Made by a program: the position numbers and the translations under genes
DNA from: Chloroflexota bacterium
GTDB taxonomy: Bacteria > Chloroflexota > UBA11872
Direction: 5' to 3'
Assembly (NCBI GenBank): GCA_022824865.1
Contig: JAJDZD010000053.1
Span: forward strand, 1-64,000
DNA: 64,000 nucleotides
Part shown: positions 1 to 64,000 of the stretch, in pieces
Layout of the letters: every line of letters begins with the position of its first letter
How positions within the stretch are numbered: position 1 is the stretch's first letter
Notes under the pieces: model-generated
Told to the model about the DNA's origin: nothing
The model's database searches: none
Seen by the model: only the letters and a program-made list of their open reading frames with translations

Positions 1-63
1 GTCCTGGCCGCGGCAGCGGTGGCCACCAGCGTCGTAATCGTCGTCGATCGCCTGGCCGGCTAA
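1..63 (+). CDS. 3' end of a small membrane protein (partial)
   Basis: Only the last 20 codons and the TAA stop lie in the window. They encode an Ala/Val-rich hydrophobic segment ending in VDRLAG. The same tail, and the same bases after the stop (cggcgcagcacg), recur at the end of the next gene (171-410). This is therefore the C-terminal membrane anchor of a tandem paralogue. The function is unknown, and the full length cannot be judged because the gene starts upstream of the window. Confidence 0.6.
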   Translation, partial: VLAAAAVATSVVIVVDRLAG

Positions 64-158
64 CGGCGCAGCACGATCCGTCGTTCGCCGACTGCGCTGG
101 CCTTGCCCAACGTCACCTTGCCGGAGTTGTGTCGTCGTGCAACGATCAATTCAGGTAG

Positions 159-164
159 TAGGAT
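159..164 (+). promoter_or_regulatory. putative -10 box (TAGGAT), leaderless-type spacing
   Basis: TAGGAT sits 6 nt before the ATG at 171, the same spacing as the TAGGCT boxes at 16504 and 38206. This favours a leaderless start at 171. A competing signal is GGAGG at 180-184, placed 10 nt before an in-frame ATG at 195. No clear -35 element was seen. Confidence 0.4.
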
Positions 165-170
165 CGATTC

Positions 171-410
171 ATGGGCGGTGGAGGCACAAGCCTGATGGCA
201 ATTGACGAAGCCCCGCTCACCCGCTCTGAATTGCGCGAGGAATTGGACCGCACCCTGCGTCACTACGCGACCAAGGCCGACCTCGCCGCCCTCGAAACCC
301 GCATCACCGCCGCCATGGCCTCGCAAACCCGCTGGCTGGCCGGACTTGTCCTGGCAGCGGCAGCCGCGGCCGCCGGTGTCGTGATTGCCGTCGATCGCCT
401 GGCCGGCTAA
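171..410 (+). CDS. small coiled-coil, C-terminally membrane-anchored protein
   Basis: The product is 79 aa from ATG 171, or 71 aa from ATG 195, which has a GGAGG 10 nt upstream. The N-terminal half is charged and heptad-like (SELREELDRTLRHYATKADL), predicting a short coiled coil. The last ~25 residues are an Ala/Val-rich transmembrane helix ending in VDRLAG. It is a tandem paralogue of the partial gene at 1-63, and its architecture resembles DUF1640-like or phage-accessory small coiled-coil membrane proteins. The function is unknown. It stands 182 nt upstream of the sarcosine oxidase operon and is probably independent of it. Confidence 0.6.
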   Translation: MGGGGTSLMAIDEAPLTRSELREELDRTLRHYATKADLAALETRITAAMASQTRWLAGLVLAAAAAAAGVVIAVDRLAG

Positions 411-592
411 CGGCGCAGCACGGCGAAACTCGGGCATGGGCTCTGGGCATCAAGCATCGCTAAGCATCCAGCCGTTGCAGCCACGCACGTAGCGAGTGCT
501 CTATCGAACTTGCCTGCTTTCCCGAGCCCCTCCGCGCCCTAACATCCTGAACCGCGCTACCCTGCCCTCGCCTCTGGGCACCCGGGCCGCGC

Positions 593-1843
593 ATGCAGTT
601 CTACTCGCTCCCCAACCTCATCCGTCGCGGCCTGCGCGGCCATCGCGACTGGACCCCCGCCTGGCGCAAAGCTGAGCCGAAGCCGTCCTACGATGTCGTA
701 ATCGTCGGCGCTGGCGGCCACGGCCTGGCCACCGCCTACTACCTCGCGAAACTCCACGGTGTCTCGAATGTCGCCGTGCTGGAGCGCGGCTGGCTGGGCG
801 GCGGCAACATCGGGCGCAACACCGCCATCGTTCGCTCCAACTACCTCTGGGACGCCAGCGCCCACATCTACGAGTTCTCCCTCAAGCTCTGGGAAAGCCT
901 CAGCCAGGAACTCAACTACAACGTCATGTTCAGCCAGCGCGGTCTGCTGAACATCGGCCACTCCGAACAGGAAATGCGAGACCTCGCCCGCCGCGTCGGC
1001 GCCAACCAGCTCAACGGCATCGACGCCGAACTGCTCTCCACCGATCAGGTCTCCAAGCTCGTCCCCATCCTCAACACCTCCCCCGACACCCGCTATCCCG
1101 TCCTCGGCGGAACCCTGCAACGCCGCGGCGGCGTGGCCCGCCACGACGCCGTCGCCTGGGGCTACGCCCGTGCGGCCGATGCCCTAGGCGTGGACATCGT
1201 CGAAAACTGCGAAGTCACCGGCATCCGCACCGCCAACGGCCGCGTCACCTCGCTGGAAACCACCCGCGGCGAAATCCGTGCCGGCGCCGTCGGTCTCGTC
1301 GTCGCCGGCAACGCCAGCGTGCTCGCTTCCATGGCCGGCATCCGCCTCCCCATCCTGTCGCACCCGTTGCAGGCCCTCGTCACCGAACCCCTCAAGCCCG
1401 TCTTCGACCCCGTCGTCATGTCATCCGCCGTCCACGTCTACATACACCAGACCGACCGCGGCGAATTGGTCCTCGGTGCCGGCATCGACGCCCCCGTCAG
1501 CTACGACCTGAACGGCAACTTCCGCATCATCGAGCACGTCCTCGCCGCCGTCTGCGAGCTGTTCCCCATCTTTAGCCGCGTCCGCATGCTCCGGCAGTGG
1601 GCCGGCACCGTGGATGTCTGTCCCGACGCCAGCCCCATCATCTCCGGCACCCCCATCAAGGGCCTCTTCATGAACTGCGGCTGGGGCACCGGCGGCTTCA
1701 AAGCCACCCCCGGCTCCGGCTGGGTCTTCGCCCATACCCTCGCCCACCAGGAACCCCACCCGCTTAACGCACCCTTCTCCCTCGACCGCTTCACCACCGG
1801 CGCCCTGATCGACGAACACGGCGCCGCCGCCGTGGCCCACTGA
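593..1843 (+). CDS. soxB: sarcosine oxidase subunit beta
   Basis: This 416-aa FAD-dependent DAO-family oxidoreductase is the catalytic subunit of heterotetrameric sarcosine oxidase. That enzyme oxidises N-methylglycine to glycine, H2O2 and a C1 unit passed to tetrahydrofolate. The N-terminal Rossmann motif GAGGHG is at residues 39-44. The segment [16 protein letters not shown] contains His184, which matches the family position for covalent FMN attachment. The 416-aa length is typical of family members. It is the first gene of the B-D-A-G operon and ends 6 nt before soxD. The ATG at 593 gives the full conserved N terminus. No strong ribosome binding site was found; the upstream sequence is GC-rich. 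Confidence 0.93.
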
Positions 1844-1849
1844 TCCGCC

Positions 1850-2116
1850 ATGCTTCTCATCCCCTGCCCCTGGTGCGGACCCCGCGAGGACGACGAGTTC
1901 ACCTTCGGCGGCGAGGCCGACATCCCCCGCCCCGCCGATCCCGCGGCGCTCACCGACGAGCAGTGGGCCGACTACCTCTTCATGCGCGACAACCGTCGTG
2001 GCCACCACCGCGAACAGTGGTACCACACCGCCGGCTGCCGCCGCTGGTTCATCGTCGAGCGCGACACCGTCACCAACGAGATTCTCGGCGCAAGCACCTA
2101 CGGCGACTCGCAATGA
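1850..2116 (+). CDS. soxD: sarcosine oxidase subunit delta
   Basis: This 88-aa SoxD-family protein is the small zinc-binding subunit of heterotetrameric sarcosine oxidase. Cys6 and Cys9 (IPCPWCG), His59 and Cys63 (HTAGC) are all present at the positions that bind zinc in characterised delta subunits. The conserved aromatic-rich WADYLFMRDN and WYHTAGCRRWF blocks are intact. It lies between soxB and soxA; its TGA overlaps the soxA ATG by 4 nt, so translation is probably coupled. Confidence 0.93.
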   Translation: MLLIPCPWCGPREDDEFTFGGEADIPRPADPAALTDEQWADYLFMRDNRRGHHREQWYHTAGCRRWFIVERDTVTNEILGASTYGDSQ

Positions 2117-5097
2117 GCCAGCCCTTCCGCCTCGACCACGGCGGCCGCATCCACCGCGACGCGCCCCTCCAATTCACCTTTGACGGACGGCCCATCGATG
2201 CATTCCGCGGCGACACCGTGGCCTCCGCCCTCCTCGCCAACGGCGTCTCCCTCGTCGGCCGCAGCTTAAAGTACCACCGTCCACGCGGCATCGTCTCCGC
2301 CGGCGCCGAAGACCCCAACGCCTTCGTCCAACTCGGCCACGGCGCCCGCACCCTGCCCAATCGGCTGGCCACCGTTACCCCCGCCACGCCCGGGCTCGAA
2401 GTCCGCCACGTCAACGCCTGGCCCAGCCTGGACTTCGACCTCATGTCGGCCTTCGGTCTCGCCGCCCCGTTCATCCCCGCCGGCTTCTACTACAAGACCC
2501 TCATGTGGCCCCGTCGCCTCTGGCCGCTCTACGAACACTTCCTGCGCCACGCCGCCGGCCTCGGCCACGCGCCCAACGCTCCTGACCCCGATCGCTACGA
2601 CCACGTCCACGCCCATTGCGACGTTCTGGTAGTCGGCGCCGGCCCGGCCGGCCTCGCCGCCGCCCGCGCCGCCGCTCAGACTGGTGCCCGCGTGATCGTC
2701 GCCGACGAACAGGCCGAATTCGGCGGCGGCCTGCTCGCCACCGCCGAGCGCGTCGACGCTCTCCCCGCACCGCAATGGGCCGACGTTGCCGCCGCCCAAC
2801 TCTCCTCGGCTCCCGGCGTCACCGTCCTCCCCAACACCACCGCCTTCGGCCTCTACGAGAGCAACCTCGTCCTGCTCGCCGAGCGCCTGCATTCCGACCA
2901 GCCCGACAACGCCGGTTCCGAAAGCGGCGCCCGCGTCTGGCGCGTCCTCCCCAAACAGATCGTCCTCGCTTCCGGCGCCCATGAACGACCCCTGCTCTTC
3001 GCCAACAACGACCGCCCCGGCGTCCTGCTCGCCGGCGCCATCTCCACCTACCTCAACCGCTACGCCGTCGCCCCCGGCTCACGCGCAGTCGTCTTCACCA
3101 ACAACGACTCCGCCTACCGCACCGCCCTCGACCTCGCCGACGCCGGAGTCCCGGTCGCCGCCATCGCCGATGTTCGAGTTGATCCCGACGGCAACCTCCC
3201 AGCCCAGGCCCGCGCGCAAGGCATCCCGGTCCACACAGGCGCCGTCGTCGTTCAGGCCCACGGCCGCGGCCGCGTCGCCGCCGCCGAGCTTTGCTCCCTG
3301 GATGGCGCCCCCCTCGGCACCGTCGAATGCGACCTCCTCGGCGTCTCCGGCGGCTTCGCTCCCGCCCTCCACCTCCACGCCCAGGCCAGCGCTCCAATGA
3401 CCTGGAATCCCGAAGTCGCCGCCTTCGCCCCCCAGCCCTCGCACGGCATCCACCCCGCTGGAGCCGTCACCGGCCAACTGGACCTGGCCTCCGTCCTCCG
3501 CCAGGGCACGGCCGCGGGAACCGCTGCCGCCGCGGCAGCCGGCTGCTCCAACGGCCACACTCCGGCAGCCCCCCAGGCCGCCGAGACTCCCACCTCGGAT
3601 CTCAAGCCCTACTGGCTCCCCCCCGGCGAACTCGCTCGCACCAAACCCCAGTTCGTCGACCTCCACGAAGACGTCACCCTCGACGACCTCCGCCTCTCCC
3701 TCCGCGAAGGCTACGAATCCATCGAGCACGTCAAGCGCTACACCACCCTCGGCATGGGACCCGACCAGGGCAAGCTCGCCAACCCCCTTGCCACCGGCGT
3801 CATCGCAGAGCTGCTCGGCCGCGACCCGGCCACCGTGGGCACCCCCCGCCACCGCCCCGCCTACTCCCCCGTCAGCCTCGGCGCCATCGCCGGCCGCCAC
3901 ATCGGCCCGCTCGCCGACCCCGTCCGCGTCACCCCCATGCAGGAGTGGCACGAATCCGCCGGTGCCCACTTCGAGAACGTCGGCCAGTGGCGCCGCGCCT
4001 GGTACTACCCCCACCCCGGCGAATCCATGCACGAAGCCGTCGCCCGCGAGTGCCTCGCCGTCCGCAACCGCGTCGGCATCCTCGACTACTCCACCCTCGG
4101 CAAGATCGAAATCACCGGCCCCGACGCCGGCGAGTTCCTCGACCGCGTCTACACCAACGCCTGGAAACGCCTCCGCCCCGGCCGCTGCCGCTACGGGCTG
4201 ATGCTCGGTGAAGACGGCATGATCTTTGACGACGGCGTCACCGCCCGCCTCGACGACCAGCGCTACCTCATGTTCACCAGCACCTCCAACGCGGCCCCCG
4301 TGCTGGCCTGGCTCGAACAATGGCTGCAGACCGAGTGGACCGACCTCCGCGTCTACCTCACCTCCGTCTCCGAGCACTGGTCCAACATCGCCCTCGCCGG
4401 CCCCCGCAGCCGCGACGTGCTGGCCGCCGCCGGCACCGACATCCCCCTCGCTCGCGACGACTTCCCCTTCATGACCTTTCGCGAAGGCCATGTCGCCGGC
4501 GTCCCCGCGCGCGTCTTCCGTATCAGCTTCAGCGGCGAACTCTCCTACGAAATCAACGTCCCTGCCGACCGCGCCCGCCACGTCTGGGAAGCCCTGTTAG
4601 ACGCCGGCCGCTCCTTCGGCATCACCCCCTACGGCACCGAGACCATGCATGTACTGCGCGCCGAAAAGGGCTTCATCATCGTCGGCCAGGAAACCGACGG
4701 CTCCGTCACACCCGATGACGTCGGCCTCGGCCGCTTGCTCTCCCGCCGCAAGGACTTCCTCGGCAAGCGCTCCCTCAGCCGCCCCGATTCCGCTCGCCCC
4801 GACCGCAAGCAACTCGTCGGCCTGCTCACCGACGACCCCGCCCTGGTCCTGCCCGAAGGCGGCCACGTTGTGGACGCGCCAGGCCGCCGGCGCCCCCTGC
4901 CCATGCGCGGCCACGTCACCTCCAGCTACTTCAGCCCCGTCCTCGGCCGCTCCATCGCCCTGGCCATGGTCTCCGGCGGCCGCGCCGCCCTCGGCGAACG
5001 CCTCTACGTCGCTACCCTCCACGACGACCGCTGGCTCCCCGTCCGCAGCTGCCACCCCGTCTTCTACGATCCCGAAGGCGCCCGCCAGCATGTCTAG
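2113..5097 (+). CDS. soxA: sarcosine oxidase subunit alpha
   Basis: This 994-aa large subunit starts at the ATG in the ATGA overlap with soxD; the open frame extends further upstream but only as antisense-like coding within soxD. The N-terminal ~110 residues have the ferredoxin-like fold of the family without Fe-S cysteines. An FAD/NAD-binding Rossmann motif GAGPAG lies at 175-180, followed by a pyridine nucleotide-disulfide oxidoreductase domain to about residue 490. The C-terminal ~400 residues are a GcvT-type aminomethyltransferase domain, expected to transfer the sarcosine methyl carbon to tetrahydrofolate. It ends 8 nt inside soxG. The length is normal for the family. Confidence 0.94.
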   Translation: MSQPFRLDHGGRIHRDAPLQFTFDGRPIDAFRGDTVASALLANGVSLVGRSLKYHRPRGIVSAGAEDPNAFVQLGHGARTLPNRLATVTPATPGLEVRHVNAWPSLDFDLMSAFGLAAPFIPAGFYYKTLMWPRRLWPLYEHFLRHAAGLGHAPNAPDPDRYDHVHAHCDVLVVGAGPAGLAAARAAAQTGARVIVADEQAEFGGGLLATAERVDALPAPQWADVAAAQLSSAPGVTVLPNTTAFGLYESNLVLLAERLHSDQPDNAGSESGARVWRVLPKQIVLASGAHERPLLFANNDRPGVLLAGAISTYLNRYAVAPGSRAVVFTNNDSAYRTALDLADAGVPVAAIADVRVDPDGNLPAQARAQGIPVHTGAVVVQAHGRGRVAAAELCSLDGAPLGTVECDLLGVSGGFAPALHLHAQASAPMTWNPEVAAFAPQPSHGIHPAGAVTGQLDLASVLRQGTAAGTAAAAAAGCSNGHTPAAPQAAETPTSDLKPYWLPPGELARTKPQFVDLHEDVTLDDLRLSLREGYESIEHVKRYTTLGMGPDQGKLANPLATGVIAELLGRDPATVGTPRHRPAYSPVSLGAIAGRHIGPLADPVRVTPMQEWHESAGAHFENVGQWRRAWYYPHPGESMHEAVARECLAVRNRVGILDYSTLGKIEITGPDAGEFLDRVYTNAWKRLRPGRCRYGLMLGEDGMIFDDGVTARLDDQRYLMFTSTSNAAPVLAWLEQWLQTEWTDLRVYLTSVSEHWSNIALAGPRSRDVLAAAGTDIPLARDDFPFMTFREGHVAGVPARVFRISFSGELSYEINVPADRARHVWEALLDAGRSFGITPYGTETMHVLRAEKGFIIVGQETDGSVTPDDVGLGRLLSRRKDFLGKRSLSRPDSARPDRKQLVGLLTDDPALVLPEGGHVVDAPGRRRPLPMRGHVTSSYFSPVLGRSIALAMVSGGRAALGERLYVATLHDDRWLPVRSCHPVFYDPEGARQHV

Positions 5098-5710
5098 TCC
5101 AACACCCCGCCGCTCACCGTTCGGCGCAATCGAATCCGCGCAGCCACCTCCTCACGAAGGCCAACTCTTCGAACGCCCCTTCCTCACTCACGTCAATCTG
5201 CGATTGGACTCCGCCGACTCGGAAGCCCTCGCTGCAATCCAACAAATGCTCGGCGTCCAACTCCCGCTCACGCCCAACACCACAGCCGCCAGCCAAGGAC
5301 TCTTGGCAATCTGGCTGGGACCCGACGAATGGCTCCTGCTCGCCGCGCAAGATTATTCCGAGGCCCTGGCCAGTGATTTGCAGGCCGCTCTGACTGGCCA
5401 CGTCGCCTCCATAGTTGACATAAGTTCCGGCCAAACGGTCATTCGCCTGTCCGGGCCCTCCGCGCTCGATGTCCTCGCCCGCGGCTGCGCCCTCGATCTC
5501 CATCCCTCCGTGTTCCCACCCGGCGCCTGTGCCCAAACCATGCTCGCCCGCGCCCAGACCCTCCTTATCGCCGTCGACCTCACGCCCACCTTCGACATCA
5601 TCGTCCGCCGCAGCTTCGCCCCCTACGTCGCCGCCTGGCTCAAAGACTCCGCCCGCCAATTCGGCCTCCACTTCCCCACGACCGCAACCCCAGGAACAAC
5701 CCTTGCATAA
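5090..5710 (+). CDS. soxG: sarcosine oxidase subunit gamma
   Basis: This 206-aa SoxG-family protein has an aminomethyltransferase-like fold and completes the alpha-beta-gamma-delta complex. The start is ATG 5090, overlapping soxA by 8 nt; the open frame upstream is a shadow of soxA. Family-typical phrases are visible: WLGPDEWLLL and VDISSGQTVIRLSGP. Gamma is the least conserved subunit and seems to be a structural cap. Gene order B-D-A-G is the usual one. A repeat element begins about 50 nt downstream. Confidence 0.88.
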   Translation: MSSPTPRRSPFGAIESAQPPPHEGQLFERPFLTHVNLRLDSADSEALAAIQQMLGVQLPLTPNTTAASQGLLAIWLGPDEWLLLAAQDYSEALASDLQAALTGHVASIVDISSGQTVIRLSGPSALDVLARGCALDLHPSVFPPGACAQTMLARAQTLLIAVDLTPTFDIIVRRSFAPYVAAWLKDSARQFGLHFPTTATPGTTLA

Positions 5711-5758
5711 CACCCCTCGCCCCCAATACCGCGCCCGCTCTTCCTCCCTCTCTCCGTG

Positions 5759-6047
5759 GAGGCCTTTGCATAACCCCCATCCTCCGGGACGTGGCCTCTT
5801 GGCTCGCTTGGGGAAGAGGCCAGCGACGTCTTTGCCGGAGGGTGCGCGGGGTCAATCCCTTCCAGGAGAAGCCGTCTTATTCCCTCTCCCTGGCAGGGAG
5901 AGGGCTAGGGTGAGGGTCGAAAGCCCGGAATCCCTCCCAAGCCCTGAGCCAACCACGCTGCCCCCTCGCCGCCGCCGCTCTTCCCCTCTCCTGGGGAATA
6001 GACAAGGGGTCTTCGGGGCACTCGCGCTAGAGTTACGCAAAGGTCTC
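5759..6047. repeat. MITE-like element, copy A (289 bp)
   Basis: The left end (5759-5776) reads GAGGCCTTTGCATAACCC. The right end (6032-6047), GTTACGCAAAGGTCTC, is close to its reverse complement. Internally there is a perfect palindrome, CCCTCTCCC-tggca-GGGAGAGGG, at 5882-5904. The right terminus stops 2 nt before the ATG at 6050, so the element supplies that gene's whole leader: a possible -10 (TAGAGT 6028-6033) and a weak AAAGG ribosome site. Copies with the same termini lie at 23178-23338 and 45663-45792. Confidence 0.7.
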
Positions 6048-6049
6048 CC

Positions 6050-6928
6050 ATGACCGCCGACCTCCGCCTCGTCCTCATCGGCACCGGCAATCCAACCCCC
6101 CGCGCCCACCGCGCCGGCCAGTCCATTGCCGTCCTGACCGACAACGCCGGCGCAATCTTCGACCTCGGCCCCGGCTCCGCCATGAACCTCTTCGCCTCCT
6201 CCGTTGATCCGCTGGCCATCGATCAACTCTTCTTCACCCACCACCACTTCGACCACATGGCCGACTTCGGCCACTTCGTCATGGCCCGCTGGGACCAGGG
6301 CGCCGGCGCCGGTGACGCCCTCACCGTCTACGGCCCCCCGCCGCTTCGCCGCATCGCCGATCTGCTCTTCGGCCCCGAAGGCGTCTACGGTCCCGATCTG
6401 CATGCCCGCACCCGCCACCCCCTCAGCCAGCGCATCCACCGGCTGCGCGGAGGCCCCATGCCCCGCACCCTCCCCGTTCTGGACATCCACGAACTCGAGG
6501 AAGGCGACACCGTGGCAACCCAGAGCTGGAAAGTGACCACCGGCCCCGCCCGCCACGTCCAGCCCTACCTCACCTCGCTGTCGTATCGCCTTGAGACTCC
6601 TTCCGCTTCCGTGGTCATCTCAGGCGACACCCGCCCCCTTCCGGCGCTCGTCGATTTCGCTCGCGACGCCGACGTCCTTGTTCACATGGCCATGGACCTC
6701 CAGAACGAAATCGACCGCTGGCCCGAAATCGCCACCAGCTGCACCGGCGCCGCCGGCGCCGCCCGCATCGCCGCCCAGGCCAACGCCAAGCACCTCGTCC
6801 TCGTCCACCTGGACACCACCGCCGATCACCCCGACCGTCAGGACGCCATGCTCGCCGAAGCCCACGCCGAGTTCTCCGGCAACATCACCCTCGGCGAGGA
6901 CTTCCTCGAAATCCCCGTCACCGCCTGA
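6050..6928 (+). CDS. MBL-fold metallo-hydrolase (RNase Z-like)
   Basis: This 292-aa protein has the metallo-beta-lactamase signature HHHFDH at residues 64-69. It opens with the RNase Z/arylsulfatase-like phrase LVLIGTGNP...RAGQS. Later ligand regions are the GPARHVQPYL segment, SGDTRP and the C-terminal LVLVHLD. These should bind two zinc ions and support a hydrolase. Family resemblance is to the RNase Z/PhnP branch, but the substrate cannot be named. The gene stands alone between repeat copies, and its start codon directly follows the terminal inverted repeat of the upstream element, so its expression may depend on that insertion. Confidence 0.8.
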   Translation: MTADLRLVLIGTGNPTPRAHRAGQSIAVLTDNAGAIFDLGPGSAMNLFASSVDPLAIDQLFFTHHHFDHMADFGHFVMARWDQGAGAGDALTVYGPPPLRRIADLLFGPEGVYGPDLHARTRHPLSQRIHRLRGGPMPRTLPVLDIHELEEGDTVATQSWKVTTGPARHVQPYLTSLSYRLETPSASVVISGDTRPLPALVDFARDADVLVHMAMDLQNEIDRWPEIATSCTGAAGAARIAAQANAKHLVLVHLDTTADHPDRQDAMLAEAHAEFSGNITLGEDFLEIPVTA

Positions 6929-6990
6929 CCACCTCGTCTCAACCCGCAGGCGAGGCCGACGTCTTCTTCCGGCGAACCGGGAGAGCAACC

Positions 6991-7092
6991 GTGTGCGGTG
7001 TCAAACTCTTCGAGGCGAAGCCGATCTTTTCCCTCTCCCTGGCAGGGAGAGGGCTAGGGTGAGGGTGGAGAGCCCGGAGTCCCTCCCAAGCC
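6991..7092. repeat. partial copy of the palindromic-core repeat family
   Basis: This ~100 bp block matches 5841-5943 with few differences and in the same orientation, including the hairpin CCCTCTCCC-tggca-GGGAGAGGG at 7031-7053. Together the two copies bracket the MBL hydrolase gene. A more diverged relative is inside the element at 23178-23338 (shared GTGTGCGRTGTCAA segment). Confidence 0.65.
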
Positions 7093-7316
7093 CCAGGTCA
7101 GGCACACGGTCAACATTGCGGACGATCCCGCTCTCCCACGGTCTCGCTGTACCCAGGGCTGGTCGGTCTGTCTCGGCCCAGCAGCTCAAGCCTTGGACAG
7201 TGCAAAGCCCTGGGAACATACAAGGGTTGGGGTGAGGCTCTTCCGGTCAACGCCATCCGGGCAAGCACCCCACACCGCCCACCTACCTCCTACCCGGCTC
7301 GATACCTGCAACCAAC

Positions 7317-7350
7317 GGGGCCGCGCGACCCAAACAGTCCACGCGGCCCC
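7317..7350 (-). terminator. GC-rich stem-loop downstream of a 32-aa gene
   Basis: GGGGCCGCG at 7317-7325 and CGCGGCCCC at 7342-7350 form a perfect 9-bp stem with a 16-nt loop. It lies 22 nt beyond the stop codon of the small minus-strand gene at 7372-7470. No T-tract follows, so intrinsic termination is uncertain. Confidence 0.4.
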
Positions 7351-7371
7351 GCGCTGCTTCTGTCTACTGCC

Positions 7372-7470
7372 TCAGGCCGCCGCGTCCCGCTCCATGCGGT
7401 ACCACCACAGCGCCAACGGAACCATCGCCACCGCCAGACCCAGCAGCCCAATCCAAGCTTTCCGCTTCAT
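7372..7470 (-). CDS. 32-aa single-pass membrane miniprotein
   Basis: The ATG at 7470 is preceded by AGGAG with 6-nt spacing. The predicted peptide has a basic start (MKRK), a hydrophobic helix (about WIGLLGLAVAMVPLALWWY) and a charged tail (RMERDAAA). The topology is that of a small inner-membrane protein. A stem-loop (7317-7350) follows the stop. No family is recognised. Support comes from the ribosome site, the membrane pattern and the flanking hairpin. The gene is short enough to have arisen by chance, so confidence is moderate. Confidence 0.45.
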   Translation of the reverse strand: MKRKAWIGLLGLAVAMVPLALWWYRMERDAAA

Positions 7471-7588
7471 GCCGCACTCCTAACCGTATAGATCCCGTCC
7501 GGGCCAGGCCCACGCCCAACCCTCTACCTTCACCATCGTCCTGCCACCCACCCCCCGTCAGTCACCTTCACAACCATCCGCCCCCAAC

Positions 7589-7739
7589 CGTTCGCGGCGA
7601 GCCGGGCCGGTGTACCCACCGGACCGAGTCGAACCACACAGCCAAGCGCACCCAACTCTCCCAGCCACTCCGCCGCCGTCCGCATCCCGTTCGGGTGTAG
7701 GGGCCGGTCTCTAACCGGCCGCTTCCGCGCAACCACCCC
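7589..7739. repeat. repeat R1, copy 1 (upstream of the AlbA gene)
   Basis: About 150 bp, matched at 9563-9736 in the same orientation with scattered substitutions and a short insertion in copy 2. Each copy contains the hairpin GGCCGGT-5 nt-ACCGGCC (7702-7720 here) and ends in CCGCGCAACCACCCC. The pair brackets the gene at 7808-9547. Confidence 0.7.
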
Positions 7740-7807
7740 GCCGGCATCCCGGCGGCTGGTCGGCACACGGCGGATAGGATGGCGGCGGGGGAGACGGCAA
7801 TCCGCGC

Positions 7808-9547
7808 ATGACCCACAGCAACGAAGAGATCACCCGGCGGCTGCAACTGGGCGAGGACAGCGCCTGGGAATTCAAGCAGGTCCAGTTCGCCGGCAACCGA
7901 CCGGTAAGCCCGCAACGCGCCGACCTGGCGGACGAGATCGTGGCCTTCGCCAACGCTGACGGCGGCGTCCTGCTTTGCGGTGTCACCGATGAAGGCGAAG
8001 TGCAGGACATGACGCGCGAGCGCCTCAGTTCGCTGGACGACTACGTCGTCGAGATCAGCACCGACGCCATTGAGCCGCCAGTTCGCATTCGCACCCAGCA
8101 CATGGAACTCCCCGATCGCAGGCGATTGCTGCTCGTGGATGTACCGGCGGGCGATTCCGCGCACGAGCGTTCCGGCCAGCGATACATCCGCGTCGGCGGC
8201 TCCAAGCGAAGGATGACCGGCGATGAGTGGCTGCGCTTGGCGCAGCGTCGCGCGCAAGCCCGGTACCGGTCCTTTGATGAACAAACGGTTCCGGACACCG
8301 GAATCAACACCCTGGACGAGTCCCTCTGGAAACCACTGCTAAGCGCCGAAGGCGCCGCCGAACCCGAGGTGGCGCTCGGCAGATTGGCTCTTCTCGCAAA
8401 CGATGAGGCTGGCATCCCGCGCGCCACGGTCGCCGGCGTCTTGCTATGCACGCCGGATCCCCGGCAGTGGCTGCAAAACGCCGGGATCACCGCCACCCGC
8501 TATCGGGGCAACGACCGTGCGTCCGGCCAGATCGACGCGCAAGAAATCACCGGCCCGTTGAACCGGCAGGTCGCCCAGGCCGTCGCCTTCGCCCTGCGCA
8601 ACATGCAGGTCGCCGCCCGCAAGGATCCGGGGCGCGTTGACCTCCCCCAATACAGCCACCGGGCCATATTCGAAGCCCTCGTCAACGCCGTCGTGCATCG
8701 CGACTACTCGATAGGCGGCAGCAAGATTCGGCTCTCGATATTCGCTGACCGCTTGGAAATTCAATCGCCAGGCTCGCTGCCCAACAACCTCACCGTGGAG
8801 AGCATGGAAACGCGCCAGGTCACACGCAATGAAGCGTTGACCTCCGTTCTGGCGCGTTTGCCGGTTGGCGGCATTCAGGGCTCGGAGGAGCGGCAGTACT
8901 TCATGGAACGCCGCGGCGACGGCGTGCCCATCATCCGGCGCGAGACTCAGGAACTCTGCGGACAGCTTCCGGAGTACCGGGTCATCGACGACTCCGAAGT
9001 CCGCCTCACAATCCCCGCGGCCACCCAGGAACACAGCCCCGCAAGCGCTGTGATCACCGTTCGGTCCGCCGGTCAGCCCCTGTCTGGCGCCGATGTCCTT
9101 GCGCTGTTTCCGAACAAGACCTGGAAACGCTCTACCACCAATAGCGATGGCGAGGCGTCGGTCGAGCTATACACGTCCCACCTCCCCATGACCGTATTCG
9201 CCGCCGCCCCCGGACACGCTGCGCACCTCGTACGCCAATGGACGCCCAGCCGGGGCGCGCTGACGCTCGACCTTCAGACGTTGTCGCATGGCGGCAGCGT
9301 CATCTTCCCTGAGGCGGTCGGTCACCTGCCCACCCTCAAAGGCCGCCTCAACCCCATCCGCGACACGTTGGACAGGACGTACGTCTACGCCTCCAACATC
9401 GCCATCAACCAGGGCCAACCCCAACCCGTCCGCTTCACCCCAGGCGAACAGCTGCGCCTCACCGACGCCGACGGGCAAGAGGCCCAGATCCGAATCCTGG
9501 ACGTCATAGGCCGTTCAGCCCTCCTCGAATACCAACCCATCGCCTGA
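7808..9547 (+). CDS. AlbA_2 / GHKL-ATPase domain putative regulator with Ig-like tail
   Basis: The product is 579 aa. Residues ~10-135 form a Schlafen-type AlbA_2 domain (DSAWEFKQVQ, then DEIVAFANADGGVLLCGV). Residues ~250-400 match the C-terminal ATP-binding half of this family (HATPase_c_4-like), with the N-box-like EALVNAVVHRDYS at 289-301. Family members are annotated as putative transcriptional regulators or DNA helicases, and some sit in defence loci. Residues ~410-480 resemble a carboxypeptidase-regulatory/Ig-like beta domain, and ~480-579 form a further unassigned beta-rich domain; these tails are unusual. It is monocistronic and flanked by two copies of repeat R1. A TAGGAT box at 7775-7780 may be its -10. 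Confidence 0.8.
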   Translation: MTHSNEEITRRLQLGEDSAWEFKQVQFAGNRPVSPQRADLADEIVAFANADGGVLLCGVTDEGEVQDMTRERLSSLDDYVVEISTDAIEPPVRIRTQHMELPDRRRLLLVDVPAGDSAHERSGQRYIRVGGSKRRMTGDEWLRLAQRRAQARYRSFDEQTVPDTGINTLDESLWKPLLSAEGAAEPEVALGRLALLANDEAGIPRATVAGVLLCTPDPRQWLQNAGITATRYRGNDRASGQIDAQEITGPLNRQVAQAVAFALRNMQVAARKDPGRVDLPQYSHRAIFEALVNAVVHRDYSIGGSKIRLSIFADRLEIQSPGSLPNNLTVESMETRQVTRNEALTSVLARLPVGGIQGSEERQYFMERRGDGVPIIRRETQELCGQLPEYRVIDDSEVRLTIPAATQEHSPASAVITVRSAGQPLSGADVLALFPNKTWKRSTTNSDGEASVELYTSHLPMTVFAAAPGHAAHLVRQWTPSRGALTLDLQTLSHGGSVIFPEAVGHLPTLKGRLNPIRDTLDRTYVYASNIAINQGQPQPVRFTPGEQLRLTDADGQEAQIRILDVIGRSALLEYQPIA

Positions 9548-9562
9548 ACAAGTCACCCCCTC

Positions 9563-9736
9563 CGTTCGAGGTGAGCCGGGCCGGAGTCCATCGGAGGCCC
9601 GTAGAGCCTGCCCTGAGCCTGTCGAAGGGAACCACCCAGCCAAGCGCACCCAACCCTCCCAGCCAATCCTCCGCCGCCCGCCCCCTTCCGGGTGTAGGGG
9701 CCGGTTTCTAACCGGCCGCTTCCGCGCAACCACCCC
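9563..9736. repeat. repeat R1, copy 2 (downstream of the AlbA gene)
   Basis: Direct repeat of 7589-7739. It keeps the hairpin GGCCGGT/ACCGGCC (9699-9717) and the CCGCGCAACCACCCC end. An insertion near 9604-9631 contains CCTGCCCTGAGCCTGTCGAA, a motif that recurs just downstream. Confidence 0.7.
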
Positions 9737-9755
9737 TCAGCCATCCTTGCGTCAA

Positions 9756-9800
9756 GCCTGCCCTGACCCTGTCCAAGAGCCTGCCCTGAGCTTGTCGAAT
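9756..9800. repeat. tandem CCTGCCCTGAGCYTGTCGAA-type motifs
   Basis: Two adjacent variants (9758-9776 and 9780-9799), plus a third at 9608-9631, share the CCTGCCCTGA-CTGTC core. This is a short interspersed motif seen here only around the AlbA repeat pair. Its role is unknown. Confidence 0.5.
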
Positions 9801-9859
9801 GGTGAATCTCGCCCTTTCCGCTCCTATGTCCGTTATCCCGCCTCCACCTCCCCACCCGC

Positions 9860-10035
9860 CGCATCACCCTCGAGCAAGTCGTCTGGCACCTCATCCGCGA
9901 CCACGGCGTCCAACCCCGCCGACGACATCCTCTGGCGCCACGAAACCCACTTCCGCGACACCCAACGCATCCAACCCCTGGCCCTACGCCCCACCCTTCG
10001 ACCTGCCGCCAGCGGGCCAAGGCCACTTGGAGTGA
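9860..10035 (+). pseudogene. decayed small gene preceding a hypothetical partner
   Basis: Protein-like phrases appear in three successive frames: RITLEQVVWHLIRDHGVQP (from about 9862), then DDILWRHETHFRDTQRIQP, then YAPPFDLPPAGQGHLE followed by TGA at 10033-10035. This pattern suggests one gene broken by at least two frameshifts. Its stop overlaps a GTG start (GTGA) of the next frame, which is the usual operon join in this genome. The family was not recognised. Sequencing error is an alternative explanation. Confidence 0.35.
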
Positions 10036-10268
10036 CGATCACCGATGAAACGCGACCCGAGTGGCTGCCCGACGAATACGAACACGTCGTCGTCACTCAT
10101 GAAGATCCACAGGCGGAAGTGGCCCGCGAGGCGCGGCGGCACTTCCGCCTGACCGCCGGCGAGTTTCTGCGTATCTACCAAGCCTCGCCCGAGCGACACC
10201 GAGGCGCCTCCGTCTGCAATTCCCTCTGCTGCCTCCCCGACTTCATTGCCCAATCCATAGAGGCCTAG
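10032..10268 (+). CDS. hypothetical 78-aa protein
   Basis: The start is the GTG in the GTGA overlap with the decayed upstream gene. The N-terminal part (TRPEWLPDEYEHVVVTHEDP, then EVAREARRHFRLTAGEFLRIYQAS) is acidic and helical and looks like a real protein. The Cys-rich tail looks less protein-like and may be frame-shifted. No family is recognised. The two-small-gene overlapping layout resembles a toxin-antitoxin operon, but this is only an inference. Confidence 0.4.
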   Translation: MTITDETRPEWLPDEYEHVVVTHEDPQAEVAREARRHFRLTAGEFLRIYQASPERHRGASVCNSLCCLPDFIAQSIEA

Positions 10269-10319
10269 CAGCCGCCGAGTGCCAGACACTCACTGCGCTG
10301 CATCGAGAAATCTGAAGGC

Positions 10320-10425
10320 TTCCGTCTGTCACAGCAACTACCTAACCGTAGATGGATGGGTTCGTGCCAACCCTGATTGCCTGGCACAGATCAGTGGCAG
10401 ACTCCTATGCGTAAGACAGACGGAA
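10320..10425. repeat. 106-bp segment bounded by perfect 11-bp inverted repeats
   Basis: TTCCGTCTGTC (10320-10330) and GACAGACGGAA (10415-10425) are exact reverse complements enclosing 84 bp without a gene. This could be a tiny transposon remnant or a structured RNA. It lies in the gap 10269-10573, which otherwise shows nothing recognisable. Confidence 0.35.
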
Positions 10426-10573
10426 ATCAAACAAGTCGATTCCGCTGTAAGACATAGTTGCCTGTCGCCTTGGCAACGACTTCACTAAGAATCCCTTGCT
10501 CTCCCAAGCTCAACAGCGAAATCTGATTCTTCACTTAATGGTCACGATCTACTTTGAGAGAAACAGAAAGGAA

Positions 10574-11068
10574 CTATCGTCGCCTGCGTCGGCGTGCTCG
10601 ACGGCTGAGGGGAAGAGGCGCATGAGCTCTAATTCTTTGTTCTTGCAAACGCTCAAGTGTAACTCGCTTCCCACTCATACCAAGTGCAAAGTGCCGAGGA
10701 CCATCTGCCTCACTTACCTTAGTAGCTATATCATCGATTCGAACCGTGATCACCCGGTGCAGACCACGAGTTGAGAGCCGCGTGCCTGCCGACGACTTTC
10801 GGTTCATCCCGCGAACCCATACAACACTTAATTGGTTCTGCACCATAAGATGGGCATGCTGTTTTCTTGCAGCTTCGTCCGCCGTTATCCAAACATATCC
10901 GCGTTGCGACAACCAAGGTATTATGAATTCGTCTCTGCGGCCAATTAGCCCTAAACTGTCGTGATCTTCAACATGATATCCGACTAGGCTAAGCGCTCGT
11001 GCCACGATGTACGGCAGGCACTCGTCCAAGCAGAAGGCGACTTCCTCATCTTCCGCTTCAGTGAGCAT
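10574..11068 (-). CDS. PIN-like toxin of the DUF5615/VapC45 type
   Basis: The product is up to 164 aa. The N-terminal ~90 residues match the short PIN-like fold of Mut7-C/VapC45 proteins. FCLDECLPYIVARAL carries the first acidic residues, GRRDEFIIPWLSQRGYVWIT the central region, and WITADEAA the acidic end. Such proteins are predicted RNases and are typical toxins. The C terminus is very Arg-rich (ending RRARRRRRR) and may be unusual or slightly frame-extended. It overlaps the upstream DUF433-type gene by 11 nt, the standard antitoxin-toxin arrangement. Base composition is less GC-rich than the neighbours, suggesting acquisition. Confidence 0.65.
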   Translation of the reverse strand: MLTEAEDEEVAFCLDECLPYIVARALSLVGYHVEDHDSLGLIGRRDEFIIPWLSQRGYVWITADEAARKQHAHLMVQNQLSVVWVRGMNRKSSAGTRLSTRGLHRVITVRIDDIATKVSEADGPRHFALGMSGKRVTLERLQEQRIRAHAPLPLSRRARRRRRR

Positions 11069-11786
11069 TCGCTAGCAGTCTCTCCCAAGTTAGGGCATCT
11101 TTGACCTTTGCGGAATGTATCCCGTATGCCTTGGAGAGGTACTCAGCCGAGTCGCCGCTCCTATGCAGCGACCACAACGACTCCGTCTTGATTCTGGTCG
11201 ACTCGACACATGGCGCACCAAAGGAAATCTTGGGATCCATCTTGATGGACTGATAAGGGTGCCACGAATCTGCGTAATGGTCTGGTCCAAACTGCAACCC
11301 ATGGTGAACAGGAACAAGATAGTCATATAGAATACTCAAGGCGTATTGGCCTTGCGGATGTATCGCAAGTAGTCTTTCATGAAACTCCAAGAACGCCTCA
11401 GACCCTGAAGTCCAGAGGGATTCGGTTACGAAAGGACTGCGACTTCCTGTGATTTTCCGCGCGAACTCCTCAGCTTCAAGAATCTCATGGAGCGGTAGAC
11501 CGCGAGTTCGCAACAAGGCGACCATCCGCATGCGGACCAAATCTTGAAAGCCGACTGTTCGCTTGTGCCTGGCTACGGTTACAGTGTCGACTTCTAGGCC
11601 CTCACGAATCCAAGCAGAGATAGATTTCGTCGAAGTTCGTACGTATCTGCGGCTCCGCTGGCGCTGCCAGATATTCAATGGCACATCAAAGGCTGGTGTG
11701 GTCGCGCGCAAATAAAGTGCGACGTCCTGAATGGTGTAGGCACCCTGCGTGAAGCCACGCTCGATACTATTCGCAGGCAGAGCCAT
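11058..11786 (-). CDS. DUF433 / VapB45-like antitoxin
   Basis: This 242-aa protein has a MerR-like helix-turn-helix region in the N-terminal half (YTIQDVALYLRA, then VGFQDLVRMRMVALLRTRGL at about 78-97). Its C-terminal ~60 residues are of DUF433 type (ISFGAPCVESTRIKTESLW, then AYGIHSAKVKDALTWERLL). DUF433 proteins of this length pair with DUF5615 PIN-like toxins and are predicted to bind the operon promoter and neutralise the toxin. The toxin gene follows with an 11-nt overlap. ATG 11786 gives a sensible N terminus. Confidence 0.7.
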   Translation of the reverse strand: MALPANSIERGFTQGAYTIQDVALYLRATTPAFDVPLNIWQRQRSRRYVRTSTKSISAWIREGLEVDTVTVARHKRTVGFQDLVRMRMVALLRTRGLPLHEILEAEEFARKITGSRSPFVTESLWTSGSEAFLEFHERLLAIHPQGQYALSILYDYLVPVHHGLQFGPDHYADSWHPYQSIKMDPKISFGAPCVESTRIKTESLWSLHRSGDSAEYLSKAYGIHSAKVKDALTWERLLANAH

Positions 11787-12938
11787 CAGAACTCCGGTCG
11801 CGTAGTGACGGAAGAAGTCCGTCTCTGTTGTAGTTGCGTCGTGAGATGTGCAGGTTCGGCACTCGCTTCACGTTCGGTATTCGTTCGCTCAACCATAGCA
11901 TGGCGTGTTTAGTCTCGCCACACTGGTGGCTGAGGCTTTCTCGGTCGGTGATGATGTGAAGCACGATGACCGAAAGACGTTGGAGAGCTTCGAAGGCAGA
12001 GCGGAGCGGGACGGATTTTGAGACTCGAAGATCTCCAGGCAACGTGATGGTAGTGACTTGGATCACTCGGCTCGTGCGGTTCGATGCCGTATTCCGACGA
12101 GAACTGGTTCTAGGCCCAATCCAATCGGCCCTACAGTCGCACTCTTGGCGCGTTCGGCTTCAACACCTCCGTCACCAGAGAATGCTGCAGGATTGTCATC
12201 GTACAGGCATTGGCCGCTTCCGGCAGCTTCGCAAGCGCTGCCAGCCGATCTTACCCTCGCTCCTGACCGAATTGCACACCGATCTGACCCGCGTACAAGG
12301 AAAGTCCAGAACCTGACCGGGCGTGTGGCGGACTGTCGTGGGGCTCCTCGCAGGATTCTTGGCCGCACGCATTGGTCGTTACCTTAACGACGACCCTGCC
12401 TGATCAACGCGGTACCGGCGCCCAACGCGAAGGCCCAGCGCAGCAGCGTCCCGCCGGTCACTCGAAGTCATTGAATTCTTCGCCTGTGCTAGCTGTCGGA
12501 ATGAGCGGCCATGACGCTGGAGAGAGACCCTCGGAGGCGCCCAATGGCCCCGAACTCGTCGGCATCTTGGCCAAAGGCCTCGACTTGACTGGACTCATGT
12601 TGGCGCTCGGGCGCGACTCCGGTGCCGACATCCACTAACTGCGTGCGGAGCCCCTCGCCGACCATAACGCCCTCCGCACTGGAGTCCACACTGGCGACCA
12701 GCGTCTACGCGAGGACTTCCATTCTGCAATCTAGAACCTACGCACCGATGTCCATGCGCGCACCGAGTGCATCGCCCACCTTCAAAGGCGTCATCCAGGA
12801 ACTGGTGGCCGTCCGAGATGACCGGGATCGCCACACCGCTGCCTGACCGATCCGCTGAGATTCGGTGCCAACGGCCTCGCGCATCCCGCTCTCCGAGACA
12901 CAGGCTCAACTAGAACGTTCTGCTTCGAGGCCGCCTCC
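11787..12938. other. 1.15 kb without a convincing gene
   Basis: Open frames here (for example 99 aa on the minus strand at 11767-12066, and 88-116 aa on the plus strand) have no recognisable domains, overlap one another and lack good ribosome sites. Lower GC and the transposase remnant that follows suggest decayed mobile DNA. Confidence 0.4.
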
Positions 12939-13217
12939 CCGCTAAACACCCGCCAACGAACCGTCAACCACTCTGAGTTTTAGTGGACCCTCGGCTACAT
13001 GCGCACCAACAGCATCGAGAGCCTCTGGGTGCTATTCAAGCTCAGCATCAGAGGTGCGTTCTACCATGTCTCAGCCAAATATCTCGACCGCAATCTCAAA
13101 GACTTGGTGTGGCGCTTCTCGAACCGCAAGAACCAGTATCTCTTCATGGGCTCCCTGCAACGTCTTCTGGGCACGCCGCTCATGACTTACCAGCAGTTGA
13201 TGGGCAAGGCTGCCTAA
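12939..13217 (+). pseudogene. IS1595 (ISXO2-like) transposase C-terminal remnant
   Basis: The plus frame reads TVNHSEF, an in-frame TAG (12981-12983), then GYMRTNSIESLWVLFKLSI, AFYHVSAKYLDRNLKDLVWRF and NRKN. This matches the catalytic C-terminal half of IS1595/ISXO2 transposases, whose consensus there runs roughly VNH-S-EF, HTNTIE-FWSLLKR, YHHVS-KHL-RYLDEFAFRFN-R. The N-terminal part is missing and a stop interrupts the frame, so it is inactive. No terminal inverted repeats were identified. It abuts the secreted peptidase gene. Confidence 0.75.
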
Positions 13218-13222
13218 GGAGA

Positions 13223-14485
13223 TCAGCGCGAGCAGTGTTCAGCGTAGCGGCGTTCGTTCTCCAGATAGGAGATGAGGACGGGCAAGTCCGAAAGATCTTT
13301 GTCCCAATTCAAGTCGCCCAGCCCGTGGCGCTGCGAGTACTCGGCCTGAGCCACCCATACAAGGGTCATGGTCAAAAGGTCCCGGAAGTAGCCTCGGATG
13401 GGGGTCGGGCGCTCCCCATACCGCTCCGCAAGCGCGCCCCCGATCATGAGTTCGGTCCCGAATGCCAGCACTTCGTTCCATAAGCAATCGTTATAACTGC
13501 CGCTAAGGTTCCACTGCGGGATTGAGGCGTGCGAAAGTTCGTGTGCAAGCAGCGCCGCCAAGATCCACGGCTTGGCGGACTGAAACCTTCCGCGGTCAAT
13601 AACGATGTGGTGGGAATCAGGGAAATAGACCCCATAAGCTCCGTCAAGATCACCCCAGGTAATTCGCGTGCGGTTGACCGCGTCCCAATTCCAATGTGTC
13701 AGCCCAACCGGTTCGAGAATGCTCGGGATATCCAAGGAGGCGAGCAAGTTCCACGCCTCAACCAGCCCAGCATCAATCTGCGGACGGGCGGGAGCCGGGC
13801 CAGCCTGCCGAGGTCGCTCAGCAGCGAGAGGGCAAGCTGCACTGCGCCACAGACAGCTGTGCTCGCCGTACGCCACGCCTTGATGTGTCCCCTGCAGGTA
13901 AGCATTCACATTGCCTAATGTGAGCACGTACCTGGCAATGTCTGAAGCCAGCGTTGCATCGGCCCCGCGGGCGAGTGCCACCAGGCGGATGCGCTCAAAG
14001 TCGGGGTGATCCTGTAGCGTCGTCTCTGCCGGATTCTGCGCTGGTGGTATGGCCCAAGCAAATGTAGTGCGGACGTCAAGCCGATGGTCTTTTCGACACG
14101 CAGATTCGGCTGCAAAATCGTGAACGAAAATCCGCTGGTATATATCAACGTTATGGTGATTTCCCACTGCAGCCTCAACTATGTCGTTGAGTTCGATGCA
14201 GCTGGTCGGCCATGCCGTATTGATAGTCGCCGTTGACGATCCACCCAGCGCCCAGGGGAAAGCCAACCTCACGTCTTCAATGTGATCGGCTTGACAATGT
14301 TCCTCAGCATCGTGGTCATAGGCACGCTGGTAAATGCCGACGTTGCCATCATTGCCGAGATGCGCCTCAACGATGTCATTGAGATCAACGCAGGTTGTCG
14401 GCCATTGCGCCAGCGCCGGCGTCGCCAGTCCAAGCGCCGCCACGATCGCGATAAGCGCCGCCACAATGCAGCGAACGCAGCGCAT
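13223..14485 (-). CDS. secreted HExxH (gluzincin-like) peptidase with duplicated N-terminal domain
   Basis: The product is 420 aa from ATG 14485; a TTG 18 nt upstream is possible. A signal peptide (MRCVRCIVAALIAIVAALGL, cleavage after ALA) is followed by two ~54-residue repeats at about 28-81 and 92-146. Each begins WPT-C, contains LNDIVEA and GN--NV-IYQR, and holds two Cys. The C-terminal domain carries HELSH at 315-319 and a downstream WNEVLAFGTEL with Glu338, the spacing expected of a gluzincin zinc site. The role is probably an extracellular zinc peptidase whose duplicated module binds a surface or substrate. A TAGACT -10 lies at 14542-14537. The family is not recognised. Confidence 0.65.
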   Translation of the reverse strand: MRCVRCIVAALIAIVAALGLATPALAQWPTTCVDLNDIVEAHLGNDGNVGIYQRAYDHDAEEHCQADHIEDVRLAFPWALGGSSTATINTAWPTSCIELNDIVEAAVGNHHNVDIYQRIFVHDFAAESACRKDHRLDVRTTFAWAIPPAQNPAETTLQDHPDFERIRLVALARGADATLASDIARYVLTLGNVNAYLQGTHQGVAYGEHSCLWRSAACPLAAERPRQAGPAPARPQIDAGLVEAWNLLASLDIPSILEPVGLTHWNWDAVNRTRITWGDLDGAYGVYFPDSHHIVIDRGRFQSAKPWILAALLAHELSHASIPQWNLSGSYNDCLWNEVLAFGTELMIGGALAERYGERPTPIRGYFRDLLTMTLVWVAQAEYSQRHGLGDLNWDKDLSDLPVLISYLENERRYAEHCSR

Positions 14486-14536
14486 CAACCCACGGTTTTC
14501 CAAGGACCGTTCCGCCCAGAACCGGATCCGGCGCGA

Positions 14537-14542
14537 AGTCTA
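14537..14542 (-). promoter_or_regulatory. -10 box (TAGACT) of the peptidase gene
   Basis: TAGACT on the minus strand, about 50 nt before ATG 14485. It is paired with an oppositely directed TAGACT at 14583-14588, making a divergent promoter region of about 50 bp. Confidence 0.45.
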
Positions 14543-14582
14543 GCAACGTCCCCCAGTGCACAGGCGCATACCTACCCCTTGC

Positions 14583-14588
14583 TAGACT
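14583..14588 (+). promoter_or_regulatory. -10 box (TAGACT) of the coiled-coil gene at 14638
   Basis: TAGACT precedes a leader of about 43 nt containing GGAG, 7 nt before ATG 14638. It is preceded by TTGC, forming the recurrent local context gcTAGACT. Confidence 0.45.
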
Positions 14589-14637
14589 CTCCCCGGGCGG
14601 TCCGTGACCTTGCAGACCTACTCCTCGGAGTCGCCCC

Positions 14638-15003
14638 ATGACCCCCGAACTCATCGCCATCCTCGCCTTGGGCATAACCCTGATCGGTCTGCTCATCACG
14701 TCCCGACGTGACGCCCGCGCCGACAACCAGGCCCTAAGAGCCGAATTTCGCGCCGACAATCAGCGCCTGCGTGAGGAAGTCCGCGCCGAAAACCACGCTC
14801 TCCGTGCCGAAGTTCAGGCCGGATTCCAGAATCTCCGAGAAGAGGTCCACGCCGGCAATCGCGCCCTCCGCGCCGAGGTCCACGCCGACAACCAGCGCCT
14901 GCGCCAGGACGTCCAGGCGCTTACCGAGCGCACGGCCCGCCTCGAAGGCGTCGTCCAGGGCCTCGCCGCCACCAGCCCCGACCGCCGCGACGACGACGCC
15001 TGA
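14638..15003 (+). CDS. membrane-anchored coiled-coil protein with 11-residue repeats
   Basis: The 121-aa product starts with an N-terminal transmembrane helix (about LIAILALGITLIGLLI). A long charged helix follows, built from a repeating pattern of about 11 residues (A-V-A-NQ-LR types such as ALRAEFRADNQRLREEVRAE). This predicts an extended coiled coil projecting from the membrane. GGAG lies 7 nt before the ATG. The architecture is the reverse of the C-anchored protein at 171-410. The function is unknown; roles as a spacer or tether, or in phage and envelope functions, are possible. Confidence 0.6.
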   Translation: MTPELIAILALGITLIGLLITSRRDARADNQALRAEFRADNQRLREEVRAENHALRAEVQAGFQNLREEVHAGNRALRAEVHADNQRLRQDVQALTERTARLEGVVQGLAATSPDRRDDDA

Positions 15004-15100
15004 CCAACCCGACCAACGTCGCGCTCGGCCAACGCATCCCCGCAGGCCCCTGCTAGCCCCTCGGCCGCGGGCCGAACCAGTCGTTTCGAAGCCGAGAACC

Positions 15101-15106
15101 TAGACT
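15101..15106 (+). promoter_or_regulatory. -10 box (TAGACT), near-leaderless
   Basis: TAGACT ends 8 nt before ATG 15115, so the transcript would begin at or next to the start codon. Confidence 0.45.
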
Positions 15107-15114
15107 CCGGCAGG

Positions 15115-15837
15115 ATGGCCGCACGCCAACGATCCAGAGCCGCTGGGAGGCAACGAATCTCCGATTTCCCCGCCCAAACACACACCCGGTCGTCGTACCG
15201 CGGTCGGTACTTCGACTGGCCGCTTTGGCTCGCCTGGATCGCGGCCACCACCGGCGGTTGGGCCCTGGCCGAGATCGTCTTCCTGGTCCTTTTCGACACG
15301 TTCGCCATCGTCGCGTGGCTAAGGGGCGACCCGGGAATCGGAGTCTTTGTGGCGGTACTGCAGGCCTTCGTGTTACGTCGGCGCCTCACCCAGCCCGGCT
15401 GGTGGATCGTGGCCGGCGGTGTCGGCGGTGTTCTGGGTTCGTTGGCCAGCACCTACGTGAATGCGACCGTCTTTGCGGCATTTGGGGTCCACGGAGTATT
15501 CGTAGCCACGCTTCTTCTGACCGCGCTCGGAGTCGGAATCCTGCTCGGAACGCTTCAGTGGCTGGTCCTGCGACGGCAGGTATCCCGGGCAGCCTGGTGG
15601 GTGCCGGCTACCTGTCTCGGCATGGTCGCCGGCACCGTCCTGGGTGGATTCGTAGCCGGCGTGGCGCTCTCGGTCGTCAGTGACGGCCTCGGCCAAGAAC
15701 CCGGTCTGACAACCATCAACATCGCAACCGGCTTTGTGGGCGCCACGCTTCACGCCGCCATCACCGGCTCCGCCTTGATCCGCCTCCTGCAATCCCCGGC
15801 GCCCATTGCCGACGACGCCCTGCCCACCCTGCGCTGA
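15115..15837 (+). CDS. multi-pass membrane protein with internal duplication
   Basis: The 240-aa product has about six predicted membrane helices after a basic ~30-residue N terminus. Two similar segments, LQAFVLRRRLTQPGWWIVAG and LQWLVLRRQVSRAAWWVPAT, show an internal repeat of about 75 residues. This repeat type (GxLQxLVLRRxxxxAxWW) is common in uncharacterised membrane proteins of Chloroflexota and cyanobacteria. No catalytic motif was seen. It is probably monocistronic from the near-leaderless promoter at 15101. Confidence 0.65.
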   Translation: MAARQRSRAAGRQRISDFPAQTHTRSSYRGRYFDWPLWLAWIAATTGGWALAEIVFLVLFDTFAIVAWLRGDPGIGVFVAVLQAFVLRRRLTQPGWWIVAGGVGGVLGSLASTYVNATVFAAFGVHGVFVATLLLTALGVGILLGTLQWLVLRRQVSRAAWWVPATCLGMVAGTVLGGFVAGVALSVVSDGLGQEPGLTTINIATGFVGATLHAAITGSALIRLLQSPAPIADDALPTLR

Positions 15838-16476
15838 CTCCCCCCGCCTGCGTCGGCTCCACCGGGTCGCCGATACCCCGACTTCGCCCTGAAACTTGCC
15901 CCTCGTATGCAGCAAGTGTACACTAGCGGGAGACCGCACACAACCCTCACCCGGAGGTCCCCCTGCTCCCTCCCCCAATCCCCATTCCGCGATCACCGGC
16001 GCCTGATTCGACTGTCCCTGCCAAGTCGTCCAGTCCCCTGGTCCCAATCCGTCTCCTCCTCTGCCTGCTTCAATCCCTGCTCAACCTCAACCTCATCCCG
16101 TTCTCGCTCCCTTTGCCCCCGCCCGTGCCACGCCCCGCACCCCACACCATCACCCTCATCCCGTCCGCATTGAGTTCCTCAGCCACCCCCACACCCCCAC
16201 CAGCCGCCCCGTCCCGCGCCCGGCCCGGCCCAAAATCCCCAAATTCCTCCCGCCCCACCACGCCCCAAACCCCGCCAAAATGCACCCCGCCGCACCTCAA
16301 GAGTTTTTTGGAAAAAACTCTTAATGCGCGCGAGACCGCCCATTCCGCCCCCCTCCCCGGTCCGGTCCCGCCGCCGTCTGCGCTCTCCCCGCCTCCCTTC
16401 TTCCCTCTCACTGCTCACTCCTGTGCCCTCGCTCCTCGCCATCCCCCTACACTGCCTCCCGAGTCCGGGCGGTCTC
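15838..16476. other. 640-bp gene-free, C-rich intergenic region
   Basis: The plus strand is strongly C-rich, and frames through it give only Pro/Ser/Arg low-complexity sequence. The only clear structure is the palindrome at 16299-16322. Confidence 0.5.
16299..16322. terminator. AT-rich perfect palindrome, possible terminator
   Basis: AAGAGTTTTTT (16299-16309), GG, then AAAAAACTCTT (16312-16322): 11-bp arms with a 2-nt spacer in an otherwise GC-rich region. It could form a hairpin with a short loop on either strand. It lies 460 nt past the membrane protein gene, so the terminator role is uncertain. Confidence 0.35.
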
Positions 16477-16509
16477 AGGCATTGCCACCACGCAATGCCT
16501 CGCTAGGCT
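16477..16509 (+). promoter_or_regulatory. promoter of the ABC-2 operon with overlapping palindromic operator
   Basis: A -35 TTGCCA (16482-16487), 16-bp spacer and -10 TAGGCT (16504-16509) lie 6 nt before ATG 16516, indicating a leaderless transcript. A perfect inverted repeat, AGGCATTGC-caccac-GCAATGCCT (16477-16500), covers the -35 and spacer. This placement suggests a repressor site rather than an RNA hairpin. Confidence 0.55.
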
Positions 16510-16515
16510 GAACGC

Positions 16516-17499
16516 ATGCCCCCCGATGTCTCCGTCCGCCAGCTCGTCAAGCACTACGTCGTCCCCGAACGCGCCGGCGGCCTCCGCGCCTCCTTCCGCA
16601 GCGTCCTCCGCCGCAAGCACCGCCTCGTCCGCGCCGTCGACGGCATCTCGTTCGAGGTCGACCGCGGCGAAGTCGTCGGCTTCCTCGGCCCCAACGGCGC
16701 CGGCAAAACCACCGCCCTCAAAGTCCTCAGCGGCCTGCTCCACCCCACCGACGGCCAGGTCGACGTCCTCGGCTACACCCCCTGGGACCGCCGCGCCGAA
16801 TACCTCTCCCGCATCACCCTCATCATGGGCCAGCGCCAGCAGCTCTTCTGGGACCTCCCCGCCGCCGATTCCTTCCTCGTCAACAAGGCCGTCTTCGGCA
16901 TCAACGACGCCGTCTACAAGCGCACCGTCGACCTTCTGACCGATCTGCTCGACCTTGGCGACCTCCTCACCAAGCCCGTCCGCCAGCTATCCCTCGGCGA
17001 ACGCATGAAGGTCGAACTCGCCGCCGGCCTGCTGCACACGCCCCGCGTGCTCTTCCTGGACGAGCCCACCATCGGCCTCGACGTCACCATGCAGCAGCGC
17101 ATCCGCGAGTTCGTCACCGCCTACAACGCCGAAACCGGCGCTACCGTCCTCCTCACCAGCCACTACATGGCCGACGTCAAGGCCCTGGCCCGCCGCGTCA
17201 TCGTCATCGATCAAGGCCAGTTGCTCTACGACGGCGCCCTCGCGGGCCTCGTACAACGCTACGCCCCCCACAAGACCATCACCGTCCACCTCGAGCGCGA
17301 GGCCGACCTCCCCGACCTCAACGGCCAGGCCGAACTCCTAAGCGTCGACGGCCTCCAGGTCACCGTCCGCGCCGGCAAGGACGACGCCCCCGAAGTCACC
17401 GGCCGCCTGCTCACCCAACTCCCCATCGCCGACCTCAGCGTCGAGGACCCGCCCCTCGAGGAGGTCATCGACCAGGTCTTCCGCGGAGAAGGCCCGTGA
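16516..17499 (+). CDS. ABC-2 type transporter ATP-binding protein
   Basis: This 327-aa NatA-like ATPase energises the two membrane proteins encoded next to it. Walker A GPNGAGKTT is at 58-66. The signature LSLGERMK, Walker B RVLFLDEPT and the switch His (TSHYMADV) are all present. The ~75-residue C-terminal extension after the ATPase core is usual in this subgroup. The stop overlaps the GTG of the first permease (GTGA). The system is a three-gene exporter of the ABC-2 family; the substrate (drug, lipid or polysaccharide) cannot be told. The leaderless promoter at 16504 carries a palindromic operator. Confidence 0.9.
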   Translation: MPPDVSVRQLVKHYVVPERAGGLRASFRSVLRRKHRLVRAVDGISFEVDRGEVVGFLGPNGAGKTTALKVLSGLLHPTDGQVDVLGYTPWDRRAEYLSRITLIMGQRQQLFWDLPAADSFLVNKAVFGINDAVYKRTVDLLTDLLDLGDLLTKPVRQLSLGERMKVELAAGLLHTPRVLFLDEPTIGLDVTMQQRIREFVTAYNAETGATVLLTSHYMADVKALARRVIVIDQGQLLYDGALAGLVQRYAPHKTITVHLEREADLPDLNGQAELLSVDGLQVTVRAGKDDAPEVTGRLLTQLPIADLSVEDPPLEEVIDQVFRGEGP

Positions 17500-18302
17500 C
17501 CATCCGCCGCGCCACCCTGGCCGGCGCGCTCGCCCTAACCCGCGCCGAAGTCGCCGACATGTTCCAGTACCGGGTGGTGCTCTTCTTGTACTCCCTCTGG
17601 GAAGTCGTCCACCCCATCGTCTACCTGGCCGTCTGGGGCGCCATTGCCGGCGAAGGCGATGTCGGCGGCCTGCGCCTCAGCGACTTCGCCGCCTATTACC
17701 TCACCTTCATGCTCGTGTCTCATGTCACGGCGGCCATCGAGATCTACACCTTCGGCCCGATGATCCAGCAGGGCGAACTCTCGCCCCACCTGCTCCGCCC
17801 CATGAACCCCGTCTGGGTCGCCGCCGCCCGCAACATCTCTTACAAGAGCGTCAGCATGCTGCTGCTCATCCCCGTCTGGATCGGCCTCGTCATCATCCTG
17901 CGCCCCTCATTCACCGTCACAGCCGGCAGCACGGCCCTGTTCGTCGTATCGCTGGTCGTGGCCGCGCTTCTCTCATTCCTCGTGGGAACCACCTTCGCTC
18001 TCCTGGCCTTCTGGACCACCCGTTCGTTCTCCTTCTGGGAGATCTGGATCGGCCTCACTTTCCTTCTCGGCGGCCAGGTCGCGCCGGTCGAACTTCTCCC
18101 CGGCTTCGTCCAGAACCTCGCCACCGCCCTCCCAATGCGCTACACCCTCGGCTTCCCCATCGAGGTCCTGCTCAACCGCCTCGACGCCGGCGAGCTGGCC
18201 CTCGGTTTCGCCCTTCAGTTCGCCTGGCTCATCGCCGCCGCCCTGATCGTCCGCACCGTCTGGCGCGCCGGCATCCGCCAGTACTCCGCCGTGGGCGCCT
18301 GA
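17496..18302 (+). CDS. ABC-2 type permease, first subunit
   Basis: This 268-aa membrane protein has about six transmembrane helices and starts at the GTG overlapping the ATPase stop. Its general layout is that of the ABC2_membrane_6/DUF990 group: an N-terminal amphipathic segment, VVLFLYSLWEVVHPIVYLAVW, then FTVTAGSTALFVVSLVVAAL and LLGGQVAPVELLPGFVQ. The last motif (QVAPVELLPGF, preceding the final helices) is typical. It should form a heterodimeric channel with the next product, 2 nt downstream. Confidence 0.85.
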   Translation: MTIRRATLAGALALTRAEVADMFQYRVVLFLYSLWEVVHPIVYLAVWGAIAGEGDVGGLRLSDFAAYYLTFMLVSHVTAAIEIYTFGPMIQQGELSPHLLRPMNPVWVAAARNISYKSVSMLLLIPVWIGLVIILRPSFTVTAGSTALFVVSLVVAALLSFLVGTTFALLAFWTTRSFSFWEIWIGLTFLLGGQVAPVELLPGFVQNLATALPMRYTLGFPIEVLLNRLDAGELALGFALQFAWLIAAALIVRTVWRAGIRQYSAVGA

Positions 18303-18304
18303 CC

Positions 18305-19090
18305 ATGCGCATCCTCCGCATCGTCTCCGCCTTCCTGCGGGCGGCGATCCTCAAGGAAACCGCCTACCGCGCCGAACTCGTCGGCAACCTCTTCCGCAGC
18401 GTTATCGGCATCGCCGTGGCCGTCGGCGGCCTGGCCGTCGTGTTTTCCCACACCAGCGAACTCAGCGGCTGGCGCCTCGAGCAGGCCATGGTCCTGCTCG
18501 GTGTCTACTACCTGGTTCAGGGGATCGTCCAGACCGCCCTCAGCCCCAGCCTCAACGAGGTCGTCAGCGAAGTCCGCAAGGGCACCTTCGACTATGTCTT
18601 GCTGAAGCCCGTCCCCTCGCTGCTGCTCTCCAGCACCCGTCGTTTCGTCGTCTGGCACGTCGCCGACGTGATGCTGGGCGGAGCAATCATCGCCATCGGA
18701 CTGATCCGCCTGGAAGCCCAGATCACTTTCGGCGTCGCCGCCGTCTTCGTCGGTGTCATGGTGGGCGGCGTCGCCATCGTGTTCTCGATCTGGCTGGCGC
18801 TCACCACGCTGGTCTTCTGGTTCGTGCGCGTCGAGAACATCACCATGATCTTCCAGCTCTTCTTCGACACCGGCCGCTACCCCGTCGAGATTTACCCCTT
18901 CTGGCTCCGCCAGTTGCTGACCTTCGTCTTCCCTGTCGCATTCATCACCACCGTCCCCGCCCAGACCATCACCGGCCGCGAACCGCTGGTCGCCATCTGG
19001 CTGGCGCCCCTTATCGGCGTCCTCGCGCTGCTGGCCGCCGCCCGCTTCTGGCGCATCGGCCTCAGCCGCTACACCAGCGCCTCAAGCTGA
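18305..19090 (+). CDS. ABC-2 type permease, second subunit
   Basis: This 261-aa membrane protein is of the ABC2_membrane_6 (DUF990) type, with about six helices, and is paralogous in layout to the preceding permease. Family-like phrases include FDYVLLKPVPSLLLSSTRRF and GRYPVEIYPFWLRQLLTFVFP, followed by VPAQTITGR. It is the last gene of the operon. Its 3' end overlaps by 9 nt the convergent uracil-DNA glycosylase gene on the other strand. Confidence 0.85.
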   Translation: MRILRIVSAFLRAAILKETAYRAELVGNLFRSVIGIAVAVGGLAVVFSHTSELSGWRLEQAMVLLGVYYLVQGIVQTALSPSLNEVVSEVRKGTFDYVLLKPVPSLLLSSTRRFVVWHVADVMLGGAIIAIGLIRLEAQITFGVAAVFVGVMVGGVAIVFSIWLALTTLVFWFVRVENITMIFQLFFDTGRYPVEIYPFWLRQLLTFVFPVAFITTVPAQTITGREPLVAIWLAPLIGVLALLAAARFWRIGLSRYTSASS

Positions 19091-19768
19091 ACTCGCGGCC
19101 AACTCGCGAGCCCGAACCAGCACCGCGTCCAACATCGGCGGCGTCAGCCGCCCCGTAAACGTGTTCTGCTGGCTCGGGTGGTACGCCCCCAGCAACGTCC
19201 ACTCCTCAACCGCCGCTTCCACCCCGTGCCCAAACCTCGGCGCCGGCCGAGGCACTGTCAGTCCCCGCTCTCTGAACACCCGCAGCAACTGCCGCCACGC
19301 CTCCCCACCCAGCGCCACCGCCACCCGAGCATTCGCCAACAGATCCAACTCGGCCTCCAGCCACCGCTGGCACTCCGCGCGCTCCTCGGCCGTCGGCCGG
19401 TTCGCCGGCGGCGCGCACCGCACGATCGCCGTCACAAACGCATCGCGCAGTTCCATTCCGTCGCCCCGGCGCCGGCTCTCCGCTTGGCTCGCAAATCCCG
19501 CGCGATGCAGCGCCCCAAACAGGAAATCCCCCGACCTATCCCCCGTAAACACCCGTCCGGTCCGGTTCCCCCCGTGCGCCGCCGGCGCCAGCCCGACCAG
19601 CAGCACCCGAGCTTCCGGATCGCCAAACCCCGCAACCGGCCGACCCCAGTATGTTTGGTCGCGATAGGCTGCCCGCTTCGTCCGCGCCACCTCCTCCCGC
19701 CAGGCCACAAGCCGCGCACACCGGCGACAGCCATGTATCTGCCCCTCCAGCGCCGCCAGTTCGCTCAC
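19082..19768 (-). CDS. type 5 uracil-DNA glycosylase (UdgB-like)
   Basis: This 228-aa Fe-S uracil-DNA glycosylase removes uracil, and often hypoxanthine, from DNA. The cluster ligands Cys14, Cys17, Cys118 and Cys133 are all present. The motif-1 region GLAPAAHGGNRTGRVFTGD lacks the catalytic Asp or Asn of family 1, as is normal for family 5. The C-terminal AYHPSQQNTFTGRLT loop is conserved. The ATG overlaps the stop of the upstream hydrolase gene by 4 nt. Family 5 enzymes are common in GC-rich and thermophilic lineages, where deamination load is high. Confidence 0.88.
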   Translation of the reverse strand: MSELAALEGQIHGCRRCARLVAWREEVARTKRAAYRDQTYWGRPVAGFGDPEARVLLVGLAPAAHGGNRTGRVFTGDRSGDFLFGALHRAGFASQAESRRRGDGMELRDAFVTAIVRCAPPANRPTAEERAECQRWLEAELDLLANARVAVALGGEAWRQLLRVFRERGLTVPRPAPRFGHGVEAAVEEWTLLGAYHPSQQNTFTGRLTPPMLDAVLVRARELAASSA

Positions 19769-20694
19769 GCCGCCGCGGCCGCCCTCGTCACTCGCTCCAG
19801 GAACGGCCGCGCCAGCGCCAGCAATTCACCCGGTCGCTCCTCCTGCACCAGGTGTCCTGCCATCTCGACGATCCGGATTTCCGCATCGCGAAACTGCTCC
19901 GCCAGCGCCTCCGCCTGCGACGAAGCCGCGGTTCGGTCTGCCTCCCCCCAAACCAGCAGCACCGGACACCGCGTCGCGGCAATGGCGTCTTCATAGTCCG
20001 ATGGATCCACCCCCCGCAGCATCGCCGGCAGCGCCTCAAAGAACCCGGGACTTCCGTACGGCAGGTACTGCCGGTCCACGTCAGCCTCCGTTGTTGCCCA
20101 GGCGTCGTACCGTCCCAGCATCTGCCCCACGCGCACGTACCAGCGTTGCGCATACAGCCGCCGCGCCATCGCCGCCGAAGCCCCTGGCATCAGCTTCCCG
20201 AGCTTGATCGACCAGCGGATGTACCGACCGGCAACCAGGAACGGATCGACAAGCAACAGGCCAAGCACGCGCTCCGGGTGCAATGCGGCCAGGGACACCG
20301 CCGCCTGCGCGCCGGCGGAGCTTGCCACCAGGACAACTCGCGACAGCTGGTGCTCGTCCAGCCACTCCCCCAGTCGGTCCGCCTGCGCCTCGCCGTCATA
20401 CCGCGCATCCGCCGGCTTGTCGGACAGGCCGTGTCCCAGCGGATCCAGCCAGTGCACCCGGTACTCACGCGCCAGCGCCGGCGTAACAAACTCCCAGGTC
20501 TGTGAATTTCCGGCGAACCCTGGCAGCAGAACCAGGTCGGGTCCGGCGCCGAAACTGCGGCTATACACGCGGCCCTCACGCAGCGGCGTGCGGTGCCCGT
20601 CCTCCAGGTGGTCCGTGATGTCATACGGTTCCGGACGGCCGCGAAAGGCAAACCACGCCGCCGCCACTGCCGCGGCCAGCGCCAGCTTTCTCAC
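19765..20694 (-). CDS. alpha/beta hydrolase with N-terminal membrane anchor
   Basis: The product is 309 aa. The start is set at GTG 20694 because GGGAG lies 7 nt upstream; a longer open frame runs into rpsF and lacks such support. The N terminus (VRKLALAAAVAAAWFAFRG) is a signal anchor. The hydrolase core shows LVLLPGFAGNSQTWEF, the nucleophile elbow VASSAGAQAAVSLA (Ser in SSAGA) and an acid region around VWGEADRT. The C-terminal His is in EMAGHLVQEERP. The oxyanion and nucleophile motifs suggest an esterase or lipase-like enzyme; the substrate is unknown. It is translationally coupled to the glycosylase gene. Confidence 0.82.
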   Translation of the reverse strand: MRKLALAAAVAAAWFAFRGRPEPYDITDHLEDGHRTPLREGRVYSRSFGAGPDLVLLPGFAGNSQTWEFVTPALAREYRVHWLDPLGHGLSDKPADARYDGEAQADRLGEWLDEHQLSRVVLVASSAGAQAAVSLAALHPERVLGLLLVDPFLVAGRYIRWSIKLGKLMPGASAAMARRLYAQRWYVRVGQMLGRYDAWATTEADVDRQYLPYGSPGFFEALPAMLRGVDPSDYEDAIAATRCPVLLVWGEADRTAASSQAEALAEQFRDAEIRIVEMAGHLVQEERPGELLALARPFLERVTRAAAAA

Positions 20695-20732
20695 GCAGAA
20701 TCTCCCTGGGTCGCCACTACCTCTCCCTATGC

Positions 20733-20738
20733 TAGGCT
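20733..20738 (+). promoter_or_regulatory. putative -10 box (TAGGCT) of the rpsF operon
   Basis: TAGGCT in the context tatgcTAGGCT, 71 nt before the GTG of rpsF, leaving a leader of about 65 nt. S6:S18 autoregulatory leaders exist in other bacteria, but no specific fold could be established here. Confidence 0.4.
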
Positions 20739-20809
20739 GCGACTTCGCAGCCCGTCGCGCCGGGCCCGCCGTTGCGCGACGCAAACCACCTACTGAGAAC
20801 AGCCCGCCT

Positions 20810-21142
20810 GTGCGCACTTACGAGCTTGTGGTGATCTACGGGGTCGAGCAAGTCCCCGAACTCACTGCCGCCCACATTGACGCCGTAACCGAACGCATCA
20901 GCGCGCACGGTGGCGAAGTCGATACCGCCAACACCTGGGGCCGCCGCAAATTCGCCTACCCCATCAAGAAGCAGCGTGAGGGGCATTACGTCCTCCTCAA
21001 GTTCACCATCGACCCCGCCAACATCGGCGAGCTTGAGGCCTCCCTGCGCCTTGTCGAAGACGTCACCCGCTTCCTTATCGTCGCCGAAGATCCCGAAGTG
21101 GCCGCCTACGAAGCCAAGCAACTGGCCGAGCTTCATCGGTGA
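20810..21142 (+). CDS. rpsF: 30S ribosomal protein S6
   Basis: The 110-aa product starts at GTG 20810 (VRTYELVVIYGVEQVPEL). The S6 signature region GGEVDTANTWGRRKFAYPIK and the FTIDPANIGELEASLRL helix are intact. S6 binds 16S rRNA together with S18. It is the first gene of the universal rpsF-ssb-rpsR cluster. The TGA overlaps the ssb GTG by 4 nt, so translation is coupled. Confidence 0.95.
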   Translation: MRTYELVVIYGVEQVPELTAAHIDAVTERISAHGGEVDTANTWGRRKFAYPIKKQREGHYVLLKFTIDPANIGELEASLRLVEDVTRFLIVAEDPEVAAYEAKQLAELHR

Positions 21143-21621
21143 CCGACCAAAGCGGCCAGCGCCGCGGTCGCTCGCGAGGACTCAATCGCGTGCAGATCAT
21201 CGGCAACCTGGGGCGCGATCCGGAGATGCGCTTCACCCAGGGTGGCACGCCCGTCACCAACTTTTCCGTCGCTGTCAGCCGCAGTTGGCAATCGCGTGAC
21301 GGCGAGATGCGCGAAGAAACGGAATGGTTCCGTGTTGTCGCCTGGACTCGTCTGGCCGAGATTGCCAACGAATACCTGCGCCGTGGTTCCAAGGTCTATG
21401 TCGAAGGCCGCTTGGCCACCCGCACGTGGCAGGACCGCGAAGGCAACGAGCGCACAACGACGGAACTCGTTGCCCAGGAGATGATCATGTTGGGTGGGCG
21501 TGAAGAAGGCCCACGGCGCGACGACTACGATGGCCAGCGCGGCGGCTATGCTGGTGGCCAGCCTGCCGGACGCTCGGCGGATCAGGACGACGAAATCAGC
21601 CCCGACGACCTGCCGTTCTGA
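21139..21621 (+). CDS. ssb: single-stranded DNA-binding protein
   Basis: The 160-aa product has an OB-fold at ~12-115 ([51 protein letters not shown]). A short Gly/Arg-rich linker follows, then the acidic tip [11 protein letters not shown] that recruits partner proteins. It lies between rpsF and rpsR as in most bacteria. The start is GTG within the GTGA overlap. Confidence 0.95.
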
Positions 21622-21647
21622 CGGCGTGTGAAACAGGAACAGGTTTG

Positions 21648-22037
21648 ATGACCCAGGACGGCCAGACAACGCAGGAAACGACCACAGAGGAACCACGTGG
21701 CGGCGCGTCGGGAGACGGCCCGCGCGGAGGCGGCCCCCGTGGTGGAGGCGGCCCTCGCGGCGGCGGTGGCCCCCGAGGCGGCGGCGGACGTGGTCGCGGC
21801 CGCGGGCGTGGGCGCGGCTTCCGGCGTCGCGGCGACTACTTCAAGCAGACCGGCGAGCCCATCGACTACAAGAACTCCCAACTGCTGCGTCGCTTCATCG
21901 CCGACAGCGGCCGCATTGAGTCACGCCGCAAGACCGGGATAACAGCCAAGAACCAGCGCAAGCTGGCGATTGCCATCAAGCGCGCCCGCTACCTGGGGCT
22001 CCTGCCCTACATCGTGCGGCGCCGCCTCCGCGGCTAG
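21648..22037 (+). CDS. rpsR: 30S ribosomal protein S18 with RGG-rich N-terminal extension
   Basis: The 129-aa product is much longer than the usual ~75-90 aa. The C-terminal ~75 residues are canonical S18 ([20 protein letters not shown], then [20 protein letters not shown]). The first ~55 residues are a low-complexity run of PRGGG, RGRG and similar units, an RNA-binding-like RGG tract. The start is ATG 21648, with a TTG immediately before it, and a purine-rich GGAACAGG lies upstream. The frame and composition are continuous, so the extension is genuine coding sequence. Confidence 0.93.
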
Positions 22038-22055
22038 CCTCAGGCCGCCGCGCGG

Positions 22056-23162
22056 ATGTCCCCGCGCACCAGGGCCCAGCGCCGTCGTGCCCAACGCGAC
22101 CGCCGGCGTGCCGCGCGCAAACCCGTCCAGGCCCACGTCCGCTGGCGGGACGTCCCAAACTCGGTCCGCGACTGGAGCGAACTGACCCGCGCCCAACGTA
22201 CCGCCGCGACAGCCAAGATCGTGGCCGTTGCCGCCACCCTCATCCTCTCGGTCGTAAGTGCCCTGATCGGCGTCGCACTCTACGGCGAACTCGTCGTGCG
22301 GCCCGCGGAGCCGGTCTCCACGGTCAACGGCGAACCGATTCCCGCATCGCGCTACGCCGACTTTATGGCCCTGCGCCGGTTCGAACTAAGTCGCGAGCTT
22401 GCTGACGCACCAACCTCCACCGATCCCCGCGACCCCAGTCACCCCCAGGCCCAACTCTCCACCCTCACCATCAGCGCCGTAACCGAACTCACGAACGCGC
22501 AACTCATGCGTGCCGAAGCGGCGGCCCTGGGCGTGCGGATCGATGAGCATGCGGTCAATGTGGCGCTATACGACTTCGTCAGCGGTCCTGGCGAGATCGC
22601 CGACGACTTCGACTACAGCACCGCGTTTGCCGAAATCCGCGATCAAACCCAGCTTGACTCCCGCACCATTCGCAGCGTCATCGCCGACCGCGCGCTGGCA
22701 GACGCCGTGGCCGACCATCTGGCCGCCGGTCTGGACCCCGCGCCCGAGCAGATTCGCGCCTCGCAGATTGTCGTCCCCACTGAGGAAGCCGCCGAGACCG
22801 TGATCGCGCGGTTGGACGCATATCAGCCGTTCGAGCTTGTCGCTGAACAGGTATCCACCGACGCTAACAGCGCCCCCGACGGCGGCGAACTTGGCTGGCT
22901 GCCCCGCGGCCTGATGCCGGACGCCTGGGACGAGGCCGCCTTCGCCCTTCGACCGGGGGGGCGCAGCCAACCCATCTCCACCCCACAGGGCTGGCATGTG
23001 ATTCTCGTCCACGAGCAGTCCGAATCGCGCCAACTCGATCCCGAAGCCGCCGAGAGCCGCCGCCAGATCACCTACGACAACTGGCTCCAAACCCTGCGCA
23101 CCGCCGCCGATGTCGAATTCCTCCTGACGCCCGAAATCATCGACTGGGCCACTCGGCGCTAG
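22056..23162 (+). CDS. membrane-anchored parvulin-type peptidyl-prolyl isomerase
   Basis: The product is 368 aa. A very basic cytoplasmic N terminus (residues 1-45) precedes one transmembrane helix at ~50-75. A SurA/PrsA-like N-terminal chaperone region follows, then a PpiC-type rotamase domain at about 225-310 (IRASQIVVPTEEAAETVIAR, DGGELGWLPRGLMPDAWDEA, ISTPQGWHVILVHE). It should assist folding of exported proteins outside the membrane. It begins 18 nt after rpsR, so it may be cotranscribed with the ribosomal cluster. A MITE-like element starts 15 nt after its stop. Confidence 0.88.
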   Translation: MSPRTRAQRRRAQRDRRRAARKPVQAHVRWRDVPNSVRDWSELTRAQRTAATAKIVAVAATLILSVVSALIGVALYGELVVRPAEPVSTVNGEPIPASRYADFMALRRFELSRELADAPTSTDPRDPSHPQAQLSTLTISAVTELTNAQLMRAEAAALGVRIDEHAVNVALYDFVSGPGEIADDFDYSTAFAEIRDQTQLDSRTIRSVIADRALADAVADHLAAGLDPAPEQIRASQIVVPTEEAAETVIARLDAYQPFELVAEQVSTDANSAPDGGELGWLPRGLMPDAWDEAAFALRPGGRSQPISTPQGWHVILVHEQSESRQLDPEAAESRRQITYDNWLQTLRTAADVEFLLTPEIIDWATRR

Positions 23163-23177
23163 GCGTCTGGCTCAGTA

Positions 23178-23338
23178 GAGACCTTTGCGCAACCCGAGAA
23201 GCGGGTGTGCGATGTCAATCTCCTCAAGCGGGCGCTGTTCTTTCCCCTCTCCCACGGGAGAGGAGACTTCTGGCGCCCGCGCCAGAAGGAAGGTGAGGGG
23301 TCTTCCGGGCACCCAGGCCCGGGTTACGCAAAGCTCTC
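23178..23338. repeat. MITE-like element, copy B (161 bp)
   Basis: Left end GAGACCTTTGCGCAACCC (23178-23195); right end GGGTTACGCAAAGCTCTC (23321-23338). Both sides are flanked by TCAGTA (23172-23177 and 23339-23344), a plausible 6-bp target-site duplication. The interior has a GGCGCCCGCGCC-like hairpin and the CCCCTCTCCC/GGGAGAGG palindrome. No coding sequence. Confidence 0.72.
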
Positions 23339-23363
23339 TCAGTAGCCTCCACGTCCTGCGCGC

Positions 23364-24557
23364 CTACGAGCCCGCCGCAGCCGCCGGCGCGTCGACCGGC
23401 ACGTCCCCCTTGCGGCGCACCAACGTGCTCAGAATCAGCGCCAGTACCGCCAGCCCGGCGCCGCCGATAAACGGCACCTGGTGCCCAAAGGCCTCCCACA
23501 GGATTCCGCCGGTCACTGGCAACGCCACCGCCGCCACGTGATTCATCGTTTGCCCCGCCACCAGGCTCGGACGCAAATCGTCCGGCGTCACCAGGATTCG
23601 TCGCAGATACGTCGTAATGCCCACCTCCGCGCTGAAGAACAGGTGGTCAAGGATGTACAGCACAAACAGCACGCCCAGCCACGGCACCACGGCGTAACCG
23701 ACAAATATCGCCGCCAAAGCGCCAAACGCAATCACCAGGATCGGCCGCTCGCCCACCCGGTCGATCAATCGTCCGAACACATAGGCGCCGCCGATTGACA
23801 CCATGCTGTTGATCAGCGCCAGGATCGTGATCGTCCGCACCGACACGCCGTAACTGTCAACCAGCAGAAAGATCGCAAATGTCATGAAGATATGGCGCCG
23901 ACCGCCATCCAGAAACGTCAACGCGTAGTACAGCCAGTAGCTCCGCCGCAAGACGATCCTGGGTGGCCGCCCGATCTTTCCCATCGAGCGCAGCTGCCAC
24001 ACCGCCAGCGCCGCCAGCGCCGCCACGCCGCCCGACAGCAGAAACAGCGGCCGGATGCCGGTCGCCAGCACCGTCACGGCCAGCAGTACCACCAGGATGC
24101 CAATCAGCTGCGCCCCCGCCATCAGCGACCGCAACTGCCCAAGCCGTCGCCCCTGCGTATCGACAGTACTCAGCCGCAACGCAATTGTGTTGGCCACCGG
24201 CCACCACAGGTGAAACCCGATGCTTTGCGTCAGCGAAAAGATGATCAACACCTCCATCGAATCCACGTGAAAGTAGTTGACATAACCAATGCACAGCAGC
24301 AACAGCGCAGCGGCGCCCACCACCGGCTCGGCGATCGTCATCAACGCCGCGCCCATCACGATCGTCAGCAAGCCGGGAACCTCGCGAATGGTCTCCAGCA
24401 GACCCAGCTCGCTGGGCCGGATCCCGATCTCCTCCACCAGGAAATTGGTGGACACGGTGATGAAGATCGAAAAAGCCAAGCCGAATCCGAACGCGGCCGC
24501 GGCCAGCCAGGCGAACGGCGGAATGTCGCGCCCGCCGAAAACGTTCAGATGGCGCAC
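23364..24557 (-). CDS. MFS transporter
   Basis: The product is 397 aa with 12 predicted transmembrane helices, from GTG 24557. The loop between helices 2 and 3 region reads EIGIRPSELGLLETIREVPG, and the second half has GRLIDRVGERPILV, an MFS-type loop motif. No substrate-specific signature is visible. The zinc-ribbon miniprotein gene (24623-24838) lies 65 nt upstream on the same strand and may share its promoter. Confidence 0.82.
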   Translation of the reverse strand: MRHLNVFGGRDIPPFAWLAAAAFGFGLAFSIFITVSTNFLVEEIGIRPSELGLLETIREVPGLLTIVMGAALMTIAEPVVGAAALLLLCIGYVNYFHVDSMEVLIIFSLTQSIGFHLWWPVANTIALRLSTVDTQGRRLGQLRSLMAGAQLIGILVVLLAVTVLATGIRPLFLLSGGVAALAALAVWQLRSMGKIGRPPRIVLRRSYWLYYALTFLDGGRRHIFMTFAIFLLVDSYGVSVRTITILALINSMVSIGGAYVFGRLIDRVGERPILVIAFGALAAIFVGYAVVPWLGVLFVLYILDHLFFSAEVGITTYLRRILVTPDDLRPSLVAGQTMNHVAAVALPVTGGILWEAFGHQVPFIGGAGLAVLALILSTLVRRKGDVPVDAPAAAAGS

Positions 24558-24622
24558 GTCAGTGGTTGGGCGCTGCCAGTGGCATTCGTGCCGAAGCCGA
24601 AACGGGGCCTGGCGTCAGCGCC

Positions 24623-24838
24623 TCAGCGACGCAGCCGCCCTTTGCCGTCGCACTTCGGGCACTTCCCGCTCAACTCGTGCCAACCGCCGGGCTTGGACGG
24701 ATCCGGCCAGCGCTCATTGACCGCTCCGGTTCCCTCGCAGCGCGTGCAGATAGGTCCGGTCGGCGGCAGGATGCGCGGCAACAGCAACACCGCCGCCACC
24801 ACCAGCGCCGTGAAGATGATCCACACTTCAAGTGGCAT
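24623..24838 (-). CDS. small membrane protein with DnaJ-type zinc motifs
   Basis: The product is 71 aa from ATG 24838, with AGAGGT 6 nt upstream. An N-terminal helix (about VWIIFTALVVAAVLLLP) anchors it. The C-terminal part has two CxxCxGxG motifs, CTRCEGTG and CPKCDGKG, which together make one DnaJ-like zinc-binding hairpin. Such motifs bind zinc and often unfolded polypeptides. A longer in-frame reading upstream is antisense to dnaE and is not used. It could serve as a membrane-tethered chaperone or redox adaptor; this is inference. Confidence 0.65.
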   Translation of the reverse strand: MPLEVWIIFTALVVAAVLLLPRILPPTGPICTRCEGTGAVNERWPDPSKPGGWHELSGKCPKCDGKGRLRR

Positions 24839-24912
24839 ACCGACCTCTGCGCTTCGGCGCCCCTCGCTCGCCCCGCCAGTATAGGCAGCCGCCCCTCGCG
24901 GCCACCGGTCGG

Positions 24913-24942
24913 TTGTCCGAATCTCCGGCCGAATCCTAGAAT
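24913..24942 (+). promoter_or_regulatory. promoter of dnaE (TTGTCC-18-TAGAAT)
   Basis: -35 TTGTCC (24913-24918), 18-bp spacer, -10 TAGAAT (24937-24942). GAGGAG at 24955-24960 lies 7 nt before the TTG start at 24968, giving a leader of about 20 nt. Confidence 0.55.
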
Positions 24943-24967
24943 CGGCCATCACTTGAGGAGCGCACGT

Positions 24968-27900
24968 TTGGCCGGATTCGCCCACCTCCACGTCCACAGC
25001 GAATTCAGCCTGCTCGACGGCTTCTGCCGAATCCCGGACCTCATCGAGCGCACTGCCGCGCTCGGCATGGACTCGGTCGCGATCACCGACCACGGCGCCA
25101 TGTACGCCGCCGCCGACTTCTACCTGGCGGCCCGCGAGAAGGGCGTCCGCCCCATCATCGGCTGCGAGGTATACGTCGCTCCGCGCTCCCACACCGACCG
25201 CGACCCCGCGCTGGACCGCCGCTCCTTCCACCTCACCCTGCTTGCTCGCAACCTCACCGGCTATCGCAACCTGGTGCGCCTGGTCTCGCGTGCCAGCCTG
25301 CACGGCTTCTACTACAAGCCGCGCGTGGACCGTGAACTCCTGGCGGCCCACGCCGAGGGCCTGATCTGCCTCTCCGGCTGCCCGTCGAGCGAACTGTCGC
25401 GTGCGGTCTCCTCCGGCAACCTGGCCCGCGCCGAAGAGGTGGCCCGCTGGCACGCCGACACGTTCGGTCCGGAGAACTACTACCTCGAGATCCAGCGCCC
25501 GGGACTGCCCGACCAGGAACCCTTGGCGCAGGGGATCATCGAGTTGGCTGGCGGCCTGGGCCTACCGCTGGTCGCCTCCAACGACGTCCACTACCTCACG
25601 CCCGACGACAAGGACGCCCACGACATCCTGCTCTGCATTCAGACGGGCAGCTTGGTGGCCGACACCGACCGCATGCGCATGGAAGGCGAGTGGCACCTCA
25701 AGTCACCCGAGGAGATGGCCCAGGCTTTCGACGATCAACCTGACGCCCTGGCCAATACCGTGACCATTGCCGAGCGCTGCGATCTCGACCTCCCCTTCGG
25801 TCGGATCGCCATGCCCTCGGTCGAAGTCCCGAATGGACACACGGTCAAATCACACCTCGCCGAACTGGCCACCCAGGGCTTGGCCCGTCGCATCCCGAAT
25901 GCCGACGCCAGGTACCACGAACGCCTGGCCTACGAACTCGACGTCATCGACCAGACCGACTTTGGCGAGTACCTGCTGCTGGTGCGCGAAATCTTCGCCT
26001 TCGCACGAGACCAGGGCATGTTGACCGCTCCGCGCGGCTCCGTGAATGGCAGCCTGGTCGCCTTCGCCACCGATATGTCGGATATCGACCCGGTCAAGCA
26101 CGACATCATCTTCGAGCGGTTCCTCACCATCGGCCGCAAGGGCTCCATGCCCGACGTGGACATGGACTTCCCAAGCGACCGGCGCGACGAAGTCATCGAA
26201 TACATGATCCGGCGCTTCGGCTCGGACCACGTGGCCCAGATCGTCACCTTCGGAACACTGGCCGCCCGCGCCGCCGTACGCGATGTGGGCCGCGTCCTCG
26301 GCATGGAATACGGCCTGACCGACCGCGTGGCCAAGCTCATTCCGGTCAATCCCGTCGACCCCTACACCATCGGCCGTTCGCTGGACGAGGTCGAAGAGCT
26401 CAAGAGCCTCTACCAGCAGGACGACGCCGTCCGCCGGCTGCTGGACTCGGCGCGCCGGATCGAAGGCGTGGCCCGTCACGCGTCCACCCACGCGGCCGGG
26501 CTTGTGGTGTCGCGGGATCCCCTGCAGGAACACGTGCCGCTCACGCGCTCCGCCGAAGGCCGGCCGGTCGCGCAGTTCACCTTCCAGACCATAGAGAAAA
26601 TCGGCCTGCTGCAACTGGACGTGCTGGGTCTTTCGAACTTCCGCACCATCCAGCACGCCCTGCGGCTGGTGGAGCAGGCCACCGGCCGGGCGCTGGCGCC
26701 CCAGGACATCCCGTTGGACGACGACAAGGCCTTCGCCCTGCTGCGGCGCGGCCGCACGATTGGCGTCTTCCAGATGGAGGGCGCCGGAATGACGCGCACG
26801 CTGCGCGAACTTGCGCCCACCAGCATCGGCGAAGTAGCCGCCATCATCGCGCTCTACCGCCCGGGGCCGATGGCCAACATCCCCACCTACATCGACCGCA
26901 AGCACGGCCGCTCCGCCCCCGAATACCTCCACGAACGACTCGAGCCGATCCTCCGCGAAACCTACGGTGTGCTCGTCTACGCCGACCAGGTGCTCATGAT
27001 CGCCCGTCACCTGGCCGGCTATTCCTGGGACGAAGCCGACAACTTCCGCCGGGCCGTCGGCAAGAAGATCCGTGAAGCCTTGCAAAGCGAACACGAGAAA
27101 TTCGTGGCGCGGAGCGTGCAGGAAGGGATTCCGAACAAAGTCGCCGAGGAGATCTTCGCGCTGATCGAGCCGTTCGCCGGCTACGGATTCAACAAGGCCC
27201 ACGCCGTCTCGTACGCCGTCATCGCCTACTGGACCGCCTGGCTCAAGGCTCACTACCCGGTGCAGTTCCTCACGGCGCTGCTGGACACCGACGCCGGCGA
27301 CGTTGGCAAGGTCGCCAGCACGCGCCTGGAGGCCGAACTGCTCGGCGTCAACGTCCTGCCGCCCAACATCAACCAGAGCGGCGTGACGTTCGAGCCAAGC
27401 GGCGACTCGATCGTGTTTGGGCTGGCGGCCGTCAAGAACGTGGGTGAAGCCGCCGTCGAAGCCATCGCGGCGGCGCGGCAGGAGGAGGGCCCATTCAGTT
27501 CACTGGCCGACGCCTGCGAGCGCGTCGATCTGCGCCGAGCCCCCAAACGCGCCTGGGAGTCGCTGATCAAGGTCGGCGCCCTGGATGAACTTGGTGAACG
27601 CCAGGCCATGCTGGAAGCGCTTGAACCCGCCATGAAGCGTGGTCAACGCACTCAGACGGACCGGGCCGCAGGGCAGACGACCATGTTTGGCATCGGGCTG
27701 CTGCCGGAATCGACTGAGCCGGCGCTGGAACTTCCCGACGTGCCGGCGGCCGCCGAGGCCGAGCGCCGCCGCTGGGAGAAGGAACTGCTGGGTCTGTACG
27801 TAACGCCCAGCCCCCTCTCCGACCCGGCCATCGGCGAGCAACTCGCCGCCAACGTCGACGCCCGCATCTACGAGTTGGAGGACACCCATCACGGCCAGAC

Positions 27901-28852
27901 GATGACGATCGGCGGGATCGTCTCCAATCTGCGCTCCTTCATGACCCGCAAGGGTCAGATGATGGGCGCGGTCACCCTGGAGGATCTGCCGGGCGCCATC
28001 GAGGTGATCTGCTTCCCCCGCATCTGGCAGCGCATTTCGCCAGAACTCAGTAACGACAGCGTGGTTCTGGCTACTGGACGTATTGAGGGCGACGATGCCT
28101 CCCCCAGGATGCTGGCTGACAACTTGTTCCCGTTGTCGGCCGCCTCATCGAATGGCGAGGCGGCGGCACCGATGCCCGGCGACACCCAGGCCTTGACCGG
28201 ACAGCCCAATAACGAAGACGGCCCGCCGATGCCCGGCGAAGACGAATCGTCAACCGATTTCTATATCCCGGAACCTGTACCTGAACCCGAGGACGTTCTC
28301 GCGGCCGACGATGACGCGCCGTCTCCCACGACCGGCGCGTCTGAAGTTTCCGCTGAATACGAGCCGGAAGCGCCGCCCGACCAGAACGGCGTCGAGCCCG
28401 CGACCACAGCCGCTAACGGGTCCAGTTCACCTGCCCCAGCCGACCCACCGGAACAGCCCACGCCCAGCGGCACCGCGAACGGAACGGATAGCGTCGTCGC
28501 GCCCAGCGCACCCGGCGACGGTCCGCGCGGCCCATCCAACGGAACAGCGAACGGCGCGCCACCGGAGCAAGAAGCTGACGAGCCTGTTCCTGCGGCGCCC
28601 GCCGCCCCGCCCCCCTCGCTCGTGATCGTCACGCTCCGCCGCAGCCCCGACCCCAGCTTCGATCTCGACCTGCTCAAGCGCCTGAACGCCGCCGTCACCT
28701 CAAACGAAGGCCCAACGCCCCTGCAGCTCAACATCGTCAAAACCGACGGCTCCACGGCCCGCCTCCGCTGGCCCAATACCGTCCAGCCCGACGAATCACT
28801 CCTCGGCGAACTCGGCGCCCAATTCGGCAAGGACAGCGTCGCCGTTACGTAA
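24968..28852 (+). CDS. dnaE: DNA polymerase III subunit alpha
   Basis: The 1294-aa product is the replicative polymerase. The start is TTG 24968, chosen because GAGGAG lies 7 nt upstream and the conserved FAHLHVHSEFSLLDG begins three codons later. The PHP domain occupies 1 to about 205 (HLHVHSEFS, AITDHG). The palm acidic motif PDVDMDF is at 395-401. FNKAHAVSYAVIAYWTA lies near 740 and the OB-fold near 978 (MTIGGIVSNLRSF). A Pro/Glu/Thr/Asn-rich disordered linker of about 155 residues (~1057-1214) separates the OB-fold from the C-terminal tau-binding-like domain. This linker explains the extra length over the usual ~1150. Confidence 0.95.
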   Translation: MAGFAHLHVHSEFSLLDGFCRIPDLIERTAALGMDSVAITDHGAMYAAADFYLAAREKGVRPIIGCEVYVAPRSHTDRDPALDRRSFHLTLLARNLTGYRNLVRLVSRASLHGFYYKPRVDRELLAAHAEGLICLSGCPSSELSRAVSSGNLARAEEVARWHADTFGPENYYLEIQRPGLPDQEPLAQGIIELAGGLGLPLVASNDVHYLTPDDKDAHDILLCIQTGSLVADTDRMRMEGEWHLKSPEEMAQAFDDQPDALANTVTIAERCDLDLPFGRIAMPSVEVPNGHTVKSHLAELATQGLARRIPNADARYHERLAYELDVIDQTDFGEYLLLVREIFAFARDQGMLTAPRGSVNGSLVAFATDMSDIDPVKHDIIFERFLTIGRKGSMPDVDMDFPSDRRDEVIEYMIRRFGSDHVAQIVTFGTLAARAAVRDVGRVLGMEYGLTDRVAKLIPVNPVDPYTIGRSLDEVEELKSLYQQDDAVRRLLDSARRIEGVARHASTHAAGLVVSRDPLQEHVPLTRSAEGRPVAQFTFQTIEKIGLLQLDVLGLSNFRTIQHALRLVEQATGRALAPQDIPLDDDKAFALLRRGRTIGVFQMEGAGMTRTLRELAPTSIGEVAAIIALYRPGPMANIPTYIDRKHGRSAPEYLHERLEPILRETYGVLVYADQVLMIARHLAGYSWDEADNFRRAVGKKIREALQSEHEKFVARSVQEGIPNKVAEEIFALIEPFAGYGFNKAHAVSYAVIAYWTAWLKAHYPVQFLTALLDTDAGDVGKVASTRLEAELLGVNVLPPNINQSGVTFEPSGDSIVFGLAAVKNVGEAAVEAIAAARQEEGPFSSLADACERVDLRRAPKRAWESLIKVGALDELGERQAMLEALEPAMKRGQRTQTDRAAGQTTMFGIGLLPESTEPALELPDVPAAAEAERRRWEKELLGLYVTPSPLSDPAIGEQLAANVDARIYELEDTHHGQTMTIGGIVSNLRSFMTRKGQMMGAVTLEDLPGAIEVICFPRIWQRISPELSNDSVVLATGRIEGDDASPRMLADNLFPLSAASSNGEAAAPMPGDTQALTGQPNNEDGPPMPGEDESSTDFYIPEPVPEPEDVLAADDDAPSPTTGASEVSAEYEPEAPPDQNGVEPATTAANGSSSPAPADPPEQPTPSGTANGTDSVVAPSAPGDGPRGPSNGTANGAPPEQEADEPVPAAPAAPPPSLVIVTLRRSPDPSFDLDLLKRLNAAVTSNEGPTPLQLNIVKTDGSTARLRWPNTVQPDESLLGELGAQFGKDSVAVT

Positions 28853-28905
28853 TAGAGGGCGCTGCAGCAAGGAGCGACGGAAGGTTGGCTATCGGGGACT
28901 AGCGG

Positions 28906-29726
28906 TCAGTTGCGTGTACTCCACAGAGCGCGACACCCCTCGGTAAATCCCTTGCGTGCCCGCCGCACGGCGTCATCGCTTGGTGGATTCCATTTCGAGG
29001 CCATGGCTTCGACACGCCTCACAAGTTCAGCGTCGAGTGCTCGCGGCGTCCACCTGAAGCGGATGACCGATCGCAAAACCACCTGTCGCTCGAATCCCGG
29101 AAGGACAGCGACATACCTAAGCGCAAACTGCCGGCCATACTCATAGGGGTCGTCGGCTGAGATTTCTATGGTGGCGAGGGGCGGCTTTGAGAATGGCGTC
29201 CAGAAGTGAGGGCGCAATACCTCTTGGTCAATTAACAGAAGCTGATCCGCCTCCATGACGAGCAGATCTGACAAATTAGAGCCCATCACCGGTTCAAACC
29301 CCAGCAAGACGACCTCAATCCCAAGATCCTGAGCCTCCCGGACCCCTTCGCGCAGGTCCTCGTCGCCACCTAGCAGAAACGCGGTCGAGATCGCTCCGCG
29401 TCCTGCCAGGACCATAAGGTCGCGAACGATCAGCGAATCGACTCCCTTCTGCTGCCCCGCGACCAGCCGCCCCATTCGAAGCTTTACGCGAGGAAGAAAG
29501 CCGATGGCCTCGTGGTCCGCTGTGTTTCGCTCAGCGCCGTCGTACCAGTACGTCCGTAGCCAGGATCCGTGACCGCCCAATACGCGCTCATTGCAGAACC
29601 GCGACAGCGCTGGAACTAAGGCCTCGGCATCAAGAAACTGCGATGTTCGGTCGCCGACGCCGAGACAGGTGAGGCCGCCCTGTAGAGATATCCCGCATCC
29701 ACGAACACGCAGTAGCGGCCGACCAT
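28906..29726 (-). pseudogene. NYN-domain (LabA/DUF88-like) nuclease gene with a frameshift
   Basis: The NYN domain is split between two frames. The first 30 codons from ATG 29726 read MVGRYCVFVDAGYLYRAASP, with the catalytic-type VDAGYL, and continue to EHRSF; that frame hits TAG at 29618-29616. The rest of the domain follows in another frame from CTT 29634: LDAEALVPALSRFC, RTYWYDGA, QQKGVDSLIVRDLMVLA, FLLGGDEDLREGV. One missing base near 29633 would explain it. Either the gene is broken, the base was lost in sequencing, or frameshifting occurs. NYN proteins are predicted RNases. The upstream leader carries a terminator-like hairpin. Confidence 0.72.
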
Positions 29727-29736
29727 GAACCCCAAG

Positions 29737-29761
29737 AAAAAGGGGCTCCAGCAGGAGCCCC
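29737..29761 (-). terminator. intrinsic terminator or attenuator in the NYN gene leader
   Basis: On the minus strand, GGGGCTCC-tgct-GGAGCCCC (29761-29742) is followed at once by TTTTT, ending about 10 nt before ATG 29726. An 8-bp GC stem with a tetraloop and T-run is a textbook intrinsic terminator. It sits between a possible promoter (TATATC near 29815) and the start codon, so attenuation is possible. It may alternatively end transcription of the aldo/keto reductase gene upstream. Confidence 0.6.
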
Positions 29762-29891
29762 AAATCTGCCCCTCGATCGGGACTGAACCAACAACCCCTC
29801 AACCGGGGTGGATATATTGTCTGACGCGAATCAACTCGCGGCAAAGACCTGCAAAGTGAGACTGAGCGCCTAGCGGCTATGCCTGCGGCTG

Positions 29892-30827
29892 CTAGAACCA
29901 GTCGTTCGGAAACTCCACCGGCGACACGATGTCTCGGAAGTTGCTGAACTCCTCCGCCACGCGCAGCGCTGCCACGTCAGCGTGCAGTTCCTCAATCGTC
30001 GTCGGCCCAATCACGTTGACGTCGATGTCCGGACAGGCCAGCGAATAGGCCAGGGCTGCCGTCTGCAGGGTCAGACTATGAGCTTGGGCCCGCTCTTCCA
30101 TGTCGCGAACTTCGTTCAGCACCTCGGGCGAGGCCTCGCGGTAGCTGTAACGTGCGCCCTGCACCGCGCCGGTGCCGAGGATGTTCCCTCCAAACGGGCT
30201 GATGTTGATGACGCCCAGGTTGTACTGCCGCGCGTGCGGGTGAATACGCCGCGCCGCGTCCTGGTTGAGCAGGGTGTAATGGTGGTACGAGCCGATGATG
30301 TCGAATTCGCCGCTCTCGGCCGCCATGGCGGCGAAGTCCGCGTTCCCCACCGCCGTGCCGATCGCGCCCACCAATCCCTCGGCCTGCAGGCGCCGCAACG
30401 CGGCCAGCATGCCGTTCGGGGCCATGATTTGGTCCCAGTGATCGGGCCGGGCGTCATGCACCTTGAGCACCGGCAGATGCTCCAGCCCCAACTCCTCCAG
30501 GCTGTCATGCACGCTCCGCACCGCGCGGTCGGGACCGAAGTCGTACTCAATCCCGTCGTCACCCATGTACCGCCCGATCTTGGTGACGATCAGCAAATCG
30601 TCCGGCGGATCGGACTCCTTGAGCCGTTCCACCAGCCATCCCTGTGCATACGAAGGTGCGGTATCCACGTGCCGGATGCCCAGTCGGAAGGCTTCGCGCA
30701 ACAACTCGACGTACGCCTCGTCGCCCACCCTGCCGATCCAGTTGGCCGAACCGAGCGCCAACTTCGTGGACCGCACGCCTGAGCGCCCCAGTGTCACGGG
30801 CGGAACCTGCGGAAGGTCGGATGCCAT
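29892..30827 (-). CDS. aldo/keto reductase
   Basis: The product is 311 aa from ATG 30827, chosen because GGAGG is 9 nt upstream; an ATG 9 nt earlier abuts that GGAGG. Active-site segments of the NADPH-dependent TIM-barrel family are present: HVDTAPSYAQG (Asp, Tyr), VTKIGRY (Lys) and LKVHDAR (His). The C-terminal NVIGPTTIEEL is the usual NADPH-phosphate binding region. The subgroup resembles D-threo-aldose dehydrogenase-like enzymes. It is divergent from the SMP-30 gene, and the two may act on the same sugar or lactone substrates. Confidence 0.88.
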   Translation of the reverse strand: MASDLPQVPPVTLGRSGVRSTKLALGSANWIGRVGDEAYVELLREAFRLGIRHVDTAPSYAQGWLVERLKESDPPDDLLIVTKIGRYMGDDGIEYDFGPDRAVRSVHDSLEELGLEHLPVLKVHDARPDHWDQIMAPNGMLAALRRLQAEGLVGAIGTAVGNADFAAMAAESGEFDIIGSYHHYTLLNQDAARRIHPHARQYNLGVINISPFGGNILGTGAVQGARYSYREASPEVLNEVRDMEERAQAHSLTLQTAALAYSLACPDIDVNVIGPTTIEELHADVAALRVAEEFSNFRDIVSPVEFPNDWF

Positions 30828-30975
30828 AGCAGTCATCCTCCAGCGCTAGCGCCGGTCTCATCGTGCGCCTGCGCCAGATTTGCCGCAACCCGCGACCCTC
30901 CCGAAGGGCCGGCAGCCGACCTGCGAATCGGGCAATATCAGTTCCAGCTACACCCCGACCCTTGGAGCCCGCGCC

Positions 30976-31893
30976 GTGGCCGAACCGATTCCGCACTTCG
31001 ACGTCGAGCTTGAGGACGTATCCGGACGCCTCTCTGAACTGGTCGAACCCGGCGCCAACCTGGAACGCATCGCCGGCGGCCTCGGCTTTACCGAAGGCCC
31101 GGTCTGGCGCGGCGACCACCTGCTCTTCAGCGATATCCCCAACGACCGCATCTGCCGCTGGCGCCAATTGCCAGAAGGTCCCGAACTCACCACCTTCCGC
31201 GCCTTCAACGGCTCCACCAACGGTCTCACCCTGGACCGCGAGGGACGCCTCCTCGGCTGCACCCACGGCGCGCGCGCCGTGCTGCGGTTCGACCAGAACA
31301 ACCAGCCCACACCCATCGCCACCCACTTCAACGGCGGACGCCTCAACAGCCCCAACGACATCGTCGTAAAGCGCAACGGCGACATCTACTTCACCGACCC
31401 GCCCTACGGGATCGTCGACCTGCCGCCCGAAGTCCAGGAACAGCCGCTCTGCGGCGTCTACCGCTTGGACGCGGGTGGCCAACTCACCCTCGCCACCGAC
31501 CGCTTCATCCGGCCCAATGGCCTCGCCTTCTCACCGGACGAACAGACGCTGTACATCGGCGACTCCGGCGGCCCGCGCGATATCTGGGCCTTTGACGTAA
31601 CCGACGACGGCACGCTGGCCAACCCGCGCCAGTTCGTCGACATGGACTCCTATCCCCAACCCAACAACCCCGACGGCATGAAGTGCGACACGAACGGCCG
31701 CCTCTGGTCCACCGGACCCGGCAACGCCGTGTGGGTGATCGAGCCCGACGGAACCGTGGTGGGCCTGATCAAGTTCCCCGAACAACCCGCAAACCTCGCC
31801 TGGGGCGGCCCCAGCTGGTCCACCCTCTTCGTCACCGCCCGCGGCAGCGTCTACCGCGTGGAAACGAACTGCACCGGCGTCCGGGTGCCCTAG
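30976..31893 (+). CDS. SMP-30/gluconolactonase-like hydrolase
   Basis: This 305-aa six-bladed beta-propeller enzyme starts at GTG 30976, with GGAG 8 nt upstream; 32 further codons upstream are open but unsupported. Family motifs include LERIAGGLGFTEGPVW (first metal ligand Glu), RLNSPNDIVVKRNGDIYFTD (Asn ligand), RPNGLAFSPDEQTLYIGD and PDGMKCDTNGRLW (Asp ligand). It probably hydrolyses a sugar lactone with a divalent metal. It is divergently arranged with the aldo/keto reductase. Confidence 0.88.
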   Translation: MAEPIPHFDVELEDVSGRLSELVEPGANLERIAGGLGFTEGPVWRGDHLLFSDIPNDRICRWRQLPEGPELTTFRAFNGSTNGLTLDREGRLLGCTHGARAVLRFDQNNQPTPIATHFNGGRLNSPNDIVVKRNGDIYFTDPPYGIVDLPPEVQEQPLCGVYRLDAGGQLTLATDRFIRPNGLAFSPDEQTLYIGDSGGPRDIWAFDVTDDGTLANPRQFVDMDSYPQPNNPDGMKCDTNGRLWSTGPGNAVWVIEPDGTVVGLIKFPEQPANLAWGGPSWSTLFVTARGSVYRVETNCTGVRVP

Positions 31894-31907
31894 CGCGTCC
31901 GGTTGTT

Positions 31908-32318
31908 CTACGCCTGTCCGTTCGCAAACGTCGACAAGGGTGCGGCTACGTCCGGAGCACTTCGCAAGATCGCGCGATCTGCAGTCGCCAGGGACACTCC
32001 AAGCAGACGGGCCACAACGACAAACTCGGCGTCGTAGGCGGTCAGCCCGCAGTTCAGTGCTACCTCGATCACGTCGGAGTGCGGCGCGTCGATCACACGG
32101 TCACCCAGCACATGCGACGCCTCATCAAACAGCGCGACAGCCTGTTCTCTTGATATGTCGCCTCGGCGCACGTATCCAATAAGCACATTTCGCAGTTCAC
32201 TCTTGAGAATCGGGGGTGCCGTCCACTCCGAATCTCGCTCGTAGAGGCGATCTGCTGCAGCCTCATACGGCCCGCCAACGACCAGTGCGACCACGACATT
32301 GGTGTCGACAACGATCAT
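31908..32318 (-). CDS. VapC-type PIN toxin
   Basis: This 136-aa PIN-domain protein is a predicted Mg-dependent endoribonuclease. MIVVDTNVVVALV supplies the first Asp, SELRNVLIGYVRRG the conserved Glu, and LTAYDAEFVVVARLLGVSLATADRA the later acidic residues. Its ATG overlaps the antitoxin stop (ATGA). The 3' end is 14 nt from the convergent SMP-30 gene. Confidence 0.87.
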   Translation of the reverse strand: MIVVDTNVVVALVVGGPYEAAADRLYERDSEWTAPPILKSELRNVLIGYVRRGDISREQAVALFDEASHVLGDRVIDAPHSDVIEVALNCGLTAYDAEFVVVARLLGVSLATADRAILRSAPDVAAPLSTFANGQA

Positions 32319-32557
32319 CGTCGACCGGCGTCTCGCAACTCCTTTATGAGGTCGTCATTGAGGTCGATGGGACCGAGAGATTCGCGCTGTCTCCGAATTC
32401 GCTCGAGCAGCGCTTGAGCGTCGACCTGGTTCGAGTGCACCGAGGCCGTTAACCTCGCTACGATCTCGCGATTGAGGCTTCTGTGGTTTCGACGAGCGGA
32501 TTCTTTGAGTTTCAGATGCACGTCCTCAGGGAGTCCACGAACTGCCACCTGCGGCAC
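32315..32557 (-). CDS. FitA/VapB-type ribbon-helix-helix antitoxin
   Basis: The product is 80 aa from GTG 32557, with GGAG 7 nt upstream; a TTG two codons earlier is too close to the ribosome site. PQVAVRGLPEDVHLKLKESA followed by RRNHRSLNREIVARL is the FitA-type ribbon-helix-helix DNA-binding domain. The C-terminal tail should bind the PIN toxin encoded downstream. An 8-bp palindrome TGATATCA (32597-32604) in the promoter region could be part of the operator. Confidence 0.85.
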   Translation of the reverse strand: MPQVAVRGLPEDVHLKLKESARRNHRSLNREIVARLTASVHSNQVDAQALLERIRRQRESLGPIDLNDDLIKELRDAGRR

Positions 32558-32679
32558 GGTCAAGCTCCAAGCTGTGCTATCAGTTCACAACCAAAATGAT
32601 ATCAGGAGACCTGCCACCTCGTCGTTCTTCGCACCGTAGAGTTAGACCCGATGGCCATTCTCGAGTTGACTGCCAGGCA

Positions 32680-32976
32680 ATGCCCCCACAGAAACGACCG
32701 AGAGATGTTGGAGTCCGGCCAGAGTGTTCAATCCGCATCCGCGTCCGTCCGTACGCCGACCTCGCCCGCTTCTTCCCCGGCGAAGGCCGTATCCGCGTCA
32801 TCGAAGCCTCGGCCGGCTCAACGGTTGGCGATCTCCTTGATGCCCACGGCCTCGATGAATCGCGCCGCTTGACCCTCGGCGTCAACGACGTCCTGGCCTC
32901 GCGCGAGACGCAATTGTGCGATGGCGATACGCTGGAGGTCCTGGTCCCGATGTCCGGCGGAATGGGAGCGACCTGA
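32680..32976 (+). CDS. MoaD/ThiS-family sulfur carrier-like protein
   Basis: The product is 98 aa from ATG 32680; the exact start is uncertain. SIRIRVRPYADLARFF, GSTVGDLLDAHGL and LGVNDVLASRETQLCDGDTL match the beta-grasp fold of MoaD. It ends VLVPMSGGMGAT, so the Gly-Gly that is normally C-terminal is followed by four residues. It overlaps the aldehyde ferredoxin oxidoreductase ATG by 1 nt (TGATG). MoaD-like genes next to AOR genes are common and point to pterin cofactor supply. Confidence 0.75.
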   Translation: MPPQKRPRDVGVRPECSIRIRVRPYADLARFFPGEGRIRVIEASAGSTVGDLLDAHGLDESRRLTLGVNDVLASRETQLCDGDTLEVLVPMSGGMGAT

Positions 32977-34829
32977 TGGCGCCAACCGCGATTCAGAACC
33001 GAATCCTGCGCGTGGACCTGACCGAGCGCCGCTGCTGGACCGAGCGGCCCGGTGACGCCTTCTTCCGCAAGCACCTTGGCGGCCGCAACTTCATCGCCCA
33101 CTACCTGCTTACGGAGACGCCCCGCGGGGCCGACGCCTTCGATCCCGTCAACCGCCTGGTCTTCGCAATGGGCCCAACCACTGGCGTGGCTCTGCCGGGT
33201 GCCGGCCGCCACAGCGTGGGCGCAAAGTCGCCCCTCACCGGCCTCTTCGGCGAGTCCGAGGCGGGCGGCTACTGGGGCTCAGAGCTCAAGCAAGCTGGCT
33301 GGGACGGCATCGTCATCCAGGGGCGCGCGTCGGAGCCCGTCTACCTCTGGATCAAGGACGACCAGGTCGAGTTCCGCGACGCCGCCCACCTCTGGGGAAA
33401 GATCACCGGCCCTGTCGAAACCGCGATCCGTGAGGAACTCGGCGACCAGCAGATCCGCGTCACCCAGATTGGTCCCGCCGGCGAGAACCTCGTCCGCTAC
33501 GCCTGCATAGTCAACGACCTTAACGAGGTCGCCGGCCGCACCGGCCTGGGCGCGGTCATGGGCTCCAAGAACCTCAAGGCCATCGCCGTCCGCGGGAGCA
33601 CCCGGGTGCAGGTGGCCGACCGCGATCCGGTCAGGGACACGGCCCGCTGGGTTGCGCGGGAGACCCTCGCCGAGGGTGGCACGCACCACCGCCTGCACAC
33701 CTGGGGTACCGGCGCGATGGTGCAGTCAAAGCAACTCGAAGGCCACCTCATCGTCCACAACTTTCGCGATGGGCAACTGGACGGCGCCACCAACATCGAC
33801 GCCATCGCCATGCGCGACCAGGTCATCGACCACATGGATCGCTGCTTCGCCTGCTCCGTGCGCTGCAAGAAGCGGGTCAAGATCGAGACGCCCAAGGTCA
33901 AGGTTCGTCCAAAGTACGGCGGGCCCGAGTACGAAACCCTGGCCGCCATCGGTACCAACACCGGCGTCACCGACATCATGGCCGTCTGCAAGGGCAACGA
34001 GATGCTCAACTTCCTGGGCATGGACAGCATCTCCGCCGGCGCCACCATTGCCTGGGCCATGGAAATGGAGGAGATGGGCCGCCTGCGCGACCACAACGAG
34101 GACGGACAACCGCTCCGCTTCGGCTCGGCGCAGGACCTGCTGGACCTGATCGAGAAGATCGCCTACCGCGACGGCATCGGCGATCTCCTTGCCGAGGGCG
34201 CCCTGCGCGCCGCCCGTGCCATCGGCGGCGACGCCGAGGACTACGTCGTCCACGTCAAGGGCCTGGAAGTTGCCATGCACGACCCCCGCGCCATGAAGGA
34301 CATGCGCGATAACTACCCCATCACCCCTACCGGCGGCGACCACACCGGCGCCGGCCTCAAGCGCACCTCCGTCCGCAACACCGTCGGCCTCTGCCAGTTC
34401 CTGGACTACGACGACACCAAGGCGCTGGAACTGCTCAACGCCGCCACCGGCTGGGATATGTCGCCCGAGGAACTGCACGAGACCTTCGAGCGCGGCCTCA
34501 CGATGGCGCGCCTTTTCAACCTGCGTGAAGGCATGACCGCCCAGGACGACCGCCTGCCCGAGCGCCTGCACCAACCCATCCGCCAGGGACCGCTCAGCGA
34601 CTACCGCCTGCCGCGCGACGAAGTCCGCACCTACGTCCAGGGCTACTACAGCGAACGCGGCTGGGACCCTGACCGGGGCCTGCCATACGCCGACACGTTG
34701 GAGCACCTCGGTGTCGATCCGTCGGAGACCGATCTCGAAGACCTCGTCACCGAGCGCCCCGAGCCCCTCCCGATCGGCGCGTTGCCCTACACCCTCGAAC
34801 TCGAATCAACCGCCGGCCACGAGGAGTAG
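32976..34829 (+). CDS. aldehyde ferredoxin oxidoreductase family protein
   Basis: The product is 617 aa from ATG 32976, with GGGAG 7 nt upstream. The N-terminal domain (ILRVDLTERRCWTERPGDAF, AMGPTTGVALPGAGRHSVGAKSP) binds the bis-pterin cofactor. The 4Fe-4S ligands are Cys290, Cys293 and Cys297 (CFACSVRC), with Cys473 (GLCQF) as the fourth. AOR family enzymes use tungsten, or sometimes molybdenum, to oxidise aldehydes or related substrates with ferredoxin as acceptor. The substrate is unknown. It is co-translated with a MoaD-like gene. The enzyme class is usually anaerobic, in contrast with the O2-using sarcosine oxidase elsewhere in the window. Confidence 0.92.
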   Translation: MAPTAIQNRILRVDLTERRCWTERPGDAFFRKHLGGRNFIAHYLLTETPRGADAFDPVNRLVFAMGPTTGVALPGAGRHSVGAKSPLTGLFGESEAGGYWGSELKQAGWDGIVIQGRASEPVYLWIKDDQVEFRDAAHLWGKITGPVETAIREELGDQQIRVTQIGPAGENLVRYACIVNDLNEVAGRTGLGAVMGSKNLKAIAVRGSTRVQVADRDPVRDTARWVARETLAEGGTHHRLHTWGTGAMVQSKQLEGHLIVHNFRDGQLDGATNIDAIAMRDQVIDHMDRCFACSVRCKKRVKIETPKVKVRPKYGGPEYETLAAIGTNTGVTDIMAVCKGNEMLNFLGMDSISAGATIAWAMEMEEMGRLRDHNEDGQPLRFGSAQDLLDLIEKIAYRDGIGDLLAEGALRAARAIGGDAEDYVVHVKGLEVAMHDPRAMKDMRDNYPITPTGGDHTGAGLKRTSVRNTVGLCQFLDYDDTKALELLNAATGWDMSPEELHETFERGLTMARLFNLREGMTAQDDRLPERLHQPIRQGPLSDYRLPRDEVRTYVQGYYSERGWDPDRGLPYADTLEHLGVDPSETDLEDLVTERPEPLPIGALPYTLELESTAGHEE

Positions 34830-34895
34830 CCGGCGCGGCCGGCCAAGGCCCCGCTGGCCAGGCCTTCCTGTTAGCCACGAGCTGCGCATTCGGGC

Positions 34896-34901
34896 TAGAT
34901 T
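34896..34901 (+). promoter_or_regulatory. -10 box (TAGATT), leaderless-type
   Basis: TAGATT ends 7 nt before ATG 34909, so transcription would start at the initiation codon. TTAGCC at 34871-34876 is a weak -35 candidate (19-bp spacer). Confidence 0.45.
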
Positions 34902-34908
34902 CAGCGCT

Positions 34909-35907
34909 ATGCAGCACCATCACCGCCATCACGGGGACGACGAGAAGCACAGCCACACTCATGGCGCAGTCGACCCGACCATTGCGACGACCAGTCGCGG
35001 CATCTGGGCCATAAAGTGGTCGTTCGTGGGGCTGGCGATTACCGCAGTGCTCCAGGCAGCCGTCTTCGTAGTGTCCGGAAGCGTGGCGTTGCTGGCCGAC
35101 ACCATCCACAACGTAGGCGATGCGCTGACTGCGGTCCCCTTGTGGATAGCCTTCCTGTTTGCTCGCCGCGTAGCAACGAGGCGGTTCAGCTATGGCTTTG
35201 GCAGGGTCGAGGATCTGGCCGGAGCAATCATCGTCCTCGTAATCTTGTCCAGCGCCATAGTGGCCGCCTACCAGTCCATCGACAGGCTGCTCAACCCGCG
35301 TGACGTTGAACTGATATGGGCGGTCGCCGCAGCCGGGGCGTTAGGCTTCATTGGTAACGAGGCTGTCGCGCTGTTCCGCATCCGCGTCGGGCGCGAAATC
35401 AACAGCGCCGCGCTGGTGGCCGACGGTTACCACGCCCGGACGGATGGGCTCGCGAGCCTCGCCGTCGTCGCCGGCGCAATCGCTATCTGGGCGGGCTTCC
35501 CGATAGCCGACCCCATTGCGGGGCTGGGCATCAGCGTACTCATTGCAAAGATTGTGTACGACTCCGCCAAAACGGTATTTGGCCGCATGCTCGACGGAAT
35601 CGACCCTGAAACACTCGACAACTTGGAGCACGAAGCCCTGCACGTAAAAGGCGTGCAAGCCATCACCCGGTCACGTGCGCGATGGATTGGCCACCGCCTG
35701 CACGCGGAGGTGCATCTCACGGCCAGCAAAGACCTCTCGCTGAAGCAGGCGCACGAACTCCAGAAGCGCGTCTCCCATGAGCTCGCTCACGCCATTCCGT
35801 ACCTGGGCGAGGCGGTCATTCATGTCGACCCCGCTGATCAAGCAGGCACCGCGAACGATCGAACATCCGCCCATGAACATGATGGGCTGCCACTCCACAG
35901 CCACTAA
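34909..35907 (+). CDS. cation diffusion facilitator (zinc/divalent metal efflux)
   Basis: The product is 332 aa, starting at ATG 34909 after a leaderless-type promoter. The His-rich N terminus (HHHRHHGDDEKHSHTH) and C terminus (SAHEHDGLPLHSH) probably bind metal. Six transmembrane helices follow, with site-A residues in ADTIHNVGDAL (helix 2) and ADGYHARTDGL (helix 5): the HxxxD pairs of zinc-type CDFs. The C-terminal cytoplasmic ferredoxin-like domain (VKGVQAITRSRARWIG, LHAEVHLTAS) completes the family layout. It should export Zn(II) or similar by proton antiport. Confidence 0.92.
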   Translation: MQHHHRHHGDDEKHSHTHGAVDPTIATTSRGIWAIKWSFVGLAITAVLQAAVFVVSGSVALLADTIHNVGDALTAVPLWIAFLFARRVATRRFSYGFGRVEDLAGAIIVLVILSSAIVAAYQSIDRLLNPRDVELIWAVAAAGALGFIGNEAVALFRIRVGREINSAALVADGYHARTDGLASLAVVAGAIAIWAGFPIADPIAGLGISVLIAKIVYDSAKTVFGRMLDGIDPETLDNLEHEALHVKGVQAITRSRARWIGHRLHAEVHLTASKDLSLKQAHELQKRVSHELAHAIPYLGEAVIHVDPADQAGTANDRTSAHEHDGLPLHSH

Positions 35908-36244
35908 CGCCCGCGCCGTAGGGCAACACTCGTTTCGACGGCGTGCAACGTTCCCAAAGTCACTTGCTGCACCGGGGCAAGAGGTGAGGCGCATGGTCTG
36001 CCGGCATGAGCATGATCAGGACGGCGGAGCCTATGACGCCGACTGAGACCGGCAAGCCGACAGTCTCGGCGCCTTCCGTTTAGGCCCGTCAGTAGGCCTC
36101 GAAGTAGATTCAGCCGGCTCTGGGGCACACAACGAGAGCGCTCACCAGCGCGGCCGGTATCCACCTGCGGTGGTGGTCGACAGCACGTTCCCTTTGGCGT
36201 GACCTTCGCGGCCCATAGCGGCGCACCGCAGATCGGCCTGGCCG
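35908..36244. other. 337-bp intergenic region
   Basis: Convergent space between the CDF gene and the SRPBCC gene. No domain-bearing frame, tRNA, strong hairpin or repeat-family member was recognised. Confidence 0.4.
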
Positions 36245-36694
36245 CTATTCCCCGCGTCCCTCGCCCTCGGCGAACGTCTTGAAGTCGTTCAGCGTCTTCT
36301 TGGTCTGCCCGGTGAACGCGAAACGCATGACGATCGACATCAGCAGCATCTTCCAGTCGGAGAAGCGGAACTCCGTCTCCGCAATCCAGCGCGTGCGGTT
36401 CGGTCCCTCTTCCACGAATCGGTTGTTGATGTAGTTCCACACGCCTTCGGTCTCGTAGGTGCCCGCCAGCTCATCCGGCAGGCTTTGCGCCGTCACCGTT
36501 TCGATCATCTCGACGTCCTGGCCACGGTGCTCGTACACAAGCCGGGAGGTCTCCCCCGGTTGCCCGGGCTCGCCGCTGACGTGTTCGAAGCTCTTCAGGC
36601 CCGTCTGCCACTTCGGCATGTTGTCCCGGTTCATGAAGAGCTCAATCACGCGGTCGCGCGGCAAGTCGATCACAACGTCACGGGTGTACTTCAC
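36245..36694 (-). CDS. SRPBCC (polyketide cyclase-like) protein, copy 2
   Basis: The product is 149 aa. The start is GTG 36694, because GGAGG lies 6 nt upstream; the six upstream codons encode the ribosome site itself. It begins VKYTRDVVIDLPRDRVIELF, the first strand and helix of the START/Bet v1-like fold. It continues LKSFEHVSGEPGQPGETSRL and TEFRFSDWKMLLMSIVMRF. SRPBCC proteins bind hydrophobic ligands; the ligand is unknown. It is about 65% identical by eye to the adjacent gene 36734-37183, a tandem duplication. Confidence 0.82.
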   Translation of the reverse strand: MKYTRDVVIDLPRDRVIELFMNRDNMPKWQTGLKSFEHVSGEPGQPGETSRLVYEHRGQDVEMIETVTAQSLPDELAGTYETEGVWNYINNRFVEEGPNRTRWIAETEFRFSDWKMLLMSIVMRFAFTGQTKKTLNDFKTFAEGEGRGE

Positions 36695-36733
36695 GGAGAG
36701 CCTCCAATCCAACCAGGTGGCCGCCGACGGCCG

Positions 36734-37183
36734 CTAGTCCCCACGACCCTCGCCTTCGGCGAATGCCTTGAAGTCGCGCAGGGTCTTCAGCGTCCTCGAA
36801 GTGAATAGCGGCCGCAGCAGGATCGCCATCAGCTTCATCTTGATCCCCTGGGGGCGAAACTCCGACTCGGCGATCCAGCGCGTGCGGTCCGGTCCTTCTT
36901 CCTCAAACCGGTTCTTCATCAGATTCCAGACACCGTCGGTCTCGTAGATGCCTGAGAACTCGTCGGGCAGATTGCGCTCGGTGATCGTCTCGGTCATCTC
37001 GAAGCGGCGCCCCCGGTAGTCGTACACCAGGCGCGACTTGGCGCCGGGCTGTCCCGGCTCGCCGCTGACGTGCTCGAATCTCTGCAGGCCCTCCTGCCAC
37101 TTCGTCAGGTTGTCGGCGTCGTCGAACAGCTCGATCACTCGATCGCGCGGCAGGTCGATCACGACCTCGCGGGTGTACTTCAC
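36734..37183 (-). CDS. SRPBCC (polyketide cyclase-like) protein, copy 1
   Basis: The product is 149 aa from GTG 37183, with GGAG 7 nt upstream. It aligns end to end with the next gene (VKYTREVVIDLPRDRVIELF, FEHVSGEPGQPGAKSRLVYD, FKAFAEGEGRGD). Both keep a hydrophobic C-terminal helix. The 39-nt gap and matched ribosome sites indicate an operon formed by duplication. Confidence 0.82.
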   Translation of the reverse strand: MKYTREVVIDLPRDRVIELFDDADNLTKWQEGLQRFEHVSGEPGQPGAKSRLVYDYRGRRFEMTETITERNLPDEFSGIYETDGVWNLMKNRFEEEGPDRTRWIAESEFRPQGIKMKLMAILLRPLFTSRTLKTLRDFKAFAEGEGRGD

Positions 37184-37312
37184 AGTGAGTCTCCAATCCA
37201 ACCTCGTGGGTCGTGAGGCGGCGCGACTCTCCGCCCTCGGGACGCGCTGCGAACTTCTGCAGGCTCGGCCGAGTGGTTGTCGGCAGCCTCGGACTTAAGG
37301 TACACGCCCGCT

Positions 37313-37642
37313 CTACTTCGGCGGCAGTGAGCGCGCATAGTCGGCGCCTCGCCGAACCCAATCGCCCAGCGCCCCGTCGTCCGCGATGCCCTCGGCGGCC
37401 ACCACCACCCAACCCCGCATCACCCGCCCGGTCATGTCAAAGACTCGCGCGTGCGGCTGCGCCAGCGCATCGTCATAAGCCTCCGGCCCCACCCGCACCA
37501 TCAACTCATCGCCCGAAATGCCCACGGCCATGTTCCCGTGCAGCATGAAGGCAATCCCGCCGAACATCCGCCGCTCGCTCAGACCGTCGGCGTCCGCCAG
37601 CGCCTCGCGAATCCGCTGCGCCAGTCCCTCGTCGTAGGCCAT
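37313..37642 (-). CDS. TfoX N-terminal domain protein
   Basis: The product is 109 aa from ATG 37642. MAYDEGLAQRIREALADADG followed by SERRMFGGIAFMLHGNMAVG is the TfoX_N signature. The C-terminal half (MRGWVVVAAEGIADDGALGDW) is also typical. Stand-alone TfoX_N proteins are small and of unknown role; the link to competence in TfoX/Sxy does not transfer without evidence. It is divergent from the VOC gene. Confidence 0.85.
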   Translation of the reverse strand: MAYDEGLAQRIREALADADGLSERRMFGGIAFMLHGNMAVGISGDELMVRVGPEAYDDALAQPHARVFDMTGRVMRGWVVVAAEGIADDGALGDWVRRGADYARSLPPK

Positions 37643-37789
37643 GCGTTTCCCGGTAGCTCCAGATTCGACACTTGGCATTCTCGCGTATCGGGACCGTCGC
37701 CCGCGGTCAGCGGCGCTGCTCTGGATGCCTGGCGCAAGTGGCCGACGCACACTGGAATCCGGTACGCCCGACACTCCGGAGGAAACACG

Positions 37790-38155
37790 ATGATCGAGCA
37801 GATCGCAACCGTCGGGATTTACGTCGATGACCAGGAGGCGGCCCTGCGCTTCTGGGTGGACCGGGTGGGATTCGAGCTGCGGCGGCGCGAATCGATGGGC
37901 CGCATGGGCGATTGGCTGGAGGTCGCACCGCCCGGTGCCGGCTCACGCCTGGTGATCTACCCAAAGGCGATGATGCCGGACTGGGCCGAGCGCAAGCCCT
38001 CCATCGTCTTCGAGTGCGCCGACTGCCAGGCCACCCACGCGCGGCTGCGTGACGCCGGGGTGGAATTCTCCAGCGAGCCCCAATCCATGGCCTGGGGCAC
38101 CTTCGCGATCTTTCGCGATCCCGACGGGAACGAGTTCGGGCTGAAGGGCTCTTGA
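37790..38155 (+). CDS. VOC-family (glyoxalase-like) protein
   Basis: The product is 121 aa from ATG 37790, with GGAGG 7 nt upstream. IATVGIYVDDQEAALRFWVDRVGFELRRR and AIFRDPDGNEFGLKGS are the two ends of the vicinal-oxygen-chelate fold. They include the Asp-Pro-(Asp)-Gly-Asn-Glu motif with the metal-ligand Glu. The first-position ligand is not the usual His, so metal binding may be partial. The substrate is unknown. Confidence 0.86.
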   Translation: MIEQIATVGIYVDDQEAALRFWVDRVGFELRRRESMGRMGDWLEVAPPGAGSRLVIYPKAMMPDWAERKPSIVFECADCQATHARLRDAGVEFSSEPQSMAWGTFAIFRDPDGNEFGLKGS

Positions 38156-38205
38156 CCGGGACTCGCGGACCGCTACCCCCACTGGCCTCTCGAACCCCAC
38201 CTCGC

Positions 38206-38211
38206 TAGGCT
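38206..38211 (+). promoter_or_regulatory. -10 box (TAGGCT), leaderless-type
   Basis: TAGGCT ends 6 nt before GTG 38218, identical in box and spacing to the ABC-2 operon promoter at 16504. The -35 is weak (TGGCCT at 38183-38188, 17-bp spacer). Confidence 0.5.
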
Positions 38212-38217
38212 TCGGGC

Positions 38218-39984
38218 GTGAGATTTCTCCGGCAGCTGTCACGCTTCACCCGCCCCGAGCGCGGCATGCTCATCGGCACGGTCGCGGCTGGCTTGCTCTT
38301 CACGGCCAGCGGGCTGGTGCCACCGTTGTTCGTCCGCCAGATCTTGATCTGGCACGCCGAAGGCACCACCGCCGAGAACGCCATGCTGGTCGTGGTGGCG
38401 GCCCTGGTGGGCGCCTACCTGGTGCGCGCCGCCGCTCGGTACACCTACGGCCTGCTCTCCCACTGGGCGGCCTACAACGTGCAGCAGGCCATGATGGTCA
38501 ACCTCTACCGCCACATCCAGACGCTGCCCCACCGCTTCTTCACCGACCGGCGCGTGGGCTCGTTGGTGTCGCGTTCCGTGGGCGACGTGGAAACGGTCGA
38601 GGATTTCGTCGCCCACGGCATCCCCGAAACCGTCATTGCCATTGCCTTGCCGGCCACCATGCTGATTGCGCTGTTCATCATCAACTGGCAATTGGCCCTG
38701 CTGGCGCTCTTGCCGATTCCCATCATTCTCGTGGCCGGTCGGTTCCTGTTTCCGCACATCCGTAGCTCCTGGCGTGTGGTGCGCGAATCCGTGGCCAAGG
38801 TCACCGCCACGGTCACCGAGGGAATAGCCGGCTACGCCGTCATCAAGGCCTTCGGCCGCGAGCGGGAGCAGCTGCGAATCGTCCAGCGCGACTGGCAGCG
38901 CTACCGCGACGACATCCAGAAGGCACAGTTCTTCTCCCTGGTTCCCGCCGGCATGATCGAACTCCTCGCGGGCCTCGGCCTCATCCTCGTCGTGGCCGTC
39001 GGCGGCGACCTCACCCTGCGCGGCATCGTGCCGGTGGCCGACCTGTTCGTCTTCGTCGTCTACCTGGGCTTGATCTACCAACCCGTCATCCAACTGGCCG
39101 CCATCAGCGAGAACATCCAGAAGGCCATGGCCAGCACCGAGCGGGTATTCGAGCTGCTGGCCATCCAAACCGACCTGCGCGACAAGCCGAACGCCGCGGC
39201 CCCGTCGGCGCCCGAGTGGTCGGTCGAGTTCGACCAGGTCGACTTCCGCTACGAACCGGAGGAACCAGTGCTGCAAGGCGTGTCCTTCAACGCCGCGCCC
39301 GGCGAACTCATCGCCCTGGTCGGCCCCACCGGCGTCGGCAAATCCACCTGCGCACACCTGGTCCCGCGGTTTTACGACGTCGATAGCGGCGCGGTGCGGG
39401 TCGCCGGCATTGACGTCCGAGACCTGCCCATGGAATGGCTCCGCTCCAACATCTCGTTGGTCCTACAGGAGGTCTTCCTGTTTGCCGGCACCATCCGCGA
39501 CAACATCGCCTTCGGCCGCCCCGGCGCCACCGAGGAGGAAATCCTAGAAGCCGCCCGCGCCGCCAACGTCGACGAGTTCGCTGAACGCCTGCCCAACGGC
39601 TACGACTCCCGCGTCGGCGAGCGTGGCGTGCGGCTCTCCGGCGGCCAGCAGCAGCGCATCTCCATCGCCCGCGCCGTCCTTAAGGACGCGCCAATCCTCA
39701 TCCTCGACGAAGCCACCTCAGCGGTCGACGCCGAAACCGAAGCCCTGATCCAGGAAGCCCTCGACCGCCTGACCCTCCGCCGCACCACCCTCGTCATCGC
39801 CCACCGCCTCGCCACCGTTCGCCGCGCCGACCGCATCATCGTGTTGCGCGACGGCCGGGTAGCCGCCGCCGGTTCCCACGACGACCTCGTGGCCGCGGGC
39901 GGCTGGTACGCCGACATGGTCCGCCGCCAGCAACTCAGCGCCCGCTGGCGCCTCGAAAGCGCCGCCGAAGTCCAGCTGACTTAG
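38218..39984 (+). CDS. ABC exporter, fused permease and ATPase (MsbA/MdlB-like)
   Basis: The product is 588 aa from GTG 38218, placed directly after a leaderless-type promoter. Residues 1 to about 310 form the six-helix type I exporter domain (PHRFFTDRRVGSLVSRSVGD, TEGIAGYAVIKAFGRE). The ATPase has Walker A GPTGVGKST near 368, LSGGQQQR near 475, Walker B ILILDEATSAVD and the His switch VIAHRL. One half-transporter gene suggests a homodimer exporting lipid or drug. No partner gene is adjacent on the same strand. Confidence 0.92.
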   Translation: MRFLRQLSRFTRPERGMLIGTVAAGLLFTASGLVPPLFVRQILIWHAEGTTAENAMLVVVAALVGAYLVRAAARYTYGLLSHWAAYNVQQAMMVNLYRHIQTLPHRFFTDRRVGSLVSRSVGDVETVEDFVAHGIPETVIAIALPATMLIALFIINWQLALLALLPIPIILVAGRFLFPHIRSSWRVVRESVAKVTATVTEGIAGYAVIKAFGREREQLRIVQRDWQRYRDDIQKAQFFSLVPAGMIELLAGLGLILVVAVGGDLTLRGIVPVADLFVFVVYLGLIYQPVIQLAAISENIQKAMASTERVFELLAIQTDLRDKPNAAAPSAPEWSVEFDQVDFRYEPEEPVLQGVSFNAAPGELIALVGPTGVGKSTCAHLVPRFYDVDSGAVRVAGIDVRDLPMEWLRSNISLVLQEVFLFAGTIRDNIAFGRPGATEEEILEAARAANVDEFAERLPNGYDSRVGERGVRLSGGQQQRISIARAVLKDAPILILDEATSAVDAETEALIQEALDRLTLRRTTLVIAHRLATVRRADRIIVLRDGRVAAAGSHDDLVAAGGWYADMVRRQQLSARWRLESAAEVQLT

Positions 39985-39988
39985 TGCC

Positions 39989-40327
39989 TTAGGGGCGACC
40001 GGCGACAAGCCCATGCCCGCCAGCCGGCCTCTTGTAGATCACGATCCCAACGCTCTCAATGTGTCGCTGAAGCGGCGCGTAGGTGATCTTCTCGTAGGCC
40101 TGCAGATCGCACTCCTGCGGGATTGGAAGATCGTCGAGGTCCAGGGCGAGACGTCCCAAGCGATGGTCGTCTGCAATACCTCGCGTGGCGAGGTCGATGT
40201 CGGACCGAGCATTGGCCGCCCCGGTGGCTCGTGAGCCGAAAAGCACGACTTCCGTTAGTTCCGGATACGCAACAAACACTCGCGTCAATGCAGCCAGCGT
40301 TCGGTCCGACAGTTCCGGGGCGTTCAC
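39989..40327 (-). CDS. MNT-type nucleotidyltransferase antitoxin
   Basis: The product is 112 aa. The minimal nucleotidyltransferase motif GSRATG at 31-36, with SDIDLA (Asp43, Asp45), is intact, and a third Asp is in ECDLQAYEK. In characterised HEPN-MNT systems the MNT enzyme neutralises the HEPN RNase by AMPylation. Its ATG overlaps the HEPN stop (ATGA). It ends 5 nt from the convergent ABC exporter gene. Confidence 0.87.
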   Translation of the reverse strand: MNAPELSDRTLAALTRVFVAYPELTEVVLFGSRATGAANARSDIDLATRGIADDHRLGRLALDLDDLPIPQECDLQAYEKITYAPLQRHIESVGIVIYKRPAGGHGLVAGRP

Positions 40328-40740
40328 GACCCGAGCGCCTCTTTGGCCAGCCGGTCGTACAAGTCGCCCAAAATCGAAAGGTAGCGGCGTCGCACATTGC
40401 CGGCGACGGCCTCGAACCTGGCAGCGTCGTAGGTGTGAGCCATCAGATTTCGATCGGTCAGCATGTCAATCCACGCATCACCGTCCTCGATGAGCTTGGC
40501 TCTGAACGCTGCCCGGATCACATGGCGCGGGCTGACGGTGTCGAGCATCAAACCGTCGTACTCCATCCGGTCCTTGAGCGTGTTCCAGGCCAACTCGAAC
40601 GTGTACTCAAAGCGCTGGATCACTCCTTCACGCTCCAACTGGCTCAAGTCCTTGACTTCCACCTCCAGCGCCTCCCGCAAGAGGGCGTAAGCCCGCGAGA
40701 AGTTCCTAAACCGGTACTTCCAGCGAACTTCCTCGCTCAC
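40324..40740 (-). CDS. HEPN-domain toxin (HI0074-like)
   Basis: The product is 138 aa. The start is GTG 40740, which forms a GTGA overlap with the upstream Gfo/Idh gene; five further codons are open but overlap more. The helical HI0074/nucleotidyltransferase-substrate-binding fold is clear (FRNFSRAYALLREAL, FEYTFELAWNTLKDRM). The HEPN RNase motif R-x4-H is Arg97 to His102 in RNLMAHTY. This is the toxin of the HEPN-MNT pair, here coupled to a metabolic dehydrogenase gene. Confidence 0.87.
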   Translation of the reverse strand: MSEEVRWKYRFRNFSRAYALLREALEVEVKDLSQLEREGVIQRFEYTFELAWNTLKDRMEYDGLMLDTVSPRHVIRAAFRAKLIEDGDAWIDMLTDRNLMAHTYDAARFEAVAGNVRRRYLSILGDLYDRLAKEALGS

Positions 40741-41882
40741 CGCACCGCCACCCACGCCCGCTCCCGCTCCGACTCCCGTGCCGCGTCTACCGCCCGCGCC
40801 ACCGCCAGCCCGTCGTGAAAGCTCGCCAGTTGGGTGGGCGTACCGGCGGCATGCGCCCGCAGACCCGGAATCACAATCTCCCGGAACATCGCCGTATTCT
40901 GCGCCCGCGGCGACTCGTGGACCCGTACCGGCACGTCGATCACCTCGGTGTCGACCCCGCGCACCAGGCTCACCTGGCCGGCCCGCCGGTTGCCCCCCGA
41001 GTAGCTCACAAACGCCGACGCCTTGGACCCGTGCACCTGCACGTCGGGTGTCGGCCCGGGCCGCGTAAACGTGGTTTGGCCCGCGGTGAATGTGAACAGC
41101 GCCCCCGAGGCCATCTCACCGTGAATCGTCCCAAAGTCGCTCGCGGTCACCTGTGCCATTGGGGTTCCTGGCGCCGCCCCCTGCGGGTTCTCGGCCGACC
41201 AGCGGTTGGCGTCGACTCGCGAAATGTCACCCATATCCGGCCGCTCCGGCACCACGATAGGCAGGTGGCCCAACACCGCGGTGATCTCGCTGCCGGTCAG
41301 GTAGCACGCCAGGTCCAGCAGGTGCACACCCAGCAGGCCGATCGACCCGGCCGGGCACTCCTCCTCGGTCATCCACCACTGCACCGGCTCGTGCAGCGCG
41401 CGCGGCTGCCAGATGCGGCCGAACATCGCCTGCACCTCGCCGATCTCGCCCTCATCGATCAGCCGGCGGACGGTCTGCATCGGTTCCGCGAACCGCATGT
41501 AGTGCCCCAGGCCGTGGCCCAGCCCCGTGCGCTCCGCCGCCGCCACCATCTCGGCGCACTGCTCCGCCGTATTGGCCAGCGGCTTCTCGCACAGCACGTG
41601 CTTGCCCGACTCCAGCGCGGCAACGGCCACCGGGTGGTGCATCGCGTTGCTCGTCACAATCGCTACCACGTCCACGTCGTCCCGCGCCACCAACTCGCGC
41701 CAATCCGTATGGGTGTCGGGATTCCCATAGGCCGCCGCGGTCTCCGCCAGCGGCCCGGGCCTGCGGGCGGCTATCGCACGCAGCTCCAGGTCGGGCAGGT
41801 CAATGGCCGGGTTCAGATAGGTCGGCGCAAAAAGCCCGGTCGCCCCAACCACGCCCATTCGCAAGGCGGTTCCTTCATTCAT
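40737..41882 (-). CDS. Gfo/Idh/MocA-family oxidoreductase
   Basis: This 381-aa NAD(P)-dependent dehydrogenase has the N-terminal Rossmann motif MGVVGATGLFAPTYLNP and the family phrase SGKHVLCEKPLANTAEQC with the catalytic Lys. The C-terminal sheet domain spans roughly 130-340 (QAMFGRIWQPRALHEPVQWW, GSIGLLGVHLLDLACYLTGSE with the catalytic His). It probably oxidises or reduces a sugar or inositol-like compound. Its TGA overlaps the HEPN toxin start by 4 nt, an unusual coupling. Confidence 0.9.
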   Translation of the reverse strand: MNEGTALRMGVVGATGLFAPTYLNPAIDLPDLELRAIAARRPGPLAETAAAYGNPDTHTDWRELVARDDVDVVAIVTSNAMHHPVAVAALESGKHVLCEKPLANTAEQCAEMVAAAERTGLGHGLGHYMRFAEPMQTVRRLIDEGEIGEVQAMFGRIWQPRALHEPVQWWMTEEECPAGSIGLLGVHLLDLACYLTGSEITAVLGHLPIVVPERPDMGDISRVDANRWSAENPQGAAPGTPMAQVTASDFGTIHGEMASGALFTFTAGQTTFTRPGPTPDVQVHGSKASAFVSYSGGNRRAGQVSLVRGVDTEVIDVPVRVHESPRAQNTAMFREIVIPGLRAHAAGTPTQLASFHDGLAVARAVDAARESERERAWVAVR

Positions 41883-41894
41883 GTTGATGCCACC

Positions 41895-42506
41895 TCAAAG
41901 CGGGTCTGGAACGTCCGGTGCGGGCCGGCCGCGCAGTTCACGCGAAACGCTGACGAGATAGTAAAGGCCTGAAGCAAGCGTCATGACCAACGCGAACATC
42001 ACCAGAGCCCAGGTCAGCGGCACCCGGTCCCAGATCAGCGCGGCCAGACCGATGTATTGCCACATCATTTTCATCTTGCCCAACTGCCCCGCGCTTACCG
42101 TAACGCCCTGCGCCCCGGCGTAGGCCCGCATTCCCATCACGAAGATCTCGCGTCCGATGAATCCAACCGCAATCCACCCCGGAATCCAGCCCAGCTCCAC
42201 CATCGTGATCACCAGTGCGGCCACCACCAGCTTGTCGCCCACCAGGTCGAAGAAGATCCCCAGCTGCGAGCCGGACCCATAGCGACGCGCGATCAGCCCG
42301 TCCAGCACATCCGTGATGCCCGCCACAATGAACAGGCAGGCGGCCGCCTGGTTCGAGGCTTGGCCGTCCCACAGCAGCAGCCCGATCACCAGCGGGATCA
42401 CCAGCACTCGGAACCCGGTCAACAGGTTGGGCAGACTGGCAATCCACCCGGTTGCATCCCGGTCCGCGGACCGCGGGCCGATACCGTTCGCTTGCGGGGA
42501 CGTCAT
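41895..42506 (-). CDS. pgsA: CDP-alcohol phosphatidyltransferase (PgsA-like)
   Basis: The product is 203 aa from ATG 42506, 4 nt after the RodZ-like stop. The CDP-alcohol phosphotransferase motif D-x2-DG-x2-AR-x8-G-x3-D-x3-D is exact (from DVLDGLIARR to DLVGD). Several transmembrane helices and SLPNLLTGFRVLVIPLVIGL at the N terminus match phosphatidylglycerophosphate synthase, which starts anionic phospholipid synthesis. The RodZ-like gene just upstream is a common neighbour of pgsA. A cardiolipin or inositol-phosphate synthase role is less likely. Confidence 0.87.
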   Translation of the reverse strand: MTSPQANGIGPRSADRDATGWIASLPNLLTGFRVLVIPLVIGLLLWDGQASNQAAACLFIVAGITDVLDGLIARRYGSGSQLGIFFDLVGDKLVVAALVITMVELGWIPGWIAVGFIGREIFVMGMRAYAGAQGVTVSAGQLGKMKMMWQYIGLAALIWDRVPLTWALVMFALVMTLASGLYYLVSVSRELRGRPAPDVPDPL

Positions 42507-42510
42507 TGGC

Positions 42511-43185
42511 TCAGCCACCGGCGTCAACCTGCCAGGTCCGCTGATACGATCCGCCGGGCGGACCCAGCAATCCCATCGCGGCGCCGTCGATTCGCACCTC
42601 GATCGCGTCGGGCGCTTCGGCCCGCACCACGATTTCCCGCTGCGGCGACCACGTCTGGCTCGACCCGGCCGAGATCTGTCCATCAAAGACCGACCGGCCG
42701 TCCACCACCACCGCAATCTCGGTAGGGCGCACGGCTACCAGTTCCAGCACGCTGCCTGGCCGCAGCCCGATGCCGGTCGGCGTCGCGACGGGCGTCGACG
42801 ACCCGGAAGCCGCCGGTAGGGGCAGTCCGCCGGATCGGACCACGAGCAGCACCGCCACCACGATCACGGCCACTCCGGCAAAGACCCCGGCTATCAGGCG
42901 CCCCTGGCGACGCCGCAGCGCCCGGTTGGGCGCGCTGGCGGCAAGGCGTCGCGTGTTCAGGGCCGTGGCGTAGGCGTTCAACACGGGCTCTTCCGGCACC
43001 GCCAGCGCCCGGGTATACACGCGGATCAGCCCCCGCGTGAACGGCTCCGCCGGCAACACATCCAGGTTGTCGGTTTCCAGCGCAATCAGATTGTGGCGTG
43101 GAATCCTCGTGGCGCTCGAAACCGCCTCAAGGCTCATCCCGGCCTGGTCCCGCGCCGCGCGCAGCATTTCACCCATCGTCGCCAT
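42511..43185 (-). CDS. RodZ-like helix-turn-helix membrane protein
   Basis: The product is 224 aa. The N-terminal HTH_25 domain reads MGEMLRAARDQAGMSLEAVS, then RIPRHNLIALETDNLDVLP, EPFTRGLIRVYTRAL. A single transmembrane helix lies at ~97-117. A Pro/Thr linker follows, then a C-terminal DUF4115 beta domain (VVVDGRSVFDGQISAGSSQTW). RodZ links MreB to cell-wall elongation; in species without MreB it may act as a regulator. A GATAAT box 5 nt before the ATG suggests a leaderless transcript. pgsA follows 4 nt later. Confidence 0.86.
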   Translation of the reverse strand: MATMGEMLRAARDQAGMSLEAVSSATRIPRHNLIALETDNLDVLPAEPFTRGLIRVYTRALAVPEEPVLNAYATALNTRRLAASAPNRALRRRQGRLIAGVFAGVAVIVVAVLLVVRSGGLPLPAASGSSTPVATPTGIGLRPGSVLELVAVRPTEIAVVVDGRSVFDGQISAGSSQTWSPQREIVVRAEAPDAIEVRIDGAAMGLLGPPGGSYQRTWQVDAGG

Positions 43186-43190
43186 AGGGG

Positions 43191-43196
43191 ATTATC
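43191..43196 (-). promoter_or_regulatory. -10 box (GATAAT), leaderless-type
   Basis: GATAAT on the minus strand ends 5 nt before ATG 43185 (intervening cccct). It separates the RodZ-pgsA unit from the membrane operon upstream. Confidence 0.45.
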
Positions 43197-43226
43197 GCGC
43201 GGCGGATAGACGGTATGCCCGGACCC

Positions 43227-44732
43227 TCAGGTTCGCTGAATGCTGAAGTCCGGCCGCGGCTTCAGGATGATCCCAAGTCCCGTCAGCCGTTCGTTGGCGT
43301 TAGCGATGTCCACGAACCGGTTAAGGAAGTCGTCCATGCCCGACCGCAACTCCTCGTTCACCGCTGCGCTATTGCCCTCGTGCTCGGTGACCAGCGAGTC
43401 GCGCCACGAAGCCAGCAACTGCGTCAGGCCCTCCTGCAGGATGGCGGCTACGAACTGATCCGCGAACTCGGGCACCCCCAGCCGGATATACGCGGTCAGG
43501 TCGGTCACGTCGTACTGGAACTGCACCACCAGATCTTCAGGCTCCGCCTCCGTCGGAAATATCAGCGTCACCGGCGCCGCTCGATCCGTCAGGTTGATCA
43601 GCCGTCGATCCGTCACCGGTTGCGGCCAGCTCCAGAAGAGTCCCGGGCCCTGCACGACGCTGAGCGTGCCCACGCCGGATTCCTCCGGCTGGTCGAATCC
43701 CTTACCCAGCGACAACACGCCGGCGCTGCCTGGAAACACCACCGCCTCGTTCTGAAGCAGGATCAGCGCGTCGTCGGCGCTCAACCGAAAGACCCCGGCG
43801 GCCAGGAACGTCACGACCGCCGCCAGGGCGCCCAGCAGCAGAATCGCCGGAACGGTCACGAACGTGGGCACGCGCGACCGTGAGGCCGGGTCGTAAGGCG
43901 ACGTAATCGTGGCAATGTGCGCCGAGTTCCGCCGCGCGTATAGCCCTGGAATCAGGCGCCGCGGCGGGCGGCCGGCCCGGCGAAATTGGGCGGCCATGTC
44001 GGCTGCGAAGGCCTGCACCGCGTCCTGGTTGTAGTGGGCCGCCAATTGCTTCAGCCGGTCGAACCTCGTCGCCAGGCGCAGCGCCCGCTGGCCGTCGACC
44101 CGTGCCCGTCCGCCCATCAGGCTCCCGATGTCTGCCAGCAGCCCATCGGCGGCGGCCAGGAACGGCCCTGCGCCCTCGCGCACCTGCAGGTCGGCGACCC
44201 GCAGCGCGCCCTCGGCGCCGCGAGCCAGCGGGTGTGCCGCAACCCGTCCGCGGGCGCGGCGGATCAACCAACCGGACGGCAGCAGGGAGATGAGGACGGC
44301 CAGCGGCAGTCCGCCCAGGGAACCGCCGGCGCTGCCCAGGAAGTCGGCAACACTCGCTCCCACGGCCGGGACATTGCGAATCGGCACCGACATCAGCCCC
44401 AGCAGCGCCGCGACCAGGAACGGCAATCCCACCGCCGCGATCACGTGCACCCAGAGCCGCGCCCGGACATGGCGCCCTGAACGTCGCAGTTCCCGCACGG
44501 CCTTGGCTTCGATCCGATCCACGGCTGAGGTGTCGTCGGGACGCGCATCGACCCATAGGGTGCGAGCCGGAATCAGCACTCGCCCCGCCACTTGCCTGAG
44601 CCGGTGCCGGTCGTGCGCGATCAGCACCGAACCGTGCGGGCCCGCGGGAATCGGCACGTAGTCCAGCGGAATCGCCGCGGGATCGTCCCGTTCGGCCGTC
44701 ATGCTCGCCATGGACGACGGTTCGGTCCGCAT
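43227..44732 (-). CDS. large membrane protein with SPFH/band-7-like C-terminal region
   Basis: The product is 501 aa. Two hydrophobic segments lie at about 98-160 (VHVIAAVGLPFLVAALLGLM, GLPLAVLISLLPSGWLI) and one at about 292-315. After that helix, SLVVQGPGLFWSWPQPVTDR then RLINLTDRAAPVTLIFPTEA, with VVQFQYDVTDLTAYIRLGVP, resembles the start of SPFH/prohibitin domains, which scaffold membrane complexes. It is the last gene of a four-gene minus-strand set and abuts the previous stop (TAG then ATG). The start is uncertain; a Met at residue 8 is possible. No enzymatic motif was seen. Confidence 0.6.
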   Translation of the reverse strand: MRTEPSSMASMTAERDDPAAIPLDYVPIPAGPHGSVLIAHDRHRLRQVAGRVLIPARTLWVDARPDDTSAVDRIEAKAVRELRRSGRHVRARLWVHVIAAVGLPFLVAALLGLMSVPIRNVPAVGASVADFLGSAGGSLGGLPLAVLISLLPSGWLIRRARGRVAAHPLARGAEGALRVADLQVREGAGPFLAAADGLLADIGSLMGGRARVDGQRALRLATRFDRLKQLAAHYNQDAVQAFAADMAAQFRRAGRPPRRLIPGLYARRNSAHIATITSPYDPASRSRVPTFVTVPAILLLGALAAVVTFLAAGVFRLSADDALILLQNEAVVFPGSAGVLSLGKGFDQPEESGVGTLSVVQGPGLFWSWPQPVTDRRLINLTDRAAPVTLIFPTEAEPEDLVVQFQYDVTDLTAYIRLGVPEFADQFVAAILQEGLTQLLASWRDSLVTEHEGNSAAVNEELRSGMDDFLNRFVDIANANERLTGLGIILKPRPDFSIQRT

Positions 44733-45641
44733 CTACAGCGTCTCCGGCGCCACGGCGGCCGGCCCGGCGATGAAGACGGCGCCGGCCGCTGCGGCCAGGG
44801 CCGCTGCGCGTTGGCTCGCCATCCGACCCACCGCCACGGCCGAAGCGCCAATCGCCCCGGTCCCGTGCGCCGCCCACGAAGCCAGCGTGCGGTCGGGCGG
44901 CTGCCCCGGGGTGGTCGCCAGCACCCCTGGCGCAAGCGAAAGAACGCCAGCCATGTGCAGGTCGTCGTTTTGCGGCGTCAGCAGGTTGATGCCGCGCCGG
45001 CGAATCTCATCCGCGGTGCGCTGCCCTTCGTCCTCGCCGATTCGCGCGCGCCGGTCGTCATGCCACCGTGCCTCGGACTGCTGGCCGTGCGCATGGAGGA
45101 TCAAGGCGAGTTCCTGGGCCTCAATTGCCGCGCCCCCGTCGCGCAGGTCCAGCACAAACGACGGCTCAAAGGCGTTCAGCGATGCGCGCAAGGCGGCCCA
45201 CGCCCGGGGCCGCAGCGGCGAGGCCAGCAACCGCAGGGCGGCGGGCAGGCCGAACGCCGGCTGCTCCGGCTGGGGAATGTCCCCAAACGCAGCGGGCTCC
45301 ACCAGGTACAGCAGCAGCGCAACACGCGAGAGCAGCGACTGTCGGTCGCTGGCGGGCGTCCCGAACGCGCGCGCCACGGCCCGTCCGGCCGCCAGCACTG
45401 GCATCGTGAGTGTGTTGGGCGCCGCGTCGATCGCGATTCGGACCTCGGCCGCGGAGTCGCCGGCTGTCAACTCCAACAGGCGACCTTCCTGCAGGCCCCC
45501 GATGGGCCCTTCGTAGATCGTGCGCTGGGCATAGACGCCGGCCAGCTTCGAGGTCTCGTCCCGCCAGTCCGTCGGGCGCAGCAACCGGCGATAGCGCGAC
45601 TCGTCAATCGGAATGTCAACGCGCACGCCCTCGGCAATCAC
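44733..45641 (-). CDS. uncharacterised protein with C-terminal membrane helices
   Basis: The product is 302 aa and no family is recognised. The N-terminal ~230 residues are mixed alpha/beta with charged stretches (RLLRPTDWRDETSKLAGVYA, HDDRRARIGEDEGQRTADEI). The C-terminal ~60 residues contain two Ala-rich hydrophobic segments. It is third in the four-gene operon. A MITE-like element (45663-45792) occupies the 160-nt gap before it, the only sizable gap in the operon. Confidence 0.6.
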   Translation of the reverse strand: MIAEGVRVDIPIDESRYRRLLRPTDWRDETSKLAGVYAQRTIYEGPIGGLQEGRLLELTAGDSAAEVRIAIDAAPNTLTMPVLAAGRAVARAFGTPASDRQSLLSRVALLLYLVEPAAFGDIPQPEQPAFGLPAALRLLASPLRPRAWAALRASLNAFEPSFVLDLRDGGAAIEAQELALILHAHGQQSEARWHDDRRARIGEDEGQRTADEIRRRGINLLTPQNDDLHMAGVLSLAPGVLATTPGQPPDRTLASWAAHGTGAIGASAVAVGRMASQRAAALAAAAGAVFIAGPAAVAPETL

Positions 45642-45662
45642 GGCTCAACGCCCCCGCTATTT

Positions 45663-45792
45663 GAGACCTTTGCATAACCCTTCTTCCTCGGAGCCGCAGC
45701 CTCTTGCCTCTCCGGGGGGAGAGGCCGGCGCCGTCTTCGGCGGCGGGTGAGGGGTCTTCCGCGCAACCAACCTCGGGTTACGCAAAGGTCTC
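45663..45792. repeat. MITE-like element, copy C (130 bp) inside an operon
   Basis: The left end GAGACCTTTGCATAACCC (45663-45680) and right end GGGTTACGCAAAGGTCTC (45775-45792) are the best-matched terminal inverted repeats of the family (16 of 18 pairs). The interior has CTCTCCGGGGGGAGAGG and a GCGGGTGAGGGGTCTTCC segment shared with copy B. It is inserted between two minus-strand genes of the membrane operon. Confidence 0.75.
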
Positions 45793-45801
45793 TACTTGGG
45801 A

Positions 45802-46503
45802 TCATCCCGGTCCCCCGGTTGCCGCGGCCGGGGCTGGCAGCGCCAGCCGCCACGGGTTGTGCAGGGTCTCGTCCGCGACCCAGAAGCCGATGTGCGGCGG
45901 CAGTGTGGACGGGTGCATGCCCCCCGCCAGGGCCTCGTATACCTCGGCAACCTCGTCCAGCCCGTCCGCCCGCGCCAGCACCGCGCCCAGGGCGTAGGCC
46001 GCCGTGTCGTCGTCGACCTCCCGCATCGCGCGCTCGATACGCCCAAGTCCGGCGTGAGCGTCCGAGCTGACCAGCGGCGACTGCGCCGGCGCGGCCGGCG
46101 ACTGGGCCACCGGCGTAGCCAGGCCAAGCAGCCATCGCAACCAGCGCCGGCCGGCCAGCAACCAGGCGCCCGCCAGCGCCGGAACCCAGTGCCCTCCGGA
46201 GGCGATGATGAGCGCCAGCCCCAACGCCACTTCCATCCAGATCATCATGCGTCCGCGGCGTCGCGACCCATCTCGCGGCGCGGCGTCTCCGGCCATGCGC
46301 GCATAGTCCACGGCCATCGTGGCGGCCCGCGCGGCCAGGGGCGCCGAAAACTGCTGGCTTTGCGGCTGGATCAGCGCAATGCGCCAGCCCCAGAACTGCG
46401 GGCTCCGGGATGGCGCCGCCTGCAGAATCGCGGCCGTCGAACGATCGGCTCGCAGCACATAGCCGTCACGAATCGGTACCGCCCAGCAGGCTAGGTTCAT
46501 CAT
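45802..46503 (-). CDS. uncharacterised membrane protein
   Basis: The product is 233 aa, starting at the ATG in the ATGA overlap with the upstream gene. After an N-terminal ~75-residue domain (LACWAVPIRDGYVLRADRST) there is a basic RRRGR segment. One or two hydrophobic segments follow at ~90-125 (IWMEVALGLALIIASGGHWV, LAGAWLLAGRRWLRWLLGLA). The acidic C-terminal soluble part ends LPAPAAATGGPG. No family is recognised. It is second in the four-gene operon. Confidence 0.6.
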   Translation of the reverse strand: MMNLACWAVPIRDGYVLRADRSTAAILQAAPSRSPQFWGWRIALIQPQSQQFSAPLAARAATMAVDYARMAGDAAPRDGSRRRGRMMIWMEVALGLALIIASGGHWVPALAGAWLLAGRRWLRWLLGLATPVAQSPAAPAQSPLVSSDAHAGLGRIERAMREVDDDTAAYALGAVLARADGLDEVAEVYEALAGGMHPSTLPPHIGFWVADETLHNPWRLALPAPAAATGGPG

Positions 46504-47306
46504 TGCGAGCGAGCTTCCAGGTACGTCAGCGGATGAGGCGCCGCCCATTGGCCGCGCGCTCGGGCCCGCAGCCGTGCCAGTCGGCCTTGTGGTGTGGAGA
46601 CCTTGGGCGCGGCCGCCAGGGCTCGATAGAACCGTGCCGCCGCCGGCCAGCGCACACGGACTCGCGCCGCGCGCTCCAGGCGCATCAGGTCGCGCGGCTC
46701 GTTGGGCTGGTCGATAAACCGCCAGAGATCGCGCAGCCGCGCCAGCGAGTCCCCGTCGCGCCCAATGGCCGTTGTCGGCAGCAATTCGCCAACCTCCAGC
46801 GTTGCCCGTGCGCGTGCGCCGACCCGCCGCCGCGCCACCGCGCGCCAGGCCAAAAACAGGCCCGGAACGAATCCCAGCGGTACTGCCCAGGCCACCACCG
46901 CATGCACCGGCTCACGGTTCAGGAATAGAAACGCCAGCAGGACACCGACCACGCCCAGTTCAAGCAACCCCGTCAGCAGCGCCAGCAGCCACCGCCGGCC
47001 CTCCCCAGCCGTACGCACCGCGTGCGTAAACAGATCCGCCTCGACCCGCGCCCGGATTACCGCCAGTTCCCCCATCGAGAGCGGCAACCGGCTATACAGC
47101 GCGATCTGAAACGGTCCGGCCACGGCGTCCAACTGCCCGTAGTCGGCGTCGATCAGCACCACGCTCCCCGTGTCCGTGGGAACCACGAATGCGTCAATCA
47201 GTTGGGCGTTTGGATCGGAGTCCTGCACGGCGATAGAAGGCTCCAGCGGCGCCACGGCGCGCCACGACGACGGCGGCGCAAGTATCCGAGTGTATATCGC
47301 CGTCAA
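46500..47306 (-). CDS. uncharacterised membrane protein, first gene of the four-gene operon
   Basis: The product is about 268 aa from TTG 47306 (start uncertain; the open frame extends further but overlaps the divergent mnmG start). An N-terminal beta-rich region ([38 protein letters not shown]) precedes two transmembrane helices ([40 protein letters not shown]) and a basic helical C terminus with several Arg-rich stretches. It is divergent from mnmG, with about 46 bp between starts. No family is recognised. Confidence 0.55.
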
Positions 47307-47352
47307 ACCTGAAATTGGACCTAAACACACTGGCGCGTGGGAAGATGAAGCC

Positions 47353-49338
47353 ATGCGTTTGCGACGACCCCGCACTCCCGCCGCCAGCTTCGACGTTTTG
47401 ATCGTGGGTGCCGGCCACGCCGGTTGCGAGGCGGCCCTGGCCGCCGCGCGCATGGGCTGCCGCACCGCCCTGCTGAGCACCAGCCTCGGCACCGTCGCCC
47501 AGATGCCCTGCAACCCCTCCATCGGCGGCCCGGCCAAGGGCAACCTCGTCCGCGAGATTGACGCCCTCGGCGGCGAGATGGGCCGCAATACCGACCGCAC
47601 CCAGATCCAGATCCGCGAGCTCAACACCAGCAAGGGCCCGGCCGTCCGCGCCCTCCGTGCCCAGTGCGACAAGCATGCCTACGGTCGGCTCATGCGGCGA
47701 GTGCTGGAGAGACAGCCCAACCTGACGCTCCTCGAAGCCCACGTAGCGGGCCTCATCTGGGATGCCGAACCCTCGGAAGGAGCGCCCGCTTGGCGCGTAC
47801 GCGGCGTCCGAACGAGTGAGGGCGAGGAAATCCGCGCCCGTGCCACCGTCGTCACCACCGGGACATTCCTGCAGGGCCGGATCATCCTGGGCGACTCCGA
47901 ATCCCCGGGCGGACGCCGCGGCGAACCGCCCGCCACGGCCCTATCCGAAGACCTGCGTCGGGCCGGCCTGGAACTCGGCCGCCTCAAGACCGGCACCCCG
48001 CCGCGTCTTGCCGCCGCCAGCATCGACTACAGCCGCACCCGCGTGCAGCACGGCAGCGAGCAGCCCCTCTGGTTCAGCTTCGATCCGCCGCCCCGCTCCG
48101 AGTGGCACGAGGCCGCGCCGGACCCCGTCTATCCCCACGTCCCGCCCCCCGGCTGGCGCACCCAGATGGCCTGCTACCAGGTCCACACCACGCCGCAAAC
48201 CCACGATCTCATCCGCGACAACCTGCACCGCGCGCCCATGTACAACGGTTCGATCACCGCCTCCGGCCCGCGCTACTGCCCCTCCATCGAAGACAAGATC
48301 GTCCGATTCGCGCACAAGGACTCCCACTCCCTCTTCCTCGAACCCGAGGGGTTCCGGACCCATGAGGTCTACGTCCAGGGCGCCAACACCAGCCTGCCCG
48401 CCGAAGTGCAGCTCGCCATGATTCGCACTGTTCCTGGCCTGGAATCTGCAGAGATGCTTCGTCCCGGCTACGCCGTGGAGTACGACTTCGTCCACCCCCG
48501 CCAGCTTCGGCGCTCCCTCGAAGTCCGCAACGCCCGCGGCCTCTTTCTGGCCGGCCAGGTCAACGGCACCACCGGCTACGAAGAAGCCGCCGCCCAGGGC
48601 CTCATGGCCGGCATCAACGCCGCGCGCCAGTCACGCGGCGAGCCTGCCGTCGAGCTCGACCGTGCCCAGGCCTACATCGGCGTGATGATCGACGACCTCG
48701 TCACCAGTGAGCTCACCGAGCCCTACCGCCTCCACACCTCGCGTGCCGAGTACCGTCTGCTCCTCCGCCACGACAGCGCCGACCGCCGCCTCACCGAACT
48801 TGGACACGAAATCGGCCTCGCCTCGGATCGCCGTCTCGCCCGCCTCCGCCGCCAGCGCGACCGGTCCGACGCCACTCTGGCCTGGCTGGAGCGCCTCCGC
48901 GTGCCGGCCACGTCTGCGGTCAACGGACGCCTCCGCGACCTAGAACTGGCCCCGCTCCGCCAGACCACCCGCGGCCTCGAACTCCTGGCCCGCACCGGCA
49001 TCACCTGCGACCTCATCGCCGAACTCGCGGGCGATCCCCCGCCTCCACCCGAGGCCGCCGCCCACGTCGAATTTGAGATCAAGTACGCCGGCTACATCCG
49101 CCAGCAGGAAGCCCAGGTCCGCCGTGCCGCCGCGATGGAAGATCACCGGATTCCGTCCGACCTGGCCTACCTCGACCTCCGCGCCTTGCGCACCGAGGCC
49201 CGCCACCGCCTCGAACGCTTCCGTCCCGCCACCGTTGGGCAGGCCGCCCGCCTCGAAGGCGTCACCCCATCCGACATCGCCGGCCTCCTCGTCTACCTCA
49301 AGCGCCACACCGAAACGGCTGACGCCGAGCGGCGCTAG
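47353..49338 (+). CDS. mnmG: tRNA uridine-5-carboxymethylaminomethyl synthesis enzyme MnmG (GidA)
   Basis: The 661-aa product starts at ATG 47353, with a GGGAAG-type site upstream; the longer open frame has no support. With MnmE it modifies U34 of certain tRNAs. FAD motif [18 protein letters not shown] follows residue 16. [12 protein letters not shown] is the first GidA signature, [10 protein letters not shown] follows, and [17 protein letters not shown] is the second. The C-terminal helical MnmE-binding domain ([20 protein letters not shown]) is intact. The length is at the long end of normal. A strong hairpin follows the stop. mnmE is not in the window. Confidence 0.95.
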
Positions 49339-49351
49339 TCGCGGGAAAGGC

Positions 49352-49391
49352 TCCGACCCTCGCCCGTTCACGAAAACGAGCGAGGGTCGGA
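49352..49391. terminator. bidirectional hairpin between convergent genes
   Basis: TCCGACCCTCGC (49352-49363) and GCGAGGGTCGGA (49380-49391) form a perfect 12-bp stem with a 16-nt loop. It lies 13 nt after the mnmG stop and 19 nt beyond the end of the convergent DUF4349 gene. AAAG-rich sequence on the plus side gives a short T-run on the minus transcript. Confidence 0.6.
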
Positions 49392-49410
49392 AAGAAACGT
49401 GACCGGCGAC

Positions 49411-51189
49411 CTACGGCATACGCCGCCTGATCCGCCGGATCACCGTGCGATGCACGCCCAGCGCGCCAAGCCCCAGCGCGCCAAGGACTGCCGCGATTGG
49501 GGCAACGATGATCCCTACGACAATGGCCGCGTTGGCCGCCCACTGCCCGATCCGCGTCAAGACCTCAACCGAATTGTCAACCGTCTCGCCGGGATCCCAG
49601 TCGTCGCTCTCACTCACGACGAACTCTCCGTCTTCGCCCTTGGGAATCGCGGTGATAAACGTCACGCGTCGGTTATCCACGCGCGCGCGGTCGCTCTCCG
49701 TGGACTCGATGGACGTTGCGAGCCATTGTCGTCCGGTATCGGCATCGAGCCGGACGACGTAGCTCACGCTGCCGCTGGCGCCGGGCGAAAGCTCGGGAAA
49801 CTCCCAAACGATCTCATTCCGGTCGGTATCAAATCGCCCGCCCCGATTCGCTCGCATGAACGTCATGCCGGTGGGAAGCCGCTCGACCAGGCGCACGTCC
49901 CGCGCGTCCCCGTTACCTCGATTCGAGTAATTCAGCACCATCGTCAACTCTTGATCGATTTCAATCTCGAGGTCGGGGTCCTGCTGGAGGCTCAGGTCCA
50001 CGAAGAACGGCAAGGTGACGCCGGCCTGGTCCTGTTCCGTGTTGCGAACATCGCTGTCCGTGCTCGCCTCGGCGCTCAGTCGCATCGCCTGGCCGTCACC
50101 CTCAAGGCGAACGCGCGTGCGAAGTTCGAGCGACTGACCCGGCGCCATTCGGTCGATCGTCCACACCACGCTATGCGTGGATTGGTCGTACTGCCCTGGC
50201 TTCGTCGCGTTCTGGAACACCAAACCCGGATCTAGCTGATCGCGCACGGTCACGTTCCGGAGTTCCACCGTCCCGTCATTGATCACGCTGATCGGAAACT
50301 CAACCGAGTCGTGCATGGAGTACTGGTCGGGCGCCCGCCGTTCCACCCGAAGGTCCGGGATCGGATGCAGATTGACCGTGACGGTCGACAGCGCCGCCTG
50401 GTCCGCCAGCACGTTCAGCTGACCCTGGAACGTCTCGATCTGTTCACGCACCTGGGCAACTTCGCGCTGCACGTCCAGCGTGTCCTTCACGGTCCTGGAC
50501 GTCGCCATGATTTCCAGCAACTGCTGCTCGGTGGCCTGCGCGTTTCGCATCCGGGACTCGATGTCCGTAAACGCAGCCGTAACGTCCTGCCCGGTCACGT
50601 CCTCAGCCACCACCTCGCGCCCGTGAGCGCGCACACGTTCGACTGTCTCGTCAAAGCGCTCGGCCGGCACCCGCAACGTGATCGAACTGATCCGGTACGG
50701 CTCGTTGCCTCCGATTTTGGTGTGCGACACGAAGGCCCCGGGAATCGAAGCCACGATGCCGCGGATCGCCTTCACGCTGGTCGGCACGTCAGCCACCACG
50801 ATGCCGATGCTGGCGGTGCGAATGACCTTGCGCGCGGAGTTCGGAACCTGCGTCTCAGCAGTCAGCAGCGAGCCGGTGGATGTCTGGCTCGGGGCGCCGT
50901 CCGCCGGCGCCGCCTCCTGGACGACCGAGCCCGTCTCCCCCGGATCCGTGGTCGCGACGGCGTCGAATTGGACCGCCTGCGTCACCACCTTTTCGACCTG
51001 TACCGACCTCTGAGCGGCCATTGGGGCGGCAGCGGCAGCTGGCATGGCAGCCGGCCGGGCCACCATCTTCTCAACGGCTGGTGGCTGTGCAGCCTGAGGG
51101 GGCTCGGCCGACGAACTTTCTCCGCATGACGCCACCAGCATCGCCGCCAACGGTATTGCCAATATCAGCGATCGTCTCGGTCCTCGCAT
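49411..51189 (-). CDS. DUF4349/DUF11 lipoprotein, paralogue 1
   Basis: The product is 592 aa from ATG 51189, with GGAGG 6 nt upstream. The signal peptide with lipobox LVASC makes it a lipoprotein. Residues ~30-115 are an Ala/Pro linker. DUF4349 follows (RKVIRTASIGIVVADVPTSV, with a coiled coil ATEQQLLEIMATSRTVKDTL). Then come two DUF11 (Ig-like) repeats, NVTVRDQLDPGLVFQNATKP and DVRLVERLPTGMTFMRANRG. The C-terminal transmembrane helix is followed by a basic tail. The protein is thus anchored at both ends. The function is unknown; a surface or envelope role is likely. Confidence 0.82.
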   Translation of the reverse strand: MRGPRRSLILAIPLAAMLVASCGESSSAEPPQAAQPPAVEKMVARPAAMPAAAAAPMAAQRSVQVEKVVTQAVQFDAVATTDPGETGSVVQEAAPADGAPSQTSTGSLLTAETQVPNSARKVIRTASIGIVVADVPTSVKAIRGIVASIPGAFVSHTKIGGNEPYRISSITLRVPAERFDETVERVRAHGREVVAEDVTGQDVTAAFTDIESRMRNAQATEQQLLEIMATSRTVKDTLDVQREVAQVREQIETFQGQLNVLADQAALSTVTVNLHPIPDLRVERRAPDQYSMHDSVEFPISVINDGTVELRNVTVRDQLDPGLVFQNATKPGQYDQSTHSVVWTIDRMAPGQSLELRTRVRLEGDGQAMRLSAEASTDSDVRNTEQDQAGVTLPFFVDLSLQQDPDLEIEIDQELTMVLNYSNRGNGDARDVRLVERLPTGMTFMRANRGGRFDTDRNEIVWEFPELSPGASGSVSYVVRLDADTGRQWLATSIESTESDRARVDNRRVTFITAIPKGEDGEFVVSESDDWDPGETVDNSVEVLTRIGQWAANAAIVVGIIVAPIAAVLGALGLGALGVHRTVIRRIRRRMP

Positions 51190-51463
51190 CGCTAACCTCC
51201 TCGCCAGATACATGCTTCGGCGTCGCCCGACAGGTGCTGAGACTCCCTTACGTCGATGCCGGTGCATTGCACACCGTGCGCCATCGACGATGACCTCAAC
51301 TTAGGAGACGCAACCCTGTCGGCACAACGTCACCTCGGCTCTGTCAGTACGGCTCCACAGATAACTACGCTAACCCGACGAGATTCGTTCCCTGCGTTCT
51401 GGGCTTCGTCTCTCACGACTGCACCGCGCGGCCGGGCCGAGCCTCCCGACCGCTGGCCTACGC

Positions 51464-53185
51464 TTATGCCTCCGAGCGGGTCCGCCGTTTCTTGATCGCC
51501 CGTACGCCCCGCCAGACCAGTACCCCAACCACCGCAAACGGCCCCGCCACGATCACCACCACGATCGCCGCATTCGCCAGGAAGCGCAGAACGTCCAGCA
51601 GCAGCCCCACCGCGCCCCGCGCCGTAGTCCCCGGCCCAAACACGTCCCGGCCCGCCACGTCTTCCGGCAGCGCCGTCAGGAACGTCACCACCCGATTGTC
51701 CACGTCGGCCCGGTCCTCGTCGGCCGACACGATCGTCGTCTCGGTCTCGAACCGTCCCTCGCTCCGCTCCACCCGCGCCTCGTAGAACACACCCTGACCC
51801 GAGTCCGGTGCCATGCGCGGAAACTCCCACACCACCGTCCGCGTGCCCTCGTCGTAGCGCCCGCCGCCCTCCGCGCGCACGAACGTCATGCCCTCCGGCA
51901 GGCGCTCCGTCAGCCGAACCTCCCGCGCGTCCCCGTTGCCGCGATTGTGGAAGTTGATGTAGTAGCTGACGTCCTGACCCACCGGGACCGACGCCTCGCC
52001 CTCCTTGAACACGCTCAGGTCCACGAAGAACGGCAGCGTCGCCTCCGCCCGGTCCTCATCCGGTTCGCGCACGACTCCGCTGGCCGTAATCGTCGCCGTC
52101 ACCCGCATCGGCGAACCGTCGCCCTCCAGCCGCACCCGCGACCACACGTCTTGCGAGGTGTTTGCGCCCACCCGGTCGATCTCCCAGACCACGCTATGCG
52201 AGGCCGCCTCGTAGACCCCCGGCGACGACGCCCACTCAAACACCATCCCCGGCGCCAGCTGGTCCCGCACCACCACGTCGCGCAGGTCCACCGTGCCGTG
52301 ATTGGCAATCGTGATCGGCATCTCGGCACTGCCGTGCATCACGTAGCCCTCGGGTGACAGCCGCTCGATCCGCAGGTCCGGCGCCGGGTGCAGCCGCACC
52401 GTGATCGTCGCCAGGTCCGTCTGATTCGCCAGCAGGTTCAACTGCCCCTGCAACACCTCGATGCGTGAGCGCACCTCCAGCAATTCCCGCTGCACCTCCA
52501 GCGTGTCGCTCACCGTCTGCGCCGTCGCCAGGATGTCCAGCAACTGCCGCTCCGTCGCCTCCGCCGTCCGCAGCCGCGCCTCCAGGTCGGTGAACTCCGC
52601 CGTCACGTCGCGCCCGCCTACGTCCTCGAACACCACCTCGCTGCCCTGCTCGCGCACCAGCCCCCGAACCTCGTCAAACCGCTCCACCGGCGCGCGCAGC
52701 GTCACCGTGCTGATCGACCGCGGATCGTCGTCCCGCACGTCCGCCGACGCCACAAACGCCCCGGGAATCCCGTCAACCAGCGCCTGCAACCGCCGCACCG
52801 CCTCCGCAATGTCCCCCACCACGATCCCAATCGTGGCGTCGCGAATCACCCGCCGCTCAGTCGCCGCGGCTTGGACGATGGACTCCTGGCTCTCCGACTC
52901 AACCTGCACCTTGGCCGCTGCCGGCGCGGCTGGCGCCGCCGAAGTGTCGGCAACCCGAATCACCGCCCGCTCCGCCGCCATCCCCATTGCCGTCGCCGTT
53001 TCGCGCGACATGCGATCGCTCTCCTGCACAACCATCGCCGCCGGCCCCTCCGGGGCCATCGCCATCGCGGGCGCGGCCATCGACCGCTCCTCGCTCTCCC
53101 CGCCAAACGGGGATTCCCCGCACGCCGCCAAACCCAGCGCGCCTACCACCAAAGCGGCCACCAACACTCGAAGTCCCCTCGGCAT
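51464..53185 (-). CDS. DUF4349/DUF11 lipoprotein, paralogue 2
   Basis: The product is 573 aa from ATG 53185, with AGGAG 6 nt upstream; a GTG directly before it is too close. The architecture matches the downstream paralogue: lipobox LAAC, Ala/Pro linker, DUF4349 (ERRVIRDATIGIVVGDIAEA, ATERQLLDILATAQTVSDTL) and two DUF11 repeats (DVVVRDQLAPGMVFEWASSP, EVRLTERLPEGMTFVRAEGG). A C-terminal helix follows, with an Arg/Lys tail. The 274-bp gap before the next gene leaves room for a separate promoter. Confidence 0.82.
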   Translation of the reverse strand: MPRGLRVLVAALVVGALGLAACGESPFGGESEERSMAAPAMAMAPEGPAAMVVQESDRMSRETATAMGMAAERAVIRVADTSAAPAAPAAAKVQVESESQESIVQAAATERRVIRDATIGIVVGDIAEAVRRLQALVDGIPGAFVASADVRDDDPRSISTVTLRAPVERFDEVRGLVREQGSEVVFEDVGGRDVTAEFTDLEARLRTAEATERQLLDILATAQTVSDTLEVQRELLEVRSRIEVLQGQLNLLANQTDLATITVRLHPAPDLRIERLSPEGYVMHGSAEMPITIANHGTVDLRDVVVRDQLAPGMVFEWASSPGVYEAASHSVVWEIDRVGANTSQDVWSRVRLEGDGSPMRVTATITASGVVREPDEDRAEATLPFFVDLSVFKEGEASVPVGQDVSYYINFHNRGNGDAREVRLTERLPEGMTFVRAEGGGRYDEGTRTVVWEFPRMAPDSGQGVFYEARVERSEGRFETETTIVSADEDRADVDNRVVTFLTALPEDVAGRDVFGPGTTARGAVGLLLDVLRFLANAAIVVVIVAGPFAVVGVLVWRGVRAIKKRRTRSEA

Positions 53186-53368
53186 CACGCGCTCCTGTTG
53201 ACGTTGACGTTCGGAATGAGGCCACCGGGCGCTGCCCGTGGACCCTTCCTCGTCAAGACTAACGGCGCCACCGTGTATTCGTATCGACTCACATCAACCG
53301 CTCCAAGTGGCGCTGTACAAGTGACTACGCCGCCCAACCGCAAATCGTTCCCTCGCCCTTGGTCCGTC

Positions 53369-53920
53369 CTACCGACTGACCAATGTGGCCGCCAACCCGT
53401 ACAAGTCAGCCAAATCCCCCCGCCCAATCGCCCGAAACCGCCCCTGCGCCTCTTCCAGCGACACCGTCAGCACCTCAACCACATCCTCGCCGTCCCCAAT
53501 CGTCGGCTCGCTCACCAGTGCCACCTGCCCCACCCCCACCAGCCGCTGAAACCTCGGGTGCGGCAAATGCGGCCGGTAGGGCGCCTCCGCCGTCGAAACG
53601 CAATCCCACACCCCGAACGGCCTGAACGACAAAAGCCTCGCCCCCGCCTCTTCCATCAGCTCCCGCCGCAGCGCCGCTTCTATCGACTCCCCCGGCTCCC
53701 GCGTCCCTCCCGGCACCTCCACCCGCCCGTCCACCATCGCCAGCACCACCCAACCCGCTGACGTAAAGGGCACGACGTTCACGTTGCCGACCAATTCGTC
53801 CGAAGGCGCCTTGTCAATCCGTCGAAACTTCGCCGAAGCGAATCCCCAGTCCGCTGGCGCAAACAACCCCGGAAACCGCGTGGCCTCGCTACCCGCCGCC
53901 GTTCTCCCCGTCGCGCCCAT
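53369..53920 (-). CDS. Nudix hydrolase
   Basis: The product is 183 aa. The complete Nudix box G-x5-E-x7-RE-x2-EE-x-G begins at [14 protein letters not shown], about residue 70. It should bind Mg and cleave a nucleoside diphosphate derivative; the substrate is unknown. ATG 53920 gives a 32-nt overlap with the 3' end of gyrA in another frame. A shorter start is possible, as the first 15 residues are low complexity. Confidence 0.87.
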
Positions 53921-56351
53921 CCGCCAGCCGCGCCACTCGCAGCAGGTCCACGCCCTCGTCCATCCGCATGATGATTACCCCGGCCGCCGCCCGCTTGATC
54001 GGGCGGACGTTCCCCAGCCCGCAGCGCATCACCTGCCCGTCCGACGACACCAGCGCAATCTCCTCGTTCTCCGCCAGCAACCGGCGCGCGTCCGCCACCT
54101 GGCCGGTCTTCTCGCTCAGGATGATCGACTTCAGCCCCTGCCCGCCGCGGCCCTGCGGTCGGAACTCGCTCACGGCCACCTTCTTGCCGAAGCCATTGGC
54201 CGTCACCAGCAGCACGAACCCGTCGTCCTTCGTCAGGTCCATCGCCGCCACTTCGTCGTCGTCCGCGAGCCGGATAGCACGCACGCCTCCGCTGGTCCGG
54301 CCGCTGGCTCGTATCGAATCCAGCGCAAACCGGATCGACATCCCGTTCCGCGTAAAGAACATCGCGTGCGTCTCATCCGTCGCCAGCCGCACCCACACCA
54401 GCTCGTCGTCCTCGTCCAGGTCCATCGCCAGCAGCCCGGTCGTCCGGATCGACACGAACTGCGTCAGCGCGCTCCGCTTCACTTCGCCCTTGCGGGTCCC
54501 GAACACCAGGTAGTCGCCCGCCTCGAAATTAGGAATCGCCAGCACCGCCGTCGCCCGCTCGCCCTGCTCGATCGCCAGCAGGTTGATCAGGTTGTGTCCC
54601 TGCGCGTCGCGCCCCTGCTCCGGCAGTTCGTACGCCCGCAGCCGGTACACCTTCCCCCGGTTCGTAAAGAACAGCAGGTGGTCGTGCGTATTCGCCACCA
54701 GGAAATGTTCCACCACCCCGCCCGTCTTGCTGCGGAAGCCGCGGATGCCCTTGCCGCCCCGGCCCTGCCGTCGGTAGGTGTTGGCCGGCACCCGTTTCAC
54801 GTAGCCGCGCGACGACATCGTGATCAGGCAGTCCCGATCCTCCACCAGGTCTTCCTCGTTGAATTCGCCTGACGCCTCGCGCTGGATCTGCGTCAAGCGC
54901 TCGTTACCGAAGCGTTTGACTACCTCGCGCGTCTCCTCGCGAATGATCCCCAGCACCCGCGACTCGTCCGCCAGGATGTCCTGCAGGTCCCGGATCGTCG
55001 CCCGTACTTCTTCCAGTTCGGCCAGGATCTGCTCGCGCTCCAGCCGCACCAGCCGCCGCAACTGCATGTCCAGGATCGCGTTCGCCTGGATCTCGGTCAG
55101 ACCGAACTCTTGCATCAGGCCGTTGCGGGCCTCCTCGGTGTCGTCCGCCCCGCGAATGATCCTGATCACCTTGTCGATGTCCGCCAGCGCGATCACATAG
55201 CCTTCCAGCAAGTGCTCCCGCGCCTGGGCCTTCTTGAGGTCGAACTGGGTCCGTCGCCGCACCACCGTCTGCCGGTGCTGCACAAAGAGTTCGACGAACC
55301 GCCGCAACGGCAGCTGCTCCGGCTGCCCATCCACCAGCGCCAGGTTGTTGATGCTGAACGTCGACTGCAGCGCCGTGTGCTTATACAGCTGATTCAGCAC
55401 CGCCGCCGGTCGTGCGTCCCCGCGCAACTCAACGACCACCCGCATGCCATGACGGTCCGACTCGTCGCGGATGTCACGCACGCCGACAACTTTCTTGTCT
55501 CGCACTAGTGTGGCGATCTTCTCCACCAGCTTCGACTTGTTCACCAGGTAGGGAATCTCCGACACCACCAGCGCCATCGTCGTTCCGCGCACTTCCTCTA
55601 CGTTCACCACCGCCCGCACGCTGATCCGCCCCCGACCCTGCGTATACGCCTGCTCGATCCCCTCCGCCCCCACGATGATCCCGCCGGTTGGGAAATCCGG
55701 CCCTCGCACGAACCGCATCAGGTCCCGCGAGGTCGCCTCCGGGTTCTCGATGTAGTGCTCGATCGCCCGCCCCACCTCGCGCAGGTTGTGCGGCGGAATA
55801 CTCGTCGCCATCCCCACCGCGATGCCCGTGGACCCATTGATCAGCAGGTTCGGCACAACCGACGGCAGAACCTCCGGCATCTCCGCCGTGCCGTCGAAGT
55901 TGTCGACGAACTCCACGGTGTCCCGGTCCAGGTCGTCCAGCATCGCCGCCGCAATCGGCGTCAGCCGCGCTTCCGTGTAGCGCATCGCCGCCGCCGGGTC
56001 GCCGTCCACCGACCCGAAATTGCCCTGCCCGTCCACCAGCGGATACCGGATCGAAAACGGCTGCGCCATGCGCACCAGCGCGTCATACAGCGCCTGGTCG
56101 CCGTGCGGGTGGTACTTCCCCATCGTGTCGCCCACCACCCGCGCCGCCTTGCGGTACGCCGCGTTCGGCGTGGCCGAAATCTCCTCCATCGAGTACAGCA
56201 GCCGCCGGTGCACCGGCTTCAGCCCGTCGCGCACGTCCGGAATCGCCCGCGCGACGATCGTGCTCATCGCATAGTCGATATACGAGGTCTCCATCTCCTC
56301 GACAATGTCGACTTCCCGAATCCCGTCGCCCCCCACAAACTCCTCCGTCAC
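53889..56351 (-). CDS. gyrA: DNA gyrase subunit A
   Basis: The product is 820 aa. The breakage-reunion domain starts [20 protein letters not shown], with catalytic Tyr125 in [11 protein letters not shown]. The quinolone-determining loop reads [20 protein letters not shown], so the position equivalent to E. coli Ser83 is Gln86 while the Asp87 equivalent (Asp90) is kept. The C-terminal DNA-wrapping propeller contains the GyrA box QGRGGKG near 528, which distinguishes it from ParC. Strand-passing partner gyrB is not in the window. Downstream on the plus side is a tandem repeat block that includes its upstream region. Confidence 0.95.
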
Positions 56352-56382
56352 GCCCCTCCACTCCCCTCGTCAAAGACGTCTG

Positions 56383-57025
56383 GCTGCTCTACTCCCTCTC
56401 CCAGTGGACGAGGGTTGGGCTGTGCGTCTTCCGGGCAACCACCGCCGGTTAGGCAACGATCTCTCCTGCGCGAGAGGGCTGGGGTGAGGGATCGTCCGCG
56501 CAACCACCGAACCCACGCAGAGCCGCCTCTTCCTCCCTCTCCCTTGAGGGAGAGGGTGGGGGTGAGGGTGGCTGCCGGCCCGAGCAACCTCGCAACGTCA
56601 CCAGCAACCCGCGCCGGAACGCCCGCCCTTCTTCTCCTGAGACTCTTGAAAACCCCCGGCTTCCACAACGCTGCGGCCGCTCTTCCTCCCTCTCCCCGTG
56701 GGAGAGGGTTGGGGTGTGGGTCTTCCGGCCAACCACCGCCGGTTAGGCAACGATCTCTCGTGCGCGAGAGGGCTAGGGTGAGGGGGCTTCCGCGCAACCG
56801 CCGAACCCACACTGAGCCGCCTCTTCCTCCCTCTCCCTTGAGGGAGAGGGTTGGGGTGAGGGTGGCTGCCGGCCCGAGCAACCTCGCAACGTCACCAGCA
56901 ACCCGCACCGGAACGCCCGCCCTTCTTCTCCTGAGGCTCTTGTAAACCCCCGGCGTCCTCGAAGCTGCGGCCGCTCTTCCTCCCTCTCCCCGTGGGAGAG
57001 GGTTGGGGTGAGGGTCTTCCGGTCG
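56383..57025. repeat. tandem repeat block, 294-bp unit, about 2.2 copies
   Basis: The segment CAACCACCGCCGGTTAGGCA occurs at 56436 and 56730, a period of 294 bp, and flanking sequence matches along the unit. Each unit contains two palindromes of the family core (CCCTCTCCC-ttga-GGGAGAGGG at 56535-56556 and 56829-56850; CCCTCTCCCC-gt-GGGAGAGGG forms at 56688 and 56982). It lies between the divergent-side start of gyrA and the 3' end of moaC and has no credible gene. Confidence 0.75.
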
Positions 57026-57083
57026 TGGACTGACGGACACCAAAGCGCCCATTCTTCGTCCCAAACGAACGTGCATGTCGGCC

Positions 57084-57593
57084 CTATCCCTCATCATCCG
57101 CCCGCTCAAAATCCCCACTCACCCCGCCCGTCTTCCGCACCAGCCGCACGTCCGCAATCCGCATCCCTCGATCCACCGCCTTACACATGTCATACACCGC
57201 CAGCGCCGCCACCGAAACCGCCGTCAGCGCCTCCATCTCAACCCCCGTCCGGCCCACCGTCCGCACCGTGGCTTCAATCGCCAGTGAATCCTCATCCTCC
57301 GGCGCCAAGGAAACGTCCACCGCGCTTAGAGGCAACGGGTGGCACAGCGGAATCAGGTCCGCCGTCCGTTTGGCCGCCATCAGCCCGGCCAGCCGCGCCA
57401 CCCCCAGCACGTCGCCCTTGGGAAGGTCCGATTCCTCGCCGGCCATCTGCTCGCGAATCATCGCCAGCGTCGCCGGCTGCATCACCACCCGGCCCCGCGC
57501 CACCGCGGTTCGGTCCGTCTCCGACTTAGCCGACACATCCACCATCCGAGCGGACCCATCCGCGTCGAAATGCGTGAACGAAGGCTTGGCCAA
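57084..57593 (-). CDS. moaC: cyclic pyranopterin monophosphate synthase MoaC
   Basis: The product is 169 aa from TTG 57593. [20 protein letters not shown], then [30 protein letters not shown] (given in part) and [20 protein letters not shown] are the MoaC signatures. It converts the MoaA product to cPMP in molybdopterin synthesis, which fits the AOR enzyme and MoaD-like protein at 32680-34829. A -10 TAGAAT lies at 57644-57639, 45 nt upstream. Its first 31 codons and promoter are duplicated at 58767-58929. Confidence 0.92.
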
Positions 57594-57669
57594 TCCGGTG
57601 GTTAAGTCCCTGCGCCCCAGGAGAAACGACCTGTCCCCATTCTACCGCGCGCCCCCCACCGGCACTCGG
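57501..57669. repeat. direct repeat D, copy 1 (moaC 5' end and promoter)
   Basis: 169 bp spanning the moaC promoter and first 31 codons. It is repeated at 58767-58929 in the same orientation at high identity by eye. Copy 1 is the functional one. Confidence 0.75.
57639..57644 (-). promoter_or_regulatory. -10 box (TAGAAT) of moaC
   Basis: TAGAAT on the minus strand, with a leader of about 40 nt before TTG 57593. In the duplicated copy downstream the same site reads CAGAAT. Confidence 0.5.
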
Positions 57670-57926
57670 TTCCGCGCGAGCTCTAGCCGTTCGCGGCGAG
57701 TCCGCACCCGGCTTTTTTCAGGGGCCTGCCTCGGAGCAAATTCCGCACGACCCAAGCCGTCCCCTCGCTGCTCTCACTTCTTCCCTTCGTGGTCAACGCC
57801 GCCTCCGCTGTGTGGCATAAGCGCCGGCGCCAGAGTGCCCCTGCCGTCCCACGCCATCGCCCATGGGTGCATGCGCTCAGCCGCCGGAGGCTTGGCGAAA
57901 GGCGCGGGACGCCAATGCTTGAATGA

Positions 57927-57941
57927 TATGGTTCAGCCATA
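57927..57941 (+). promoter_or_regulatory. candidate VapB operator
   Basis: TATGG-ttcag-CCATA is a short perfect inverted repeat 24 nt before the vapB start, in the place expected for autoregulation. The rest of 57670-57965 shows nothing recognisable. Confidence 0.35.
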
Positions 57942-57965
57942 CCCTCGCCCCACGGCCAGCCCGCA

Positions 57966-58202
57966 ATGAAGACCACGCTGAACCTGAACGATCAAGTCCT
58001 GCGCCAGGCCAAGCGGCGGGCGGCGCGCGACGGGATCACGCTGACCCGATTCGTTGAGGACGCCCTGCGCGCACGCCTGGCGGGTCCACGCGGCCGCAAG
58101 CCGCCCTTCCGTCTGGAGCTGGAGACTGTTACTGGAACGGCACCCCCCACCGTCGACATTGCGGATCGCGACGCGCTCTACAACGTCATTGACCGCGCGT
58201 GA
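57966..58202 (+). CDS. ribbon-helix-helix antitoxin (VapB-like)
   Basis: The product is 78 aa. MKTTLNLNDQVLRQAKRRAA followed by RDGITLTRFVEDALRARL is an Arc/MetJ-type DNA-binding domain. The C-terminal tail (TVDIADRDALYNVIDRA) should bind the toxin. The stop overlaps the toxin GTG (GTGA). A small inverted repeat at 57927-57941 may be the operator. Confidence 0.85.
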   Translation: MKTTLNLNDQVLRQAKRRAARDGITLTRFVEDALRARLAGPRGRKPPFRLELETVTGTAPPTVDIADRDALYNVIDRA

Positions 58203-58627
58203 TCGCCATCGACACCAACGTGCTGATATATGCCCACCGGGGCGAGACCGACTGGCATCACCTGGCCGTATCGCGGCTGGTTGCGTTGGCCGAGGGCGCC
58301 GAGCGATGGGGCCTGCCCGTGTTTTGCCTTACCGAGTTCCTGCGGGTCACCACCCACGAACGCGTGTTTCGGCCGCCGTCCACGCTTGAGCAAGCCACGG
58401 CGTTTATCAGCGGACTCGCGAAGGCTCCCAGCTGCGAGGTCGTGCGGCCCGGTCCTGGGTTCCTCGAACTTCTGGCGGAAACCGCGCGCCAGGCCAACGC
58501 CCGCGGCAACCTGATCTTTGATGCGCAGATCGCCGCCCTGTGCCTGGAACACGGCATCGACACGGTGCTTACGAACGACCGCGACTTCAGTCGCTTCAAG
58601 CACTTGCGCGTCCAAACGCTCGACTAG
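58199..58627 (+). CDS. VapC-type PIN toxin
   Basis: The product is 142 aa from GTG 58199. PIN residues are visible: IAIDTNVLIYAHRGE (Asp), LTEFLRVTTHERVF (Glu), NLIFDAQIAALCLEHGID and VLTNDRDFSRF (Asp pair). It is a predicted site-specific RNase. With the preceding antitoxin it forms a module placed between two copies of the moaC 5' region. Confidence 0.88.
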   Translation: MIAIDTNVLIYAHRGETDWHHLAVSRLVALAEGAERWGLPVFCLTEFLRVTTHERVFRPPSTLEQATAFISGLAKAPSCEVVRPGPGFLELLAETARQANARGNLIFDAQIAALCLEHGIDTVLTNDRDFSRFKHLRVQTLD

Positions 58628-58766
58628 CGGCCGGCGTTCCTTCGGTACCTACGCGAGCGCCACCGCGGCGCCTCAGACGCGTCCGCCGTCCTCGCAAACC
58701 CGTCCCAGGCTCCGCCTTCTGTAAGAGTGGCCCGCCTAGCCGTTCGGCCCCACCCCGGACTCGCTT

Positions 58767-58859
58767 CACCGCGGTACGGTCCGTCTCCGACTTAGCCGAC
58801 ACGTCCACAATCCGAGCGGCCCCATCCGCGTCGAAGTGCGTAAACGAATGCCTGGCTAA
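58767..58859 (-). pseudogene. truncated moaC 5' fragment
   Basis: 31 codons parallel to the start of MoaC ([20 protein letters not shown], then ETDRTAV), after which similarity ends. The start codon is TTA instead of TTG and the promoter -10 is mutated, so it is not expressed as MoaC. Confidence 0.75.
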
Positions 58860-58929
58860 TCCGGTGGTTAAGTCCCTGCGCCCCAGGAGAAACGATCTGT
58901 CCCATTCTGCCGCGCCCCCCGGCATTCGG
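58767..58929. repeat. direct repeat D, copy 2
   Basis: 163 bp matching 57501-57669 in the same orientation; the two copies bracket the VapBC module. Differences include the loss of the moaC start codon (TTG to TTA) and of the first base of the -10 (TAGAAT to CAGAAT). Confidence 0.75.
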
Positions 58930-58946
58930 GGGTGGACAAACTCAGA

Positions 58947-58968
58947 TAGACTAGTCTTCAGTCTAGTC
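58947..58968 (+). promoter_or_regulatory. promoter/operator of the Phd-VapC module
   Basis: -10 TAGACT (58947-58952) is embedded in the perfect 10-bp palindrome AGACTAGTCT (58948-58957), followed by a second related half-site GTCTAGTC (58961-58968). Palindromes overlapping the -10 are typical of Phd-type autorepression. Confidence 0.5.
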
Positions 58969-59005
58969 AGTTCAGGATCCGTCTGAAGCCGGCCCGGAGG
59001 AATGC

Positions 59006-59266
59006 ATGGACAACGTGTGGCAGGTACAGGAAGCCAAGGCGCGATTCAGCGAACTGCTGGCAACCAGCATCGCCGAAGGACCGCAGATCGTGACCAGGCG
59101 AGGCGTCGAAACCGCCGTACTCGTCCCCATTGAGCACTGGCGACGCCTTGAGCGCCTTACCCGCCCCAACCTCAAGGAACTGCTGCTCGCGCCCGAACCG
59201 CGCACCGAAACTCTCACCCCGCCGCGACGTCAACTCCCACGTCGTGCCGTCCCGCAGTTCGACTAG
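59006..59266 (+). CDS. Phd/YefM-type antitoxin
   Basis: The product is 86 aa from ATG 59006, with GGAGG 5 nt upstream. WQVQEAKARFSELLATSIAE then GPQIVTRRGVETAVLVPIEH is the Phd/YefM fold. The C-terminal tail (about 30 residues, Pro/Arg-rich) would wrap the toxin. The VapC-type gene starts 1 nt after the stop. The promoter has a palindrome overlapping its -10. Confidence 0.86.
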   Translation: MDNVWQVQEAKARFSELLATSIAEGPQIVTRRGVETAVLVPIEHWRRLERLTRPNLKELLLAPEPRTETLTPPRRQLPRRAVPQFD

Positions 59267-59267
59267 C

Positions 59268-59693
59268 GTGTACCTGCTCGACACGAACGTCGTCTCTGAA
59301 CTGCGTCGCCCGCGTCCCAACCCGGCCGTCCTCGACTGGATTCAGTCGGAGCCCGCCGATCACCTCTACCTGTCCGCCGTCACCGTCGGTGAGATCCAGG
59401 CTGGCATCGAGATCACCCGTGAGCAGGACCCCGCCAGGGCGGAGCAACTGGAAGCCTGGCTCGACCGAGTGCAATTGAGCTACGACGTACTGGCCGTAGA
59501 CGCCCCTGCCTTTCGGATCTGGGCCAGGCTCATGCACCGCCAGTCCGACACCCTCATGCAGGACGCCCTCATAGCCGCCGTCGCCACCGTCCACCGCCTC
59601 ACCGTCGTCACCCGCAACACCCGCGACTTCCACCACCTCCACGTCCCCACCCTCAACCCCTTCCAGCCACACTCGCACCAAGCTGTCCCCTGA
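59268..59693 (+). CDS. VapC/FitB-type PIN toxin
   Basis: The product is 141 aa from GTG 59268. VYLLDTNVVSELRRPRPNPA (Asp), LYLSAVTVGEIQAGIEITRE (Glu), TLMQDALIAAVATVHRLTVV and TRNTRDFHHL (Asp pair) are diagnostic of this PIN subgroup. It is paired with the Phd antitoxin 1 nt upstream. It is distinct in sequence from the VapC at 58199, so this is not a simple duplication. Confidence 0.88.
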   Translation: MYLLDTNVVSELRRPRPNPAVLDWIQSEPADHLYLSAVTVGEIQAGIEITREQDPARAEQLEAWLDRVQLSYDVLAVDAPAFRIWARLMHRQSDTLMQDALIAAVATVHRLTVVTRNTRDFHHLHVPTLNPFQPHSHQAVP

Positions 59694-60254
59694 GTGCAAT
59701 GCGCCGTGGTGTTCCAGTAGACATCGGAGCCTCGTGTACAGCGATATGCCGCGCTCCCTAGCCCGGACGGAGCAGCAAGAGACACGAGCCTCGATTACTT
59801 CGTGCGGGGTTGTCCGTTTGCCACGCGGATAGCGAAGCGTGTCCCCGGACGCTGGCCGCGGCGAGATGTCGCCCCAGCCAAGAGCGCGCGCGACCACGCA
59901 GTTCCATCACCGACCGTCGCATTGGCCTTCGGAGAAGCTTCGCTTGAACTCGTCGAACGGCCGGACTCTCCCAAGATCCGCGAATCGAGCGACCGCTTCG
60001 CACCTCCCTGGTCGGACAACCGTCCGCCAGTCACAAGCCCGTTGCCCTGACTGGAATTCGTACACCTGCCGCTTGTACCGGACAATCGTTGCTCGGCCGC
60101 ACATATCCGGCCGTCGGTTCGAACACTCTAACTAGGTAGGGAAAATCCAGATGCGCTTTCCAGTGTTTTTCATGGCCTGCCAACATGGCCACGCTACCCA
60201 CAGGGAATCCTGATTCCGACAATCGCGCCCGCACTCTTGGCCCACACGCTGGTC
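59694..60254. other. 560-bp intergenic region
   Basis: No domain-bearing gene. A 65-codon minus-strand frame (59907-60104) has protein-like composition but no ribosome site or family match. Less GC-rich sequence begins near 60050. Confidence 0.35.
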
Positions 60255-63200
60255 TTGACGCTGACGTCCATCTGGAAGAATCGGCGCATTGCTGCGTGCG
60301 TGCTGCTCGCCTTTGCGACTGCAGCCACACTACTCTCTTCGTGCGGTCCGCCGGCGCCAGCGGCTTCTCCCGCTTCGCCAACACCAACCACGCCAGTCGT
60401 CGCTTCAGCGGTCGGGACTCCGTCCGCGACGACTCCTTCCGTCGAAAACTCGAGACCACCCACCACCTCGCCGGCGACCCGACCGGCGGCAACAGCCGCA
60501 CCGGCCCCAACCAGCGGCCTCGCGCCGAGCCCTCGCCCAACCGCTGGCCCCTCGCCGAGTCCGTTGCCAACCGCTTCGCCGACGCCCACGCTCGCCGTCA
60601 CAGCCAATCCACCTGAACAAGCTCACGCGCGGCAGATCGGATTCGACCTGGGCGATCGCAGCTTCTACGAAGCCACTTGGCGAGATGTATTCGAAACCCT
60701 CTCCCCGCCCGAGCAATCGTGCATACGGAATGAACTGGACGCGGGACAGCTGACCTCCGCACTCCAAGGCCCCCTACTCCGGTTCTTTACGTTTCCGGCG
60801 CCCTGGCAAGTGGCCTTCTTTCGCTGTCTCGACCACGAGACCGGTCTGTTCTTGCTGATCTATTGGCTGGGCGAAGGATCGGAAGGGAGCACCGCCAACA
60901 GCATCAGTTGCGCACAAGCCTCGCTGGATGAAGGCGACGTTGTGAACTATGTCGCTGGCACTCTTCTTGATGCCGATCCTGACGACGTTAACTTATCCAG
61001 AGCCGTGTATCGCAGCCTGCTCGAATGCAACATACGACCGCTTCGCGACCAACAGCCTCACTCCGGTGGCGGTGGAACGAAAGTTACAGATTTGTGCATC
61101 TACAGCAGGTTCAGCGAAACACTCCAAGCATTGATGCTGGGACGGACGCCTGAAGACATCTCCCAGTCGTTGCAAGAACAGGTATTTGCCTGCCTGGAAG
61201 CTGACTCCGTGGCGCGACTCTTGTTCGCGGTGCTTCCTACGGCGGCAGGTGGCGTTCTTCCGGAGCAAGAGGACTGCGTGCGAAATATGTTCGATGATGC
61301 CGCAATTGCTCGCGGCATATTGTTCCCATCCAATCCAGACCGAGCAGCAGCCACCCAGGAACTAGTCGATGGACTGCGCACCTGCATTCCAGAGCTTGAG
61401 CTATCTGGCGAAGACGCACATCCGGTGGAACGTTATATGGAGCATTGGAGTTCCAACGAAAGTTCGTGCCTGACCGTCGAAGTCGGAGAGACGTTCTTGG
61501 ATCTGGTATTGGGCAAGCCGTTTCGGCCGGACCCGGAAATCGTCATGACGGTGCAGAGTTGCTTCGTACTTCCAACGGCCGCGGCAATATCGCTGGCAAT
61601 CGTTTCCCAGGAGCTTGATGGACTAACCGGTGAACACCAGACGTGTGTCCAGTCGCTTCTCGCCGACACAGAATTTGAGATCGCGCTGCTGCCTGGCCAA
61701 AGGCTGGCAAGCTCCCCTGAATTTCAGGATTTTGCTTCGGGTTATCGCGCCTGTATTGCGGACGCGATCGCCTCAGGCGAGAAAACAACCGACGACCATC
61801 CAAGCGGTGTACTGCCACTTTGGCGATTCTCGACCGGCGGCACAATCGCATGGGCCCCATCCGTAAATGACGGTGTGGCGTACGTCGTATCCGATGACCA
61901 AATCGTCTACGCCATTGACGCTGGAACGGGCGAAGGAATGTGGACCTTTGACGCTGGCGGCGAAGTGAGATCCCCGCCGGTTATCGCCGATGGCGTGCTC
62001 TACGTCGAATCCACAAGCCACGTCAATGGGTTGAATCAAGTCCATGCGTTAAATGTGTCCACCGGCGAACTGTTCTGGCGTTTCGATGCCGGACCTGAAG
62101 CGCAGCCCATGCCAACTGTCGGAGACGGGCTTATCTATGTCAACGTGCGGGTTGGCAACGCACTTAACACGCACGCCTTGGAAGCGCGTTCGGGCAAGGT
62201 CATCTGGATCGCCGACGTACCGATTTCTATCGTAAACAGACTTCGCCCGACAGTCATCGGGTCCCGGATTTTCATTGCCGCCTTAGGGAATAAATTGCAC
62301 GCGCTGGACTCGGCCACGGGCGCAGTCGCGTGGACATTCGCTCCGGACTTTTATATAGCGGCTCCACCCGTGACTGCAGCAGGACGAGTCTTCCTCACTG
62401 CGGGAACCAGCATTTACGCGCTCGATGAAGTCACCGGGAGACTAATCTGGCAGCATGACTTCTCCTGGTCGTTTTGGCCTGACGGTCAGTTCTTGTCTCA
62501 CGACATTCGGCCGATTGTCGACGAAGACACGGTCTACTTCACAGCCGGCAAAAGCATATATCGCCTGGATGCGGCAACGGGTGAGGTCCTTTGGTCATTT
62601 CAGGTGGGTGGATCAATCGCGACCCCTCCGGCGATCGAGCAGGGAATCGTGTACATCGCTTCGACAGGGAATCAGATATTCGCCAATGATCCATCAAAAG
62701 CTCACTACAAGCCTGAAGAGATCGTCTGGGGTATCGACCTCGGCAACGAGACGCTACACAGTCCGACGGTGGCCAGTGGTGTCCTTTATGCCCAATCCAG
62801 CGACGGAACACTCAAGGCATTCGACGGGGCCACTGGATACCTGCTTTGGGAATCTAACGTCGGTGACTTTCCTGACAATCCATCCTACACCGCAGTGGAC
62901 AATACCGTGTATTCAGCAACCTCGGATGGCAGTGTATTTGCTATCGCTACGTCTCCAATTCCTGTCCCCACTGAGATGCAGGATGTGCCGGAGACGCGTG
63001 AGTCTGAACAACCTCAAGTACCGCTAACTGCACAAACATCTGATGACCTGGCAAGCCAGGACTTTGACACGTATTCGATGGCATTTAACGACGATGGCGC
63101 AAGCATCAACGCAAATCGAAGCGGATATGAGCTGACCATGGCTGCGAATTGGGAACCACCCAAGAACCTCGTGCAGTGGACGCCGGACGGATCGCGAATT

Positions 63201-64000
63201 CTCTTCGGCGTGGGTCCGAAGATATTTCAAGTGCAGGCGGATGGATCGGGACTTCGGCACCTCGTCGACGCCAGCACTCACATGCGCCAGGTCGCCGGAG
63301 CGGCATACGAAGACTGGGCGCTGCACGCCATCCAGATCTCGCCGGACGGGAAGAATCTGGCCTATTCAACGTTCGAACATCCGGATCGCCCCGCAGGTCG
63401 TTCGCTGCCAGACGCGTTTGAATACGAGATTGGAACACTGCAGATTGACGGAGAGCATCGGAAGTCGTTAACGAGAAACTACGCTTATGATGACTATCCG
63501 GCCTGGTCTCCCGATGGCTCGCGGGTTGCATTTGTTCAGTGGGATTTTGACTCGGGCTACGGCATACGGACTGTCAATACGGACGGCACAGAAGAATCTG
63601 TAGCAGTTCCGGGCTATCTGCTGCCTCGTGCCGCCACGCATAGGCAGACGCCTGTCTGGTCGCCCAATGGCCGGTATCTTGCGTTTGTGGGTGTCGAGAG
63701 AGAATTAGGACTTGGCCGGGCCATCTACACAGTCGGAGCCGACGGTTCGGACCTGCGGTTTCTGACGGAAACAGCAAGCCCCGCATCATGGTCGCCAGAT
63801 GGCAAGCGAATAGCCTTCGCTAAACCGGACGGCGACAAGCTGGCACTCTTTACGATCGCCGCGGACGGTTCTGACGTACAGCGAATCACCACCGTCGAAC
63901 TGTCCAACGATCGGTTGAAGTACATCGCTGTCAACTATGAGCGAGACCCACCGGGTTCGTCCGGTTACAACGCAAGCAATGGATGGCAACCGCCGAACTT
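60255..64000 (+). CDS. very large lipoprotein: Cys-paired modules, PQQ propeller and TolB-like propeller (3' end beyond window)
   Basis: The frame stays open from 60132 to the window end; at least 1248 aa from TTG 60255 (TTG 60237 also possible; no ATG). Basic WKNRRI, a hydrophobic helix and lipobox LSSC (Cys30) make a lipoprotein signal. Residues ~31-115 are a Pro/Thr/Ala linker. About 128-513 form six helical modules, each bounded by two Cys (C-x30-38-C, 12 Cys). About 520-902 is a PQQ-type propeller with seven TG-xxx-W blades (YAIDAGTGEGMWTF, RLDAATGEVLWSF). From ~952, PD40 blades (WSPDGSRVAF, WSPNGRYLAF, WSPDGKRIAF) form a second propeller. It is probably an outer-surface scaffold or sensor. 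The substrate is unknown. Confidence 0.82.
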   Translation, partial: MTLTSIWKNRRIAACVLLAFATAATLLSSCGPPAPAASPASPTPTTPVVASAVGTPSATTPSVENSRPPTTSPATRPAATAAPAPTSGLAPSPRPTAGPSPSPLPTASPTPTLAVTANPPEQAHARQIGFDLGDRSFYEATWRDVFETLSPPEQSCIRNELDAGQLTSALQGPLLRFFTFPAPWQVAFFRCLDHETGLFLLIYWLGEGSEGSTANSISCAQASLDEGDVVNYVAGTLLDADPDDVNLSRAVYRSLLECNIRPLRDQQPHSGGGGTKVTDLCIYSRFSETLQALMLGRTPEDISQSLQEQVFACLEADSVARLLFAVLPTAAGGVLPEQEDCVRNMFDDAAIARGILFPSNPDRAAATQELVDGLRTCIPELELSGEDAHPVERYMEHWSSNESSCLTVEVGETFLDLVLGKPFRPDPEIVMTVQSCFVLPTAAAISLAIVSQELDGLTGEHQTCVQSLLADTEFEIALLPGQRLASSPEFQDFASGYRACIADAIASGEKTTDDHPSGVLPLWRFSTGGTIAWAPSVNDGVAYVVSDDQIVYAIDAGTGEGMWTFDAGGEVRSPPVIADGVLYVESTSHVNGLNQVHALNVSTGELFWRFDAGPEAQPMPTVGDGLIYVNVRVGNALNTHALEARSGKVIWIADVPISIVNRLRPTVIGSRIFIAALGNKLHALDSATGAVAWTFAPDFYIAAPPVTAAGRVFLTAGTSIYALDEVTGRLIWQHDFSWSFWPDGQFLSHDIRPIVDEDTVYFTAGKSIYRLDAATGEVLWSFQVGGSIATPPAIEQGIVYIASTGNQIFANDPSKAHYKPEEIVWGIDLGNETLHSPTVASGVLYAQSSDGTLKAFDGATGYLLWESNVGDFPDNPSYTAVDNTVYSATSDGSVFAIATSPIPVPTEMQDVPETRESEQPQVPLTAQTSDDLASQDFDTYSMAFNDDGASINANRSGYELTMAANWEPPKNLVQWTPDGSRILFGVGPKIFQVQADGSGLRHLVDASTHMRQVAGAAYEDWALHAIQISPDGKNLAYSTFEHPDRPAGRSLPDAFEYEIGTLQIDGEHRKSLTRNYAYDDYPAWSPDGSRVAFVQWDFDSGYGIRTVNTDGTEESVAVPGYLLPRAATHRQTPVWSPNGRYLAFVGVERELGLGRAIYTVGADGSDLRFLTETASPASWSPDGKRIAFAKPDGDKLALFTIAADGSDVQRITTVELSNDRLKYIAVNYERDPPGSSGYNASNGWQPPN

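Follow-up and report, generated by a model that had tools for sequence, protein, structure and literature searches.

NYN domain ribonucleases (PF01936; PIN-like fold) and the gene analysed here, which lies on the minus strand of a 64,000-nt stretch of a Chloroflexota genome (hereafter the window), are alike in their Pfam match and conserved acidic residues, whereas the present gene encodes a C-terminal extension of its own, has no NCBIfam match and is broken in the window. In the CRISPR-associated NYN RNase of Bacteroides fragilis, the exchange D13A abolished RNA cleavage (PMC11346440). The likeness to this enzyme lies in the NYN RNase type and in the essential N-terminal Asp, D13 being the equivalent of Asp10 here; the neighbours, in contrast, are dnaE and an aldo/keto reductase gene, and the homologues are found in prophages and plasmids.

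Upstream of the gene, the arrangement recalls the autoregulatory or attenuating leaders of RNases, such as rncO of RNase III (RF00552), in that a structured leader separates the promoter from the RNase start, but the match to rncO is weak (15.9 bits, cutoff 43) and lies on the opposite strand. The order of promoter, structured RNA, terminator-like hairpin and RNase gene is likewise that of type III toxin-antitoxin systems (ToxIN type); these differ in that an NYN domain stands here in place of a ToxN-type nuclease and in that no tandem RNA repeats were seen in the leaders read, i.e. those of prophages and plasmids consist of one 5' stem-loop and one terminal hairpin, and those of the Chloroflexi hold up to two short similar hairpins. 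Prophage morons are comparable to those homologues that have a promoter-like site of their own and either are flanked by the lambda-type tail genes L/K and I or adjoin a tail gene. The window copy, in contrast, is chromosomal; its two neighbours are of housekeeping type, and no phage genes were seen around it.

ORF calls and translations bear out the initial annotation in that the NYN gene is split across two adjacent frames of the minus strand and has its 5' coordinate at 29726 (Table 1). The ATG at this position opens MVGRYCVFVDAGYLYRAA... and is followed, after 36 codons, by a stop at 29616-29618. The kind and the place of the lesion have to be corrected, however. It had been described as a single-base frameshift with the two frames joining near 29633, but the main-frame peptide GGLTCLGVGDRTSQFLDAE matches the orthologues already from 29676, which rules out a one-base lesion at 29633. 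The frame switch thus falls within 29675-29680, some 45 nt further upstream, and it is here that the orthologues carry four more bases.

Table 1. Features of the split NYN gene, its leader and its neighbours (window coordinates)
Feature	Position	Strand	Basis or remark
5' NYN gene fragment, 36 codons, MVGRYCVFVDAGYLYRAASPV...*	29616..29726	-	ORF and translation
Remaining NYN gene, adjacent frame, stop at 28906-28908	28906..29676	-	ORF, orthologue matches, Pfam
Asp10 codon (VDAGY), predicted first catalytic Asp, in the 5' fragment only	29697..29699	-	Invariant in alignments A3/A6
Lesion GGGCGG, relatives with one further GGGC period; 4-bp deletion, frame shifted	29675..29680	-	DNA alignments
Terminator-like leader hairpin GGGGCTCC-TGCT-GGAGCCCC, then TTTTTCTT; 15 nt before ATG	29742..29761	-	Conserved in homologues
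Second leader hairpin GTCCC-GATCGA-GGGGC	29768..29783	-	Covaries in relatives
First leader hairpin ACCCC-GGTTGA-GGGGT	29794..29809	-	Leader alignment
Promoter-like site: -35 TTGCCG 29839-29844, N17, -10 GACAAT 29816-29821	29816..29844	-	Relatives TTGACN
Upstream neighbour, aldo/keto reductase-like (akr)	29892..30836	-	Insertion flank; named by sequence resemblance, by eye
Convergent downstream neighbour, dnaE-like (DNA polymerase III alpha)	24566..28852	+	Other flank; named by resemblance, by eye; start codon uncertain

In the aligned 5' ends, the relatives G001 and G004 read CAGGGCGGGCGGCC and the window reads CAGGGCGGCC, i.e. the GGGC tandem repeat (2.5 copies) just past the VDAGYLY motif is one period shorter in the window. 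The DNA alignment with five orthologues places a 4-nt gap in the window alone, and blastn against both near relatives returned the same 4-bp gap, placed after 29676 or 29680. The comparison with orthologues, which the initial annotation had proposed as a check, shows five uninterrupted single-frame genes (G001, G004, G006, G012 and G018) that are 64-96 % identical and have the additional four bases; the main-frame peptide from 29676 is matched from its first residues in G001 (96 % identity), G004 (94 %), G006 (71 %) and G018 (67 %), and from residue 3 in G012 (64 %). Over the 16.6 kb that align between the window and G001 (93.6 % identity, four gaps), this gap alone both has a length other than a multiple of three and falls clearly within a conserved gene; only one genome carries the deletion.

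The window fragment still matches the Pfam NYN family PF01936 (E 3.4e-7, 31.3 bits), as does the intact orthologue L004 (E 8.2e-10, 39.8 bits; curated cutoff 24.2 in both cases). Acidic residues are conserved among the NYN homologues in VDAGY, KGVD, RD and GGDED. While the orthologues hold the complete set within one polypeptide, Asp10 of the window copy falls into the 36-codon piece and the others into the other frame. Since the piece that begins with the ATG ends after 36 codons and holds the catalytic Asp of VDAGYLY, neither piece, as predicted from its sequence, is a complete enzyme. The main frame has no ATG, GTG or TTG near the motif that could restore the N-terminus, its first start codon being the TTG at 29844. 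Neither the window protein nor two orthologues matched any NCBIfam or PADLOC model; PADLOC gave weak, sub-threshold HEC-09 matches on relatives (E 0.013-0.021), and a PDB profile search gave weak matches only, to two chains that bear the label dihydrofolate reductase (E 0.0025 and 0.0068). Scans of the window for tRNA, tmRNA and Rfam families returned zero matches. The broken gene is not the sole NYN-like gene of its genome: a second, distantly related match (G000:C53:4644-4982; L022) is of a type present in most members of the genus.

We consider it probable, at about 85 %, that the locus holds an accessory gene for an NYN-domain ribonuclease which was inactivated recently, a dispensable cassette that yields no active enzyme after a slippage deletion. 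Replication-slippage deletions usually take the form of the loss of exactly one tandem-repeat period. Here, slippage would have removed one GGGC period; the missing 4 bp put everything that follows them into the adjacent frame, and active enzyme would no longer be made. Such a loss would be tolerated since the cassette can be dispensed with, its likely role being that of an expendable defence gene or of mobile-element cargo. That the lesion might be recent had already been suggested, and it agrees with the five open orthologues, the clean downstream frame and the low dN/dS of the latter (about 0.15 between the window and G001, and about 0.22 between the window and G004). Nonsynonymous changes number 8 on the window branch, 3 on that of G001 and 8 on that of G004. 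The deletion is probably recent, since the downstream frame still looks selected and the nonsynonymous count of the window branch is not above that of G004. Where the window has TTGCCG as its -35 box, each of the six Chloroflexi relatives (G001, G004, G006, G012, G018 and G002) has TTGAC(G/T/A), which supports decay as a second change; taken alone, the -35 change is no proof of lost expression.

Alternatively, the gene could be intact in the organism and the draft could have lost four bases through an assembly or consensus error. The genome is indeed a draft of 80 contigs with a completeness of 91.93 %, probably a metagenome-assembled genome like its named relatives, and the remaining frame is clean and still looks selected. 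We nevertheless regard such an error as unlikely: what is missing amounts to a single period in a tandem repeat of 10 nt, which is far below read or k-mer length, so that a collapse is not expected; the gap stands alone in the G001 alignment as a frame-breaking change clearly inside a conserved gene; and the promoter difference is found in the same NYN gene.

Two further readings would leave the gene functional as it stands, and both appear highly improbable. Programmed -1 ribosomal frameshifting, which had been raised in the initial annotation, would join both frames, and it fits the frame relation of -1 and the conserved sequence kept in both pieces. The same annotation had seen no classical slippery heptamer at the site, and this holds for the whole overlap from the ATG at 29726 to the stop at 29616, which contains zero slippery heptamers or homopolymers of at least 4 nt. 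Overlapping frames occur at this site in none of the five orthologues, and what sets the window apart is a contracted repeat rather than a signal that the relatives share. Programmed frameshifting is therefore hardly to be expected, because a slippery site is absent and no relative shifts. Under the other reading, a truncated main-frame ORF, begun at a non-canonical or upstream start, would yield a protein that functions although its NYN fold lacks the first strand; in its favour, this frame stays open as far upstream as the TTG at 29844, and dN/dS is still low. Such a product would be deprived, however, of the invariant Asp of VDAG, the equivalent of which is required in the NYN RNase studied (PMC11346440), and this TTG coincides with the beginning of the -35 box and precedes the predicted transcript. 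The preferred reading of the broken gene is thus that of an ordinary slippage pseudogene, which is worth noting mainly as a correction, since it is not a recoding candidate.

Within the genus, the NYN gene is accessory and forms an insert of about 1 kb that has akr on one side and dnaE on the other. The gene or a remnant of it occupies this site in 6 of 13 genomes, while akr and dnaE are directly adjacent and the NYN gene is absent in the other 7. One remnant (L036:9960-10203), in the one-contig genome G002, has kept the leader, a VDAGCLY-like start and the C-terminus and has lost the NYN domain between them, a gutting that is best read as having happened independently. In G018, the NYN gene is intact and has a Fic gene for a neighbour; two ORFs near it (L035:10276-14788) resemble phage terminase and portal by eye and are without a Pfam match.

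In our opinion, the leader matters more than the broken gene, as it represents a compact association of an uncatalogued structured RNA with a mobile RNase gene family, spanning the Chloroflexi, rhizobial plasmids and lambda-type prophages. Leaders of the Chloroflexi combine a promoter-like site with one or two short hairpins; these are followed by a terminator-like hairpin that carries a T-run and, in the relatives, ends 10-21 nt ahead of the start. In seven of these leaders, the three stems are paired in 94.6 % of cells, with six pairs changed on both sides, values that shuffles hardly ever reach. The hairpin as a plain terminator of akr is disfavoured, as it accompanies the NYN gene in G018, on plasmids and in prophages despite other neighbours. 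By inspection, and outside the 31 homologues scored below, the leader hairpin is absent from the more distant Chloroflexi homologues G043, G073, G244, G404, G421 and G447 and seems to be present in G160; a MAFFT alignment including G160 misplaced it and was left unused.

A hairpin of this type is also found in front of homologues with about 39-45 % identity on Sinorhizobium and Azospirillum plasmids and precedes 18 of 19 homologues on viral contigs. The viral and plasmid element consists of a 5' stem-loop, a CATAC linker and the hairpin AAGGG(Y)(Y)CC/GG(R)(R)CCCTT. Covariation of both stems was seen in a set of 21 leaders drawn from plasmids, a phage record and viral contigs, where 89.8 % of cells are paired and 10 pairs have changed on both sides; 0 of 500 shuffles scored as high. 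When a hairpin was scored as at least 8 pairs ending 8-30 nt before the start, 28 of 31 homologues had one, the 28 not being independent as the homologues are interrelated, compared with 12 of 643 control ORFs of at least 100 aa from the same loci, a conservative comparison as some NYN genes are included among the controls. The pattern of linker and hairpin was found in 15 viral contigs, all 15 of which were already known as NYN carriers. The distance from the -10 box to the start is 73-117 nt in nearly all leaders, with several promoter scores individually no better than those of shuffles. Homologous leaders are those of loci L003-L007, L036, L060, L062-L065, L072 and L078-L096. Neither the window nor the leaders at 11 homologue loci matched an Rfam family at its gathering score; L096 alone gave two matches, C4 and isrK, both of them downstream of the NYN gene. 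A literature search with a limited set of terms did not find a description of the element.

Taken together, NYN genes with the VDAGY(L/F) motif have a predicted promoter-driven leader whose last element, a covarying hairpin, lies 10-25 nt ahead of the start; the leader may serve autoregulation or attenuation. It is tempting to speculate, at even odds, that the VDAGY(L/F) NYN ribonucleases are autonomous cargo cassettes in which a leader RNA built of a 5' stem-loop, a CATAC linker and an AAGGG-type terminal hairpin controls its own RNase. Control would be exerted by self-cleavage, by attenuation that is relieved upon infection or through neutralisation of the RNase by the RNA, and the whole would belong to a defence or superinfection-exclusion system. 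Judging from sequence, a role of the cassette in defence may be proposed.

The settings of the homologues outside the Chloroflexi point to mobile elements. On the lambda-type prophage contigs L101, L108 and L110, the cassette lies between the tail genes L/K and I (Pfam PF05100, PF00877, PF06805), and in L073 it lies just after a tail gene (PF11836); all four show what is typical of a moron, i.e. a promoter-like site of their own and a place between phage structural genes, in contrast to the window copy between akr and dnaE. A similar moron-like placement among lambda-type tail genes, with its own promoter-like site, was observed in L103. In E. coli genomes, no DNA match was found to two of the prophage cassettes, L096 and L087. 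In Sinorhizobium, the NYN cassette adjoins a RES/Xre toxin-antitoxin pair, which on two symbiotic plasmids comes immediately after the NYN gene (L062:3465-4549 and L064:3444-4529). The placement in prophages and plasmids is, as far as gene order indicates, that of morons and plasmid cargo. On one of the plasmids (NC_000914.2; L064:2501-2711), the VDAGYLF motif of the NGR234 NYN gene precedes the annotated start by about 200 nt; this start is probably set too late.
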